A DNA stretch of 35,447 bases, from IMG/VR virus record IMGVR_UViG_3300042430_001461, positions 1 through 35,447 of that record; one strand, 5' to 3'. This DNA is from a virus. The notes under the pieces are model-generated. The model searched no databases. It had not been told where the DNA came from and was given only the letters and a program-made list of their open reading frames with translations. The position numbers and the translations under genes are program-made. This document shows, piece after piece, positions 1 to 35,447 of the stretch (its first letter is position 1; each line of letters begins with the position of its first letter).

Positions 1-127
1 GCTTCGTAAGCGTTTCACTCATTTTCGACCTCCAAGCAAATCTCCCTAAGTTTGTCTCCTTTCTGCTTACGTGCGGCGGCCCATGCGGCGCCCCATGCGG
101 CGTCCTCTGCGGCCCCTTCGGCGGCCC
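1..127. repeat. 127-bp terminal direct repeat (circular contig overlap), copy 1
   Basis: Bases 1-127 are identical to 35321-35447. This means the window is one genome unit of 35,320 bp plus an overlap. An overlap of exactly 127 bases equals a common maximum k-mer of de Bruijn assemblers, so it most likely reflects assembly of a circular or circularly permuted molecule rather than a biological terminal repeat. The repeat covers the 3' end of the Ala/Trp-repeat gene and the start of the gene ending at 35055. From base 71 on it runs into low-complexity GCGGCCCAT-type repeats, so part of the overlap is not unique sequence. Confidence 0.95.
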
Positions 128-620
128 GTGCGGCGTCCTCTGCGGCCCATGCGGCGGCCCATGCGGCGGCCCATGCGGCGGCCCCTGCGGCCCCCGCGGC
201 CCCTTCGGCGGCCCCTGCGGCGTCCTTTGCGGCCCATGCGGCGGCCCATGCGGCCCCTTCAGCGCCCCATGCGGCGTCCTCTGCGGCCCATGCGGCGGCC
301 CATGCGGCCGACAGTTCGGCGTCGCTTGCCTCCCCGTTCGCGTACCGTTCCGCAACATCTAATGCCGTCAAGCTGCGCTGGTCTCGCATTAGATGCTGCA
401 CTTGCCGAGCACACCATATTGCGTACAGTCTGATCTCGCGGTCGCGGCCCTCAACGGCCCGCAGGCACCAAAGCGCGTCGTTTAGCCCATTGCTGTCTAG
501 GATCGTGACGATCGACAGCGGCTCGTCATCGGCCTCTGTTTTGCCCAGGTGGCGCAGCAGCTTGCGCCAGCTGTCAGGGTAGGGATCATGCTTGTTAATA
601 GCCTTGAGCGTGGTAATCAT
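15..620 (-). CDS. Ala/Trp-rich repeat protein, conserved small phage family
   Basis: Encodes 201 aa. The start is the ATG at 620, with GGAGG eight bases upstream; a longer reading frame to 866 has no such support. The N-terminal ~105 residues form a normal-looking domain (MITTLKAINKHDPYPDSW...) ending in the motif LDVAERYANGEASDAEL. After this come ~80 residues built from Ala-rich tetrads with Trp or charged residues (AAWA, AAED, AAEG), then a charged tail. I recall similar proteins in many phages, some database-labelled as a putative immunity (Imm5-like) domain; the function is unknown. The regular Ala/Trp spacing suggests a long helical rod or solenoid (inference). Its stop overlaps the start of the next leftward gene (35055-35342 across the circle) by 8 bases. 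A second partial copy of its 3' end lies at 35335-35447 because of the contig overlap. Confidence 0.8.
   Translation of the reverse strand: MITTLKAINKHDPYPDSWRKLLRHLGKTEADDEPLSIVTILDSNGLNDALWCLRAVEGRDREIRLYAIWCARQVQHLMRDQRSLTALDVAERYANGEASDAELSAAWAAAWAAEDAAWGAEGAAWAAAWAAKDAAGAAEGAAGAAGAAAWAAAWAAAWAAEDAARAAEGAAEDAAWGAAWAAARKQKGDKLREICLEVENE
71..315. repeat. Low-complexity GCGGCCCAT/GCGGCCCCT tandem repeats inside the Ala/Trp gene
   Basis: This stretch is made of degenerate 12-15 bp units with a GCGGCC core followed by CATGCG, CCTTCG or GTCCTC. It encodes the AAWA-type tetrads of the leftward gene. It also opens spurious reading frames on both strands. Such tracts are prone to slippage and mis-assembly, and the contig ends fall inside this one. 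Confidence 0.85.
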
Positions 621-688
621 TTCCGACCTCCATCGATTGCCGCCCACAGTTCCGGAACCCGCTGTGCTGTAACCGTTAGTTCGGCTTC

Positions 689-925
689 TTACTGCGCGGC
701 ACCGCAGGTCACGATGTACGGCGGTTCCCACGGCTGGCGCGACACCCAAGTAGGCGTCGGCAACGTCACAGGCACCAGCACCGGCTGCTCTGCTCGGCGG
801 CGCTGTTCCGCCAGCAGTGCCTTTAGGTGCGTCAGCAGCGGCCAATAGCGCGGGCCGGTGGCGCACTCGCGCACTTTTTTGTCGGCCACCTCGATGGCCT
901 GCGCTAGTTCTTCGTTGGTCATCAT
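689..925 (-). CDS. Hypothetical small phage protein
   Basis: 78 aa, with an ATG at 925 (or the adjacent ATG at 922) behind an AAAGGA ribosome site. The first 45 residues look helical and charged (EELAQAIEVADKKVREC, then LLTHLKALLAEQRRRAE). The rest is rich in Pro, Val and Trp. No catalytic motif or membrane segment is visible. It lies in the distal part of the leftward early operon, just downstream (in transcription) of the first attC-like element. I recognise a general likeness to small early phage proteins but cannot assign a role. Confidence 0.65.
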   Translation of the reverse strand: MMTNEELAQAIEVADKKVRECATGPRYWPLLTHLKALLAEQRRRAEQPVLVPVTLPTPTWVSRQPWEPPYIVTCGAAQ

Positions 926-950
926 CTGAAATCCTTTCGCTTCGGCCGCA

Positions 951-1007
951 GCCGAACTACTCGCTCAAGCCGACGCCTAGCGGCGCGGCTTACCTCGGGC
1001 GTTAGGC
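951..1007. other. attC-like integron recombination site (best match)
   Basis: Read on the + strand, the element has outer 7-mers GCCGAAC (951-957) and GTTAGGC (1001-1007), complementary except at one base and close to the attC R''/R' consensus. The inner arms AAGCCGACGCC (967-977) and GGCGCGGCTT (982-991) pair fully except for one unpaired A in the left arm. This is the extrahelical-base signature of attC L''/L' boxes. The order and sequence resemble class 1 cassette attC sites such as that of aadA1 (from memory). GTTAGGC also supplies the TAA stop of the leftward gene 1002-1283, as is common for cassette genes. The resemblance is seen directly; whether an integrase uses it is unknown. Confidence 0.7.
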
Positions 1008-1283
1008 CTTCTTGAGTATCGCTACCTGTCGCTCCAGGCTCGCTATCTTCTCCGCTCGCTCTTGTTCGTTGAGCGGGATCGCCTCGCGCAGGAGGTTCAT
1101 GGCATTCCAGAGCGATTCGCGCAACGCCCCATCCTCGGCGGCGTCGTCAAACTGATTGTTGTCTCCGATGCGATAGCTGAGGCTGGATGCCACCGAGTCG
1201 ATGAGAGACATGGCTTCACGCAAGCTCTTCTCCCACTCCGGCACTCTTCCGCTACGCAATTCTGCACTGTAGCTGCTTCCCAT
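1002..1283 (-). CDS. Hypothetical protein between two attC-like elements
   Basis: 93 aa, ATG at 1283 with an AAAGGAG site at good spacing. The N-terminal part (MGSSYSAELRSGRVPEWEKS) is followed by helical, acidic segments. The C-terminal third (NEQERAEKIASLERQVAILKKA) looks like a short coiled coil. There is no recognised domain. Its stop codon lies in the GTTAGGC box of the element at 951-1007, and a second hairpin element lies immediately upstream at 1310-1373. It therefore occupies the position of a gene in a mobile cassette. Its direction is opposite to the polarity suggested by the extrahelical bases, which is a minority arrangement. Confidence 0.7.
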   Translation of the reverse strand: MGSSYSAELRSGRVPEWEKSLREAMSLIDSVASSLSYRIGDNNQFDDAAEDGALRESLWNAMNLLREAIPLNEQERAEKIASLERQVAILKKA

Positions 1284-1309
1284 CTTTTTCTCCTTTGTGA
1301 ATTAACCCG

Positions 1310-1373
1310 GCACAACCAGCGGATGAAGCGGACAGCGGAGCCGCCGCTTATCCTGCCCCTTTCTGGGTTCGGT
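1310..1373. other. Second, degenerate attC-like hairpin element
   Basis: The arms GGATGAAGCGG (1321-1331) and CCGCTTATCC (1344-1353) pair completely except for one unpaired G in the left arm, the same asymmetry as the first element. Outer boxes are weaker: GCACAAC at 1310-1316 and GTTCGGT at 1367-1373. The translated motif MKRTAEPPL is one I associate with chromosomal integron attC regions of Xanthomonas/Pseudomonas relatives (from memory). It lies between the start of gene 1002-1283 and the end of gene 1373-1780. On its own this would be weak evidence; it gains weight from the neighbouring element in the same orientation. Confidence 0.45.
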
Positions 1374-1780
1374 CATGGCTTATAACTCCTGACCGCCTCT
1401 ATCACGGCAGTGGCAATTTCGTAGGCGCTTTTCGCCGTCCACCAATAAGGGACAAGCCCGCCAGCGGCAAACATGTCCTTGCGGAATTTCTCGACAATCC
1501 GTTTCTGCTTTGGCGAATACGGACGAGTGGTAGGTAAAGACGGTTTGGCAATCACCGCGTCGCAGATAGCTTTTTCAAGTGCTTCACGAGCGATCATTGC
1601 CGCCGCGACAAACCCGGCCGTGTCTGGCGTCACGTTGTATTCGTACATTCGTCCGCCGTCTCGATAGCAATAGGTAAGTCGAAACGTGCCGACCGCAAGG
1701 GTTTCTCGGTAGTCGTTCGGCCATGTCCGGGAAACCGGCTCATATCGCCGGCCGACTTTTCGGTAAAGCGTTTCACTCAT
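1373..1780 (-). CDS. Hypothetical phage protein starting MSETL
   Basis: 135 aa, ATG at 1780. The start overlaps the stop of the upstream gene by 8 bases (ATGAGTGA). Only a weak G-rich stretch precedes it, so translational coupling is likely. Visible features are an early aromatic/basic region, an Ala-rich helix (GFVAAAMIAREALEKAICDA) and a Lys/Arg-rich segment with PYSPKQKRIVEKFRKDMF before a C-terminal helix. There is no membrane segment or known motif. The first five residues and the start region match those of the gene at 35055-35342 almost exactly, although the rest of the proteins are unrelated. Confidence 0.7.
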   Translation of the reverse strand: MSETLYRKVGRRYEPVSRTWPNDYRETLAVGTFRLTYCYRDGGRMYEYNVTPDTAGFVAAAMIAREALEKAICDAVIAKPSLPTTRPYSPKQKRIVEKFRKDMFAAGGLVPYWWTAKSAYEIATAVIEAVRSYKP

Positions 1781-2054
1781 TTTTCGCGCGCCCCCTGCTG
1801 AGCAACCGCCCGCTACCCGCAGCGCAAATCCAAACGTCGTCCTGCGGCCGCTGTCCCGCGAGCATCAGCGCGCGCTCGCCTTCGACACACAGACTGACCG
1901 CGGCATGGCGCTCCGCCTCGGCCAGCAATAGCGCGTCGCGCTGTCCAACCGCCATCCCCCACGGCCAGATCACGAGCGCGGCAGCCACGCCAGCCACCGC
2001 GACCCCGGTGGTGAAGCCAGCGGCGTACTCAATGCGTTCGATGGGCAGCTTCAC
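1773..2054 (-). CDS. Small single-pass membrane protein
   Basis: 93 aa from a GTG at 2054, chosen because GTGA overlaps the upstream stop and a GGGGG stretch precedes it; a longer frame reaches 2102. Residues ~8-33 (AAGFTTGVAVAGVAAALVIW and following) form one hydrophobic membrane segment. It is followed by a helical, charged region with LLLAEAERHAAVSLCVEGERA. The topology is like an Rz-type or membrane-anchored coiled-coil protein, but it sits in the early operon, not the lysis region. Its role is unknown. Confidence 0.65.
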   Translation of the reverse strand: MKLPIERIEYAAGFTTGVAVAGVAAALVIWPWGMAVGQRDALLLAEAERHAAVSLCVEGERALMLAGQRPQDDVWICAAGSGRLLSRGRAKNE

Positions 2055-2446
2055 GAGCCGGCCCCCGCTGCGCGCCGGGCGCGGGCGCGCTGACCGTGGC
2101 ACTGCTTACAGTACGCGTGCAGAGTTTGCCGACCGCGGTTGACCATCGAGTAAAACTGCGCGACCGGCTTAACCTCGGCGCAGTCTGAGCAGCACTTTTC
2201 CTTGGGCAGTACCGCAGGCGTCGTTGCGTGTGTCTGGCGCCCCCGGCTCGGTGCGGCGGCGGGACGGCGGTCGTCTAACTGGGTGGCCGGCGGCATCGTT
2301 ACGCGGCGCGGCTCGCGCACAAGCTCAAATCCGGGATGGCTGAGCTGCACCGCGACTACGGTAATGCCGTGTCCGTCTCGGTCGGGCTGGCCGACGTAGT
2401 AGCGGTGCAGCTCGGTGCCGGGATAGCGGCGGCGGAAGCAAATCAT
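2051..2446 (-). CDS. Zinc-finger protein (C-terminal Cys4 ribbon)
   Basis: 131 aa from the ATG at 2446, which overlaps the upstream stop (ATGA) and has GGAGG at 7 bases; the upstream in-frame ATG at 2458 lacks this. The C-terminal domain has Cys86, Cys89, Cys113 and Cys116 in a C-x2-C...C-x2-C pattern with the phrase VKPVAQFY between them. This is typical of small phage zinc ribbons that often accompany HNH or DNA-binding functions. The tail is Arg-rich (QRARARRAAGA), suggesting nucleic acid binding. There is no HNH catalytic motif. Early operon context suggests a DNA-related or regulatory role (inference). Confidence 0.7.
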   Translation of the reverse strand: MICFRRRYPGTELHRYYVGQPDRDGHGITVVAVQLSHPGFELVREPRRVTMPPATQLDDRRPAAAPSRGRQTHATTPAVLPKEKCCSDCAEVKPVAQFYSMVNRGRQTLHAYCKQCHGQRARARRAAGAGS

Positions 2447-2793
2447 GCGGTCCTCCATACACGGTAGCGGCCGTCGATCTCGCGCCGCTGTTTAGCTTGG
2501 GCGCCCAGGCGCCGAATTGCAGTCGTCAGGCTGTTGGCTTCTCGTTCGAGCGCAACAACAACGCTGTCACCGGCCTGCATGCGCACTGCGATATTGCTCC
2601 ACCGTCCGAAATTGCCCTTCGGCACCGGCACGCCACGCTCGATGACTGGCGGCTTTGGTGCCGGCCGCGCAGGTAGTAGCGCAAACGCGCTGGCCGATCG
2701 ATTGACGGGCCGCGCTTCGACGTTCGGCTCGGTGTCGTCATCGCTCAGGCAGTGGCGCAGGCTCGTGGGCAGGTCTGCCATCCGGGTATTCAT
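2443..2793 (-). CDS. Conserved small phage protein (possibly DUF7303-like)
   Basis: 116 aa, ATG at 2793 overlapping the upstream stop (ATGA), with GGGAGG at good spacing. The C-terminal ~60 residues follow a pattern I recall from a widespread phage family: RGVPVPKGNFGRWSNIAVRM, then GDSVVV, then SLTTAIRRLGAQAKQRREID, ending YRVWR. The basic helix and small beta elements suggest DNA binding (inference). The N-terminal half is low in recognisable features. Lengths and overlaps place it firmly in the leftward operon. Confidence 0.7.
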   Translation of the reverse strand: MNTRMADLPTSLRHCLSDDDTEPNVEARPVNRSASAFALLPARPAPKPPVIERGVPVPKGNFGRWSNIAVRMQAGDSVVVALEREANSLTTAIRRLGAQAKQRREIDGRYRVWRTA

Positions 2794-3086
2794 GCGTCCT
2801 CCCACCAGATCACGTCGCAGCCGCGCACGCGCGCGTAGTAGACCGCGCGGCCGACGTAGCCGTCGATCTCGCTGTACTCGGACTGCCGCTGGTCTAGCCA
2901 CGCGCGCAGATTGCCGGGGTGTTCGAGCCAGATTGCCGGGGGTGCGGGCGGCGCGATGTGCATGTTGCGCACGCGGGCGCCTACACTGCACAGCGTCTCG
3001 GCAGCTTCTCGGGCAAGCTGCAGCGGGGACAGCGTGCTCATAAGCGCGTCTAGGCGCTCGGTATCAATGTTCAGCGGGAAGCTCAT
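2790..3086 (-). CDS. Hypothetical phage protein
   Basis: 98 aa, ATG at 3086 overlapping the upstream Gp157-like stop (ATGA). No strong ribosome site is seen, so coupling to the previous gene is likely. An internal ATG at codon 16 (MSTLSPLQ) is an alternative start. The C-terminal part is aromatic (IWLEHPGNLRAWL, VIWWEDA). No domain or motif is recognised. Confidence 0.6.
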   Translation of the reverse strand: MSFPLNIDTERLDALMSTLSPLQLAREAAETLCSVGARVRNMHIAPPAPPAIWLEHPGNLRAWLDQRQSEYSEIDGYVGRAVYYARVRGCDVIWWEDA

Positions 3087-3577
3087 CCGATTATCAGCCG
3101 GTCGCGTTTAACGATGCGGGCGCCCTGCACGTCTTGCCCGCTCTTGATTGCCACTTTGATGCCGGTCTTGTCCGGCTCGCGCGTCGTTTTAACGCGCGTA
3201 AATTGCTCGGCTAGCAGCGACTGGTCGTAGACCTCTACCGACTCGTCGCGGCCCGGATAGAGTCGCACGCGCAGTAACTTGTCATCGCTTGCAATCTCGG
3301 TGATGCCGGCCGTGCGCATACAGTCGGCCATGTAGTTGCGCAGATGCACGGCGCGCGAGCGCATCGCCTTGACGCGCTTGCTGATCTCTTCGAGACGGCC
3401 GTCGATTGCATCGGCTTCCAGCTCGCGCTGTGCGATGTATGCGGCTACGGCCGCGCCCTTGCGCTCGACCAGCTCGCGTGCTGTGCCGTACTCAGCAGGC
3501 AGTTCGCCGGTTTCGGGGTCGATCTGATCCAGGGCGGCGGCTAATTCGGTCGCGGCCTGGTAGAGGGTCACATTCAT
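3083..3577 (-). CDS. Siphovirus Gp157-like protein
   Basis: 164 aa, ATG at 3577. It matches the Gp157 family architecture (PF05565). An N-terminal MNVTLYQAATELAAALDQID is followed by TGELP, a long coiled coil (residues ~40-85, KGAAVAAYIAQRELEADAID...) and then a C-terminal beta region with KTTREPDKTGIK and AIKSGQ ending RLIIG. The family occurs next to recombination/replication genes in siphoviruses. It was first noted in Streptococcus phage work on resistance, but its biochemical role is unclear. The start region is duplicated at 3840-3875, giving the neighbouring lipoprotein the same first six residues. Confidence 0.85.
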   Translation of the reverse strand: MNVTLYQAATELAAALDQIDPETGELPAEYGTARELVERKGAAVAAYIAQRELEADAIDGRLEEISKRVKAMRSRAVHLRNYMADCMRTAGITEIASDDKLLRVRLYPGRDESVEVYDQSLLAEQFTRVKTTREPDKTGIKVAIKSGQDVQGARIVKRDRLIIG

Positions 3578-3593
3578 GATTCGATTCCTAGTT
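3558..3593. repeat. 36-bp direct repeat over a translation start, copy 1
   Basis: Bases 3558-3593 and 3840-3875 are identical over 36 bases. Each covers the ribosome-site region (TAGGAATCGAATC), the ATG and the first six codons (MNVTLY), here of the Gp157-like gene. The repeats bracket the body of the lipoprotein gene, as though that gene was inserted by recombination that duplicated the start region. Confidence 0.95.
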
Positions 3594-3598
3594 AGGCG

Positions 3599-3859
3599 CT
3601 ACTTAGCGCTCGACCAGTCACAAGACACGCCACGCCCTGCGCCGTTGCCGAACGTCACCACGCATCGGGTGCCGTCTTCCATCGTCACGGGCACAACGTG
3701 GGTCACATAGTTGCCTCTGGCAACAAATGTGCGCCAACCATTCGGCGTCTCTGCGTCCGTGCGTTCGCCTACGCTGCATCCTGCGCACGCCAGAACCAGC
3801 GCAGCAACAACCGCGCGCCTAACCCCTCGCTCAACCGGATGGTAGAGGGTCACATTCAT
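3599..3859 (-). CDS. Putative phage lipoprotein
   Basis: 86 aa, ATG at 3859 overlapping the NinB stop (ATGA). Residues 11-28 form a lipoprotein signal: RRAVVAALVLACAGC, with a basic start, a hydrophobic core and a lipobox ending in Cys25 or Cys28. The mature part is ~60 residues with GWRTFVARGNYVTHVVPVTM and a conserved-looking GTRCVVTFGNG...SCDW containing two cysteines. The expected location is the inner leaflet of the outer membrane or the periplasm. A surface lipoprotein expressed early could act in superinfection exclusion, as for T5 Llp, but that is inference. It lies between the two 36-bp repeats and looks like a later insertion. Confidence 0.7.
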   Translation of the reverse strand: MNVTLYHPVERGVRRAVVAALVLACAGCSVGERTDAETPNGWRTFVARGNYVTHVVPVTMEDGTRCVVTFGNGAGRGVSCDWSSAK

Positions 3860-3875
3860 GATTCGATTCCTAGTT
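3840..3875. repeat. 36-bp direct repeat over a translation start, copy 2
   Basis: Identical to 3558-3593. Here it provides the ribosome-site region, start codon and first six codons of the lipoprotein, and also forms the end of the NinB gene. Because it is coding in two frames here, the copy ending NinB in ...LGIES is constrained by both genes. Confidence 0.95.
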
Positions 3876-4242
3876 CGGTCGCTGCGTATGCCTGTATGCG
3901 CGTCACGTAGTCTGCGAATTCGTGGACGCTCAGGGTCGTTGTGCTGATAGGCGTTTGACCGCCGCCGGGCATGTCTTCCATGCCGATGTACTGGCCGGCA
4001 AAGTGGGCATGCCATGCCTCGCTGCTGTACTGCCTGCCGTCGATCCATGCCTGCTCGCTGATCTCGCGCAGCAGCGCCCAGTACAGGCGATTCTGCTGCA
4101 CGTTTCGTTTGGCCTTGTGCTCCGTGACGTGGACGGCCAGCGGCCGTCCGTCCCGCGCCATCGCGCGCGCGTTGGCCTTCAGGAAAGCCGACAAAGCGCG
4201 GACGTGCGTCTCGTCACGGAGCACGAAGACGCGGTTCACCAT
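3856..4242 (-). CDS. ninB: NinB-like recombination protein
   Basis: 128 aa. It carries the NinB (PF05772) pattern: an N-terminal beta region (NRVFVLRDETHVRAL), the KRNVQQNRLYWALLREIS block at residues ~45-62, WIDGRQYSSEAWHAHF, then TTLSVHEFADYVTRIQAYAA near the C-terminus ending ATELGIE. NinB (lambda Orf) binds single-stranded DNA and SSB and helps RecFOR-like recombination. The ATG at 4242 lies 7 bases inside the SSB-like gene upstream; an in-frame GTG at 4239 is an alternative start. Its position next to an SSB-like protein fits this role. Confidence 0.88.
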   Translation of the reverse strand: MVNRVFVLRDETHVRALSAFLKANARAMARDGRPLAVHVTEHKAKRNVQQNRLYWALLREISEQAWIDGRQYSSEAWHAHFAGQYIGMEDMPGGGQTPISTTTLSVHEFADYVTRIQAYAATELGIES

Positions 4243-4886
4243 GGGATGTCGTCGTCCATCGTGCCCATGCCTCTACCAGACGGCGCGGATGCTGCGGCGG
4301 CCTGATTAACGGTCGGCTTCTTTTGCCACTCAGCGCAGGCCCGGATCGTCTCCTGCAATTTCTCGCCGAATGCCTCGAACAGCGTCATGTCCGGCGCGGT
4401 CACGTCGAACAATTGCAGCGCGGACACAGCAGCCGGCACGCTGTTGCGCATCGCTTTCGGCACCGGGCTGATGCTGGCGACGTTGCTGTAGGTTTTGCCG
4501 TCGCGGGCGTCGTGCTTGACGTTGATCAGCGCGGGGGCGCCGAGCAGCTTGGACACATCAAAGCCGGCTAGCTCCTCCGGCGTAAATGCGCGACCGCGCC
4601 AGGACTCGAGGTCAGCTCGCAGGATGGATTTTTCACCGAGACTCAGCGTGTACCGCTTGCTGATAATCAACGGTTTCCCGTCGTCGGTCTTGAGCGGCGT
4701 GCCGTCCTCATCCTCGCCGTGCAGTTCCCACGTCAGCGAGACCTTTCTAGCCGGCGGCTTGGGCTTGCCTTGAAACTCACGCGGCTGCGTGCCCAGGTCG
4801 ATAACGCGCACACACCGGCCGGTGTGGACGCCCTGCGGGACTGGCAGAAAAGCGCCGCCGCCGGTGTCAGATGCAATCAACGCCAT
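4236..4886 (-). CDS. SSB-like phage replication protein (NGO0469-type)
   Basis: 216 aa from the ATG at 4886, preceded by AAGGAG at six bases; a longer frame to 4961 has no such support. The sequence follows a family I recall as phage replication initiation protein, NGO0469 type: ALIASDTGGGAF at the N-terminus, then TGRCVRVIDLGTQ, KVSLTWELHGEDEDG, KRYTLSLGEKSILRADLESW, TYSNVASISPVP. The protein ends in an acidic tail DDDIPW, the classic SSB C-terminal tip that recruits partner proteins. This supports a single-strand DNA-binding role (inference). NinB follows directly, and in lambda NinB also interacts with SSB. Confidence 0.82.
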   Translation of the reverse strand: MALIASDTGGGAFLPVPQGVHTGRCVRVIDLGTQPREFQGKPKPPARKVSLTWELHGEDEDGTPLKTDDGKPLIISKRYTLSLGEKSILRADLESWRGRAFTPEELAGFDVSKLLGAPALINVKHDARDGKTYSNVASISPVPKAMRNSVPAAVSALQLFDVTAPDMTLFEAFGEKLQETIRACAEWQKKPTVNQAAAASAPSGRGMGTMDDDIPW

Positions 4887-5049
4887 GTTTTTTCTCCTTC
4901 CCACTGTCACGGGCCGCGGGGCGCCTCTCCGGAATGCCAGCCGCCCATCGCAGGGCGGCAATCTCGTCTTGCGTCAGTTTGCGGGTGGACGCGGCGCGCA
5001 GCGCCTCGTCGCATATCTGCTCAATGTCGGTTGTGTAGTATTCATTCAT
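4867..5049 (-). CDS. Hypothetical small protein
   Basis: 60 aa, ATG at 5049 overlapping the upstream stop by 8 bases, with GAGG upstream. Its 3' end overlaps the start of the SSB-like gene by 20 bases. The N-terminal 42 residues look helical (IEQICDEALRAASTRKLTQD, then EIAALRWAAG). The tail is basic (RRPAARDSGKEKKHG). No domain is recognised. Confidence 0.6.
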   Translation of the reverse strand: MNEYYTTDIEQICDEALRAASTRKLTQDEIAALRWAAGIPERRPAARDSGKEKKHGVDCI

Positions 5050-5203
5050 GGCCGGCCTCTAGGAAGGCGCGCACCTGAAGCCCGTTGATGTGCGCACGCC
5101 ACGTGGCATGCAGGTACGCGTGGTGATGCGGCCCGGCGTTCAAGGCAACAAAGCGCCAGAATAGGTACGCGAGTAGCGCTGTGATCGCATGCAGAAGGCT
5201 CAT
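5042..5203 (-). CDS. Small membrane protein
   Basis: 53 aa from the ATG at 5203 (a longer frame reaches 5281). This start overlaps the upstream small gene's stop (ATGA) and has GGAGA at eight bases. Residues 1-20 (MSLLHAITALLAYLFWRFVA) are strongly hydrophobic and would form one membrane helix. The rest is His-rich (AGPHHHAYLHATWRAH). The function is unknown. Confidence 0.6.
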   Translation of the reverse strand: MSLLHAITALLAYLFWRFVALNAGPHHHAYLHATWRAHINGLQVRAFLEAGHE

Positions 5204-5343
5204 TGCCTGATCTCCAGGCATGCGAACAACAGCGCCGCCCACGTGGTCACGCCGATCACAGCCAGTGTCAAATCGGTCCATTCGGCCGGCCTGTTCAGTT
5301 CGCGCAGCCAGTCCATGCGGCTTTGGGTGGCGTTGTCAGTCAT
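5200..5343 (-). CDS. Very small membrane protein (47 aa)
   Basis: 47 aa, ATG at 5343 overlapping the upstream stop (ATGA); its stop overlaps the next start (ATGA). The translation is MTDNATQSRMDWLRELNRPA followed by EWTDLTLAVIGVTTWAALLF and ACLEIRQ. Residues ~25-42 form a single hydrophobic helix. The Shine-Dalgarno site is weak, so coupling is likely. Without it there would be a gap in an operon that is otherwise gap-free, which supports it being real. Confidence 0.65.
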   Translation of the reverse strand: MTDNATQSRMDWLRELNRPAEWTDLTLAVIGVTTWAALLFACLEIRQ

Positions 5344-5576
5344 GGCACCGTCACAGCGGTGGCGGCCTCAGCGGCCTCGATCAGCGCGCGGGCCATCGCA
5401 AGGGCCTCAGTGCGAGTCAGCACACCCGACAAGTTGGCGCCAGCGCGCGACAGGTTGACGAAAACGGCATCGTTTTGGCGGGCCGACAGCGTCGACCAGG
5501 GCGCGACGTAAATGCGTAGTTCGGTTGCGTCGACAGACCGCGTGCCGTCGTCGCGATCGATCAGTGGGCGGACCAT
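5340..5576 (-). CDS. Hypothetical phage protein
   Basis: 78 aa from the ATG at 5576 with GGAGG at six bases, overlapping the upstream stop by one base (TGATG). It begins MVRPLIDRDDGTRSVDATEL, continues with a beta-like stretch (RIYVAPWSTL) and ends in an Ala-rich helix (TRTEALAMARALIEAAEA). No motif is recognised. Confidence 0.65.
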   Translation of the reverse strand: MVRPLIDRDDGTRSVDATELRIYVAPWSTLSARQNDAVFVNLSRAGANLSGVLTRTEALAMARALIEAAEAATAVTVP

Positions 5577-5785
5577 CACAGCCTCCTCAGTCGTTGCTGG
5601 ATAGCGAGTTGCAGTGCGCCCAGGCGAGCGCACTCGACTGCCTCGTCTGGCCGCGCAGCGCCTCGATCAAGCGCGCAATACAGTCGCCCTTCGGCGTCCC
5701 GCTGGGCGGCGGTAACTGCGGCACGTTCGGCCAGCAGATCGGCAGCCGTCAGGTCGTCGTGCTGAATCTGATAGATCGATCGCAT
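5576..5785 (-). CDS. First gene of the leftward early operon, hypothetical
   Basis: 69 aa, ATG at 5785 with a GGGAGG site. The protein is helical and Ala/Leu/Arg-rich (LTAADLLAERAAVTAAQRDA, ECARLGALQLAIQQRLRRL), suggesting a short coiled coil or helical hairpin. It is the first gene after the leftward promoter in the divergent control region and therefore the first early product made leftward. The function is unknown. Confidence 0.65.
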   Translation of the reverse strand: MRSIYQIQHDDLTAADLLAERAAVTAAQRDAEGRLYCALDRGAARPDEAVECARLGALQLAIQQRLRRL

Positions 5786-5814
5786 CTGCTACCTCCCGTC
5801 GTTCGATGGAGGGC

Positions 5815-5843
5815 ATTAAACAGCATGTTTCGCCGCATGTCAA
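5815..5843 (-). promoter_or_regulatory. Leftward early promoter
   Basis: On the - strand a perfect -35 TTGACA (5838-5843) and a -10 TTTAAT (5815-5820) are separated by 17 bases. The start of the leftward operon follows about 30 bases on. The -10 lies within an inverted repeat, AAACA-GCA-TGTTT (5818-5830). The promoter is a close twin of the rightward promoter. Confidence 0.8.
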
Positions 5844-5849
5844 CAGTCC

Positions 5850-5860
5850 GTGTATTACAC
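5850..5860. promoter_or_regulatory. Palindromic operator candidate between divergent promoters
   Basis: GTGTATTACAC is a perfect inverted repeat with a central T, located between the two divergent -35 boxes. This is the usual place for a Cro/CI-type operator. The most likely ligand is the HTH protein encoded at 5924-6160 (inference). Confidence 0.5.
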
Positions 5861-5866
5861 GCTGTG

Positions 5867-5896
5867 TTGACAAACCACATAAACGTGGTGTTTAAT
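5867..5896 (+). promoter_or_regulatory. Rightward early promoter
   Basis: -35 TTGACA (5867-5872) and -10 TTTAAT (5891-5896) are separated by 18 bases. The spacer contains an inverted repeat, ACCAC-ATAAAC-GTGGT (5874-5889). It drives the Cro-like gene (start 5924) and the replication operon. Confidence 0.8.
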
Positions 5897-5923
5897 CCGG
5901 CACGATCATCCGCATTGGCACCC

Positions 5924-6160
5924 ATGAATACCACCCCTTCTGAAGCGCTCGACGAGGCGATTAAGCGGACCGGCGGGACCAAACAGCTAGCCGACCGGCT
6001 CGCTGTAACCGTTCAGGTGGTATCGAACTGGCGCGCGCGCGGGGTGCCAGCCGAGCGCTGTCCAGACATTGAGCGCGTAACTGGCGTGCGCTGCGAGCGT
6101 CTGCGGCCGGACGTTGACTGGGACGTGCTGCGCGTCGCCGGCCGCAATGCGGAAGGATGA
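5924..6160 (+). CDS. Cro/YdaS-like HTH transcriptional regulator
   Basis: 78 aa, ATG at 5924. Residues 1-62 match the YdaS/Cro helix-turn-helix pattern: SEALDEAIKRTGGTKQLADR, then LAVTVQVVSNWRARG (recognition helix), then VPAERCPDIERVTGVRCERL. It lacks a cleavage/oligomerisation domain, so it is Cro-like rather than CI-like. It is expressed from its own promoter and probably binds the palindromes between the divergent promoters. The C-terminal codons WDVLRVAGR recur in a short ORF at 7135-7191. No partner repressor is encoded opposite it. Confidence 0.85.
   Translation: MNTTPSEALDEAIKRTGGTKQLADRLAVTVQVVSNWRARGVPAERCPDIERVTGVRCERLRPDVDWDVLRVAGRNAEG
6115..6142. repeat. 28-bp direct repeat, copy 1 (end of Cro-like gene)
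   Basis: Encodes WDVLRVAG at the end of the Cro-like regulator. It matches 7145-7172 with one mismatch. Both copies sit just before a stop codon that overlaps the start of the next gene. Confidence 0.9.
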
Positions 6161-6162
6161 GG

Positions 6163-6342
6163 ATGGACGAAGAACTGACTAAGGCCCTGCACTCTGCGAC
6201 GTTTGCAACGCAAGAGCTACAGCAGGCACTGAAGACCGCCGACGCGGTGGCCGCGCTGGTTCTCCTGCCGATGATTGCAGACGCTGCCCGACTGGCGCAG
6301 CAGATCAGCGGGTTGATTCACGCGAGGGCTGACCGTGGCTGA
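6163..6342 (+). CDS. Hypothetical small helical protein
   Basis: 59 aa from the ATG at 6163, which has AAGGA at suitable distance. An ATG at 6157 overlapping the upstream stop would add two residues. The protein is helical (DEELTKALHSATFATQELQQ, then LKTADAVAALVLLPMIADAA). The middle is mildly hydrophobic but also amphipathic, so a membrane location is uncertain. It overlaps the methyltransferase start by 8 bases. Confidence 0.65.
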   Translation: MDEELTKALHSATFATQELQQALKTADAVAALVLLPMIADAARLAQQISGLIHARADRG

Positions 6343-7138
6343 GAAAGTGGTGATCGGCAACGCGGAACTGTGGCACGGGGACTGCCGCGAGGTGCTGCCG
6401 CTGCTGCCGACGATTGATGCCGTAGTGACCAGCCCGCCATACAACCAACTTGGCGACTTGCCAAAGAATGGCAGCGGATTATGGGAAAAATCGGCTTTCT
6501 TGCGCGCGTGGGAAAGCAATGGCTATGCGGACAAGTTGAGCGAGCCGGAATATCAGAAATGGCAGTGCGATCTGTTTGCAGAGATTGCAGCCAAGTGCAG
6601 CGAGAAAGCGAGCCTGTTCTACAACCATCAGTTGCGCTGGCGTGACGGCGTATGCCTGCACCCGGTTCAATGGTTTACGCCGGATGGCTGGCGCATGCGT
6701 TCCGAGATCATCTGGAACCGTGGTGGCGGGATGATGTTCAACGCCCGCATGTTTGTGCGGTTCGATGAGCGAATCCTGTGGTTCGTGCGCGGCGTTTCGT
6801 GGCATTGGAACCAATCAATGGTTGGGCACGGAACCATCTGGAACATTGCGCGAGAGCAGCAGCGGCAGGGAAAAGAACACCCCGTTGCATTCCCGGTTGA
6901 ACTGCCAGCCCGGTGCATTCTCGCAGCGACAGAGCCGGGGGCGTTGGTGCTTGACCCGTTCATGGGCAGCGGAACAACTGGCGTGGCGTGTGCCATGCAC
7001 GGACGCGCGTTCTGTGGCATTGAGCGCGAGCGCAAGTATTTCGACATCGCCTGCGAGCGCATCAGCCGCGCCCAGGCCCAGGGCACGCTTCTGTCGCCCG
7101 AAGAACCGCGCGAATGCGTGCAGGAGGGGCTGTTGTGA
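6335..7138 (+). CDS. DNA methyltransferase (N4-cytosine/N6-adenine type)
   Basis: 267 aa from GTG at 6335, with GAGGG upstream. Catalytic motif IV is TSPPYN (residues 32-37), and the AdoMet-binding motif I is DPFMGSGTT (207-215) followed by the GIERERKYFDIA block. The order IV, target region, I defines the beta class of amino-methyltransferases (PF01555). SPPY is common in N4-cytosine enzymes but also occurs in N6-adenine ones. There is no accompanying restriction enzyme, so it is probably a solitary phage enzyme that protects phage DNA from host restriction (inference). Confidence 0.9.
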   Translation: MAEKVVIGNAELWHGDCREVLPLLPTIDAVVTSPPYNQLGDLPKNGSGLWEKSAFLRAWESNGYADKLSEPEYQKWQCDLFAEIAAKCSEKASLFYNHQLRWRDGVCLHPVQWFTPDGWRMRSEIIWNRGGGMMFNARMFVRFDERILWFVRGVSWHWNQSMVGHGTIWNIAREQQRQGKEHPVAFPVELPARCILAATEPGALVLDPFMGSGTTGVACAMHGRAFCGIERERKYFDIACERISRAQAQGTLLSPEEPRECVQEGLL

Positions 7139-7191
7139 AACCTAACTGGGACGTGCTGCGCGTCGCTGGCCGGGACGGGAGCGCGCGGTGA
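7135..7191 (+). CDS. 18-aa mini-ORF copying the Cro-like C-terminus
   Basis: GTG at 7135 overlaps the methyltransferase stop (GTGA), and a good ribosome site (AGGAGGGG) lies upstream. The product reads VKPNWDVLRVAGRDGSAR, and its stop TGA overlaps the GTG of the next ORF. Codons 5-12 match the end of the Cro-like protein (WDVLRVAGR), from a 28-bp repeat with one mismatch. It may be the relic of a second Cro-like gene deleted to its last codons, or a minimal leader peptide keeping translational coupling. Existence of the product is unproven. Confidence 0.4.
   Translation: MKPNWDVLRVAGRDGSAR
7145..7172. repeat. 28-bp direct repeat, copy 2
   Basis: Matches 6115-6142 except for one base (GCTGG against GCCGG). 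The substitution is silent in the shared reading frame. Confidence 0.9.
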
Positions 7192-7304
7192 GCTGGAGCG
7201 CATACACAGCGCGGCTTGCCGCATGGGACCGCGCGCACCCAGACGCCGCGCCGGCCGAGCGAGACGCTTACGTGCGCCACCTGTTGCGGAGGCTGGGCCT
7301 GTGA
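7188..7304 (+). CDS. 38-aa hypothetical protein
   Basis: GTG at 7188 overlaps the previous stop (GTGA), and its own stop overlaps the GTG of the primase-like gene (GTGA). The product is MSWSAYTARLAAWDRAHPDA, then APAERDAYVRHLLRRLGL: amphipathic and helical. It fills exactly the space between two genes in a chain of GTGA overlaps, which supports it being translated. The function is unknown. Confidence 0.5.
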   Translation: MSWSAYTARLAAWDRAHPDAAPAERDAYVRHLLRRLGL

Positions 7305-7726
7305 CTGCCGACAAGCTGCTGTCGCGGCTGGAGGGCGTGCGGTCGAGCGGACGCAATCGTTGGCGCGCACGCTGCCCATCGTGTGGCGGCAAGAACGCCA
7401 GCAAGCTGTCGGTGTGCGATGCAGACGATGGTCGCGTCTTGCTGCACTGCTTTGCCGGCTGCGACGTGTCCGCAATCGTCGGCGCGCTAGGCCTCGACCT
7501 GGCCGATCTGTTTCCGCCGAAGCCCGTCGACCACGCGCCCAGGGTCCGCAAACCGTGGGCCGCGCGCGACGTGGTGGCCGCCCTGCGCGCCGAAACGATG
7601 GTCGGCTGGGTGCTGCTGACGGACATCGCCAACGGCAAGGTAATGACAAAGGGCGACCGGGAGCGCGCGAAGGTGGCTGCAGAACGGGCGGCCCATCTAA
7701 TGCGAGAACTCGAGGGGGCAGCGTGA
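7301..7726 (+). CDS. Primase-type zinc-finger protein
   Basis: 141 aa from GTG at 7301, overlapping the previous stop, with GGAGG upstream; a longer frame starts at 7223. Residues 25-54 carry a zinc site: Cys25-x2-Cys28, then His49/Cys50 and Cys54 (ARCPSCGG...HCFAGC). The following DVSAIVGALGLDLADLFP is characteristic of the CHC2-like N-terminal domain of DnaG/phage primases. There is no Toprim catalytic domain, so it is a stand-alone DNA-binding module. Next to the DnaB-like ATPase it may guide primer synthesis or helicase loading (inference). Confidence 0.8.
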   Translation: MTADKLLSRLEGVRSSGRNRWRARCPSCGGKNASKLSVCDADDGRVLLHCFAGCDVSAIVGALGLDLADLFPPKPVDHAPRVRKPWAARDVVAALRAETMVGWVLLTDIANGKVMTKGDRERAKVAAERAAHLMRELEGAA

Positions 7727-8676
7727 ACCGGGACGACATGGCCCGCTTGGCGTCGGTCGCAGACGCTGTGCGCAACGCGCAGGGCCGAACGGTCCCGGGC
7801 AACTGGGAACCGCCCAAGCACGCGCATCTGCTGCGCGCTCCGTCCGCGTTCGTTGACAACATCATTGCCAAGCTGGGCGACGACGGCACGAAAGGCGACC
7901 CCCTGCCGTGGCCGAAGACGGCCGGGAGGCTGCGGCTGCGTCCGTCGGAGATGACGGTCTGGGCCGGCAGCAACGGCAGCGCAAAGTCTACGATGCTCTC
8001 CGAGATCATGGTGGCGCTGGCGCACGCTGGCCGCCGCGTGGTCATCATGTCGCTCGAGATGCCGGCGTACAGCGTGGCAGCCAAAATGGCTATCCAAGCG
8101 CTGTGCAACCGCCACCCAGCGCGCTCCCGCGTCGAGGTGTGGGCGGATGAGGTCGGGGAGTCGATGGCGTTCTTGGACCTGACCGGCGACCTTGAGCCGG
8201 CCGAATGCATCCGACTCGCGCGGTACTGCGCGCACGAACTCGGCACGCAGCACCTAGTAATCGACAACCTGACGAAGATCGTCAGCGCCGACAACGAACA
8301 CGCTGAGCAGCAGCGGAAGTTTGTCGCGCAGCTCCACAGGACGGCGATCGACACCGGTATGCACGTTCACCTGGTCGCGCATACCCGCAAGCCGGCAGAC
8401 GAGGAGAAGCAGCCGCCGAGCCGCTACGAAGTGGCTGGGTCGCGCACGCTGGTCGATCAGCCAGACAACGTGGTGATGATCTGGCGTAATCGGGACAAAG
8501 AGCGGGCGCGCGAGGACGGCGATGTAGGCCGGGCCGGCGAGCCTGATCTGGTGCTGAACGTCGACAAGCAGCGGCACGCCGACTACACGGGCCGGATTGG
8601 TCTGTGGTTCGATCGGGCGGCGTATCGGTTGGTCGGAGACTACGCGGAGCGCTCGCAACCGATGGTGAAAAGCTGA
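7723..8676 (+). CDS. DnaB-like replicative helicase / RecA-fold ATPase
   Basis: 317 aa from GTG at 7723, overlapping the previous stop, with GAGGGGG upstream; an in-frame ATG at 7738 is an alternative. Walker A is GSNGSAKST (residues 82-90), with Ala in place of the usual second Gly before Lys. The SLEMP motif (~110-114) is typical of DnaB helicases. Walker B is HLVIDN with Asp181. HLVAHTRKP and the following SGR-like segment (VAGSRTLVDQPDNV) match DnaB C-terminal motifs. There is no DnaB N-terminal domain, as in RepA/DnaB-C-type phage ATPases. Its role is unwinding at the replication fork, with the neighbouring zinc-finger protein and replication protein as likely partners. Confidence 0.85.
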   Translation: MNRDDMARLASVADAVRNAQGRTVPGNWEPPKHAHLLRAPSAFVDNIIAKLGDDGTKGDPLPWPKTAGRLRLRPSEMTVWAGSNGSAKSTMLSEIMVALAHAGRRVVIMSLEMPAYSVAAKMAIQALCNRHPARSRVEVWADEVGESMAFLDLTGDLEPAECIRLARYCAHELGTQHLVIDNLTKIVSADNEHAEQQRKFVAQLHRTAIDTGMHVHLVAHTRKPADEEKQPPSRYEVAGSRTLVDQPDNVVMIWRNRDKERAREDGDVGRAGEPDLVLNVDKQRHADYTGRIGLWFDRAAYRLVGDYAERSQPMVKS

Positions 8677-8729
8677 TACGTCAATTCGATTAGTATAATC
8701 GCCGTCATCATAACGGATTACATAAACCA
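8677..8729 (+). promoter_or_regulatory. Candidate internal promoter before the replication protein
   Basis: This 53-base gap is noticeably AT-rich and has a perfect -10 TATAAT at 8694-8699. The only -35-like sequence is weak (CTGATA or GCTGAT near 8672-8678, spacer 15-16). No clear ribosome site precedes the ATG at 8730. It could give extra transcription of the replication protein gene. Confidence 0.5.
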
Positions 8730-9515
8730 ATGTCGTACAGCAAGCTTCATCAATCGATTGTGAATTCGTCGTTGTGGGTTGCGCCAGACTCGACGCGAAT
8801 CCTATTCATTACGCTGCTGGCTATGGCGGACAAAGACGGCATGATCTACGGCAGCCGCCAAGGGCTTACGCGGATCGCCAACATTGATCCAGGCGACATG
8901 GAAAACGCTTGGCACGAACTTTTATCGCCCGACCCGGACAGCAGCGATCGGATTCGCGCGCCAGAGAACGAAGGTCGCAGGATTGAGGAGGTTTCTGGCG
9001 GGTTTCGGCTCTTGAACTTCGATTACTACCGCTCGCTGCGCAACGAGGACGAGCGCCGCGAGCAGAATCGCGCCGCTCAAGAGAGGCACAGGGCAAAATT
9101 AAGCCTTGGTCAGCCGCCGTCAGCCGCCGTCAGCCACGGTCAGCCGAGCGTGAGCAACGGTCATTCCGCGTCACCCTCGTCAGCCCATACAGATACAGAT
9201 ACAGAAGCAGTAAAACCCTCTGCGCATCGCAAGCGATGCGCGGGTGGCTTGTTCGATCGATTTTGGTCGATGTACCCGCGCAAGGTCAGCAAAGGTGCCG
9301 CCGAAAGAGCCTTCAAAACCATCAACCCGGACGAGCAGCTTGTCGGTCGCATGTGTGCGGCAATCGAGCGGGCCAAGACTTCGGATCAGTGGCGCAAAGA
9401 CGGCGGGCAGTTCATCCCGCACGCAGCGACCTGGCTGCGCGCCAAGGGCTGGGAAGACGAGCCAGCGGCGCAGCAGGCGCCACAGGACCGCGAATGGCTG
9501 CGGAAGGTGGCGTGA
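8730..9515 (+). CDS. Phage replication protein (helicase loader/O-like)
   Basis: 261 aa, ATG at 8730. The N-terminal ~110 residues resemble the winged-helix region of phage replication/DnaD-like proteins (SKLHQSIVNSSLWVAPDSTR, ...GSRQGLTRIANI). A flexible, Ser/His/Gln-rich linker follows (~120-165) and is encoded by the iteron tract. The C-terminal region, FDRFWSMYPRKVSKGAAERA followed by FIPHAATWLRAKGWEDE, is a hallmark of phage replication proteins. As in lambda O, the candidate origin lies inside the gene. It probably binds the iterons and recruits the DnaB-like ATPase (inference). Confidence 0.83.
   Translation: MSYSKLHQSIVNSSLWVAPDSTRILFITLLAMADKDGMIYGSRQGLTRIANIDPGDMENAWHELLSPDPDSSDRIRAPENEGRRIEEVSGGFRLLNFDYYRSLRNEDERREQNRAAQERHRAKLSLGQPPSAAVSHGQPSVSNGHSASPSSAHTDTDTEAVKPSAHRKRCAGGLFDRFWSMYPRKVSKGAAERAFKTINPDEQLVGRMCAAIERAKTSDQWRKDGGQFIPHAATWLRAKGWEDEPAAQQAPQDREWLRKVA
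9109..9185. repeat. 10-bp iterons, candidate replication origin
   Basis: GTCAGCC occurs at 9109, 9119, 9129 and 9139, exactly 10 bases apart, and again at 9179. Weaker versions (GTGAGC at 9150, GTCATT at 9160, GTCACCC at 9170) keep the phase. The 10-base period is not a multiple of three, so the repetition is selected at DNA level, one unit per helical turn. Together with the hairpin just downstream and the position in the middle of a replication gene, this matches the lambda O/ori arrangement. Confidence 0.7.
9222..9241. other. Perfect 9-bp inverted repeat near the iterons
   Basis: GCGCATCGC (9222-9230), AA, GCGATGCGC (9233-9241) form a perfect palindrome with a 2-base centre. It lies about 40 bases after the iterons and after a short run of ACAGAT repeats (9189-9204). 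It may be part of the origin, either as a protein-binding palindrome or a cruciform. Confidence 0.55.
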
Positions 9516-9703
9516 CATGCGACGCCTGCGCCCGTCCCGGCTTGTACGTCTTGAGCTGCATCCCCTGCTGCCTGCGGCTGATCGCCTCAGCTCCGCCCGG
9601 CCCGCATCAGCGGGCTATGGGCGCAGTCATCGGGCGACAGATGGGCGCCGATCATCTGCAAAACGTCAGGGAGGCATGGAATGAGGCGCGCGGCAAAAGT
9701 TGA
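9512..9703 (+). CDS. Small zinc-binding protein
   Basis: 63 aa from GTG at 9512, overlapping the previous stop (GTGA), with GGAAGG upstream. Cys3, Cys6, Cys16, Cys19 and Cys20 (TCDACARPG...LSCIPCC) form a treble-clef or ribbon-like zinc site at the very N-terminus. The remainder is helical (HQRAMGAVIGRQMGADHLQN). Similar short proteins sit in phage replication operons, but the function is unknown. It overlaps the nuclease gene by 23 bases. Confidence 0.7.
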   Translation: MTCDACARPGLYVLSCIPCCLRLIASAPPGPHQRAMGAVIGRQMGADHLQNVREAWNEARGKS

Positions 9704-9962
9704 CAGCAACCACGCGGAGATCGTCGCCGCATTGCGCCAGGTAGGCTGCTCCGTGCAGTCGCTGGCCGCCGTTGGCGGAGGCTGCCCCGACCTGCTCGTC
9801 GGCCGGGGCGGGAAAGCGTGGCTGCTCGAGGTCAAGGCCGGGCGCGGCCGACTGACGCCCGACCAGGTCGTCTGGTTTGGACTCTGGGGTGGTCCGCCCG
9901 TCGTCGTGGTGCGGTCGGCCGAAGATGCGCTCCAAGTCGTGGGGGGCAGCTACGTTGCGTGA
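9681..9962 (+). CDS. VRR-NUC-like endonuclease
   Basis: 93 aa, ATG at 9681 with AGGGAGG at 8 bases. The PD-(D/E)xK core is visible: VGGGCPDLLVGRGG gives the Asp, and WLLEVKAGRGRLTPDQVVWF gives the E-x-K followed by the conserved Gln. This is the compact VRR-NUC/resolvase-like nuclease (PF08774-like) of many phages, where it may resolve recombination or replication junctions in place of RusA. Location before the late regulator matches the usual place for such resolvases. Confidence 0.83.
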   Translation: MRRAAKVDSNHAEIVAALRQVGCSVQSLAAVGGGCPDLLVGRGGKAWLLEVKAGRGRLTPDQVVWFGLWGGPPVVVVRSAEDALQVVGGSYVA

Positions 9963-10398
9963 CGACACTGACGTTGTGCGCATCGAGGATGCCCTGCACG
10001 CCAGGCTCCAGGAGTGGGGCAGGTGGGCGCGGCAGCGGGCCTGGCTGTCATCGTGCCGCTCAATCGAGGGCCGCTATCGGCCCGAGGCGGGCGAAGTCTG
10101 GGATCGAGACCCAAAGCCGTTGCCAGTTGACGCGCTGGAGGCGTGGCGGGTGGAGGTCAACTGGCGCTACCTGCCGTGGCGGGAGCGCATGATGCTCCGC
10201 GCGTACTACGTCACCGCCCCCCGGTCATCCGTACCGGCGTGGGAGCGGCACAAGCGCGACACCTGCCGCAAGCTCGGGCTGCATCGCAACGAGTGGGCCT
10301 ACATGGTGCAGCGCGGCGCGGTGATGCTGGGCAACATCTTGCAATCTAATCATTGCCGCGTTAGTATTCGCGTCGAGCAATTCCCCCCGCACGGGTAG
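9955..10398 (+). CDS. Q-like late regulator / antiterminator candidate
   Basis: 147 aa if translation begins at TTG 9955, preceded by GGGGGG; the frame is open further upstream to 9877. The C-terminal two thirds hold AWRVEVNWRYLPWRERMMLR, YYV, then WERHKRDTCRKLGLHRNEWA and a C-terminal helix. This resembles the sigma4/HTH-like region of phage Q/ArpU-type late regulators. Position supports it: it is the last gene of the replication operon and is directly followed by a strong terminator and the late operon. The assignment is partly by context. Confidence 0.6.
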   Translation: MRDDTDVVRIEDALHARLQEWGRWARQRAWLSSCRSIEGRYRPEAGEVWDRDPKPLPVDALEAWRVEVNWRYLPWRERMMLRAYYVTAPRSSVPAWERHKRDTCRKLGLHRNEWAYMVQRGAVMLGNILQSNHCRVSIRVEQFPPHG

Positions 10399-10412
10399 GT
10401 GCGCGTCGCCAA

Positions 10413-10439
10413 GGCTGCCTAGTAGGCGGCCGTTTTTTT
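10413..10439 (+). terminator. Intrinsic terminator before the late operon
   Basis: The stem GGCTGCC (10413-10419), loop TAGTA and GGCGGCC (10425-10431, one G-U pair) is followed by G and seven T. This is the strongest intrinsic terminator in the window. It separates the replication operon from the late genes and is a natural target for antitermination by the upstream Q-like protein. Confidence 0.88.
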
Positions 10440-10525
10440 CGATGCCACTAAAAACGCTCGAGCCCGGCCGGCGACGCTAGGCACGTGCGCGGCATGCGTC
10501 TGGTGATCGACGAGGGCCAACATTT

Positions 10526-11176
10526 GTGCAGATCACCGTCAAGGCCGACTTCTCCAAGGTCAACGCCCTGCTCGACGGCACGATCAAGCAGGTGCCGTTC
10601 GCCACAGCGCGGGCGCTGACCGCCACGGCCAAGGCCGTGCAGAAGGAGCTGGAGCAGGAGATCGACCGCGTATTCGACGCGCCTGTCACGTTCACGCGAC
10701 GGGGTGTCGGCATCACATTCGCCACCAAGCTCAACCTGCGTGCCGAGGTATTCCTCAAGCGCAGGCAGGCCGCTTACCTGGACGCACAGATCAAGGGCGG
10801 GCCGCGTAAACGCAAGCCGTTCGAGGCGCGGTTCAACAGAGAACAAGGCCAGCCAGTCCCGAGCGCTGTGCCCGGTGCAGGGGCCACTCTCAACCAGTAC
10901 GGCAACCTGAGCAAGGCCCAGATCGCGCGGCTAGGGCGCCAGGCCAAGGGCCGCAAGCAAAACGTGTTCGTACCAAAGCCAGGCGATCGACTGTCGCCTG
11001 GTGTGTATCAACGTCAGCCAGATGGCAGGGTCAAGGCCGTGCTGGTGTTCACGAAGGCGCCAGCTAAGTATCGCAAGCGCTTCGACTTCTATGGCGTGGC
11101 ACGCAAGACAGTGCAAGCCACATGGTCGCGCAACTTCGCAACCAGCCTGCGCAACGCGATCAGGACGGCACGTTAG
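10526..11176 (+). CDS. Phage morphogenesis protein, minor tail Z-like
   Basis: 216 aa from GTG at 10526, with GAGGG about 10 bases upstream. It has an N-terminal helical segment (KVNALLDGTIKQVPFATARA, then LTATAKAVQKELEQEIDRVF) with the pattern of lambda gpZ (PF06763): an early helix ending in Ala-rich stretch, then FTRRGV, a basic middle region, FVPKPG and a C-terminal helix. In lambda, gpZ makes the tail competent for head joining. Here the gene lies before the terminase rather than among the connector genes. I infer a virion-assembly role; the family match is moderate. Confidence 0.55.
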   Translation: MQITVKADFSKVNALLDGTIKQVPFATARALTATAKAVQKELEQEIDRVFDAPVTFTRRGVGITFATKLNLRAEVFLKRRQAAYLDAQIKGGPRKRKPFEARFNREQGQPVPSAVPGAGATLNQYGNLSKAQIARLGRQAKGRKQNVFVPKPGDRLSPGVYQRQPDGRVKAVLVFTKAPAKYRKRFDFYGVARKTVQATWSRNFATSLRNAIRTAR

Positions 11177-11295
11177 TGGGTCCTTACTACGGGTCGGGCA
11201 TCGGGGGTTGTTCACCGTCCGATGTTAAGTTAGTGAATGCACACTACCGGAGTTAAGCAAGCAGTTAAGGGCATCTGCAGGTTAAGGGCTAATAA
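11177..11295. promoter_or_regulatory. Candidate packaging (cos/cosB-like) region with GTTAAG repeats
   Basis: This 119-base non-coding stretch before the small terminase gene holds four copies of GTTAAG on the + strand, at 11224, 11252, 11264 and 11281, the last two extended to GTTAAGGGC. In lambda, the small terminase binds repeated R sites next to cos, just upstream of its own gene. A similar use here is inferred. No cohesive-end nick site can be identified by eye. Confidence 0.45.
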
Positions 11296-11841
11296 ATGGA
11301 ACTGATCTCGCAAGCTGAATATGCGCGCCGTCGAGGTGTCAGTGAGGCGGCGGTCAGTAAGGCTATCAAGCGCTGCCGCATCCCACTGATCGATGGCAAG
11401 CTCGACCCGCTGGTCGCCGAGACGCTGTGGAAAGCGCGCACCGATCCGCATCAGCAACGGCGCGCGATGCAGCAGGGCATCCATGTTTCCGGCGGTGCGG
11501 CAAATGCGCTGCCGTCTGGGCTTGATGACGACGACGCCGTGCAGACAAGCATCGGCGGGCGCATCGACTGGCGTGAGCGCCGCGACCGCGCCGAGGCCAA
11601 ACTGGCCGAGCTTGACCTTGAGCAGCAGCTTGGAAGCCTGATTAAAGCCGAAGACGCCGAGCGCAAGGGCCGGCAGATTGCCTCGGCACTGGTGCAGCAA
11701 TTGGAGGCCATCCCGGAGCGCATTGCTTCAGAACTTGGCGTCGACGCCGCACACCGCAGCAAGTTGAGGCAAAGATTGCGCGAAGAAATCGACCGCGTGC
11801 GCGCTGAGATCGCTCGCGCTGGTTTGATGGCCGAGCAGTAA
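11296..11841 (+). CDS. Terminase small subunit, Nu1-like
   Basis: 181 aa, ATG at 11296. The N-terminal ELISQAEYARRRGVSEAAVS followed by KAIKRCRIPLIDGKLDPL is the winged/MerR-like helix-turn-helix typical of Nu1-type small terminases. The C-terminal half is a long charged helix (RRDRAEAKLAELDLEQQLGS, LIKAEDAERKGRQIASALVQ), as in proteins annotated as terminase small subunit/Nu1 or DUF1441. It recognises the packaging site and recruits the large subunit. Its stop overlaps the start of the large subunit (TAATG). Confidence 0.85.
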   Translation: MELISQAEYARRRGVSEAAVSKAIKRCRIPLIDGKLDPLVAETLWKARTDPHQQRRAMQQGIHVSGGAANALPSGLDDDDAVQTSIGGRIDWRERRDRAEAKLAELDLEQQLGSLIKAEDAERKGRQIASALVQQLEAIPERIASELGVDAAHRSKLRQRLREEIDRVRAEIARAGLMAEQ

Positions 11842-13781
11842 TGCCTGATGGTGGTCAAGTCTGGGCACAAGCGTTTTGCGCTGTGCTGCAGCCGCGCGAG
11901 CGGCTGAGTGTGTCGCGCTGGGCCGATCGTTATCGCGTGCTGGCCGGCAAGGCCGCCAGTGAGCCAGGCCAATGGCGCACTGATCGCGCGCCCTACATGC
12001 GCGAGCCGATGGACGCGCTGAGCGCAGACAGCGATGTCGAAGAGGTCGTAATCTGGGCCGGCACCCAGCTCGGCAAAAGTGAGGCGTGTCTCAACTGGGT
12101 TGGCTACAGCATCGACCGCAACCCCGGCCCGATCATGCTGGTGCAGCCCACGCTCGACACCGCCAAGCGATTCAGCAAGCAGCGCGTTGCCGCACTGATC
12201 AACACCACGCCCGCGCTGAGTGAGCGGGTGCGCCCGTCGCGTGCTAGAGACAGCGGCAACACGCTGTTAGAGAAAGAGTTCGACGGCGGCATCCTTATCA
12301 TCACGGGGGCCAACAGCGCCGCTGGCTTGCGCTCAATGCCGGCGCGTGATGTGCTGTTTGACGAGATTGACGCTTACCCGTTCGATGTCGACGGCGAAGG
12401 CAGCCCGATCGAGCTTGCGGAAAAGCGGCAAGATACATTCAGCCGCCGCAAGCGCCTGAAGACCAGCACCTGCACGGTGAAAGGCGAAAGCCAGATCGAG
12501 GCCTCCTACGCGGCAAGCGATCAGCGTCAGTACCTGGTGCCGTGCCCGCACTGCGGCCACCGCCAGGCGCTGGTGTGGGCGCAGCTCAAGTGGGTCGATG
12601 ACGACGCTGAGAGCGCGCGATACGCCTGTGCTGCTTGCGGCGTGTTGATCGAAGAGACCGCCAAAGGTGAGATGCTTGCTGGCGGCGAATGGGTGCCGCG
12701 CAACCCGGCTAGCTCGGTGCGCGGCTACTGGATTAACTCGCTTTACAGCCCGCTTGGCTGGGTAAGTTGGGCCGCCCTGGTGCGCGAGTTTTTGACTGCC
12801 AAGGTACGGGTTGATCAAGGCGACCCCTCTGCGATGCAGGTGTTCGTAAACACCCGCCTAGCCGAGACATGGGAGATGCAAGGCAACCGCGTTGCAGAGC
12901 ACGAGGTGCAAAAGCGCGCCGAGCCGTATGCCCTGCGCTCGGTGCCGCGCGGCGTGTTGCTTCTGACGGCAGCTGTCGACGTGCAGGGCGATCGGCTCGA
13001 GCTTAAGATCATTGGCTGGGGCCGTTTTGAAGAGTGCTGGATTGTCGACTACGCCAAGATTTATGGCGACCCTGGGCAGGACGTGGTGTGGAGCCAGCTC
13101 GATGAAGTGCTGCAGCAGCCACTGCGCAATGCCGTCGGCGTTGATATGCGGATTAGCGCCACCGCCATCGACCACGGCGGCCATCACAGTCAGATGGTCG
13201 ATGCATTTACTCGCGCGCGTGCCGGCCGGCATGTGCTCGCTGTCAAAGGCCAGAGCCAGCCCGGCAAGCCTGTCATGGGCAAGCCGACAGAGCGCGACAC
13301 AAGCTGGCGCGGCAAGAAGATCAAGCGCGGCGCGCGCGTGTGGCCTGTCGGTAGCGACACCGCCAAGTACGTGCTTATGCAGCGCCTGCAGATCACCCAA
13401 CCCGGTCCCGGCTACGTGCATACCAGTGCTGATCTGCCGGATGAGTACTACAAGGGCCTGACCGCTGAGCAGGTTGTCACGCGCTACGTTAAGGGCCGCC
13501 CGCGGAGCGAGTGGATCCTGCGCAAGGGTATCCGCAACGAGCCGCTTGACCTGTGGGTTTACGGCTACGCCGCCGCCTGCTATCTCGGGATGGCGCGATG
13601 GAAAGAGCACGACTGGGAGCGCCTGGCGGCGCGCATCGAGCCGCCTCTGTTTGAACCCGCAGTGGTTGATGACATACGCGCCGCCGCCCCCACGGTCGCT
13701 GATGCGCCGCCCCCCCCGGCGGCGCCAGCTCCAACAAAACCACGCCGCGGCCCGCGCATTGTCGGCCGCTTTTCGAGGTAG
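11841..13781 (+). CDS. Terminase large subunit, GpA family
   Basis: 646 aa, the usual length for GpA (PF05876). The ATPase Walker A is AGTQLGKS (residues 73-80) and Walker B is LFDE (172-175) followed by IDAYP. A zinc ribbon follows with Cys235, Cys238, Cys263 and Cys266 (CPHCGH...CAACG), characteristic of this family. The C-terminal nuclease half includes TAAVDVQGDRLELKIIGWGR and the AIDHGGH segment. GpA-type enzymes cut at cos sites and package unit-length genomes, consistent with the circular assembly. A Pro/Ala-rich basic tail ends the protein. Confidence 0.95.
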   Translation: MPDGGQVWAQAFCAVLQPRERLSVSRWADRYRVLAGKAASEPGQWRTDRAPYMREPMDALSADSDVEEVVIWAGTQLGKSEACLNWVGYSIDRNPGPIMLVQPTLDTAKRFSKQRVAALINTTPALSERVRPSRARDSGNTLLEKEFDGGILIITGANSAAGLRSMPARDVLFDEIDAYPFDVDGEGSPIELAEKRQDTFSRRKRLKTSTCTVKGESQIEASYAASDQRQYLVPCPHCGHRQALVWAQLKWVDDDAESARYACAACGVLIEETAKGEMLAGGEWVPRNPASSVRGYWINSLYSPLGWVSWAALVREFLTAKVRVDQGDPSAMQVFVNTRLAETWEMQGNRVAEHEVQKRAEPYALRSVPRGVLLLTAAVDVQGDRLELKIIGWGRFEECWIVDYAKIYGDPGQDVVWSQLDEVLQQPLRNAVGVDMRISATAIDHGGHHSQMVDAFTRARAGRHVLAVKGQSQPGKPVMGKPTERDTSWRGKKIKRGARVWPVGSDTAKYVLMQRLQITQPGPGYVHTSADLPDEYYKGLTAEQVVTRYVKGRPRSEWILRKGIRNEPLDLWVYGYAAACYLGMARWKEHDWERLAARIEPPLFEPAVVDDIRAAAPTVADAPPPPAAPAPTKPRRGPRIVGRFSR

Positions 13782-13784
13782 CCC

Positions 13785-14204
13785 ATGGCCAGCCTGATCT
13801 ACAACAGCTTCTTTGAAGATTGGGCGCGCGGCGCCATCGATCTCGACACGGACACCTTCTGGGTCATGCTGACCACGTCTGGCTACAGCGAGAACAAAGA
13901 CACCCACCTCAAGCGGTCCGACGTCACCAACGAAGTCGCCGCCGGTGGCGGCTACAGCACCGGCGGCCAGTCGGTCACGGTCACCGTTACCAAAGACACC
14001 GCCAATGACCGGCTCGACGTGACCCTCGGCGGCACTAGCTGGAGCAGCAGCACCATCACCGCGCGCAAAGCCGTCTACTACAAACGGCGCGGCGGTGCTG
14101 CCACGGCCGATGAGCTGATCGCCGTCAACGACTTCGGCAGCGACGTGGTAAGCACCGGCGCCACGTTCACGCTCAACTCCAGCACGTTGCGGATTCAGAA
14201 CTAA
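13785..14204 (+). CDS. Conserved phage structural protein (unknown role)
   Basis: 139 aa, ATG at 13785 with GAGG upstream. It starts ASLIYNSFFEDWARGAIDLD and TDTFWVMLTTSGYSENKDTH, continues with KRSDVTNEVAAGGGYSTGG and a predominantly beta second half with SSSTITARKAVYYKRRGG, ending in STLRIQN. I recall this as a widespread phage virion-associated family with no assigned function. Beta-rich content and late-operon position suggest a virion component such as a decoration or fibre-base protein (inference). Confidence 0.75.
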   Translation: MASLIYNSFFEDWARGAIDLDTDTFWVMLTTSGYSENKDTHLKRSDVTNEVAAGGGYSTGGQSVTVTVTKDTANDRLDVTLGGTSWSSSTITARKAVYYKRRGGAATADELIAVNDFGSDVVSTGATFTLNSSTLRIQN

Positions 14205-14209
14205 GCGCC

Positions 14210-15760
14210 ATGGCTGACAACGTCACCCTGCCTGGGACCGGTGAAATCGTCGCGACCGACGACATCAGCGGTCAGCAGTACCAGCGCATCAAGCTCACCG
14301 ACGGCCTGGCCGATTCGACGACGCACATGCGCGTCCTGTCGAAAAATCCGCTATTCACCGACGCGGGCGCAGTAGTACGGCAAGCGCCGTGCGATATCTG
14401 GTCGGTCGGTTTTGCTGCGTCTGGCTCGAGCCTGCTTGCGGCCGAATTCACACAGCGCCGGCTCGGCACCGGCGTTGGTGTCACGCAGGGGTCGAGCAAC
14501 CTGCTAATTACGACCGGGACGACCGCCAACAGCGAATTTCTTGCGCGCTCGACGCAGGCGTTTATGGGCGCGTTCACGGCGCGCGCTAAGACCATCCTTA
14601 GTCAGCGGATCGCCAACAACAACTTCGTGGCGATGCTGGCCGATCGGGTCGGCGAGGGCCTTAGCTGCACGATCAACAGCGCAACGTCGATCACGGTCAC
14701 CAAGACCGCGCACGGATTTACTGCCGAGAACGTCGGCCAGTTCATGCTGATTGGTGCGATCAACGGTGCGAACGGTGTGCCGGGTCGCTACGCGATCGCG
14801 TCTGTCCCGAGCGTGGACACGATCAACTTCACCGTGGCGGGCTGGCCTGCCTCGGGTTCCTGCACGGTGGATTTGTTCGGCTGGAACTACATCCGCACGC
14901 TGTACACCGGCACGACCGCGACCAGCGCATCTGTCGATGCACAGCGGCGCGGCTGGAACTCTGGCGATACGACGGCAACGATCAACACGACTGCCTCGGC
15001 GGGCCATGTCATCCAGATGTACACGGATGGTCGCAATGTCAGCTTTTCCGACGCGTTAGTCGCGTCAAGCACGACGCCGACCGTCACGACCCGAGCGAGC
15101 CGGATCGAAAACATTCCGGACGATGACGTTGAACTGTACTTCTACCTGTGGTCGTTCAATGGCGCGACCGCGCCTGCCAGCACAACCACCTGGACGGTTG
15201 GATTCGTCGCGGTCGAGGATACGGTAAACGCGCCTACGTTTATCGCTGGCGTGCGCCCGCTGGGAGCACAAGCCGCGCTGCCTGTCACGTTCCCCGCCGC
15301 GCAGCCGGTAACGGTGTCAAGCGGCACGGTCACGGCAACTGTCGCCAATGCCACGATTGCGGCAGGCACGGCGGCTATCGGCGACGTCGGCGTGCAGTAC
15401 CGCGGCAGTGCGACGGGCGCCGGCACGCCGGTCAATCTCAACTGCCCGGCCACACCGGCCGCACAGGCCATCAAGGCCTCGGCTGGGCGTTTGCTCAAGC
15501 TATTTGCCGCCAACAGCAACGCGGCGGGGCGCTTCGCCAAGATTTTCAACACTGCATCTGGCTCAGTGGTCATGGGCACCACGTCAGCGGTGCTTGACAT
15601 TCCGCTGCCGCCCAACAACGTGCCCGTAATGATCGACCTGGGTGAGGGCGGTGCTGGTTTCGCCACGGCCATCAGCATCGCCATCACCGGCGCGCGCGGC
15701 CTGACCGACAACACCACCGTCACGCTCAATGACGTGACTGGTTTCTTGACCAACGCTTAA
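14210..15760 (+). CDS. Large beta-rich virion protein, head-fibre-like candidate
   Basis: 516 aa, ATG at 14210. Residues 1-60 (VTLPGTGEIVATDDISGQQY, QRIKLTDG) resemble an N-terminal attachment segment seen in phage structural proteins. The middle has Thr/Ser-rich beta repeats. The C-terminal ~120 residues (NCPATPAAQAIKASAGRLLK, ...PVMIDLGEGGAGFATAISIA, ending TVTLNDVTGFLTN) form a domain I recall from many phage proteins of unknown role. No enzymatic motif is seen. Location between terminase and portal suggests a capsid-attached fibre or decoration (inference). Confidence 0.7.
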   Translation: MADNVTLPGTGEIVATDDISGQQYQRIKLTDGLADSTTHMRVLSKNPLFTDAGAVVRQAPCDIWSVGFAASGSSLLAAEFTQRRLGTGVGVTQGSSNLLITTGTTANSEFLARSTQAFMGAFTARAKTILSQRIANNNFVAMLADRVGEGLSCTINSATSITVTKTAHGFTAENVGQFMLIGAINGANGVPGRYAIASVPSVDTINFTVAGWPASGSCTVDLFGWNYIRTLYTGTTATSASVDAQRRGWNSGDTTATINTTASAGHVIQMYTDGRNVSFSDALVASSTTPTVTTRASRIENIPDDDVELYFYLWSFNGATAPASTTTWTVGFVAVEDTVNAPTFIAGVRPLGAQAALPVTFPAAQPVTVSSGTVTATVANATIAAGTAAIGDVGVQYRGSATGAGTPVNLNCPATPAAQAIKASAGRLLKLFAANSNAAGRFAKIFNTASGSVVMGTTSAVLDIPLPPNNVPVMIDLGEGGAGFATAISIAITGARGLTDNTTVTLNDVTGFLTNA

Positions 15761-15772
15761 AGGAGAACCACC

Positions 15773-16069
15773 ATGACGACCAAAGCAGCCAGCATCGAAG
15801 TTTACGTGCGCGACAACGCAGAAGGCACCATCGGTGGCACGCCGTTCGGCATCCTGACCGTGGAGAGCGCGCAGGGCACCACCGACGATGAGGGCGTCAC
15901 GGTCGTCATCGGCAACGGCTATGTCCCGAGCATCGGCAACGCCGCACCGGCTGACATCAAGGTCACCGTGCACGCGCCCCCGGTGGAGAAGCAGCCCGCC
16001 GAGCTCTTGAGCCGCGTGGATGACGCCGTCGAAAACACCAGCACCATGACCTTCAACCTGACGCCGTAA
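15773..16069 (+). CDS. Hypothetical small late protein
   Basis: 98 aa, ATG at 15773 with a strong AGGAG site. The product is acidic and beta-like: KAASIEVYVRDNAEGTIGGT, then PFGILTVESAQGTTDDEGVT, then VEKQPAELLSRVDDAVENTS. No domain is recognised. It is placed in the unusual cluster of late genes between terminase and portal and is probably a virion or assembly protein. Confidence 0.65.
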   Translation: MTTKAASIEVYVRDNAEGTIGGTPFGILTVESAQGTTDDEGVTVVIGNGYVPSIGNAAPADIKVTVHAPPVEKQPAELLSRVDDAVENTSTMTFNLTP

Positions 16070-16073
16070 CCCC

Positions 16074-16673
16074 ATGCTGCTGCTGCTGCTAAACCAGCCG
16101 GCCAGCGGCAGCACGGCTAACGGCGTTACCGTCACTGCGGTCGCCAGCCTCATCGCTGGCACCGCCACCGGCGGCAGCGGCGCAACCGCTAACGGCGTTA
16201 CGCTCACCGCCACCGCCAGTCTGGTGGTGGGCACTGCAACGGGTGCCGCCACCTGCGCCGGTGTCACGCTCACGGCCACCGCCGGCCTCATCGCTGGCAC
16301 GGCCACTGGCGGCAGCGGCGCCACAGCCGGCGGTGTCACGCTCACGGCCACGGCCAGCTTCATCGCTGGCAGTGCCAGCGGCGGCGCGGGCGCGGTCACC
16401 GCCAATGGCGTGACACTTATCAGCACCGCCAGCCTCATCGCGGGCGGTGTGTTTGCGGCGCAAGGCGTCGCACCTGGCCGCACGTTCAGCGCGTTCGCCA
16501 CGCTGCTGCCCGGCCTGGCCGGCAGCGGCACATTTAGCGCGAGCGAATACACGCAGCAGGTCATCGCCCAGACGCGGCGCATTGGCCCCAGCAGCGTGCA
16601 AGACACGTCGCAACGGATTGGCAGCGCCAGCGTGCAGGGCACGCGGCGCCGCATTGGAAAGGCACCCGCATGA
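16074..16673 (+). CDS. Ala/Gly/Thr repeat protein
   Basis: 199 aa, ATG at 16074 only 5 bases after the previous stop and without a clear ribosome site, so coupling is likely. Residues ~16-135 consist of five imperfect copies of a 22-25 residue unit with the theme GVTLTATASLIAGTATGGSG. The C-terminus changes to a conserved-looking basic tail with three related units ending RRIG, RIGSAS and RRIG. I recall similar repeat proteins in many phages at this position, function unknown. The repeat length and small residues suggest a fibrous beta-structure on the particle (inference). Confidence 0.7.
   Translation: MLLLLLNQPASGSTANGVTVTAVASLIAGTATGGSGATANGVTLTATASLVVGTATGAATCAGVTLTATAGLIAGTATGGSGATAGGVTLTATASFIAGSASGGAGAVTANGVTLISTASLIAGGVFAAQGVAPGRTFSAFATLLPGLAGSGTFSASEYTQQVIAQTRRIGPSSVQDTSQRIGSASVQGTRRRIGKAPA
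16119..16470. repeat. Imperfect ~66-75 bp tandem coding repeats
   Basis: Five consecutive imperfect units encode the GVTLTATASLIAG-type repeats of the protein at 16074-16673. The nucleotide identity between units is high (GGTGTCACGCTCACGGCCAC recurs), which points to expansion by unequal recombination. Confidence 0.8.
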
Positions 16674-17203
16674 GCATGGTCGACAGCTTGATCGCAGGCG
16701 ACACGCTCGACTTTACGGACGTGGTCGCCGACTACCCGGCCACCGCCGCCTGGGTGCTCAAGTATCGATTGGTGCCGCGCTTTACCACGCCTGTGCAAGC
16801 GCCGGTCGAAATTACGGCCACCACGGTCAACACGACGGACTACCGGGTGCAGGCCACGCCCACGGCCACGGCCGCCTGGACCCCCGGCGCCTACAACTGG
16901 TTCCGGTGGGTCGAAAAAGCCGGCGAGCGGCAGAGCCTGGGCAGCGGCTCGCTAACCGTGCAGGTCAACCCAGCCACGGTTGCGCAGGGCGCGGACATCC
17001 GCAGCCAGGCTGAGGCCGCGCTCGACGCCATTAACGCCGTGCTTGCCAACCGCGCCACGGTGGACCAGCAGGAGATGAGCATCGCCGGTCGCAGTCTCAA
17101 GCGAATGACGGTCGACGAGCTGCTCAAGCTGCGCGGCTACTACAAAGCGCAGGTCAACGCCGAGCTCGGCGTGTCGCGCCGTTACGTCGTGGGGTATCGC
17201 TGA
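16670..17203 (+). CDS. gpW-like head completion/connector protein with extra N-terminal domain
   Basis: 177 aa, ATG at 16670 overlapping the previous stop (ATGA). Residues 1-105 form a beta domain (SLIAGDTLDFTDVVADYPAT..., YNWFRWVEKAGERQSLGSGS). The C-terminal ~70 residues (RSQAEAALDAINAVLANRAT, QQEMSIAGRSLKRMTVDELL, KLRGYYKAQV) have the helix - beta hairpin - helix pattern of gpW-type proteins. The position immediately before the portal is where gpW lies in lambda. Fusion to a larger N-terminal domain is the notable feature. Confidence 0.65.
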   Translation: MSMVDSLIAGDTLDFTDVVADYPATAAWVLKYRLVPRFTTPVQAPVEITATTVNTTDYRVQATPTATAAWTPGAYNWFRWVEKAGERQSLGSGSLTVQVNPATVAQGADIRSQAEAALDAINAVLANRATVDQQEMSIAGRSLKRMTVDELLKLRGYYKAQVNAELGVSRRYVVGYR

Positions 17204-18810
17204 TGCTTGACCGCCTTCGCCACCGCTTGGCGCGCATGCTGGCCCCCAAGCGCCTAGGGCTGCGCATGTACGGCGCCGCCCGCAGCAGCCGCCTGACGGC
17301 CGGGTTTGCCGGCTACAGCAACACCAGCGCCGATGCCGAGCTCGCGCTCAGCCTCACGCAGCTGCGTGCCCGCTCGCGCCAGCTGGTGCGCGATGCCGGC
17401 TACGCCAAGCGCGCCAAGGTGCTGGTGCAAAACAACGTGGTCGGCTCTGGTGTCGGCATGCAGGCGCAGGTCATGGCCACGCGTGGCGAGCTGCGCGCGC
17501 CGCTCAACAGCGCGATCGAGGCTGCCTTTGCCGCCTGGTCCAAGGCGCGCCACTGCCATGTGGGCGCCGCGCTGCACTTTCACGAGATCGAGCGCATGGC
17601 CATCGGCCAGGTGTTCGAGGCCGGCGAGGTCATCATCCGCCTGCACAACCGCCGCATGGGTGGATCGCAGGTGCCGCTGGCGCTCGAGATCATCGAGGCC
17701 GAGCGCCTGGCCGATGAGTTCACCACGCCGGGCGGAGCGGTGCCAGCCAACGTGCGCATGGGCGTCGAGCAAGACGAGTATTTTCGCCCCATTGCCTACT
17801 GGATCCGAGAATCGCACCCCGGTGACCTGCGCGCCAACGCGCAAGGCTCGCAGCGCTTCACGCGCATTCCGGCCGAGCAGATCCTGCACCTCAAACTCAC
17901 CAATCGCTGGCCGCAGACCCGCGGCGAGCCCTGGATGCATGCAGCCATCAAGAAGCTGCACGACATGGATGAGTACAGCGGCGCCGAGCTCACCGCCGCG
18001 CGCATGTCGGCCAACTACTTTGGCACCATCAGCAGCGACGCCGACAACCCGCTGGCCGGCGTGGAGGAAGACAGCGGCGACCGCCGCATTGACATCGAGC
18101 CCGGCGTCATTCAGGGGCTCAACCCTGGTGAAAAGCTCGACTTCCACGCGCCCAACCGGCCCAACACCGCGCTCGATCCGTTCATGCGCTACATGCTGCG
18201 CGAAACCGCGGCCGCGGTCGGCGTCAGCTATGAAAGCCTCAGCCGCGACTACAGCCAGAGCAACTACAGCTCCAGCCGCTTGGCGCGGCTGGACGATCGT
18301 GACCTGTGGATGGTGCTGCAGCAGTGGTGGGTGCGCAGCTTCCGCGAGCCGCTGCACGCGGTGTTCATGCAGCGTGCCACGCTGGCCGGCGCCATTGCGG
18401 GCCTGACGGCCGAGCAGTACTTCAGCGACCCCGAGCGCTATGAGGCCGTTCGCTGGAAGTTCCGCGGCTGGTCCTATGTCGACCCCACCAAAGAGGTCAC
18501 GGCCTACAAAGAGGCGGTCAAGGCCGGCTTCATGACGCTCACCAAGGTCATCGAGCTCACCGGCGCGGGTGACGACATTGAAGACGTGGTGCAACAGCGC
18601 CGCCTTGAGCTTGACATGCTGGCCAAGCACAACATCGACGTCGACACCACCGTGCTGCCCGAGGCCGCGCCTGCAGCGGCAGCGCCGGCCCAGCCTTCTG
18701 CTGACGAAGCAGAAGATGACACCGAGCCGCCCGATGACGACGGCGACGCGCCCGACGATGACGACACCACCAACGACCAGCAGCAGCGGGTCGTTTCGCT
18801 TTGGAGGTAA
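17203..18810 (+). CDS. Portal protein, lambda gpB family
   Basis: 535 aa, start overlapping the previous stop (TGATG). It follows the Phage_portal_2 (PF05136) pattern: LRARSRQLVRDAGYAKRAKV near residue 50, NNVVGSGVGMQAQV, RLHNRRMGGSQVPLALEIIE, PEYRPIAYWI-type segment (EYFRPIAYWIRESHP), the NRWPQTRGEPW block, and SYESLSRDYSQSNYSSSR near residue 345. It forms the dodecameric channel through which DNA enters and leaves the head. The C-terminal ~60 residues are Ala- and Asp-rich and probably disordered. Confidence 0.95.
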   Translation: MLDRLRHRLARMLAPKRLGLRMYGAARSSRLTAGFAGYSNTSADAELALSLTQLRARSRQLVRDAGYAKRAKVLVQNNVVGSGVGMQAQVMATRGELRAPLNSAIEAAFAAWSKARHCHVGAALHFHEIERMAIGQVFEAGEVIIRLHNRRMGGSQVPLALEIIEAERLADEFTTPGGAVPANVRMGVEQDEYFRPIAYWIRESHPGDLRANAQGSQRFTRIPAEQILHLKLTNRWPQTRGEPWMHAAIKKLHDMDEYSGAELTAARMSANYFGTISSDADNPLAGVEEDSGDRRIDIEPGVIQGLNPGEKLDFHAPNRPNTALDPFMRYMLRETAAAVGVSYESLSRDYSQSNYSSSRLARLDDRDLWMVLQQWWVRSFREPLHAVFMQRATLAGAIAGLTAEQYFSDPERYEAVRWKFRGWSYVDPTKEVTAYKEAVKAGFMTLTKVIELTGAGDDIEDVVQQRRLELDMLAKHNIDVDTTVLPEAAPAAAAPAQPSADEAEDDTEPPDDDGDAPDDDDTTNDQQQRVVSLWR

Positions 18811-18814
18811 GACT

Positions 18815-20743
18815 ATGGATCAGCGAGCCACCCGTCTCGTGGACATGCCGCAGCAACGGCGCCTTGCGCCGGTGCAATCGATAAAGGCGGAGTCGCGCAC
18901 GGTCACGGTTATGTGGTCAGCCGGCGCGCGCGTGCGGCGCTACGACTGGTGGGAGGACGAGTCTTTCATTGAAGAGCTGGACATGTCATCGGGTGCCGTC
19001 GACATGACCCGGCTTATGTCCGGCGCTCCGGTGCTCAACACGCACGACAGCAGCCGGCTTGACAGCGTGCTCGGTGTCGTCGAGCGCGCTTGGCTCCAAG
19101 ACGGCAAAGGCTACGCAGAGCTTCGGTTCTCCGAGCGTGAAGATGTTCAGCCATTTTGGCGTGATGTCGAGAGCGGGATCATCCGCAACGTCTCCGTAGG
19201 CTACTCGATCATCGAAATGCGCGAGGTTGGCCGCGACAAGGAGTCTGGCTTCCGCGTGCTGCGCGCCGTCAAGTGGCAGCCGTTTGAAATCTCAATGGTC
19301 CCCGTGGGCGCCGATGCCGAAGCCGGCACGCGCGCCGCACAGACCGCCACAACCCGCTGCGCGATCAATGTCGAGCAGCGTGATGCAGTTTCTCAACCCG
19401 CGGCCCCCGCCGCATCTCTGAAAGGAGTCACACAAGTGACTGCTGTCGTCGAAACCCCCGCGGCGGGTCCCCAAGCCGCAACCCCGCAAGCCACGCAACT
19501 GGACCCGGTTCAGATGGAAAGGGACCGCAAGGTCGCCATCGAGAACCTGTGCCGCGCCATGAATCTGGACGTGCGCATGGCCTCGCACTGGATCGCCAGC
19601 GGCAAGGACTTCAAAGCCATCAGCGACGAGGCGCTCAAGGTCCTCGAAGAGCGTGGCAAGGACAAGCCCGCCGAGGTCGCCGCCATCGGCCTGACCGACA
19701 AGGAAGTCTCCAATTTCTCGCTGTTCCGCATGATCTCCGCGGTGCAGTCGGGTGACTTCTCCAGGGCCGGCTTCGAGAAGCGCTGCCACGAAGCCGTGGC
19801 CGCCCAGGTCATGAACAAGCTGGGCCGCGGCGCGCAGGCCGAAAACAACTTCTTCATCCCGGCTGAAGTGCTCAAGGCTCAGGTGCACCGCCAGCAGCGC
19901 GACATCGTCGCCGGCACGGGCTCGGCGGGTGGCTTCCTGGTCGAAACGGCCAACGTGTCGTTCATCGACCTGCTGCGCAACCGCTCGGTGCTGTTCAACA
20001 TGGGCGCGCGTCGCCTGTCGGGCCTGGTCGGCAACGTCGCCGTCCCGCGTCAGAACGGCGCTGCCGTGGCCAACTGGATGAGCGCGGAGTCGGGCACCGG
20101 CGCTGCCTTCTCTGACCAGACCTTCGGCCAGATGGCGCTCACGCCCAAGACCGTGGTGGCCGCCACCCGCATCAGCCGTCAGTTGCAGCTGCAGAGCGAC
20201 CCCAGCGCCGAGTCGATCGTCATGTCCGACCTGGCCGCCCAGGTGGCGCTGGCAGTCGACCAAGCCGGCCTGAACGGCTCGGGCGCCTCGGGCCAGCCCA
20301 CCGGCATCATCACCACCGGCGGCATCGGCGCCTTCACCGGCACGTCGATCACCTACGCGCTGCTGCTCAACTCGCAGACGGACCTGGCGGTCGCCAACAC
20401 GCTGACCGAGGGCTGCGGCTATGTGTCGCACCCGCTGGCTACCGAATTGCTGATGACTCGCCAGCGCTTCACCAGCACCGACACGCCGCTGTGGACGGGC
20501 AACATGCTCAACGGCCAGTGCATCGGCTATCGGGCCATGACGTCCAACCAAATGCCGGCCAGCCGCCTGCTCTTTGGCGACTTCAGCCAAGTGGTGGTGG
20601 GCGAATGGGGCGTGCTTGAGTTGGCCGTCAATCCGGTGGAGAACTTCCTGGCCGGCATTATCGGCCTGCGCGCCATGTACTCGGTCGACATCGGGGTGCG
20701 CTACTCGGGCGCGTTCAGCTACGCGGCCAACAACCTGACGTAA
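18815..20743 (+). CDS. Prohead protease-major capsid protein fusion (HK97 type)
   Basis: 642 aa from the ATG at 18815 with GGAGG at 8 bases; the frame is open further upstream but overlaps the portal gene. Residues ~20-200 are an HK97-type prohead protease (PF04586), with His77 in LNTHDS and Ser127 in NVSVGYS as likely catalytic residues. A linker (~200-250) leads into a helical scaffold-like region (~250-350). The HK97-fold major capsid protein follows, with GSAGGFLVETANVSFIDLLR, GLVGNVAVPRQNG, FGQMALTPKTVVAATRISRQ and a C-terminal VDIGVRYSGAFSYAA. Protease and capsid joined in one chain occur in several phages and imply self-processing. Confidence 0.93.
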   Translation: MDQRATRLVDMPQQRRLAPVQSIKAESRTVTVMWSAGARVRRYDWWEDESFIEELDMSSGAVDMTRLMSGAPVLNTHDSSRLDSVLGVVERAWLQDGKGYAELRFSEREDVQPFWRDVESGIIRNVSVGYSIIEMREVGRDKESGFRVLRAVKWQPFEISMVPVGADAEAGTRAAQTATTRCAINVEQRDAVSQPAAPAASLKGVTQVTAVVETPAAGPQAATPQATQLDPVQMERDRKVAIENLCRAMNLDVRMASHWIASGKDFKAISDEALKVLEERGKDKPAEVAAIGLTDKEVSNFSLFRMISAVQSGDFSRAGFEKRCHEAVAAQVMNKLGRGAQAENNFFIPAEVLKAQVHRQQRDIVAGTGSAGGFLVETANVSFIDLLRNRSVLFNMGARRLSGLVGNVAVPRQNGAAVANWMSAESGTGAAFSDQTFGQMALTPKTVVAATRISRQLQLQSDPSAESIVMSDLAAQVALAVDQAGLNGSGASGQPTGIITTGGIGAFTGTSITYALLLNSQTDLAVANTLTEGCGYVSHPLATELLMTRQRFTSTDTPLWTGNMLNGQCIGYRAMTSNQMPASRLLFGDFSQVVVGEWGVLELAVNPVENFLAGIIGLRAMYSVDIGVRYSGAFSYAANNLT

Positions 20744-20759
20744 CCCGCGCGCCATGCGC

Positions 20760-20789
20760 CAGGTGGGCGGGCTGCGGCTCGCCCACCTG
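20760..20789 (+). promoter_or_regulatory. Stable mRNA hairpin after the capsid gene
   Basis: CAGGTGGGCG (20760-20769) and CGCCCACCTG (20780-20789) are perfect complements with a 10-base loop. No T-run follows, so it is not a standard terminator. It lies 17 bases after the capsid stop and 20 bases before the next start. It may protect the capsid mRNA 3' end or lower read-through, so that more capsid than connector protein is made (inference). Confidence 0.7.
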
Positions 20790-20808
20790 CTGACCCGAGA
20801 ACGCAATC

Positions 20809-21039
20809 ATGCAAACCGTGGCCAAGGAAGTCCGCACGGTCACCGTGCGGGTGCTGCGCCCGTTCCTCATCGGCGGCGAGGCGGTCGAGCCGGGCGCCGA
20901 GCTGCAGATGGACTACATCAACGCGCGCGGCTTTGAAAGCGCCGGCAAGGCCACCATCGTGGCCGATGCGGTGGCTGCAGAAAAGCCCGCCCCCGTGGCA
21001 GTCGAGGCCCCCAAGCCCGCGGCCAAGAAAGGCAGGTGA
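20809..21039 (+). CDS. Small head-associated protein
   Basis: 76 aa, ATG at 20809. The N-terminal ~50 residues (EVRTVTVRVLRPFLIGGEAV, EPGAELQMDYINARGFESAG) look like a small beta-barrel of a type found after capsid genes in siphoviruses, similar in pattern to DUF7210-like proteins. The tail is Ala/Pro/Lys-rich (EAPKPAAKKGR). The role is unknown. Confidence 0.65.
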   Translation: MQTVAKEVRTVTVRVLRPFLIGGEAVEPGAELQMDYINARGFESAGKATIVADAVAAEKPAPVAVEAPKPAAKKGR

Positions 21040-21419
21040 ATTTCATGCTCAACTTCATCGGCGAGGCCCTGAGCCTCAATGCGCTGGGCCTGGCGCCCGC
21101 CTCTTACGCGGCCGGCGCCAATAACGGCCCATGGGTCGACGTGCGCAACGTCGAGGGCCAGCTCGCGGTGCTGCTGAACGTCGGCGCCGTCACCGGCAAC
21201 GTGGTGTTCAGCCTGCAAGACGCCACCGACGGCAGCGGCACCGGCGCCGCTGCGCTCACGCCGGCCGTGGCCACCTCCGCCATCACCACCGCCAGCACGG
21301 CCCACCGCCTGGTGGTGCCCGCCGGCAGCGTGCGCGGCTGGATCCGCGTGGTGGCCACCGTGACCACCGGCCCGGTGTTCGCAGGCGCCAACGTCGCCGG
21401 CTACAACGGCAGCGCGTAA
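21036..21419 (+). CDS. Candidate head decoration/stabilising protein
   Basis: 127 aa from GTG at 21036 overlapping the previous stop (GTGA); an ATG at 21045 with AGG upstream is an alternative. After a short N-terminal helix (NFIGEALSLNALGLAPA), the protein is a beta-rich, Gly/Ala/Thr-rich fold with VVFSLQDATDGSG and RLVVPAGSVRGWIRVVATVT. I recall this pattern from phage proteins following the capsid gene. A decoration or connector role is inferred. Confidence 0.6.
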   Translation: MNFMLNFIGEALSLNALGLAPASYAAGANNGPWVDVRNVEGQLAVLLNVGAVTGNVVFSLQDATDGSGTGAAALTPAVATSAITTASTAHRLVVPAGSVRGWIRVVATVTTGPVFAGANVAGYNGSA

Positions 21420-21694
21420 TGCTTGAGACCGACCTCGACCGCCTGGCGTATCTCACGGCCTGCGGCGAGCAGGTGACCATCAACGGCCAACCGGTGTGGG
21501 CGGTGGCGGATAACGCCTACGTCAACGTGCTCGACCTAGCCGCCGGCACCCGCCCGCAACTGATCGCGCGCAGCAGTGACGTAGCCGCCGTGGTGACCGG
21601 CGCGGGTGTGGTGATGCAGGGCACCGCCTACAACGTGGCCGAGATCCAGCCGGACGGCACCGGCATGACCACGCTGATCCTGACCAAGGCCTGA
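21419..21694 (+). CDS. Head-tail joining protein, FII-like
   Basis: 91 aa from the ATG at 21419, overlapping the previous stop (TAATG); the longer frame starting at 21131 overlaps a better gene. The small beta fold with LAYLTACGEQVTINGQPVWA, a middle segment PQLIARSSDVAAVVTGAGVV and a C-terminal TAYNVAEIQPDGTGMTTLIL resembles the lambda gpFII family (PF05354), which seals the head and forms the tail docking surface. Position between capsid and tail-terminator genes agrees. Confidence 0.7.
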   Translation: MLETDLDRLAYLTACGEQVTINGQPVWAVADNAYVNVLDLAAGTRPQLIARSSDVAAVVTGAGVVMQGTAYNVAEIQPDGTGMTTLILTKA

Positions 21695-21696
21695 CC

Positions 21697-22137
21697 ATGC
21701 CCCACGTGCGCAACGACCTGCGGGCCGCTGTGGTCGCCGCAGTGACAGGGCTCGCCCAGACGCAGGCGCGCGTGCATACCGCGCGCGTGTATCCGCTGCG
21801 CGAGCTTGATATGCCGGCGCTGGTGGTCAACACCACCAGCGACAGTGCCGAGACTGAGGGCGGCATCGACGTGCTGTATGTGCCGCGCGTTGTCACGGTC
21901 GAGGTGCAGGCCTTTGCACGCGGGGCCAACCTCGCCAACACGCTCGACACAATCTGCGAGCAGGTCGAGATCGCCCTCGGTGCCGCGCTCACCGTGCAGG
22001 GCAAGGCTGTGCAGTTGATCTACCAGGCCACCGAGATCGAGTTCGATGGCGAGGCCGAGCAACCGATCGGCCGCGCCGCCATGACATTCAACGCCACGCT
22101 TTACACCGCGAGCAACGCGCCGGGCACGCTGCTCTAG
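21697..22137 (+). CDS. Tail terminator protein, gpU-like
   Basis: 146 aa, ATG at 21697. It starts with a helix (VRNDLRAAVVAAVTGLAQTQ), then the VYPLRELDMPALVVNT block typical of gpU (PF06141). This is followed by VTVEVQAFARGANLANTLDT, a helix and a C-terminal strand region. gpU-type proteins cap the growing tail tube and stop polymerisation. Its location directly before the tail tube gene is the expected one. Confidence 0.8.
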   Translation: MPHVRNDLRAAVVAAVTGLAQTQARVHTARVYPLRELDMPALVVNTTSDSAETEGGIDVLYVPRVVTVEVQAFARGANLANTLDTICEQVEIALGAALTVQGKAVQLIYQATEIEFDGEAEQPIGRAAMTFNATLYTASNAPGTLL

Positions 22138-22170
22138 GTTCGACCTCCCCCGGCATCACGGAGCAACATC

Positions 22171-22821
22171 ATGGCAATTACCCTTTCCACGGGCACCGTG
22201 GTCGCCGTTGCGTCGACCTACGGCAGCTCGGTCAACATGACCGCCATCACCAACGCCGCCAGCGCGGTGGCCACGCTGGCCGCCGGCCATAGCGTGGTGG
22301 TCGGTGACTTTCTCGAGGTGACCAGCGGCTGGGACCTGCTCAGCGGCCGCATCGTGCGCGTGAGCAACGTCGCCACCAACGACATCACCTTCGAGGGCAT
22401 CAACACCACCAGCACCGCCAACTATCCGGCCGGTGCGGGCACCGGCACGATCCGCCGCATCACGGCCTGGACCAACGTTACGCAGATTCGCAACATCGCC
22501 CCCGGTGGCGGTGAACAGAATTTCGTAGACGTGACTACCATTGTGGACCGCGTGCAGAAGCAGATCCCCACCACGCGCAGCCCGCAGACTTTGCAGCTCA
22601 CGGTGCTCGATGATCCCGCGCTGGCTTGGTACACCGTGGTCAACGGCGCGGCCGAATTAGCCACGCCCACCGCCATCCGGCTGATCTTCCCCAACGCCAG
22701 CCGCCTGGTGGCTAACGGCTACTGGAGTCTGCAGACCACGCCCAACGTGGCCGCCAATGAGCCGCTCACGGCCAACATCGACATCAGCTTCTCGGCTACG
22801 CCGACGCGGTACAGCACATGA
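22171..22821 (+). CDS. Major tail tube protein, gpV-like
   Basis: 216 aa, ATG at 22171 with CGGAG upstream. Features of the tail tube family (PF08813-like) are the VASTYGSSVNMTAITNAA start, an inserted beta segment with HSVVVGDFLEVTSGWDLLSG, then FVDVTTIVDRVQKQIPTTRS and a C-terminal LTANIDISFSATPTRYS. It polymerises as rings around the tape measure. It precedes the tail chaperone genes, overlapping them by ATGA. Confidence 0.85.
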   Translation: MAITLSTGTVVAVASTYGSSVNMTAITNAASAVATLAAGHSVVVGDFLEVTSGWDLLSGRIVRVSNVATNDITFEGINTTSTANYPAGAGTGTIRRITAWTNVTQIRNIAPGGGEQNFVDVTTIVDRVQKQIPTTRSPQTLQLTVLDDPALAWYTVVNGAAELATPTAIRLIFPNASRLVANGYWSLQTTPNVAANEPLTANIDISFSATPTRYST

Positions 22822-23198
22822 GCGACATTGAGCAACTCAAGGCGCGCGCGCTGGCCGCGCGCCGCTTTAGCGTCGTGGTGGACGGCCGCACTTACGTGTT
22901 GCAGCTCCCAACTCAGCACGAGCTGGAGCTTGCTGCCGCCCGTAAAGCGGCCGGCGAGGCCGGTATGGTCGAGTTTTTCCGCGCTCAGCTCGAACGCGCG
23001 GTGGTGGGATGGTCCGACGTTACCGACGCGGTCTTCGTCGGCGGGCAAAGTCTGGACTATGCGCCGGTGCCCTACAGCCCGGAGCTTGTCCCTTGGCTGC
23101 TCGACGCCCAGCCGGCAGATGCCGAGCAGCTACGCGCGGCCCTGATCGAAAAGCTCGCCGAGCGGCGCGCTCGCGTGGAGGCCGCCGCAAAAAACTAG
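22818..23198 (+). CDS. Tail assembly chaperone, gpG-like
   Basis: 126 aa, ATG overlapping the tail tube stop (ATGA). It has a short beta region (RRFSVVVDGRTYVLQLPTQH) followed by helices rich in Ala, Glu and Arg. It lies between the tube and tape measure, the invariable position of G-type chaperones, which coat the tape measure during tail assembly. It ends at a slippery sequence that allows synthesis of the longer GT form. Confidence 0.82.
   Translation: MSDIEQLKARALAARRFSVVVDGRTYVLQLPTQHELELAAARKAAGEAGMVEFFRAQLERAVVGWSDVTDAVFVGGQSLDYAPVPYSPELVPWLLDAQPADAEQLRAALIEKLAERRARVEAAAKN
23189..23195 (+). promoter_or_regulatory. -1 programmed frameshift slippery site (A AAA AAC)
   Basis: The heptamer A AAA AAC lies in frame (GCA AAA AAC TAG) directly before the stop of the G-like gene. 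A -1 slip re-pairs both tRNAs and continues in the frame open to 23452. This is a canonical X XXY YYZ heptamer at the canonical location for tail chaperone frameshifting. Confidence 0.88.
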
Positions 23199-23452
23199 TG
23201 GAGCGCCTCACGTGGGAACGTTCCCGCGGCGAGGCGCAGAAGCTCGCCGCCATGGGCATGGGCGAGGCCGCCGCTGGCCCGCCCGACTGGCACCCCGATG
23301 CACTCGCCGCCGCCCACGCTTGGCACTGGCTGGGCGGCTGGCAACCGACCGCGCTGCCGCTGTACTGCAGCCTGCACGATGTCACCGATCTGGACCTGCT
23401 CACCGAGCTGTTGCTAGTCGTCCGAAAGCACACGTCCCATGGCGAACACTGA
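23195..23452 (+). CDS. Frameshift extension of tail chaperone (T part of GT)
   Basis: Reached by -1 slippage at 23189-23195. The extension adds 85 residues (LVERLTWERSRGEAQKLAAM ... VVRKHTSHGEH) to give a 211-aa GT protein. There is no good independent start near its beginning. The extension has a Trp-rich middle (AWHWLGGWQPTALPLYC). In lambda, the T domain binds tail tube subunits and the G domain binds the tape measure. Its end overlaps the tape measure start by 14 bases. Confidence 0.85.
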   Translation, partial: LVERLTWERSRGEAQKLAAMGMGEAAAGPPDWHPDALAAAHAWHWLGGWQPTALPLYCSLHDVTDLDLLTELLLVVRKHTSHGEH

Positions 23453-25103
23453 CGCCCGCGTTGTCATCACCGCCGAAGATCGGGCCACCCGCGTCCTGAA
23501 AGGGATTCGCGGCTCTATCGACGGCGCGGTTGCCGCGTTCGGCCAGCTCGGTGCAGCAGGAGCGGCGCTTGGCGCTGGTGCGGCGCTTGCCGGCTTGCGC
23601 TCGCTAGTCAGCTCAATCGATGACCTGGACGAGGCCGCGCAAGGGCTAGGCATCACGGCGGTGCAGTTGTCCAACCTGCGGCAGGCCGCAGGCGAAGCGG
23701 GCATTGGTGCCGAGGCGTTTGGCACCGCTCTTACGCGGCTTAACGTCCGCATCGGCGAGGCGGCCACCGGCAACGAGGACGCGATCCGCCTTTTCAGGGC
23801 GCTGGGCGTTGCCGTCAAGGATGCCGGCGGCGAGATCCGCCCGGCCGATGCGGTGCTGCGTGATCTGGCCGCACGCTTTCAGGCGCTGGACGACGGCCCG
23901 GCCAAGGCGGCGCTGGCGGTCGATCTCTTTGGCCGCGCCGGTGCCAAGCTGGTGCCGCTGCTCAACCAGGGCGCCGATGGGCTGGAGCGCTTCAGCGGCT
24001 TGACCGATGAAACCGTCAAGCAGGCCGCCCGCCTGCAGGGCGAGCTCGACAAGCTGGCCAACTCGTGGGAGCGGCTCAAGTTCTCCATCGCCGAGCAGGC
24101 GGTGCCGGCCGTCAACACCGCCATCGATGTGTTCCGCCGGCTGGACTTTGCCAAGATTGCCGAGCAGCTGTTCCAGCCGTTGGGCATCGGCAAGGCCACG
24201 CAAGAGCTGCGCCGGCAGATCGTCGCCGCCAAGGCGGAAACGGAGCAGTACGCGCGCGCCGTGGCTGAAGGCGCCAAGGTCAGCGGCGCCGAGGCGGTGG
24301 CCCTGCAGGGCAGCTCGCGCGCCGTGCTCGAAAACGCCCGAGCCAAGGACGTTGCAACCAAAGCCACCGTTAAGCAGGTCGACGCGCAACGTCAATTGCT
24401 GACCGAGTATGAGAACAACGTCGCCATCCTGCGTGACGCGCAGCGCCTCCAGCGCGAAATCGACCAGGCCGTCGCTGAGCGCGAGCAGCGACTCGCCAAC
24501 CTCACCGGCCGCAGCGCAGCCGAGCAGCAAGCGCGCGACCTGCAACTGATTGATGATGCGCTAATTGAGGGCACGATCAGCCTGCAAGAATATGATGCTG
24601 CGTACACCCGCATCTTCGGTCTCAACAGCGAGGTCAGTCAGGGTATCGAAAAGCAGAAAGACGGCCTTGAAGGGCTGGCCCTGACATTTGCCAGCAGCGT
24701 CGGCGCGTTCATCGAGCGTGGCGGCAGTGTGCGCAGCTTCTTCGAGGCGTTGCTGCAAGACCTCCTAAAGCTAACCACGCAGCTCCTGATCGTTAAGCCG
24801 TTGGCTGAGGCCTTGAAAGCTGCGTTCAGTGGTGGCGGCGGCGTCGGTGGCAGCATCAGCAGTTTGTTCGCCGGCTTCTTCGCCGACGGCGGCTTCATCC
24901 CGCCCGGCCGGTTCGGGGTGGTCGGCGAGCGCGGGCCTGAGCTGGCCTTCGGTGGCCGCAGCGGGCAGACCATCAGCCCGATGGGCGGCCCCACCATCAA
25001 CATCAACCTGCCGCCCGGCAGCAACGTTACCCGGCAGACGGCCAACCAGATCGCCGGTGCCGTGTCGCGCCAGCTCGCTATAGCCAACCGCCGCAACGGG
25101 TAG
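23439..25103 (+). CDS. Tail tape measure protein
   Basis: 554 aa, ATG at 23439. It has a hydrophobic Ala/Gly-rich segment near residues 25-60, followed by long helical coiled-coil regions (~210-380). The C-terminal SVRSFFEALLQDLLKLTTQL, IVKPLAEALKAAF and GFFADGGFIPPGRFGVVGER are the hallmarks of the lambda-type tape measure C-terminal domain (PF09718). It sets tail length. At about 0.15 nm per residue this predicts a tail near 80 nm, short for a siphovirus. Confidence 0.9.
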   Translation: MANTDARVVITAEDRATRVLKGIRGSIDGAVAAFGQLGAAGAALGAGAALAGLRSLVSSIDDLDEAAQGLGITAVQLSNLRQAAGEAGIGAEAFGTALTRLNVRIGEAATGNEDAIRLFRALGVAVKDAGGEIRPADAVLRDLAARFQALDDGPAKAALAVDLFGRAGAKLVPLLNQGADGLERFSGLTDETVKQAARLQGELDKLANSWERLKFSIAEQAVPAVNTAIDVFRRLDFAKIAEQLFQPLGIGKATQELRRQIVAAKAETEQYARAVAEGAKVSGAEAVALQGSSRAVLENARAKDVATKATVKQVDAQRQLLTEYENNVAILRDAQRLQREIDQAVAEREQRLANLTGRSAAEQQARDLQLIDDALIEGTISLQEYDAAYTRIFGLNSEVSQGIEKQKDGLEGLALTFASSVGAFIERGGSVRSFFEALLQDLLKLTTQLLIVKPLAEALKAAFSGGGGVGGSISSLFAGFFADGGFIPPGRFGVVGERGPELAFGGRSGQTISPMGGPTININLPPGSNVTRQTANQIAGAVSRQLAIANRRNG

Positions 25104-25107
25104 CCGA

Positions 25108-26010
25108 ATGAGCTTCATGGAACTCCCGCGCTTCCCCGAGCGCATCAGCGTGCAGGCCAGCGGTGGACCGGGGTACAGCACCGATATTGTCACCGTGCGC
25201 GCTGGGTTCGAGAGCCGCAACATCAACTGGTCTCAGTCCCGCGCGCGCTTTGATTTGTCGCATGCGCCCCGCACCGAGGCGCAGAAGGACGAGCTGCTCG
25301 CCTTTTTCCGCATGGCGCGCGGTGCAGCCTACGGATTCAGGTACAAAGACTGGGCGGATTTTCGCGCGACCCACAGCAACGGCGTAATGCGTGGTCTCGT
25401 CGGTACGGTGGAGCAGGGCACGGCCGGGCAGGGCTTCGGCGTTGCAACCTATCAACTGTTCAAGCGGTACGGCAGCGGCGCGTTCGCGGAAGACCGCCGC
25501 ATTCGCAAGCCGGTGCCCAACACGGCGGCGGTCTTGCGCAACGGTGCCCCGGTCACGTTTGGCACGCTCGCCGGGCAGGCGACACTAGACAACACCACCG
25601 GCGTGCTCACGTTTGTCGCTGACCAGACACGCACCGTCAGCAGCCACATCGTCGGCGCTACACACCAGCTCACACTAGCCAGCGCGTTTTCGCCCAATTT
25701 GGTCTTGGGCGGCCGCGTCTGGGTGACCGGCGTTACCGGCACCGCGGCCGCCGTGCTCAACAATCGCAGCCACTCGGTCACTGGCGTAAGCGGCGCCGTC
25801 GTTATTTTGGGCACTGCCACTAGCGGTCTTACGGCCACTGGCGGCGAAGCCAGATTTTTCCCACAGCCGACCGAGACGCTGACGTGGTCTGGCGAGTTTG
25901 ACGTGCCGGTTCGCTTTGAGTCCGACGAGGCTCGCATCCAGATTATCGACCGCACGCAATCCGAGCTGCTGTACGCGTGGCAGACGCAGCTCGTCGAGGT
26001 GCGAGTATGA
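25108..26010 (+). CDS. Distal tail protein, DUF2460 family
   Basis: 300 aa, ATG at 25108. The N-terminal ELPRFPERISVQASGGPGYS, the block SRNINWSQSRARFDLSHAPR and FRMARGAAYGFRYKDWADF match DUF2460 (PF09343/TIGR02217), the distal tail protein of gene transfer agents and many siphoviruses. The middle (~150-250) contains an extra beta/Thr-Val-rich insertion. It forms the ring below the tail tube to which the hub proteins attach. Confidence 0.9.
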   Translation: MSFMELPRFPERISVQASGGPGYSTDIVTVRAGFESRNINWSQSRARFDLSHAPRTEAQKDELLAFFRMARGAAYGFRYKDWADFRATHSNGVMRGLVGTVEQGTAGQGFGVATYQLFKRYGSGAFAEDRRIRKPVPNTAAVLRNGAPVTFGTLAGQATLDNTTGVLTFVADQTRTVSSHIVGATHQLTLASAFSPNLVLGGRVWVTGVTGTAAAVLNNRSHSVTGVSGAVVILGTATSGLTATGGEARFFPQPTETLTWSGEFDVPVRFESDEARIQIIDRTQSELLYAWQTQLVEVRV

Positions 26011-26849
26011 AGACCCTGTCCACTGGTCTGCAAGAACATCTCGCGCAAGAGGTCACCACCCTGCGCACGCTGGTGAGAGTCACGCGCCGCGATGCGCAGG
26101 TGTTCGGCTTTACGGATTCTGACGACGATATCGAGTATCAGTCGGTCCTATACCGCGCGCGCAGCGGCGCCAGCGGATCTGCCGTCGTATCGGGCGCCGA
26201 CCTGTCAACCGATAATCTTGAGGTGCTGGGCCTGCTGTCTGGCAGCGACATCACCGAGGCGGACTTAGAGGCTGGCGTGTGGGACGCCGCGCAGGTGATT
26301 GTGTCGCAGGTCAACGTGGCGAACTTGTCGCAAGGCGAACTAATGCTGCGCGTCGGACAGTTTGGTGAGGTCGAGCGCGCCAACGGCACTTGGCGAGTCG
26401 AGGTTCGCGGCCTTACAAACACGCTGCAGCGGACCATCACTCGCACGTACCTTCCGACCTGCGATGCAGACCTGGGTGATGCGCGCTGCGGCGTCAACCT
26501 GACCTCGCGCACTCAGAGCAACACCGTCGCAACTGTGCTTAGCGCGCGGCAGTTTGTTAGCCCAACCCTGCCTGGCGCTGCCGGTGTGTACGCTGGCGGC
26601 CGCCTGACCTGGACCAGCGGCGGCAACGCGGGCCGTCAAATGGAGGTGCTCAACAACGACGGGGCGGGCGGTGTTCAGCTCGTTCTGGACATGCCGGTAC
26701 TCATTGCCGTGGCTGACCAGTTCACGGTCGTTGAGGGTTGCAACAAGACGACTAATCACTGCGCCAACAAGTTTGGCAATGTCGTCAATTTCCGTGGATT
26801 CCCACACGTGCCCGGCGTCGACAAGACGTTGCGCTACGGGGGCAGTTGA
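26007..26849 (+). CDS. Tail tip hub protein, DUF2163 family
   Basis: 280 aa from the ATG at 26007, overlapping the previous stop (ATGA), with GAGGT upstream; an earlier in-frame start is less likely. KTLSTGLQEHLAQEVTTLRT and VRVTRRDAQVFGFTDSDDDI start the protein as in DUF2163 (PF09931/TIGR02218). The C-terminal region includes CDADLGDARCGVNL and GCNKTTNHCANKFGNVVNFR with the conserved cysteines. In gene transfer agents this protein binds an iron-sulfur cluster through such cysteines and forms the hub below the distal tail ring. Confidence 0.9.
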   Translation: MKTLSTGLQEHLAQEVTTLRTLVRVTRRDAQVFGFTDSDDDIEYQSVLYRARSGASGSAVVSGADLSTDNLEVLGLLSGSDITEADLEAGVWDAAQVIVSQVNVANLSQGELMLRVGQFGEVERANGTWRVEVRGLTNTLQRTITRTYLPTCDADLGDARCGVNLTSRTQSNTVATVLSARQFVSPTLPGAAGVYAGGRLTWTSGGNAGRQMEVLNNDGAGGVQLVLDMPVLIAVADQFTVVEGCNKTTNHCANKFGNVVNFRGFPHVPGVDKTLRYGGS

Positions 26850-27283
26850 TGAGCGTGACCTCGCAACAGGTTGTGGCTGCCGCTCGCGGCTGGCTGGGCA
26901 CGCGCTGGCAGCATCAGGCCAGCGTCAAAGGCGTGGCGTGCGACTGCGTGGGCCTAGTGGCCGGTGTGGCGCGCGAGCTGGGACTGCTGCACGCCGACCT
27001 GCCGCCCTACGAGCGCACTGCCGACGGGGCCACGCTCACCCGGCTGTGCGCGCAGCACATGCGACGCGTGCCGCTGCCCAGCCTGCAGCCGGGCCACGTA
27101 GCCATGCTGCGCTTCGAGGCCTACCCCACGCATCTCGCAGTAGTGGGTGACTACGCCCACGGCGGCCTGTCCCTCATTCACGCCAGCGCGCCCGCGCGTC
27201 GCGTTATCGAGCACCGGCTCGACGACCTGTGGTGGTTTCGACTGGTCAATGGGTTCGAGCTGCCGGGCGTGGAGTACGTATGA
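26849..27283 (+). CDS. NlpC/P60 cell-wall peptidase of the tail tip
   Basis: 144 aa from the ATG at 26849, overlapping the previous stop (TGATG). The catalytic Cys33 lies in CDCVGL, His95 in YPTHLAVVGD, and the third polar residue is likely His111 in LSLIHAS. This is the NlpC/P60 fold used by GTA gp14 and similar tail-tip peptidases to cut cell-wall peptides during DNA entry. It sits in the conserved DUF2460-DUF2163-NlpC-tip order. Confidence 0.9.
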   Translation: MSVTSQQVVAAARGWLGTRWQHQASVKGVACDCVGLVAGVARELGLLHADLPPYERTADGATLTRLCAQHMRRVPLPSLQPGHVAMLRFEAYPTHLAVVGDYAHGGLSLIHASAPARRVIEHRLDDLWWFRLVNGFELPGVEYV

Positions 27284-30200
27284 GCGACGCCGCGGCTCGA
27301 AGTGGGCTCACGCTGATCGGTCAGTCTGCCGGGGCGGCTATCGGCGGACCAATCGGCGCCGCCGTCGGCGGCGCTATCGGTAACGCGGTAGGCTGGTGGT
27401 TATTCCCCGAGCAGATCACCGCCGAGGGGCCGCGCCTGTCCGAGCTGACGGTGCAGGCGAGCACCTACGGCGTGACCATCCCGGTCGTGTACGGCCAATG
27501 GAGATTGACCGGAAATATCATCTGGGCGGCGGACATCCGAGAGACGCGCCAAGAGCGTGATGCAGGCGGCAAGGGCGGCCCGCAGCAGACGCAGGTCTCT
27601 TACACCTACGATGCGAGTTTCGCCGTGGGCCTATGCGAGGGTCCAATCGCGGGCGTGCTGCGCATCTGGGCCGACTCGCGCTTGGTATATGACGTGAGCG
27701 CCACCGCAGACGCCGAGGCGGTGGCCGCCAGTATCAACGTGGGCGACGTGATCACCGTCTACACCGGCACGCAAACGCAAATGCCGGACCCAACCATTGA
27801 GGCCGCGCTCGGCGTAGGCAACGTGCCCGCCTATCGCGGCCTGGCCTACGTCGTATTCCGCGATTTTGCCCTCGGTGACTACGGCAACCGGATACCCAAT
27901 CTGTCTTTCGAGGTCATCGAGAACGGCGACCTGGAGCCCGGCTTTAGGGTGCTGGACGTGGCCGCGCCCACCGAGCCGCTGTACCGACTTAACGCCGCGC
28001 CACTCCGACAAGACCCGATCATCAGCACCTTTGGCGGCGGCATCATCCGCGTGCTGAGCTCGAGAAATATGGGGCAGACCCGGCTGTACGAGGTGACCGG
28101 CGCTTACATCGGCGCCACCTCAGCTTCCTACGGCGAGTCCAACCTGCCGCCGTTTGGCGTCCTCAATGACCCGCCGAACGGGTTTTATTGGGGTGGCTGG
28201 CAGCTCGGCGAGTCCGGTTACACGATCTTCAACCACTTCTCGCAGGACTCGCCCGAGCGCTTTCTGCGCATTGACAACGTCAGCGAGTCAATCCAGAGCC
28301 TCGAAACAGGTACGCCGATTCAAGGCCTGGAGTTGGCCGGTCTTGTCGCATGCGTTGACTGTCTGCACTACGTGGTTCTCACTACGTCAAATGTCCCGAC
28401 GGTGACCAACTGGTATCTGTTCCGGTGGAACGGCGTGGGGCCGGAGCTGGTGCGCAGCGGTACGGTCGAGGCCGTGAATGGCGAGGATTGGCTGACGTTC
28501 GGCGTCTCTCCGGTCAATCAATTCAGCGGCCACCGGGGAGCCTCCATGCTGGAGTCCGACCTCACGCACCTGTGGGTCTATCTCGGAGACGGTGATCTCG
28601 CGGTCTACAAGCTGGACCGCGACAACGTGATGCGCCGCGTGTTGCTGTTCGATGGCTCGACCGCCCGTCGGCCGCGCTTGGAGTTTGTTACCGCCGGCGT
28701 AGGGCTCAACGCCGACCGCGGGCTGTGCTGCGTGCTCGGCACGACCGAACTTGACGTCACCCGCATCTACATGTACAGCCGCCTGACCGGCGGCAGCACC
28801 GGAACGCGCACGGTCTCGCAGGTGATTAATGGCCTGTGTCAGCGTGCGGGGCTGACGGTCGGCCAACTCTCCTCGTCCACGTTAACTGACCCGGTCATCG
28901 GGTATGGCGTCAGTCAGCCGCAGACTGCGCGCTCGGCTATTGAAGCGCTTAGCCGCGTGTACCCGTTCACCGGCGTCGAGAGCGGCACGCAGTTGAGGTT
29001 TGCCGGCCGCAACAGCGCCGCGGTGGCGACCATCAACGCGGACGATCTGGGCGCCACGGCCGGCGATGATGCTGTCGATCTCGTAGTCTCCACGCGCGCG
29101 CAGGAAACCGACCTGCCGGCCCGTATGACACTACGCTACCCGGCCGTTGATGCAGACTATCAAGTCGGCGCGCAAAGCGCGCGCCGCATGATCACCGGCA
29201 GCGAGCAGGTGCTCGAGTTGGATATCCCGGTCGCCCTGACAGACCAGCGCGCGGCAGAGGCGGCGCAAGTGTTGCTGTCTGAGGCGTGGGTCGCCCGCAA
29301 CCAGCGTCAATTTGCGACCACGCGCAAGTGGGCCGCGCTGGAGCCGGGCGACGTGGTCAACCTGGCGCTGCCGCAGACCACTTACACCGTGCGCATTGTG
29401 CGCAAGAGCGAGGCTGGCGGACTGGTGCAGTGGGAGGCAGTTGACCATTCCAGCGCGGCGTACACAACGAGCGTAGTAGCGGGGCAGACTCCGCCCGGCG
29501 TGCCCGTAGGCCTGCCAGCCGTTACGCAGTGCGAGATCATGGATCTGCCGCCTCTGCGCGACAATGATGACGACGGTGGCGTGTACGCAGCGGTCGTCCC
29601 AATCAGTGGCCGCCGCTGGAACGGCGCGCTCATTGAGCGGCGGCCCATCAACGTCGCTACCTGGCAAGCAGTAGAGACCGTCTATTCGGGCGGTACACTC
29701 GGCTGCATGGTCACGGCGCTGCCGCCGTTCTCGGGCGGCAACAGGTGGGACCAGTCCAGCGAGGCGCAGGTCGAGATGCTATCCGGCGCGCTGTCCAGCG
29801 TAACAGAGCTGGCTGTGCTCAACGGCGCTAACGCCGCGCTGATCGGCGACGAGATTGTTCAGTTCCGCGAGGCAACGCTGCTCAGCGGCACGACCTACCG
29901 GCTACGCGGTTTTCTGCGTCAACGCCGCGCAACCACCGCAGAGGCGGCAACGCACACGGCCAACGAGCGATTTGTCCTGCTCGATGCTGCCAGCCTGCGG
30001 CGGATCAACGTGTCTCTGGGAGAGGTGGGCTACACGTTCGTCTACACGGCCGTCACGCTGGGGGGGCGGCGTGACCTAATGTACCGGCAGACCGTTAAAC
30101 ACACCGGCCGGGCGATCAGGCCCCTGAGCCCAGTGTTGCTTAACGCAGTGCGAGGCGCGGACGACAGGCTGCGTTTTACGTGGACCCGCCGCGCACGGAT

Positions 30201-31002
30201 TAATGCGGGCTGGAACGATTTTGCCGACGTGCCGCTCGATGAGCCAGATGAGCTCTATGACGTTGAGCTCGTTACTAACGACGTTCTCGCTCTCCGATTG
30301 CTGTATCTGCCCGACTGGGATCGCCGCGAGGTGGAGTGGACATTAGGCCAGCAGATCGCCGCGACTAACCGGCCGGTGCAGCAGGTGGTGCTGCGTGTGT
30401 GGCAGAAGAGCAATCGCGTCGGCCGGGGTGAGCTGGCCGAGGCGGTGGTCAGTGCGCCACTGATGCCGTTTATCCGCGACTGGAACGACAACCTGGTCAC
30501 CGCACAGACGGTCTTTGGACCCAGTGCCACGCACAGCGTTGTGTCCGGTGTTTTCCAGCTCACCGCACTCGGCAATGGTTGGAGCCGCCTGGATCAGCCG
30601 TACTCGGTGTCGGACTTCCAGCTCGAACTGGACGTTATCACCAGCGGGTCCGGGTTTGCGGGGGTCGTGTACCGCACGACGGGTTGGTCCGGCAGTGGCG
30701 GCATGTACGCTTACCTGGTGACCATTTTCAGCGCGGCCGGAGGGATCAACGTCACGCTCTACCGGGGCACCAACTCGGCCGCAGGGGGCGCCGATACGAC
30801 GGTGTCTCAGGTGTTCGTGCCGGGTCCGTCAACGGGCACATTTCGGCTCGCGGTCGCGGTCACCGGCAACACGCACCAGGTCAGCGTCAACGGCCTGCTG
30901 CGCATCAACGCCGTCGACAGCATTTTCCCGTCTGCAGGTCAATTCGGTCTTTATGCATTTGCCGCCACCATGCAATTCGACAATCTTCGCATCAACTACT
31001 AA
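27280..31002 (+). CDS. Large tail tip/host specificity protein (GTA gp15-like)
   Basis: 1240 aa from ATG 27280, overlapping the previous stop (ATGA). Residues 8-40 are Gly/Ala-rich and hydrophobic (SAGAAIGGPIGAAVGGAIG), followed by the typical tip domain (SELTVQASTYGVTIPVVYGQ). The central region includes the phage-tail_3/hub-like segment with RYPAVDADYQVGAQSARR and fibronectin-like or beta modules thereafter. The last ~165 residues form an apparently separate beta-sandwich (FQLELDVITSGSGFAGVVYR, TFRLAVAVTGNTHQVSVNGL) like LamG/concanavalin-type sugar-binding domains. The protein penetrates the envelope and probably recognises the receptor. Confidence 0.88.
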   Translation: MSDAAARSGLTLIGQSAGAAIGGPIGAAVGGAIGNAVGWWLFPEQITAEGPRLSELTVQASTYGVTIPVVYGQWRLTGNIIWAADIRETRQERDAGGKGGPQQTQVSYTYDASFAVGLCEGPIAGVLRIWADSRLVYDVSATADAEAVAASINVGDVITVYTGTQTQMPDPTIEAALGVGNVPAYRGLAYVVFRDFALGDYGNRIPNLSFEVIENGDLEPGFRVLDVAAPTEPLYRLNAAPLRQDPIISTFGGGIIRVLSSRNMGQTRLYEVTGAYIGATSASYGESNLPPFGVLNDPPNGFYWGGWQLGESGYTIFNHFSQDSPERFLRIDNVSESIQSLETGTPIQGLELAGLVACVDCLHYVVLTTSNVPTVTNWYLFRWNGVGPELVRSGTVEAVNGEDWLTFGVSPVNQFSGHRGASMLESDLTHLWVYLGDGDLAVYKLDRDNVMRRVLLFDGSTARRPRLEFVTAGVGLNADRGLCCVLGTTELDVTRIYMYSRLTGGSTGTRTVSQVINGLCQRAGLTVGQLSSSTLTDPVIGYGVSQPQTARSAIEALSRVYPFTGVESGTQLRFAGRNSAAVATINADDLGATAGDDAVDLVVSTRAQETDLPARMTLRYPAVDADYQVGAQSARRMITGSEQVLELDIPVALTDQRAAEAAQVLLSEAWVARNQRQFATTRKWAALEPGDVVNLALPQTTYTVRIVRKSEAGGLVQWEAVDHSSAAYTTSVVAGQTPPGVPVGLPAVTQCEIMDLPPLRDNDDDGGVYAAVVPISGRRWNGALIERRPINVATWQAVETVYSGGTLGCMVTALPPFSGGNRWDQSSEAQVEMLSGALSSVTELAVLNGANAALIGDEIVQFREATLLSGTTYRLRGFLRQRRATTAEAATHTANERFVLLDAASLRRINVSLGEVGYTFVYTAVTLGGRRDLMYRQTVKHTGRAIRPLSPVLLNAVRGADDRLRFTWTRRARINAGWNDFADVPLDEPDELYDVELVTNDVLALRLLYLPDWDRREVEWTLGQQIAATNRPVQQVVLRVWQKSNRVGRGELAEAVVSAPLMPFIRDWNDNLVTAQTVFGPSATHSVVSGVFQLTALGNGWSRLDQPYSVSDFQLELDVITSGSGFAGVVYRTTGWSGSGGMYAYLVTIFSAAGGINVTLYRGTNSAAGGADTTVSQVFVPGPSTGTFRLAVAVTGNTHQVSVNGLLRINAVDSIFPSAGQFGLYAFAATMQFDNLRINY

Positions 31003-31010
31003 GGACACCC

Positions 31011-31682
31011 ATGGCCGACAGCAGCGGATTCAGCTCGCCCGACTTCATCGCCGAAAATCAGGCGCAAAAAGAGGTCACGGCCAACGGCTTTTTCGACGCG
31101 GGCAGCCCGGCGATTTTGTTCGGCCGCCGCGTATCGACCTCCGGATTGCTAACCTGGGGATTCTATGGCGGCGAGTTGCTCGTCGACGGCGTGCTCACGG
31201 CGATCAACAACGGTTCCGTCTCGCTCACCGTTAGCGCCACCAATTTCATCGAGGCGACGCGCGCAGGCGCGGTCAGTGCTAACACCACTGGATTCACCGC
31301 CGGCCGCATCCCGTTGTATGAGGTGGTGACCAACGCAACAACCACCACGTCCTGGACCGACCGCCGCGCATGGGTCCAGCCTGCACACGTTGCCGGCCTG
31401 CTCGCGCGCGCGATGGCGACCGACGCCAACATCACCCTGACTGCCGCCGAGGCGCGCAACCAGATCCTGCGCATTACCTCCAGCGTCAGCCTAACTGCCA
31501 CTCGCAACGTGGTCGTGCCGCTTGCGCCGCAAATCTGGGTCGTGGACAACAGCACAACCGGCGGTCAGTCCCTGCAGTTCATCGGCGCAACCGGCACTGG
31601 CGTGACTGTAGCCAATGCGCGTCGCGCGGTGATATTTGCGGACGGAACGAACATTGTGCGCGCCAGTCCGGATCAGGCGTAA
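31011..31682 (+). CDS. Tail fibre/receptor-binding-like protein, DUF2793-like
   Basis: 223 aa from the ATG at 31011 with AAGGA upstream; a longer frame exists but overlaps the tip gene. The N-terminal SPDFIAENQAQKEVTANGFF carries the QAQKEVT motif of DUF2793-like proteins that follow tip proteins. The middle repeats beta segments, and the C-terminal ~70 residues (ITLTAAEARNQILRITSSVS, TRNVVVPLAPQIWVVDNSTT) resemble terminal domains of phage fibres. The expected role is a fibre or base-plate accessory. Confidence 0.75.
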   Translation: MADSSGFSSPDFIAENQAQKEVTANGFFDAGSPAILFGRRVSTSGLLTWGFYGGELLVDGVLTAINNGSVSLTVSATNFIEATRAGAVSANTTGFTAGRIPLYEVVTNATTTTSWTDRRAWVQPAHVAGLLARAMATDANITLTAAEARNQILRITSSVSLTATRNVVVPLAPQIWVVDNSTTGGQSLQFIGATGTGVTVANARRAVIFADGTNIVRASPDQA

Positions 31683-31719
31683 ATTCCCGCTTGCGCATCC
31701 TATCCACGAAAGGTCCATC

Positions 31720-31914
31720 ATGATGACTCGACTCCGGCGCTGGCTTGCGTCAAACCTGATCCGGCTTGCATATCGCGTGCGGCCAGCTCCAGACACAGTG
31801 TCCTCCGCGACGCGCGGTCTCGGCGGCCCCGGTGCTGCAGATGCTGCCGCCCCGCGCAAGTTGACCGCGCAATCGACGCGCGGTCTCGGCGGCCCCGGTG
31901 CTGCGGACGATTGA
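31720..31914 (+). CDS. Small protein with duplicated TRGLGGPGAAD motif
   Basis: 64 aa from the ATG at 31720 (or the next ATG) with AAAGG upstream. The basic, amphipathic N-terminus (MMTRLRRWLASNLIRLAYRV) could bind membranes. The C-terminal half contains two copies of TRGLGGPGAAD encoded by an exact 31-bp repeat. No family is recognised. It overlaps the next gene by 17 bases. Confidence 0.55.
   Translation: MMTRLRRWLASNLIRLAYRVRPAPDTVSSATRGLGGPGAADAAAPRKLTAQSTRGLGGPGAADD
31808..31904. repeat. Two exact 31-bp repeats 66 bp apart
   Basis: Bases 31808-31838 and 31874-31904 are identical. The spacing is a multiple of three, so the repeat is translated as TRGLGGPGAA twice. The first bases of the following membrane protein gene overlap the second copy. 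Confidence 0.9.
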
Positions 31915-32323
31915 CGCGCGCATAGCGCTGTGCGTCGCAGTCGCTGTATTGACTGCCGCAGACCTGCCTCACGTCGTCGCGGCGCAGTGGCCGGACGCTG
32001 AGGCATGGCGCATCGCGCGGCGCGCAAAATACGTAGCGGACGGAGCGGCGCACGCGCTGCTGCTCGCCGTAGTGCTGTACCTGTCTCAACAGGTCATGCG
32101 CGGCCGGGCGCTGATCGTCTGCGCCGTCGCGGTGCTGTACGGCGCGGCGCATGGCGTCATGCAAGCCGCCTGTGGATACGCGGCATACTTCATGGACCGA
32201 CCCGCGGTGCGCGCCGCCGGCGGCCTGTGCGAGCGCGCTAACGGATGGGAGTTGATCGTCATGTGTGTCGTCGTCCCGATCGCAATCGCGCTTGTCTGGA
32301 GGCGCCGACATGGCCGCCGCTGA
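31898..32323 (+). CDS. Membrane protein, lysis-region, holin candidate
   Basis: 141 aa from GTG at 31898. Hydrophobic helices are visible at residues ~9-29, 50-65, 70-95 and 118-135, giving three or four membrane segments with a basic C-terminus (VWRRRHGRR). Position before the endolysin makes it a holin or antiholin candidate, but there are three such genes in a row. No known holin family is recognised. Confidence 0.6.
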   Translation: MLRTIDARIALCVAVAVLTAADLPHVVAAQWPDAEAWRIARRAKYVADGAAHALLLAVVLYLSQQVMRGRALIVCAVAVLYGAAHGVMQAACGYAAYFMDRPAVRAAGGLCERANGWELIVMCVVVPIAIALVWRRRHGRR

Positions 32324-32684
32324 ATCAACCGCCTGGCCGGTGGCGGCGGCCGCGTCACTCGCCGCCTCGACAATGGGGCAACACTGGTTGCTCCTTGGCG
32401 TGCCGCCCGCAGTGTGGTTTGCCTGCGTCGCTGGCGCGATATGGGGCGCGACGTGGTTCGAGGCGCACCGGCCGGTTGCGCGGCCGATTGCAATCATCGC
32501 CAACTTTGGGGCGGGCCTAGTGCTATCGACCGGCCTCGACGAGTACGCCAACCTGGGCACTTGGGCGCACGCAACGGCTGGATTCGTCGCCGCGGCGTGG
32601 CCGGTGATGATTGCGCAGGCCGTGCGCGACTCGATCATCGGGGCAATCCACAAGATCGTCGGCCGCGAAGGCGGGAAACAATGA
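32310..32684 (+). CDS. Membrane protein, lysis-region, holin candidate
   Basis: 124 aa from the ATG at 32310 with GGAGG at 9 bases; it overlaps the previous gene by 14 bases. It has an N-terminal Ala-rich hydrophobic segment (~8-25), LLLGVPPAVWFACVAGAIWG (~30-50), an IAIIANFGAGLVLSTGL segment and a further helix near residues 85-105. Size and topology (3-4 segments, basic tail HKIVGREGGKQ) suit a class I-like holin. The assignment rests on context. Confidence 0.6.
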   Translation: MAAAESTAWPVAAAASLAASTMGQHWLLLGVPPAVWFACVAGAIWGATWFEAHRPVARPIAIIANFGAGLVLSTGLDEYANLGTWAHATAGFVAAAWPVMIAQAVRDSIIGAIHKIVGREGGKQ

Positions 32685-32983
32685 TCACCGCTCAGTACGT
32701 CTTGTGCTTTGCCTTGCTCTGGTGGTCCGTCGTGCGCAGCGGGCGCATGGGACCGCGAACGCCGCTTATCGACAAGTGCGCCTTGGCCGCTTTAGGCGGG
32801 GCTGCGGCTGCGTACATCGTCGAGCTGCACCAGTATGGCAGCCCGCACATCGGCGCCCCGCTGCTGCTGCTCGGCGCAGCGATGTGGGTGCTGCCGCCGA
32901 CCGTGCGCTGCTGGCTGTGCAGCATCAAGTCGTTTCGGCACGTACTCAGGCAGGCCAACGTGGAGTCGCGCAATGATCGATGA
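32681..32983 (+). CDS. Membrane protein, lysis-region, holin candidate
   Basis: 100 aa from the ATG at 32681, overlapping the previous stop (ATGA). Membrane segments appear at ~1-18 (MITAQYVLCFALLWWSVV), 35-50 and 58-73 (IGAPLLLLGAAMWVL). The C-terminal part is basic (SIKSFRHVLRQANVESRNDR). It is directly followed, with an 11-base overlap, by the endolysin. By position it is the strongest holin candidate, but the three genes cannot be separated by sequence alone. Confidence 0.6.
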   Translation: MITAQYVLCFALLWWSVVRSGRMGPRTPLIDKCALAALGGAAAAYIVELHQYGSPHIGAPLLLLGAAMWVLPPTVRCWLCSIKSFRHVLRQANVESRNDR

Positions 32984-33473
32984 CGACCCTCCCTGGCTAG
33001 AGATCGCCCGCACTTACGTCGGCGTGCGCGAGATCCCGGGTCCGCAGCACAACCCGGTTATCGCCCGCTGGCTGCACGGCTTGAAGGCGTGGTGGCAGGA
33101 CGACGAGACGCCGTGGTGCGGCACGTTCGTAGCCGCCTGCCTGCAGCAAGCCGGCCAGCCAGTGGCTCGGAACTGGATGCGCGCCCGCGCGTGGCTTGAG
33201 TGGGGCCTGCCGATCAACGTTGGCGCTCTGGGTGCGGTGGCGGTCGTCAGCCGAGGCGACAACCCGCAGCAGGGGCACGTCGGATTCGTCGTCGGATGGT
33301 CTGCGGAGGGGCGGCTGCTGCTGTTGGGCGGCAACCAGTCAGACGAAGTTAACGTCCGCGGGTTCGCCCCGGACCGGCTGCTCGGCTACCGCTGGCCGCT
33401 CGGCTACCCGGCGCCGACCGCGCCCGCGCCGCACCTGACGCGCGTGGCGCAGATGTCCGCCAGCGAAGCGTAG
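32973..33473 (+). CDS. Endolysin (TIGR02594-type peptidase/amidase)
   Basis: 166 aa from the ATG at 32973 with GGAG upstream. The N-terminal WLEIARTYVGVREIPGPQHN and ARWLHGLKAWWQDDETPWCG match TIGR02594-type phage hydrolases of the NlpC/CHAP fold. Cys49 (PWCGTF), His102 (GHVGFVVG) and Asn121 (GGNQSD) are the likely catalytic triad. It would cut peptidoglycan peptide or amide bonds. No signal peptide is present, so a holin is needed. Confidence 0.87.
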   Translation: MIDDDPPWLEIARTYVGVREIPGPQHNPVIARWLHGLKAWWQDDETPWCGTFVAACLQQAGQPVARNWMRARAWLEWGLPINVGALGAVAVVSRGDNPQQGHVGFVVGWSAEGRLLLLGGNQSDEVNVRGFAPDRLLGYRWPLGYPAPTAPAPHLTRVAQMSASEA

Positions 33474-33482
33474 CCCGGCAAT

Positions 33483-33505
33483 GCCCCGCCGCCGCATCAG
33501 GCGGC
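33483..33505. terminator. Hairpin at convergent junction after the endolysin
   Basis: GCCGCC and GGCGGC around the loop GCATCA (about 33488-33505) pair perfectly between the rightward endolysin gene and the end of the leftward HTH gene. No T-run is present, so it would be at best a weak or bidirectional terminator. Confidence 0.35.
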
Positions 33506-33745
33506 CTGCTGGCGCGCTTTGAGCGCGTGGGTGGGGTGTTGCCCCACCCGCAGCAGGAACAGCTCCCAGGCGGCCGCGTCGAGGTTGCGCGTGCCGGCTT
33601 CCGCGTCCTGCCATGCGCGCAGGGAGCGGTGGCACAGCGCGCCGGCCTGAGTCTGAGTCAGGCCAGCGGCTTCGCGGGCGGCGCGGATGGCGGCCGGGGT
33701 GGCGTCAGCCGCCGGCCGGCGGCTGCGGTTGGGGTGGTTGCTCAC
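33497..33745 (-). CDS. XRE-like HTH DNA-binding protein
   Basis: 82 aa from a GTG at 33745, with no strong ribosome site. Residues ~17-65 form a Cro/XRE helix-turn-helix (TPAAIRAAREAAGLTQTQAG, ALCHRSLRAWQDAEAG), then the NLDAAAWELFLLRVGQHP continuation I recall from small phage regulators. It lacks an effector domain. It is the distal gene of a leftward island and may control the island's promoters or late lysis genes (inference). Confidence 0.75.
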   Translation of the reverse strand: MSNHPNRSRRPAADATPAAIRAAREAAGLTQTQAGALCHRSLRAWQDAEAGTRNLDAAAWELFLLRVGQHPTHALKARQQAA

Positions 33746-33778
33746 GAAGTTAGCTGTGAAAGCCGTGGCGCGGGCTTG

Positions 33779-34006
33779 CTATTTAACGATCAAATTCACA
33801 TCGGCGTTTGTGAGATCTTGCCAGCGGATATAGACCGTTGCGCCGCCGTCGCCTTGGTAGCACAGTCCTTCCAGATCGTCTTGAAGATTCCGGAACTCGT
33901 CGCTTGTTAGCTTTTGGCGGGTAGCTGGTGATTCGCGGCGTGCGAACTCACGAAGTGCTTGCTTGCGCGTGGCAGCGCCGGTTGTCGGTACGTTGTAGTA
34001 AGCCAT
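33779..34006 (-). CDS. Hypothetical small protein under duplicated promoter (copy 1)
   Basis: 75 aa, ATG at 34006 with GGAGC at seven bases. The first half is basic and helical (RKQALREFARRESPATRQKL, SDEFRNLQDDLEGLC) and the second has beta-like TVYIRWQDLTNADVNLIVK. No family is recognised. It is expressed from the promoter inside the 89-bp segment 34011-34099 and is probably cotranscribed with the HTH gene downstream. Confidence 0.65.
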   Translation of the reverse strand: MAYYNVPTTGAATRKQALREFARRESPATRQKLTSDEFRNLQDDLEGLCYQGDGGATVYIRWQDLTNADVNLIVK

Positions 34007-34010
34007 TTTT

Positions 34011-34099
34011 TGCTCCAGCCCCTGCTCCCGAGGCGCGGTGGACGCGTCGCATCCATGAACCGAATACTACACGCTTTGCGTGGCCTGTCAAGCGGAGAT
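34011..34099. repeat. 89-bp promoter-leader repeat, copy 1
   Basis: It matches 34355-34443 with three mismatches. It carries a complete leftward promoter, a 5' leader with a small hairpin, and the ribosome-binding region of the gene ending at 33779. Conservation extends over non-coding sequence, so it is under selection or recently duplicated. Confidence 0.95.
34064..34091 (-). promoter_or_regulatory. Leftward promoter in repeat copy 1
   Basis: On the - strand, -35 TTGACA (34086-34091) and -10 TAGTAT (34064-34069) are separated by 16 bases. The spacer contains the palindrome CACGC-AAA-GCGTG, an operator candidate between -35 and -10. The start codon lies about 58 bases from the -10. Confidence 0.75.
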
Positions 34100-34104
34100 G
34101 CCCG

Positions 34105-34350
34105 TTATCGCTGGCGCACGCGCCAGTCAATCTGCTGCACGGCAGCCTCAATCTCAGGCAGATCGCTCGCGGGGATCATCCGCGTCAAGATCGTTTCGCC
34201 GTCTGCCCCAACTTCGCGCGCGGCGCTGCTGAACGGGACGGCAAGCACGCCCTTGTGCAGAGTTTCGCCACGCTCGACGATCAGCTGAACCTGTGTGTAT
34301 TCGCGGCCGGTGCGGTCCGTCTTCGTGACGCCGGTTTTTTCTAGTCTCAT
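34105..34350 (-). CDS. Hypothetical small protein under duplicated promoter (copy 2)
   Basis: 81 aa, ATG at 34350 with GGAGC at seven bases. It is beta-like in the first half (REYTQVQLIVERGETLHKGV, then LAVPFSSAAREVG) and helical at the C-terminus (ASDLPEIEAAVQQIDWRVRQ). No family is recognised. It lies first in the leftward island, with its own 89-bp promoter segment upstream. Early expression is likely since the promoter needs no late factor by appearance (inference). Confidence 0.65.
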   Translation of the reverse strand: MRLEKTGVTKTDRTGREYTQVQLIVERGETLHKGVLAVPFSSAAREVGADGETILTRMIPASDLPEIEAAVQQIDWRVRQR

Positions 34351-34354
34351 TCTG

Positions 34355-34443
34355 TGCTCCAGCCCCTGATCCCGAGGCGCGGTGGACGCGGCGCGTCCAT
34401 GAACCGAATACTACACGCTTTGCGTGGCCTGTCAAGCGGAGAT
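34355..34443. repeat. 89-bp promoter-leader repeat, copy 2
   Basis: It matches 34011-34099 at 86 of 89 positions. Two of the differences fall in the GGACGCG/CGCGTCC leader hairpin, where the first copy still allows pairing through a G-U pair. It drives the gene 34105-34350. Confidence 0.95.
34408..34435 (-). promoter_or_regulatory. Leftward promoter in repeat copy 2
   Basis: -35 TTGACA (34430-34435) and -10 TAGTAT (34408-34413), 16-base spacer with the palindrome CACGCAAAGCGTG, identical to copy 1. Confidence 0.75.
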
Positions 34444-34449
34444 TTAGCC

Positions 34450-34563
34450 ATGACGAAAAAACAACACGTCTACCGTTACCGTAGCGCCATCACCGGCCGC
34501 TGGGTCACCCCGGACTACGCCCGCCGCTACCCGCGCCGCACCGTCCGTGAGCGTGTGCGATGA
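34450..34563 (+). CDS. Short conserved phage protein (37 aa)
   Basis: 37 aa, ATG at 34450 with GGAG about 10 bases upstream. The sequence includes HVYRYRSAITGRWVTPDYAR and RRTVRERV. I recall the YRSAITGRFVT...A..HP.TTVRE pattern as a very common short protein of phages, of unknown function. It overlaps the spanin start (ATGA). Confidence 0.8.
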   Translation: MTKKQHVYRYRSAITGRWVTPDYARRYPRRTVRERVR

Positions 34564-34937
34564 CGCTCGGCATTCAGCTGGCCGCCGCCGCGGCCGCGCT
34601 GGCCGTTGCGTTTGGGGCCGGCTGGCAGATCAACGGCTGGCGCCTTGAGGCTGGGGAGCAAGATCGCCTCGAGAAGGCCATGCAAGCGCGCGAGGCGGGC
34701 TTGGAGCGCGTTGCCGGCGTGTCTGCTGCCTACCAGCAAGTGGCGGCTGAACTGCGCCGACTGGACGCTGTAAATCGCGTGGAGACAATCCGTGAAACGA
34801 ATCGCGTGGAGTATCGCTGTCCTGTGCCTGAGTCTGCTCAACGGCTGCTCGACGACGCCGTTAACGCCGCAAACAGTGCGGCCACAGGCCGACCTGCTGC
34901 AACCGTGCCCGCTGATCGCCAGCCGCCCCCTAGCTGA
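34560..34937 (+). CDS. Rz: Inner-membrane spanin (Rz-like)
   Basis: 125 aa, ATG at 34560 overlapping the previous stop (ATGA). Residues ~5-25 (IQLAAAAAALAVAFGAGWQI) form the single membrane anchor. A periplasmic coiled coil follows (EAGEQDRLEKAMQAREAGLE). The NRVEYRCPVPESAQRLLDDA motif is typical of Rz proteins of betaproteobacterial/pseudomonad phages. It works with Rz1 to fuse inner and outer membranes in the last step of lysis. Confidence 0.88.
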   Translation: MTLGIQLAAAAAALAVAFGAGWQINGWRLEAGEQDRLEKAMQAREAGLERVAGVSAAYQQVAAELRRLDAVNRVETIRETNRVEYRCPVPESAQRLLDDAVNAANSAATGRPAATVPADRQPPPS

Positions 34938-35031
34938 CCTGGGCGAGCTGCTGTTGTGGACGCGCGATCTGGTCGCGCAGTACGGCGAGTGCGCCGCCCG
35001 CCAGCGCGCGTTAGCCGATGCGGTCAGATAG
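34792..35031 (+). CDS. Rz1: Outer-membrane spanin lipoprotein (Rz1-like)
   Basis: 79 aa, ATG at 34792, in a different frame and overlapping the end of Rz by 146 bases, the classical Rz/Rz1 arrangement. The signal peptide MKRIAWSIAVLCLSLLNGC ends in a lipobox with Cys19 as the lipidated residue. The mature protein has proline and Leu-rich segments (PLTPQTVRPQADLLQPCPLI). It is anchored in the outer membrane and pairs with Rz. Confidence 0.9.
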   Translation: MKRIAWSIAVLCLSLLNGCSTTPLTPQTVRPQADLLQPCPLIASRPLADLGELLLWTRDLVAQYGECAARQRALADAVR

Positions 35032-35042
35032 CTGGGGTTGCT

Positions 35043-35060
35043 GCCTAAATTAAGTTAGGC
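35043..35060. terminator. Small hairpin at convergent junction after Rz1
   Basis: GCCTAA-ATTAAG-TTAGGC is a perfect 6-bp stem between the Rz1 stop and the end of the leftward gene 35055-35342. No T-run follows on either strand. It may be a weak bidirectional terminator. Confidence 0.35.
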
Positions 35061-35342
35061 ATCCTTCGGCGAGAAGACGCACTTCCACTCCACAACATCG
35101 TGATCCACCCACCACGCCTCTCCGAATGCGTTGTGGTGGTCTGGCAGCTTGTGGCAGTCGTCGCCCTGTACTTGCAGCACCACGCTTCGGCCCGTCTTGC
35201 AGGCCCAGGCCATCGCTGCTTGTAGCGTCGTGAAACCGCGCACCGGGGCAATGATCCGACCGCTTGCGCGGTAGCGCTGCGCCTTCTTCGGCGTGGTGGC
35301 GTGATACAGCAGCATCTCGCGCTTCGTAAGCGTTTCACTCAT
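35055..35342 (-). CDS. Conserved phage protein, ADP-ribosyltransferase-like start motif
   Basis: 95 aa, ATG at 35342 (base 22 in the first copy of the overlap) with GGAGG upstream, overlapping the Ala/Trp gene stop by 8 bases. The pattern MLLYHATTPKKAQRYRASGR, then IIAPVRGFTTLQAAMAWACK, KLPDHHNAFGEAWWVD and VVEWKCVFS is one I recall from many phages. The YHATTP...A..YRASG part resembles the start of ADP-ribosyltransferase/KptA-type folds, but the family is not characterised, and this is only an idea. It is the last gene of the leftward early operon across the circle. Confidence 0.75.
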   Translation of the reverse strand: MSETLTKREMLLYHATTPKKAQRYRASGRIIAPVRGFTTLQAAMAWACKTGRSVVLQVQGDDCHKLPDHHNAFGEAWWVDHDVVEWKCVFSPKDA

Positions 35343-35447
35343 TTTCGACCTCCAAGCAAATCTCCCTAAGTTTGTCTCCTTTCTGCTTACGTGCGGCGGC
35401 CCATGCGGCGCCCCATGCGGCGTCCTCTGCGGCCCCTTCGGCGGCCC
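35321..35447. repeat. 127-bp terminal direct repeat, copy 2
   Basis: Identical to bases 1-127. It contains the start of gene 35055-35342 and a truncated second copy (35335-35447) of the 3' end of the Ala/Trp-repeat gene. That fragment should not be counted as a separate gene. Confidence 0.95.

Follow-up and report, generated by a model that had tools for sequence, protein, structure and literature searches.

Integrons are the bacterial gene-capture system behind much antibiotic resistance, and the locus described here raises the question of why a phage genome should carry what look like integron attC sites around small genes, and whether these are remnants of a capture or parts of a system by which phages exchange genes. 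The stretch of DNA that we analysed, hereafter the window, is the whole 35,447-nucleotide IMG/VR record IMGVR_UViG_3300042430_001461. Since its first 127 bases (1-127) recur identically at 35321-35447, the genome is probably complete at about 35.3 kb, and the first cassette spans both ends of the record. The phage encodes a gpA-type terminase and a lambda-type portal, and the relatives with which we compared it (L and G numbers below) are metagenome contigs throughout, several of them short. The features on which our argument draws are as follows:

34560-35031, + strand: Rz/Rz1 spanin genes (34560-34937 and 34792-35031), flanking the landing site
35043-35060, + strand: attI1-like landing site A, GCCTAAATTAAG|TTAGGC, directly after Rz1; inferred crossover G35054/T35055
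35055-35447, + strand: cassette 1, first part; G|TTAGGC at both ends of the cassette, which is swapped as a block in L090
35055-35342, - strand: 95-aa gene, its TAA stop supplied by the R box; also at site B of L267/L268 and in the arrays of L269 and L270
1-1001, + strand: cassette 1, second part, ending with the attC
15-620, - strand: Ala/Trp-rich repeat gene (phrog_18326) in cassette 1; start codon at 620 chosen
689-925, - strand: 78-aa gene in cassette 1
951-1007, + strand: attC site (element 1); R'' 951-957, R' 1001-1007, inferred cleavage G1001|T1002
1002-1283, - strand: 93-aa gene of cassette 2, its TAA stop supplied by the R' box
1310-1373, + strand: attC-like element (element 2), at best decayed, closing cassette 2; inner arms only; also in L090
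1373-1780, - strand: 135-aa gene outside the array, common to L090
9640-9681, - strand: location of site B, a second landing site, which holds an array in L003, L267 and L268; joint CTTGCAG|TTAGGC

The first-pass annotation had read 951-1007 as an attC of class 1 type with the outer boxes GCCGAAC and GTTAGGC, and comparison at the sequence level confirms an attC-type site there. On the + strand the element runs GCCGAAC-TACTCGC-TCAAGCCGACGCC-TAGC-GGCGCGGCTTA-CCTCGGGC-GTTAGGC; its R' box fits GTTRRRY exactly, and its R'' box is one base off RYYYAAC. We built a covariance model from 16 attC, 4 of class 1 cassettes and 12 of other phages, leaving out this phage and its near relative L002. The + strand of the element matched it strongly, at 68.3 bits (E 2.3e-15), against 13.8 bits for the - strand, and this polarity is carried by paired inner arms and extrahelical bases. 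The pairs of the model covary, with both sides changed in 8 of 18, and the covariation score was reached by none of 500 shuffles and also exceeded that of slid controls. In a BLASTN search, plasmid attC from aadA/aadB/aacA cassettes came closest (E down to about 6e-6 in the matches listed), and 493 records covered at least 80% of the query. The DNA folding energy does not stand out (z -0.7 to -0.8), so the assignment depends on the sequence and on covarying pairs rather than on how stable the fold is. No Rfam family reached its gathering score anywhere in the window, and a model made from class 1 attC only was dropped because their long loops misaligned.

Chance resemblance is ruled out for element 1 (E 2e-15), but not for element 2. 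The proposal that 1310-1373 is a second attC holds for the inner arms, which keep the extrahelical A, but not for the outer boxes, which are poor. The covariance model matched it partially, over the inner arms only, at 11.8 bits, with an E of 0.79 for the whole window and of about 0.005 if rescaled, by our own scaling, to the expected 400 bases and strand. We therefore regard it as a decayed attC at best.

The gene between the two elements (1002-1283, - strand) does take its TAA stop from GTTAGGC, as had been noticed, and genes throughout this region run leftward, antisense to the attC. Cassette 1 comprises 35055-35320 plus 1-1001, 1267 bases in all, and holds three genes with a single attC; either some sites are gone, or the unit is not a simple one. 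The GTTAGGC that stops its 95-aa gene (35054-35060) lies outside any attC, as part of GCCTAAATTAAGTTAGGC directly after Rz1. This sequence, which the first-pass annotation had overlooked, resembles the attI1 core GCCCTAAAACAAAGTTAGGC (L072 served for comparison), a likeness of sequence that spans only about 18 bases (35043-35060) and has no intI alongside. Several smaller observations belong to the same neighbourhood. The product of 15-620 has alanine/tryptophan-rich repeats at its end, and its DNA is similar to gp36 of Burkholderia phage Bcep176; a 67-base leader (617-683) recurs ahead of another gene in L090 (94%), forming a shared upstream segment; and a 96-base repeat, about 95% identical at 34004-34099 and 34348-34443, precedes two small genes that run leftward close to the lysis genes, and is also present in relatives.

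If the sequence after Rz1 acts as a landing site, relatives should differ exactly there. Searching viral contigs, we found six others that share the Rz1-end flank. Contig L239 has the allele of the window and L242 has lost site A; the window, L240, L090, L241 and L243 represent five distinct alleles, constant up to the G and variable beyond it, with five different continuations after AAATTAAG and an R box of TTAGGC or TTGGGC. Constancy to the left of the G and variation to its right, including the rest of the R box, is as predicted for integron integrase crossover at G|TT. A gain is seen in L240, whose sample number is the same as that of L239: 803 extra bases (7741-8543) follow AAATTAAG and make up two complete cassettes ahead of the first cassette of the window. 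Each has its own attC (63.4 and 60.7 bits) and its own antisense gene, one of them for a P-loop ATPase (AAA_33, phrog_2071), and the neighbours are kept with nothing lost. A replacement is seen in L090, the whole contig of L002, which is 92-98% identical to the window in shared DNA. It matches the window up to GTTAGGC 35054-35060, continues with a different 139-aa gene and a different attC (47.8 bits), and rejoins at GCGTTAGGC, ahead of the 93-aa gene, so that a cassette of about 0.47 kb stands in place of the 1.27-kb first cassette, with G|TTAGGC at both joints. Units bounded by G|TTRRRY, closed by an attC and exchanged as a block are thus present on this phage, and the idea of an integron gene cassette gains support both from the strong attC match and from the break of a close homologous phage exactly at a cassette boundary. 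The original reading, a gene cassette carried by a phage, stands in that respect; the unit that varies, however, is the cassette to the left of element 1, from 35055 via the record ends to 1001. Together, the alleles suggest that one phage site has recently received several insertions independently.

Could ordinary phage mosaicism have produced the same alleles? In this alternative the blocks would be exchanged, with no integrase, by homologous or illegitimate recombination between short repeated sequences (GTTAGGC or the attC arms), and the hairpins would be no more than shared breakpoints. Such routes were proposed for phage attC clusters by Qi et al. 2023 (PMC9892861), further blocks vary between these relatives as well, and a PF00589 search found no tyrosine recombinase in the window or 7 relatives. 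However, the attC of L090 and of the window differ along their length and have only the R' end in common. L241 and L243, moreover, retain AAATTAAG and continue with TTGGGC and other sequence, which places their break inside the 7-base box, at the IntI cleavage point; and repeat-mediated exchange sits poorly with the gain of two whole cassettes between intact neighbours in L240. We therefore consider mosaicism of this kind unlikely, and we favor integrase-type insertion at site A.

A second place in the genome shows a similar arrangement in relatives. L003, which is 96% identical to the window across the terminase region, carries an attC array at site B, and L267 and L268 have the 95-aa gene there (98.9% DNA identity), so that this gene has a G|TTAGGC joint at both A and B. 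The joint in L267/L268 is CTTGCAG|TTAGGCATCC, with an attC beside it, and precedes a putative VRR-NUC-like gene (L268 and L243 are one contig by name). Neither the window nor L090 has an array at site B, and since the far side of the array is unmatched in the window, this is not a clean empty site. When we searched upstream of all arrays for an attI1-style motif, it matched only in L245 and missed the core of the window by one base, which indicates that attI-like sites are not uniform. In L245 (4370-4420) the first cassette abuts GCCCTAGATTGC|GTTAGGC (- strand), a sequence still closer to attI1.

We then considered how far this arrangement extends beyond one group of close relatives. The attC core was found in 17 further viral contigs, with more than 70 attC in total and arrays of up to about a dozen. 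The contigs with arrays include unrelated phages: MuA/MuB-like proteins occur with a portal in G003 and a different portal with a major head protein in G007, G008 has a third portal, and G002 and G012 carry terminases. Related cassette genes are shared among contigs. A 94-aa gene recurs in G007, G011 and G012, a methylase gene occurs in both G005 and G007, the kinase gene of L240 has a 90% counterpart in the L245 array, and the 95-aa gene recurs in the arrays of L269 and L270. The window's own DNA methylase (6335-7138) is similar in DNA at both ends, with a different middle, to methylase genes of G007 (L061) and L269 that lie between attC sites.

The opposite direction of the cassette gene had been flagged as uncommon, and within this phage group it proves to be the rule. 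Among phage sites at which a gene ends at the attC edge, 41 genes were antisense and 2 sense, as scored by a codon model that replaced a plain ORF-length test because GC-rich DNA yields long false ORFs. Class 1 plasmid controls gave 8 sense and 0 antisense, and 52 attC of Gammaproteobacteria in GTDB gave 26 sense and 1 antisense (phage versus GTDB, Fisher p about 9e-16, which is overstated because the sites of one array are counted as independent). Genes that run in the direction of their attC, the usual though not absolute state of cassettes, are thus found neither in the window nor as the norm of its group. In TJE1, a published phage, the genes are sense to the attC, so the inversion marks this phage group and not every phage. 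At two attC sites (L055 2899-2993 and L064 5590-5684) the long loop contains what may be the ribosome-binding site and start codon of the antisense cassette gene.

These data also bear on the alternative that a piece of a host chromosomal integron was taken up once and is now decaying, with no further exchange. The nearest DNA matches are indeed bacterial attC, element 2 has a decayed appearance, as does the first cassette with its three genes, and known Vibrio phages hold captured host integron pieces. Yet bacterial cassettes are sense and the phage ones inverted, entire cassettes distinguish the alleles within one phage group, cassette genes are common to phages of different type, and the exact phage attC core occurs in none of 84,980 bacterial species genomes (GTDB). 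Passive capture is accordingly improbable in our view. That the hairpins are simply transcription terminators or mRNA stabilisers with no present role in recombination, a role that would not exclude cassette exchange, fits their position between genes in one orientation and the weak terminator activity suggested for attC in the literature, but is highly improbable as the explanation, since R boxes, extrahelical bases and G|TT joints would not be needed and the alleles swap exactly at the box.

Rather than a decaying capture, then, we very probably have an integron-type platform in which IntI supplied in trans adds cassettes at the Rz1 landing site and the inverted genes are read by a phage transcript. 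A TIGR02249 search of the window found no integron integrase, and because the genome has no tyrosine recombinase at all, IntI presumably acts in trans, from the host or from a co-infecting phage. One candidate source is a Mu-like phage such as G003, the only contig with a complete intI, whose product matches TIGR02249 at 435 bits (cut-off 265) and whose gene adjoins its array. There (IMGVR_UViG_3300047678_000840, 28486-30975, in L095) the integrase gene lies by three attC with antisense genes, an array that sits at the end of an apparent early operon. A truncated intI with the N-terminal SAM-like domain only (L103 18372-18734, in G007) heads an array of nine attC, in the same relative place as in G003. 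Among the matches listed, a search of GTDB genomes for IntI gave only weak and distant ones (26-38% identity) that resemble ordinary Xer-type recombinases.

In the mechanism that we propose, the phage would keep an attI-like landing site after its lysis genes, followed by attC cassettes, and no integrase of its own. IntI would take the folded bottom strand of the attC on a circular cassette and recombine it with the landing site at G|TT, and new cassettes would enter beside Rz1; here recombination is read from its presumed products, the G|TTRGGC joints. A leftward phage transcript, starting from the other end and ending near Rz1, could read the cassette genes precisely because they are antisense to the attC, and no integron promoter would be needed. 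Each joint would also close a reading frame, as the R' box provides the stop codon. Contrary to the order in a class 1 integron, the newest cassettes would then be the most promoter-distal.

Comparison with known systems places this arrangement among integrons but outside their described forms. A class 1 integron (intI1, attI1, aadA/aadB cassettes) shares the attC type, extrahelical bases, polarity, attI1-like core and entry at G|TTRRRY; in contrast, the phage lacks intI and so does not hold a complete integron. It also has no known Pc promoter, its cassette genes are inverted, and we saw no resistance genes in this phage setting. Sedentary chromosomal integrons of Gammaproteobacteria similarly hold cassette arrays with small genes of no assigned function, but their genes are sense by 26:1 and the exact phage attC core was not found in them. 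Integron cassettes also insert into bacterial genomes at sites called attG, likewise entering at a point of G|TT type away from any integron. The phage site, in contrast, is reused, holds arrays and has an attI1-like inverse core at its flank. The name attG is from PMC12901181.

Phage-borne attC clusters are themselves already known: among 10,705 phage genomes, 21 were reported to contain an integron or a cluster of attC, and IntI1 was active on 5 of 6 phage attC tested (Qi et al. 2023, PMC9892861). The phage CALINs of that study, attC clusters without an integron integrase, resemble ours in holding cassettes without intI, with methyltransferases among them. If a CALIN is defined by two or more attC within a few kb and no intI, L240 and other phage contigs contain one; the window has one strong site and one that is decayed at best. 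The phages studied here differ from the published CALINs in that their genes are antisense, compared with sense in TJE1, the one published case that we scored, and in the attI-like site with allelic exchange among close relatives. Phage cassettes that are consistently inverted, an attI-like site on a phage with allelic insertion or exchange, and a Mu-like phage with IntI were all absent from the literature that we searched; as preprints and many subscription papers fell outside the search, the claim to novelty is provisional.

Given that close relatives differ by whole cassettes at the recombination point, these phages appear to trade genes in this way. More broadly, it is somewhat likely that several unrelated environmental phage groups have their own shared pool of inverted cassettes. 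Uptake would occur at attI-like sites carried by the phages and would rely on an integrase acting in trans or, for the Mu-like phage, on one that it encodes itself; the whole would be an integron in phage form rather than a fragment of a bacterial one. Should phages indeed maintain their own landing sites and cassette pool, some of their accessory-gene mosaicism would have a defined mechanism, one that is directly testable with the alleles described here. Cassettes would in that case gain a route between hosts, and the inversion would amount to a natural experiment on why cassette direction matters.
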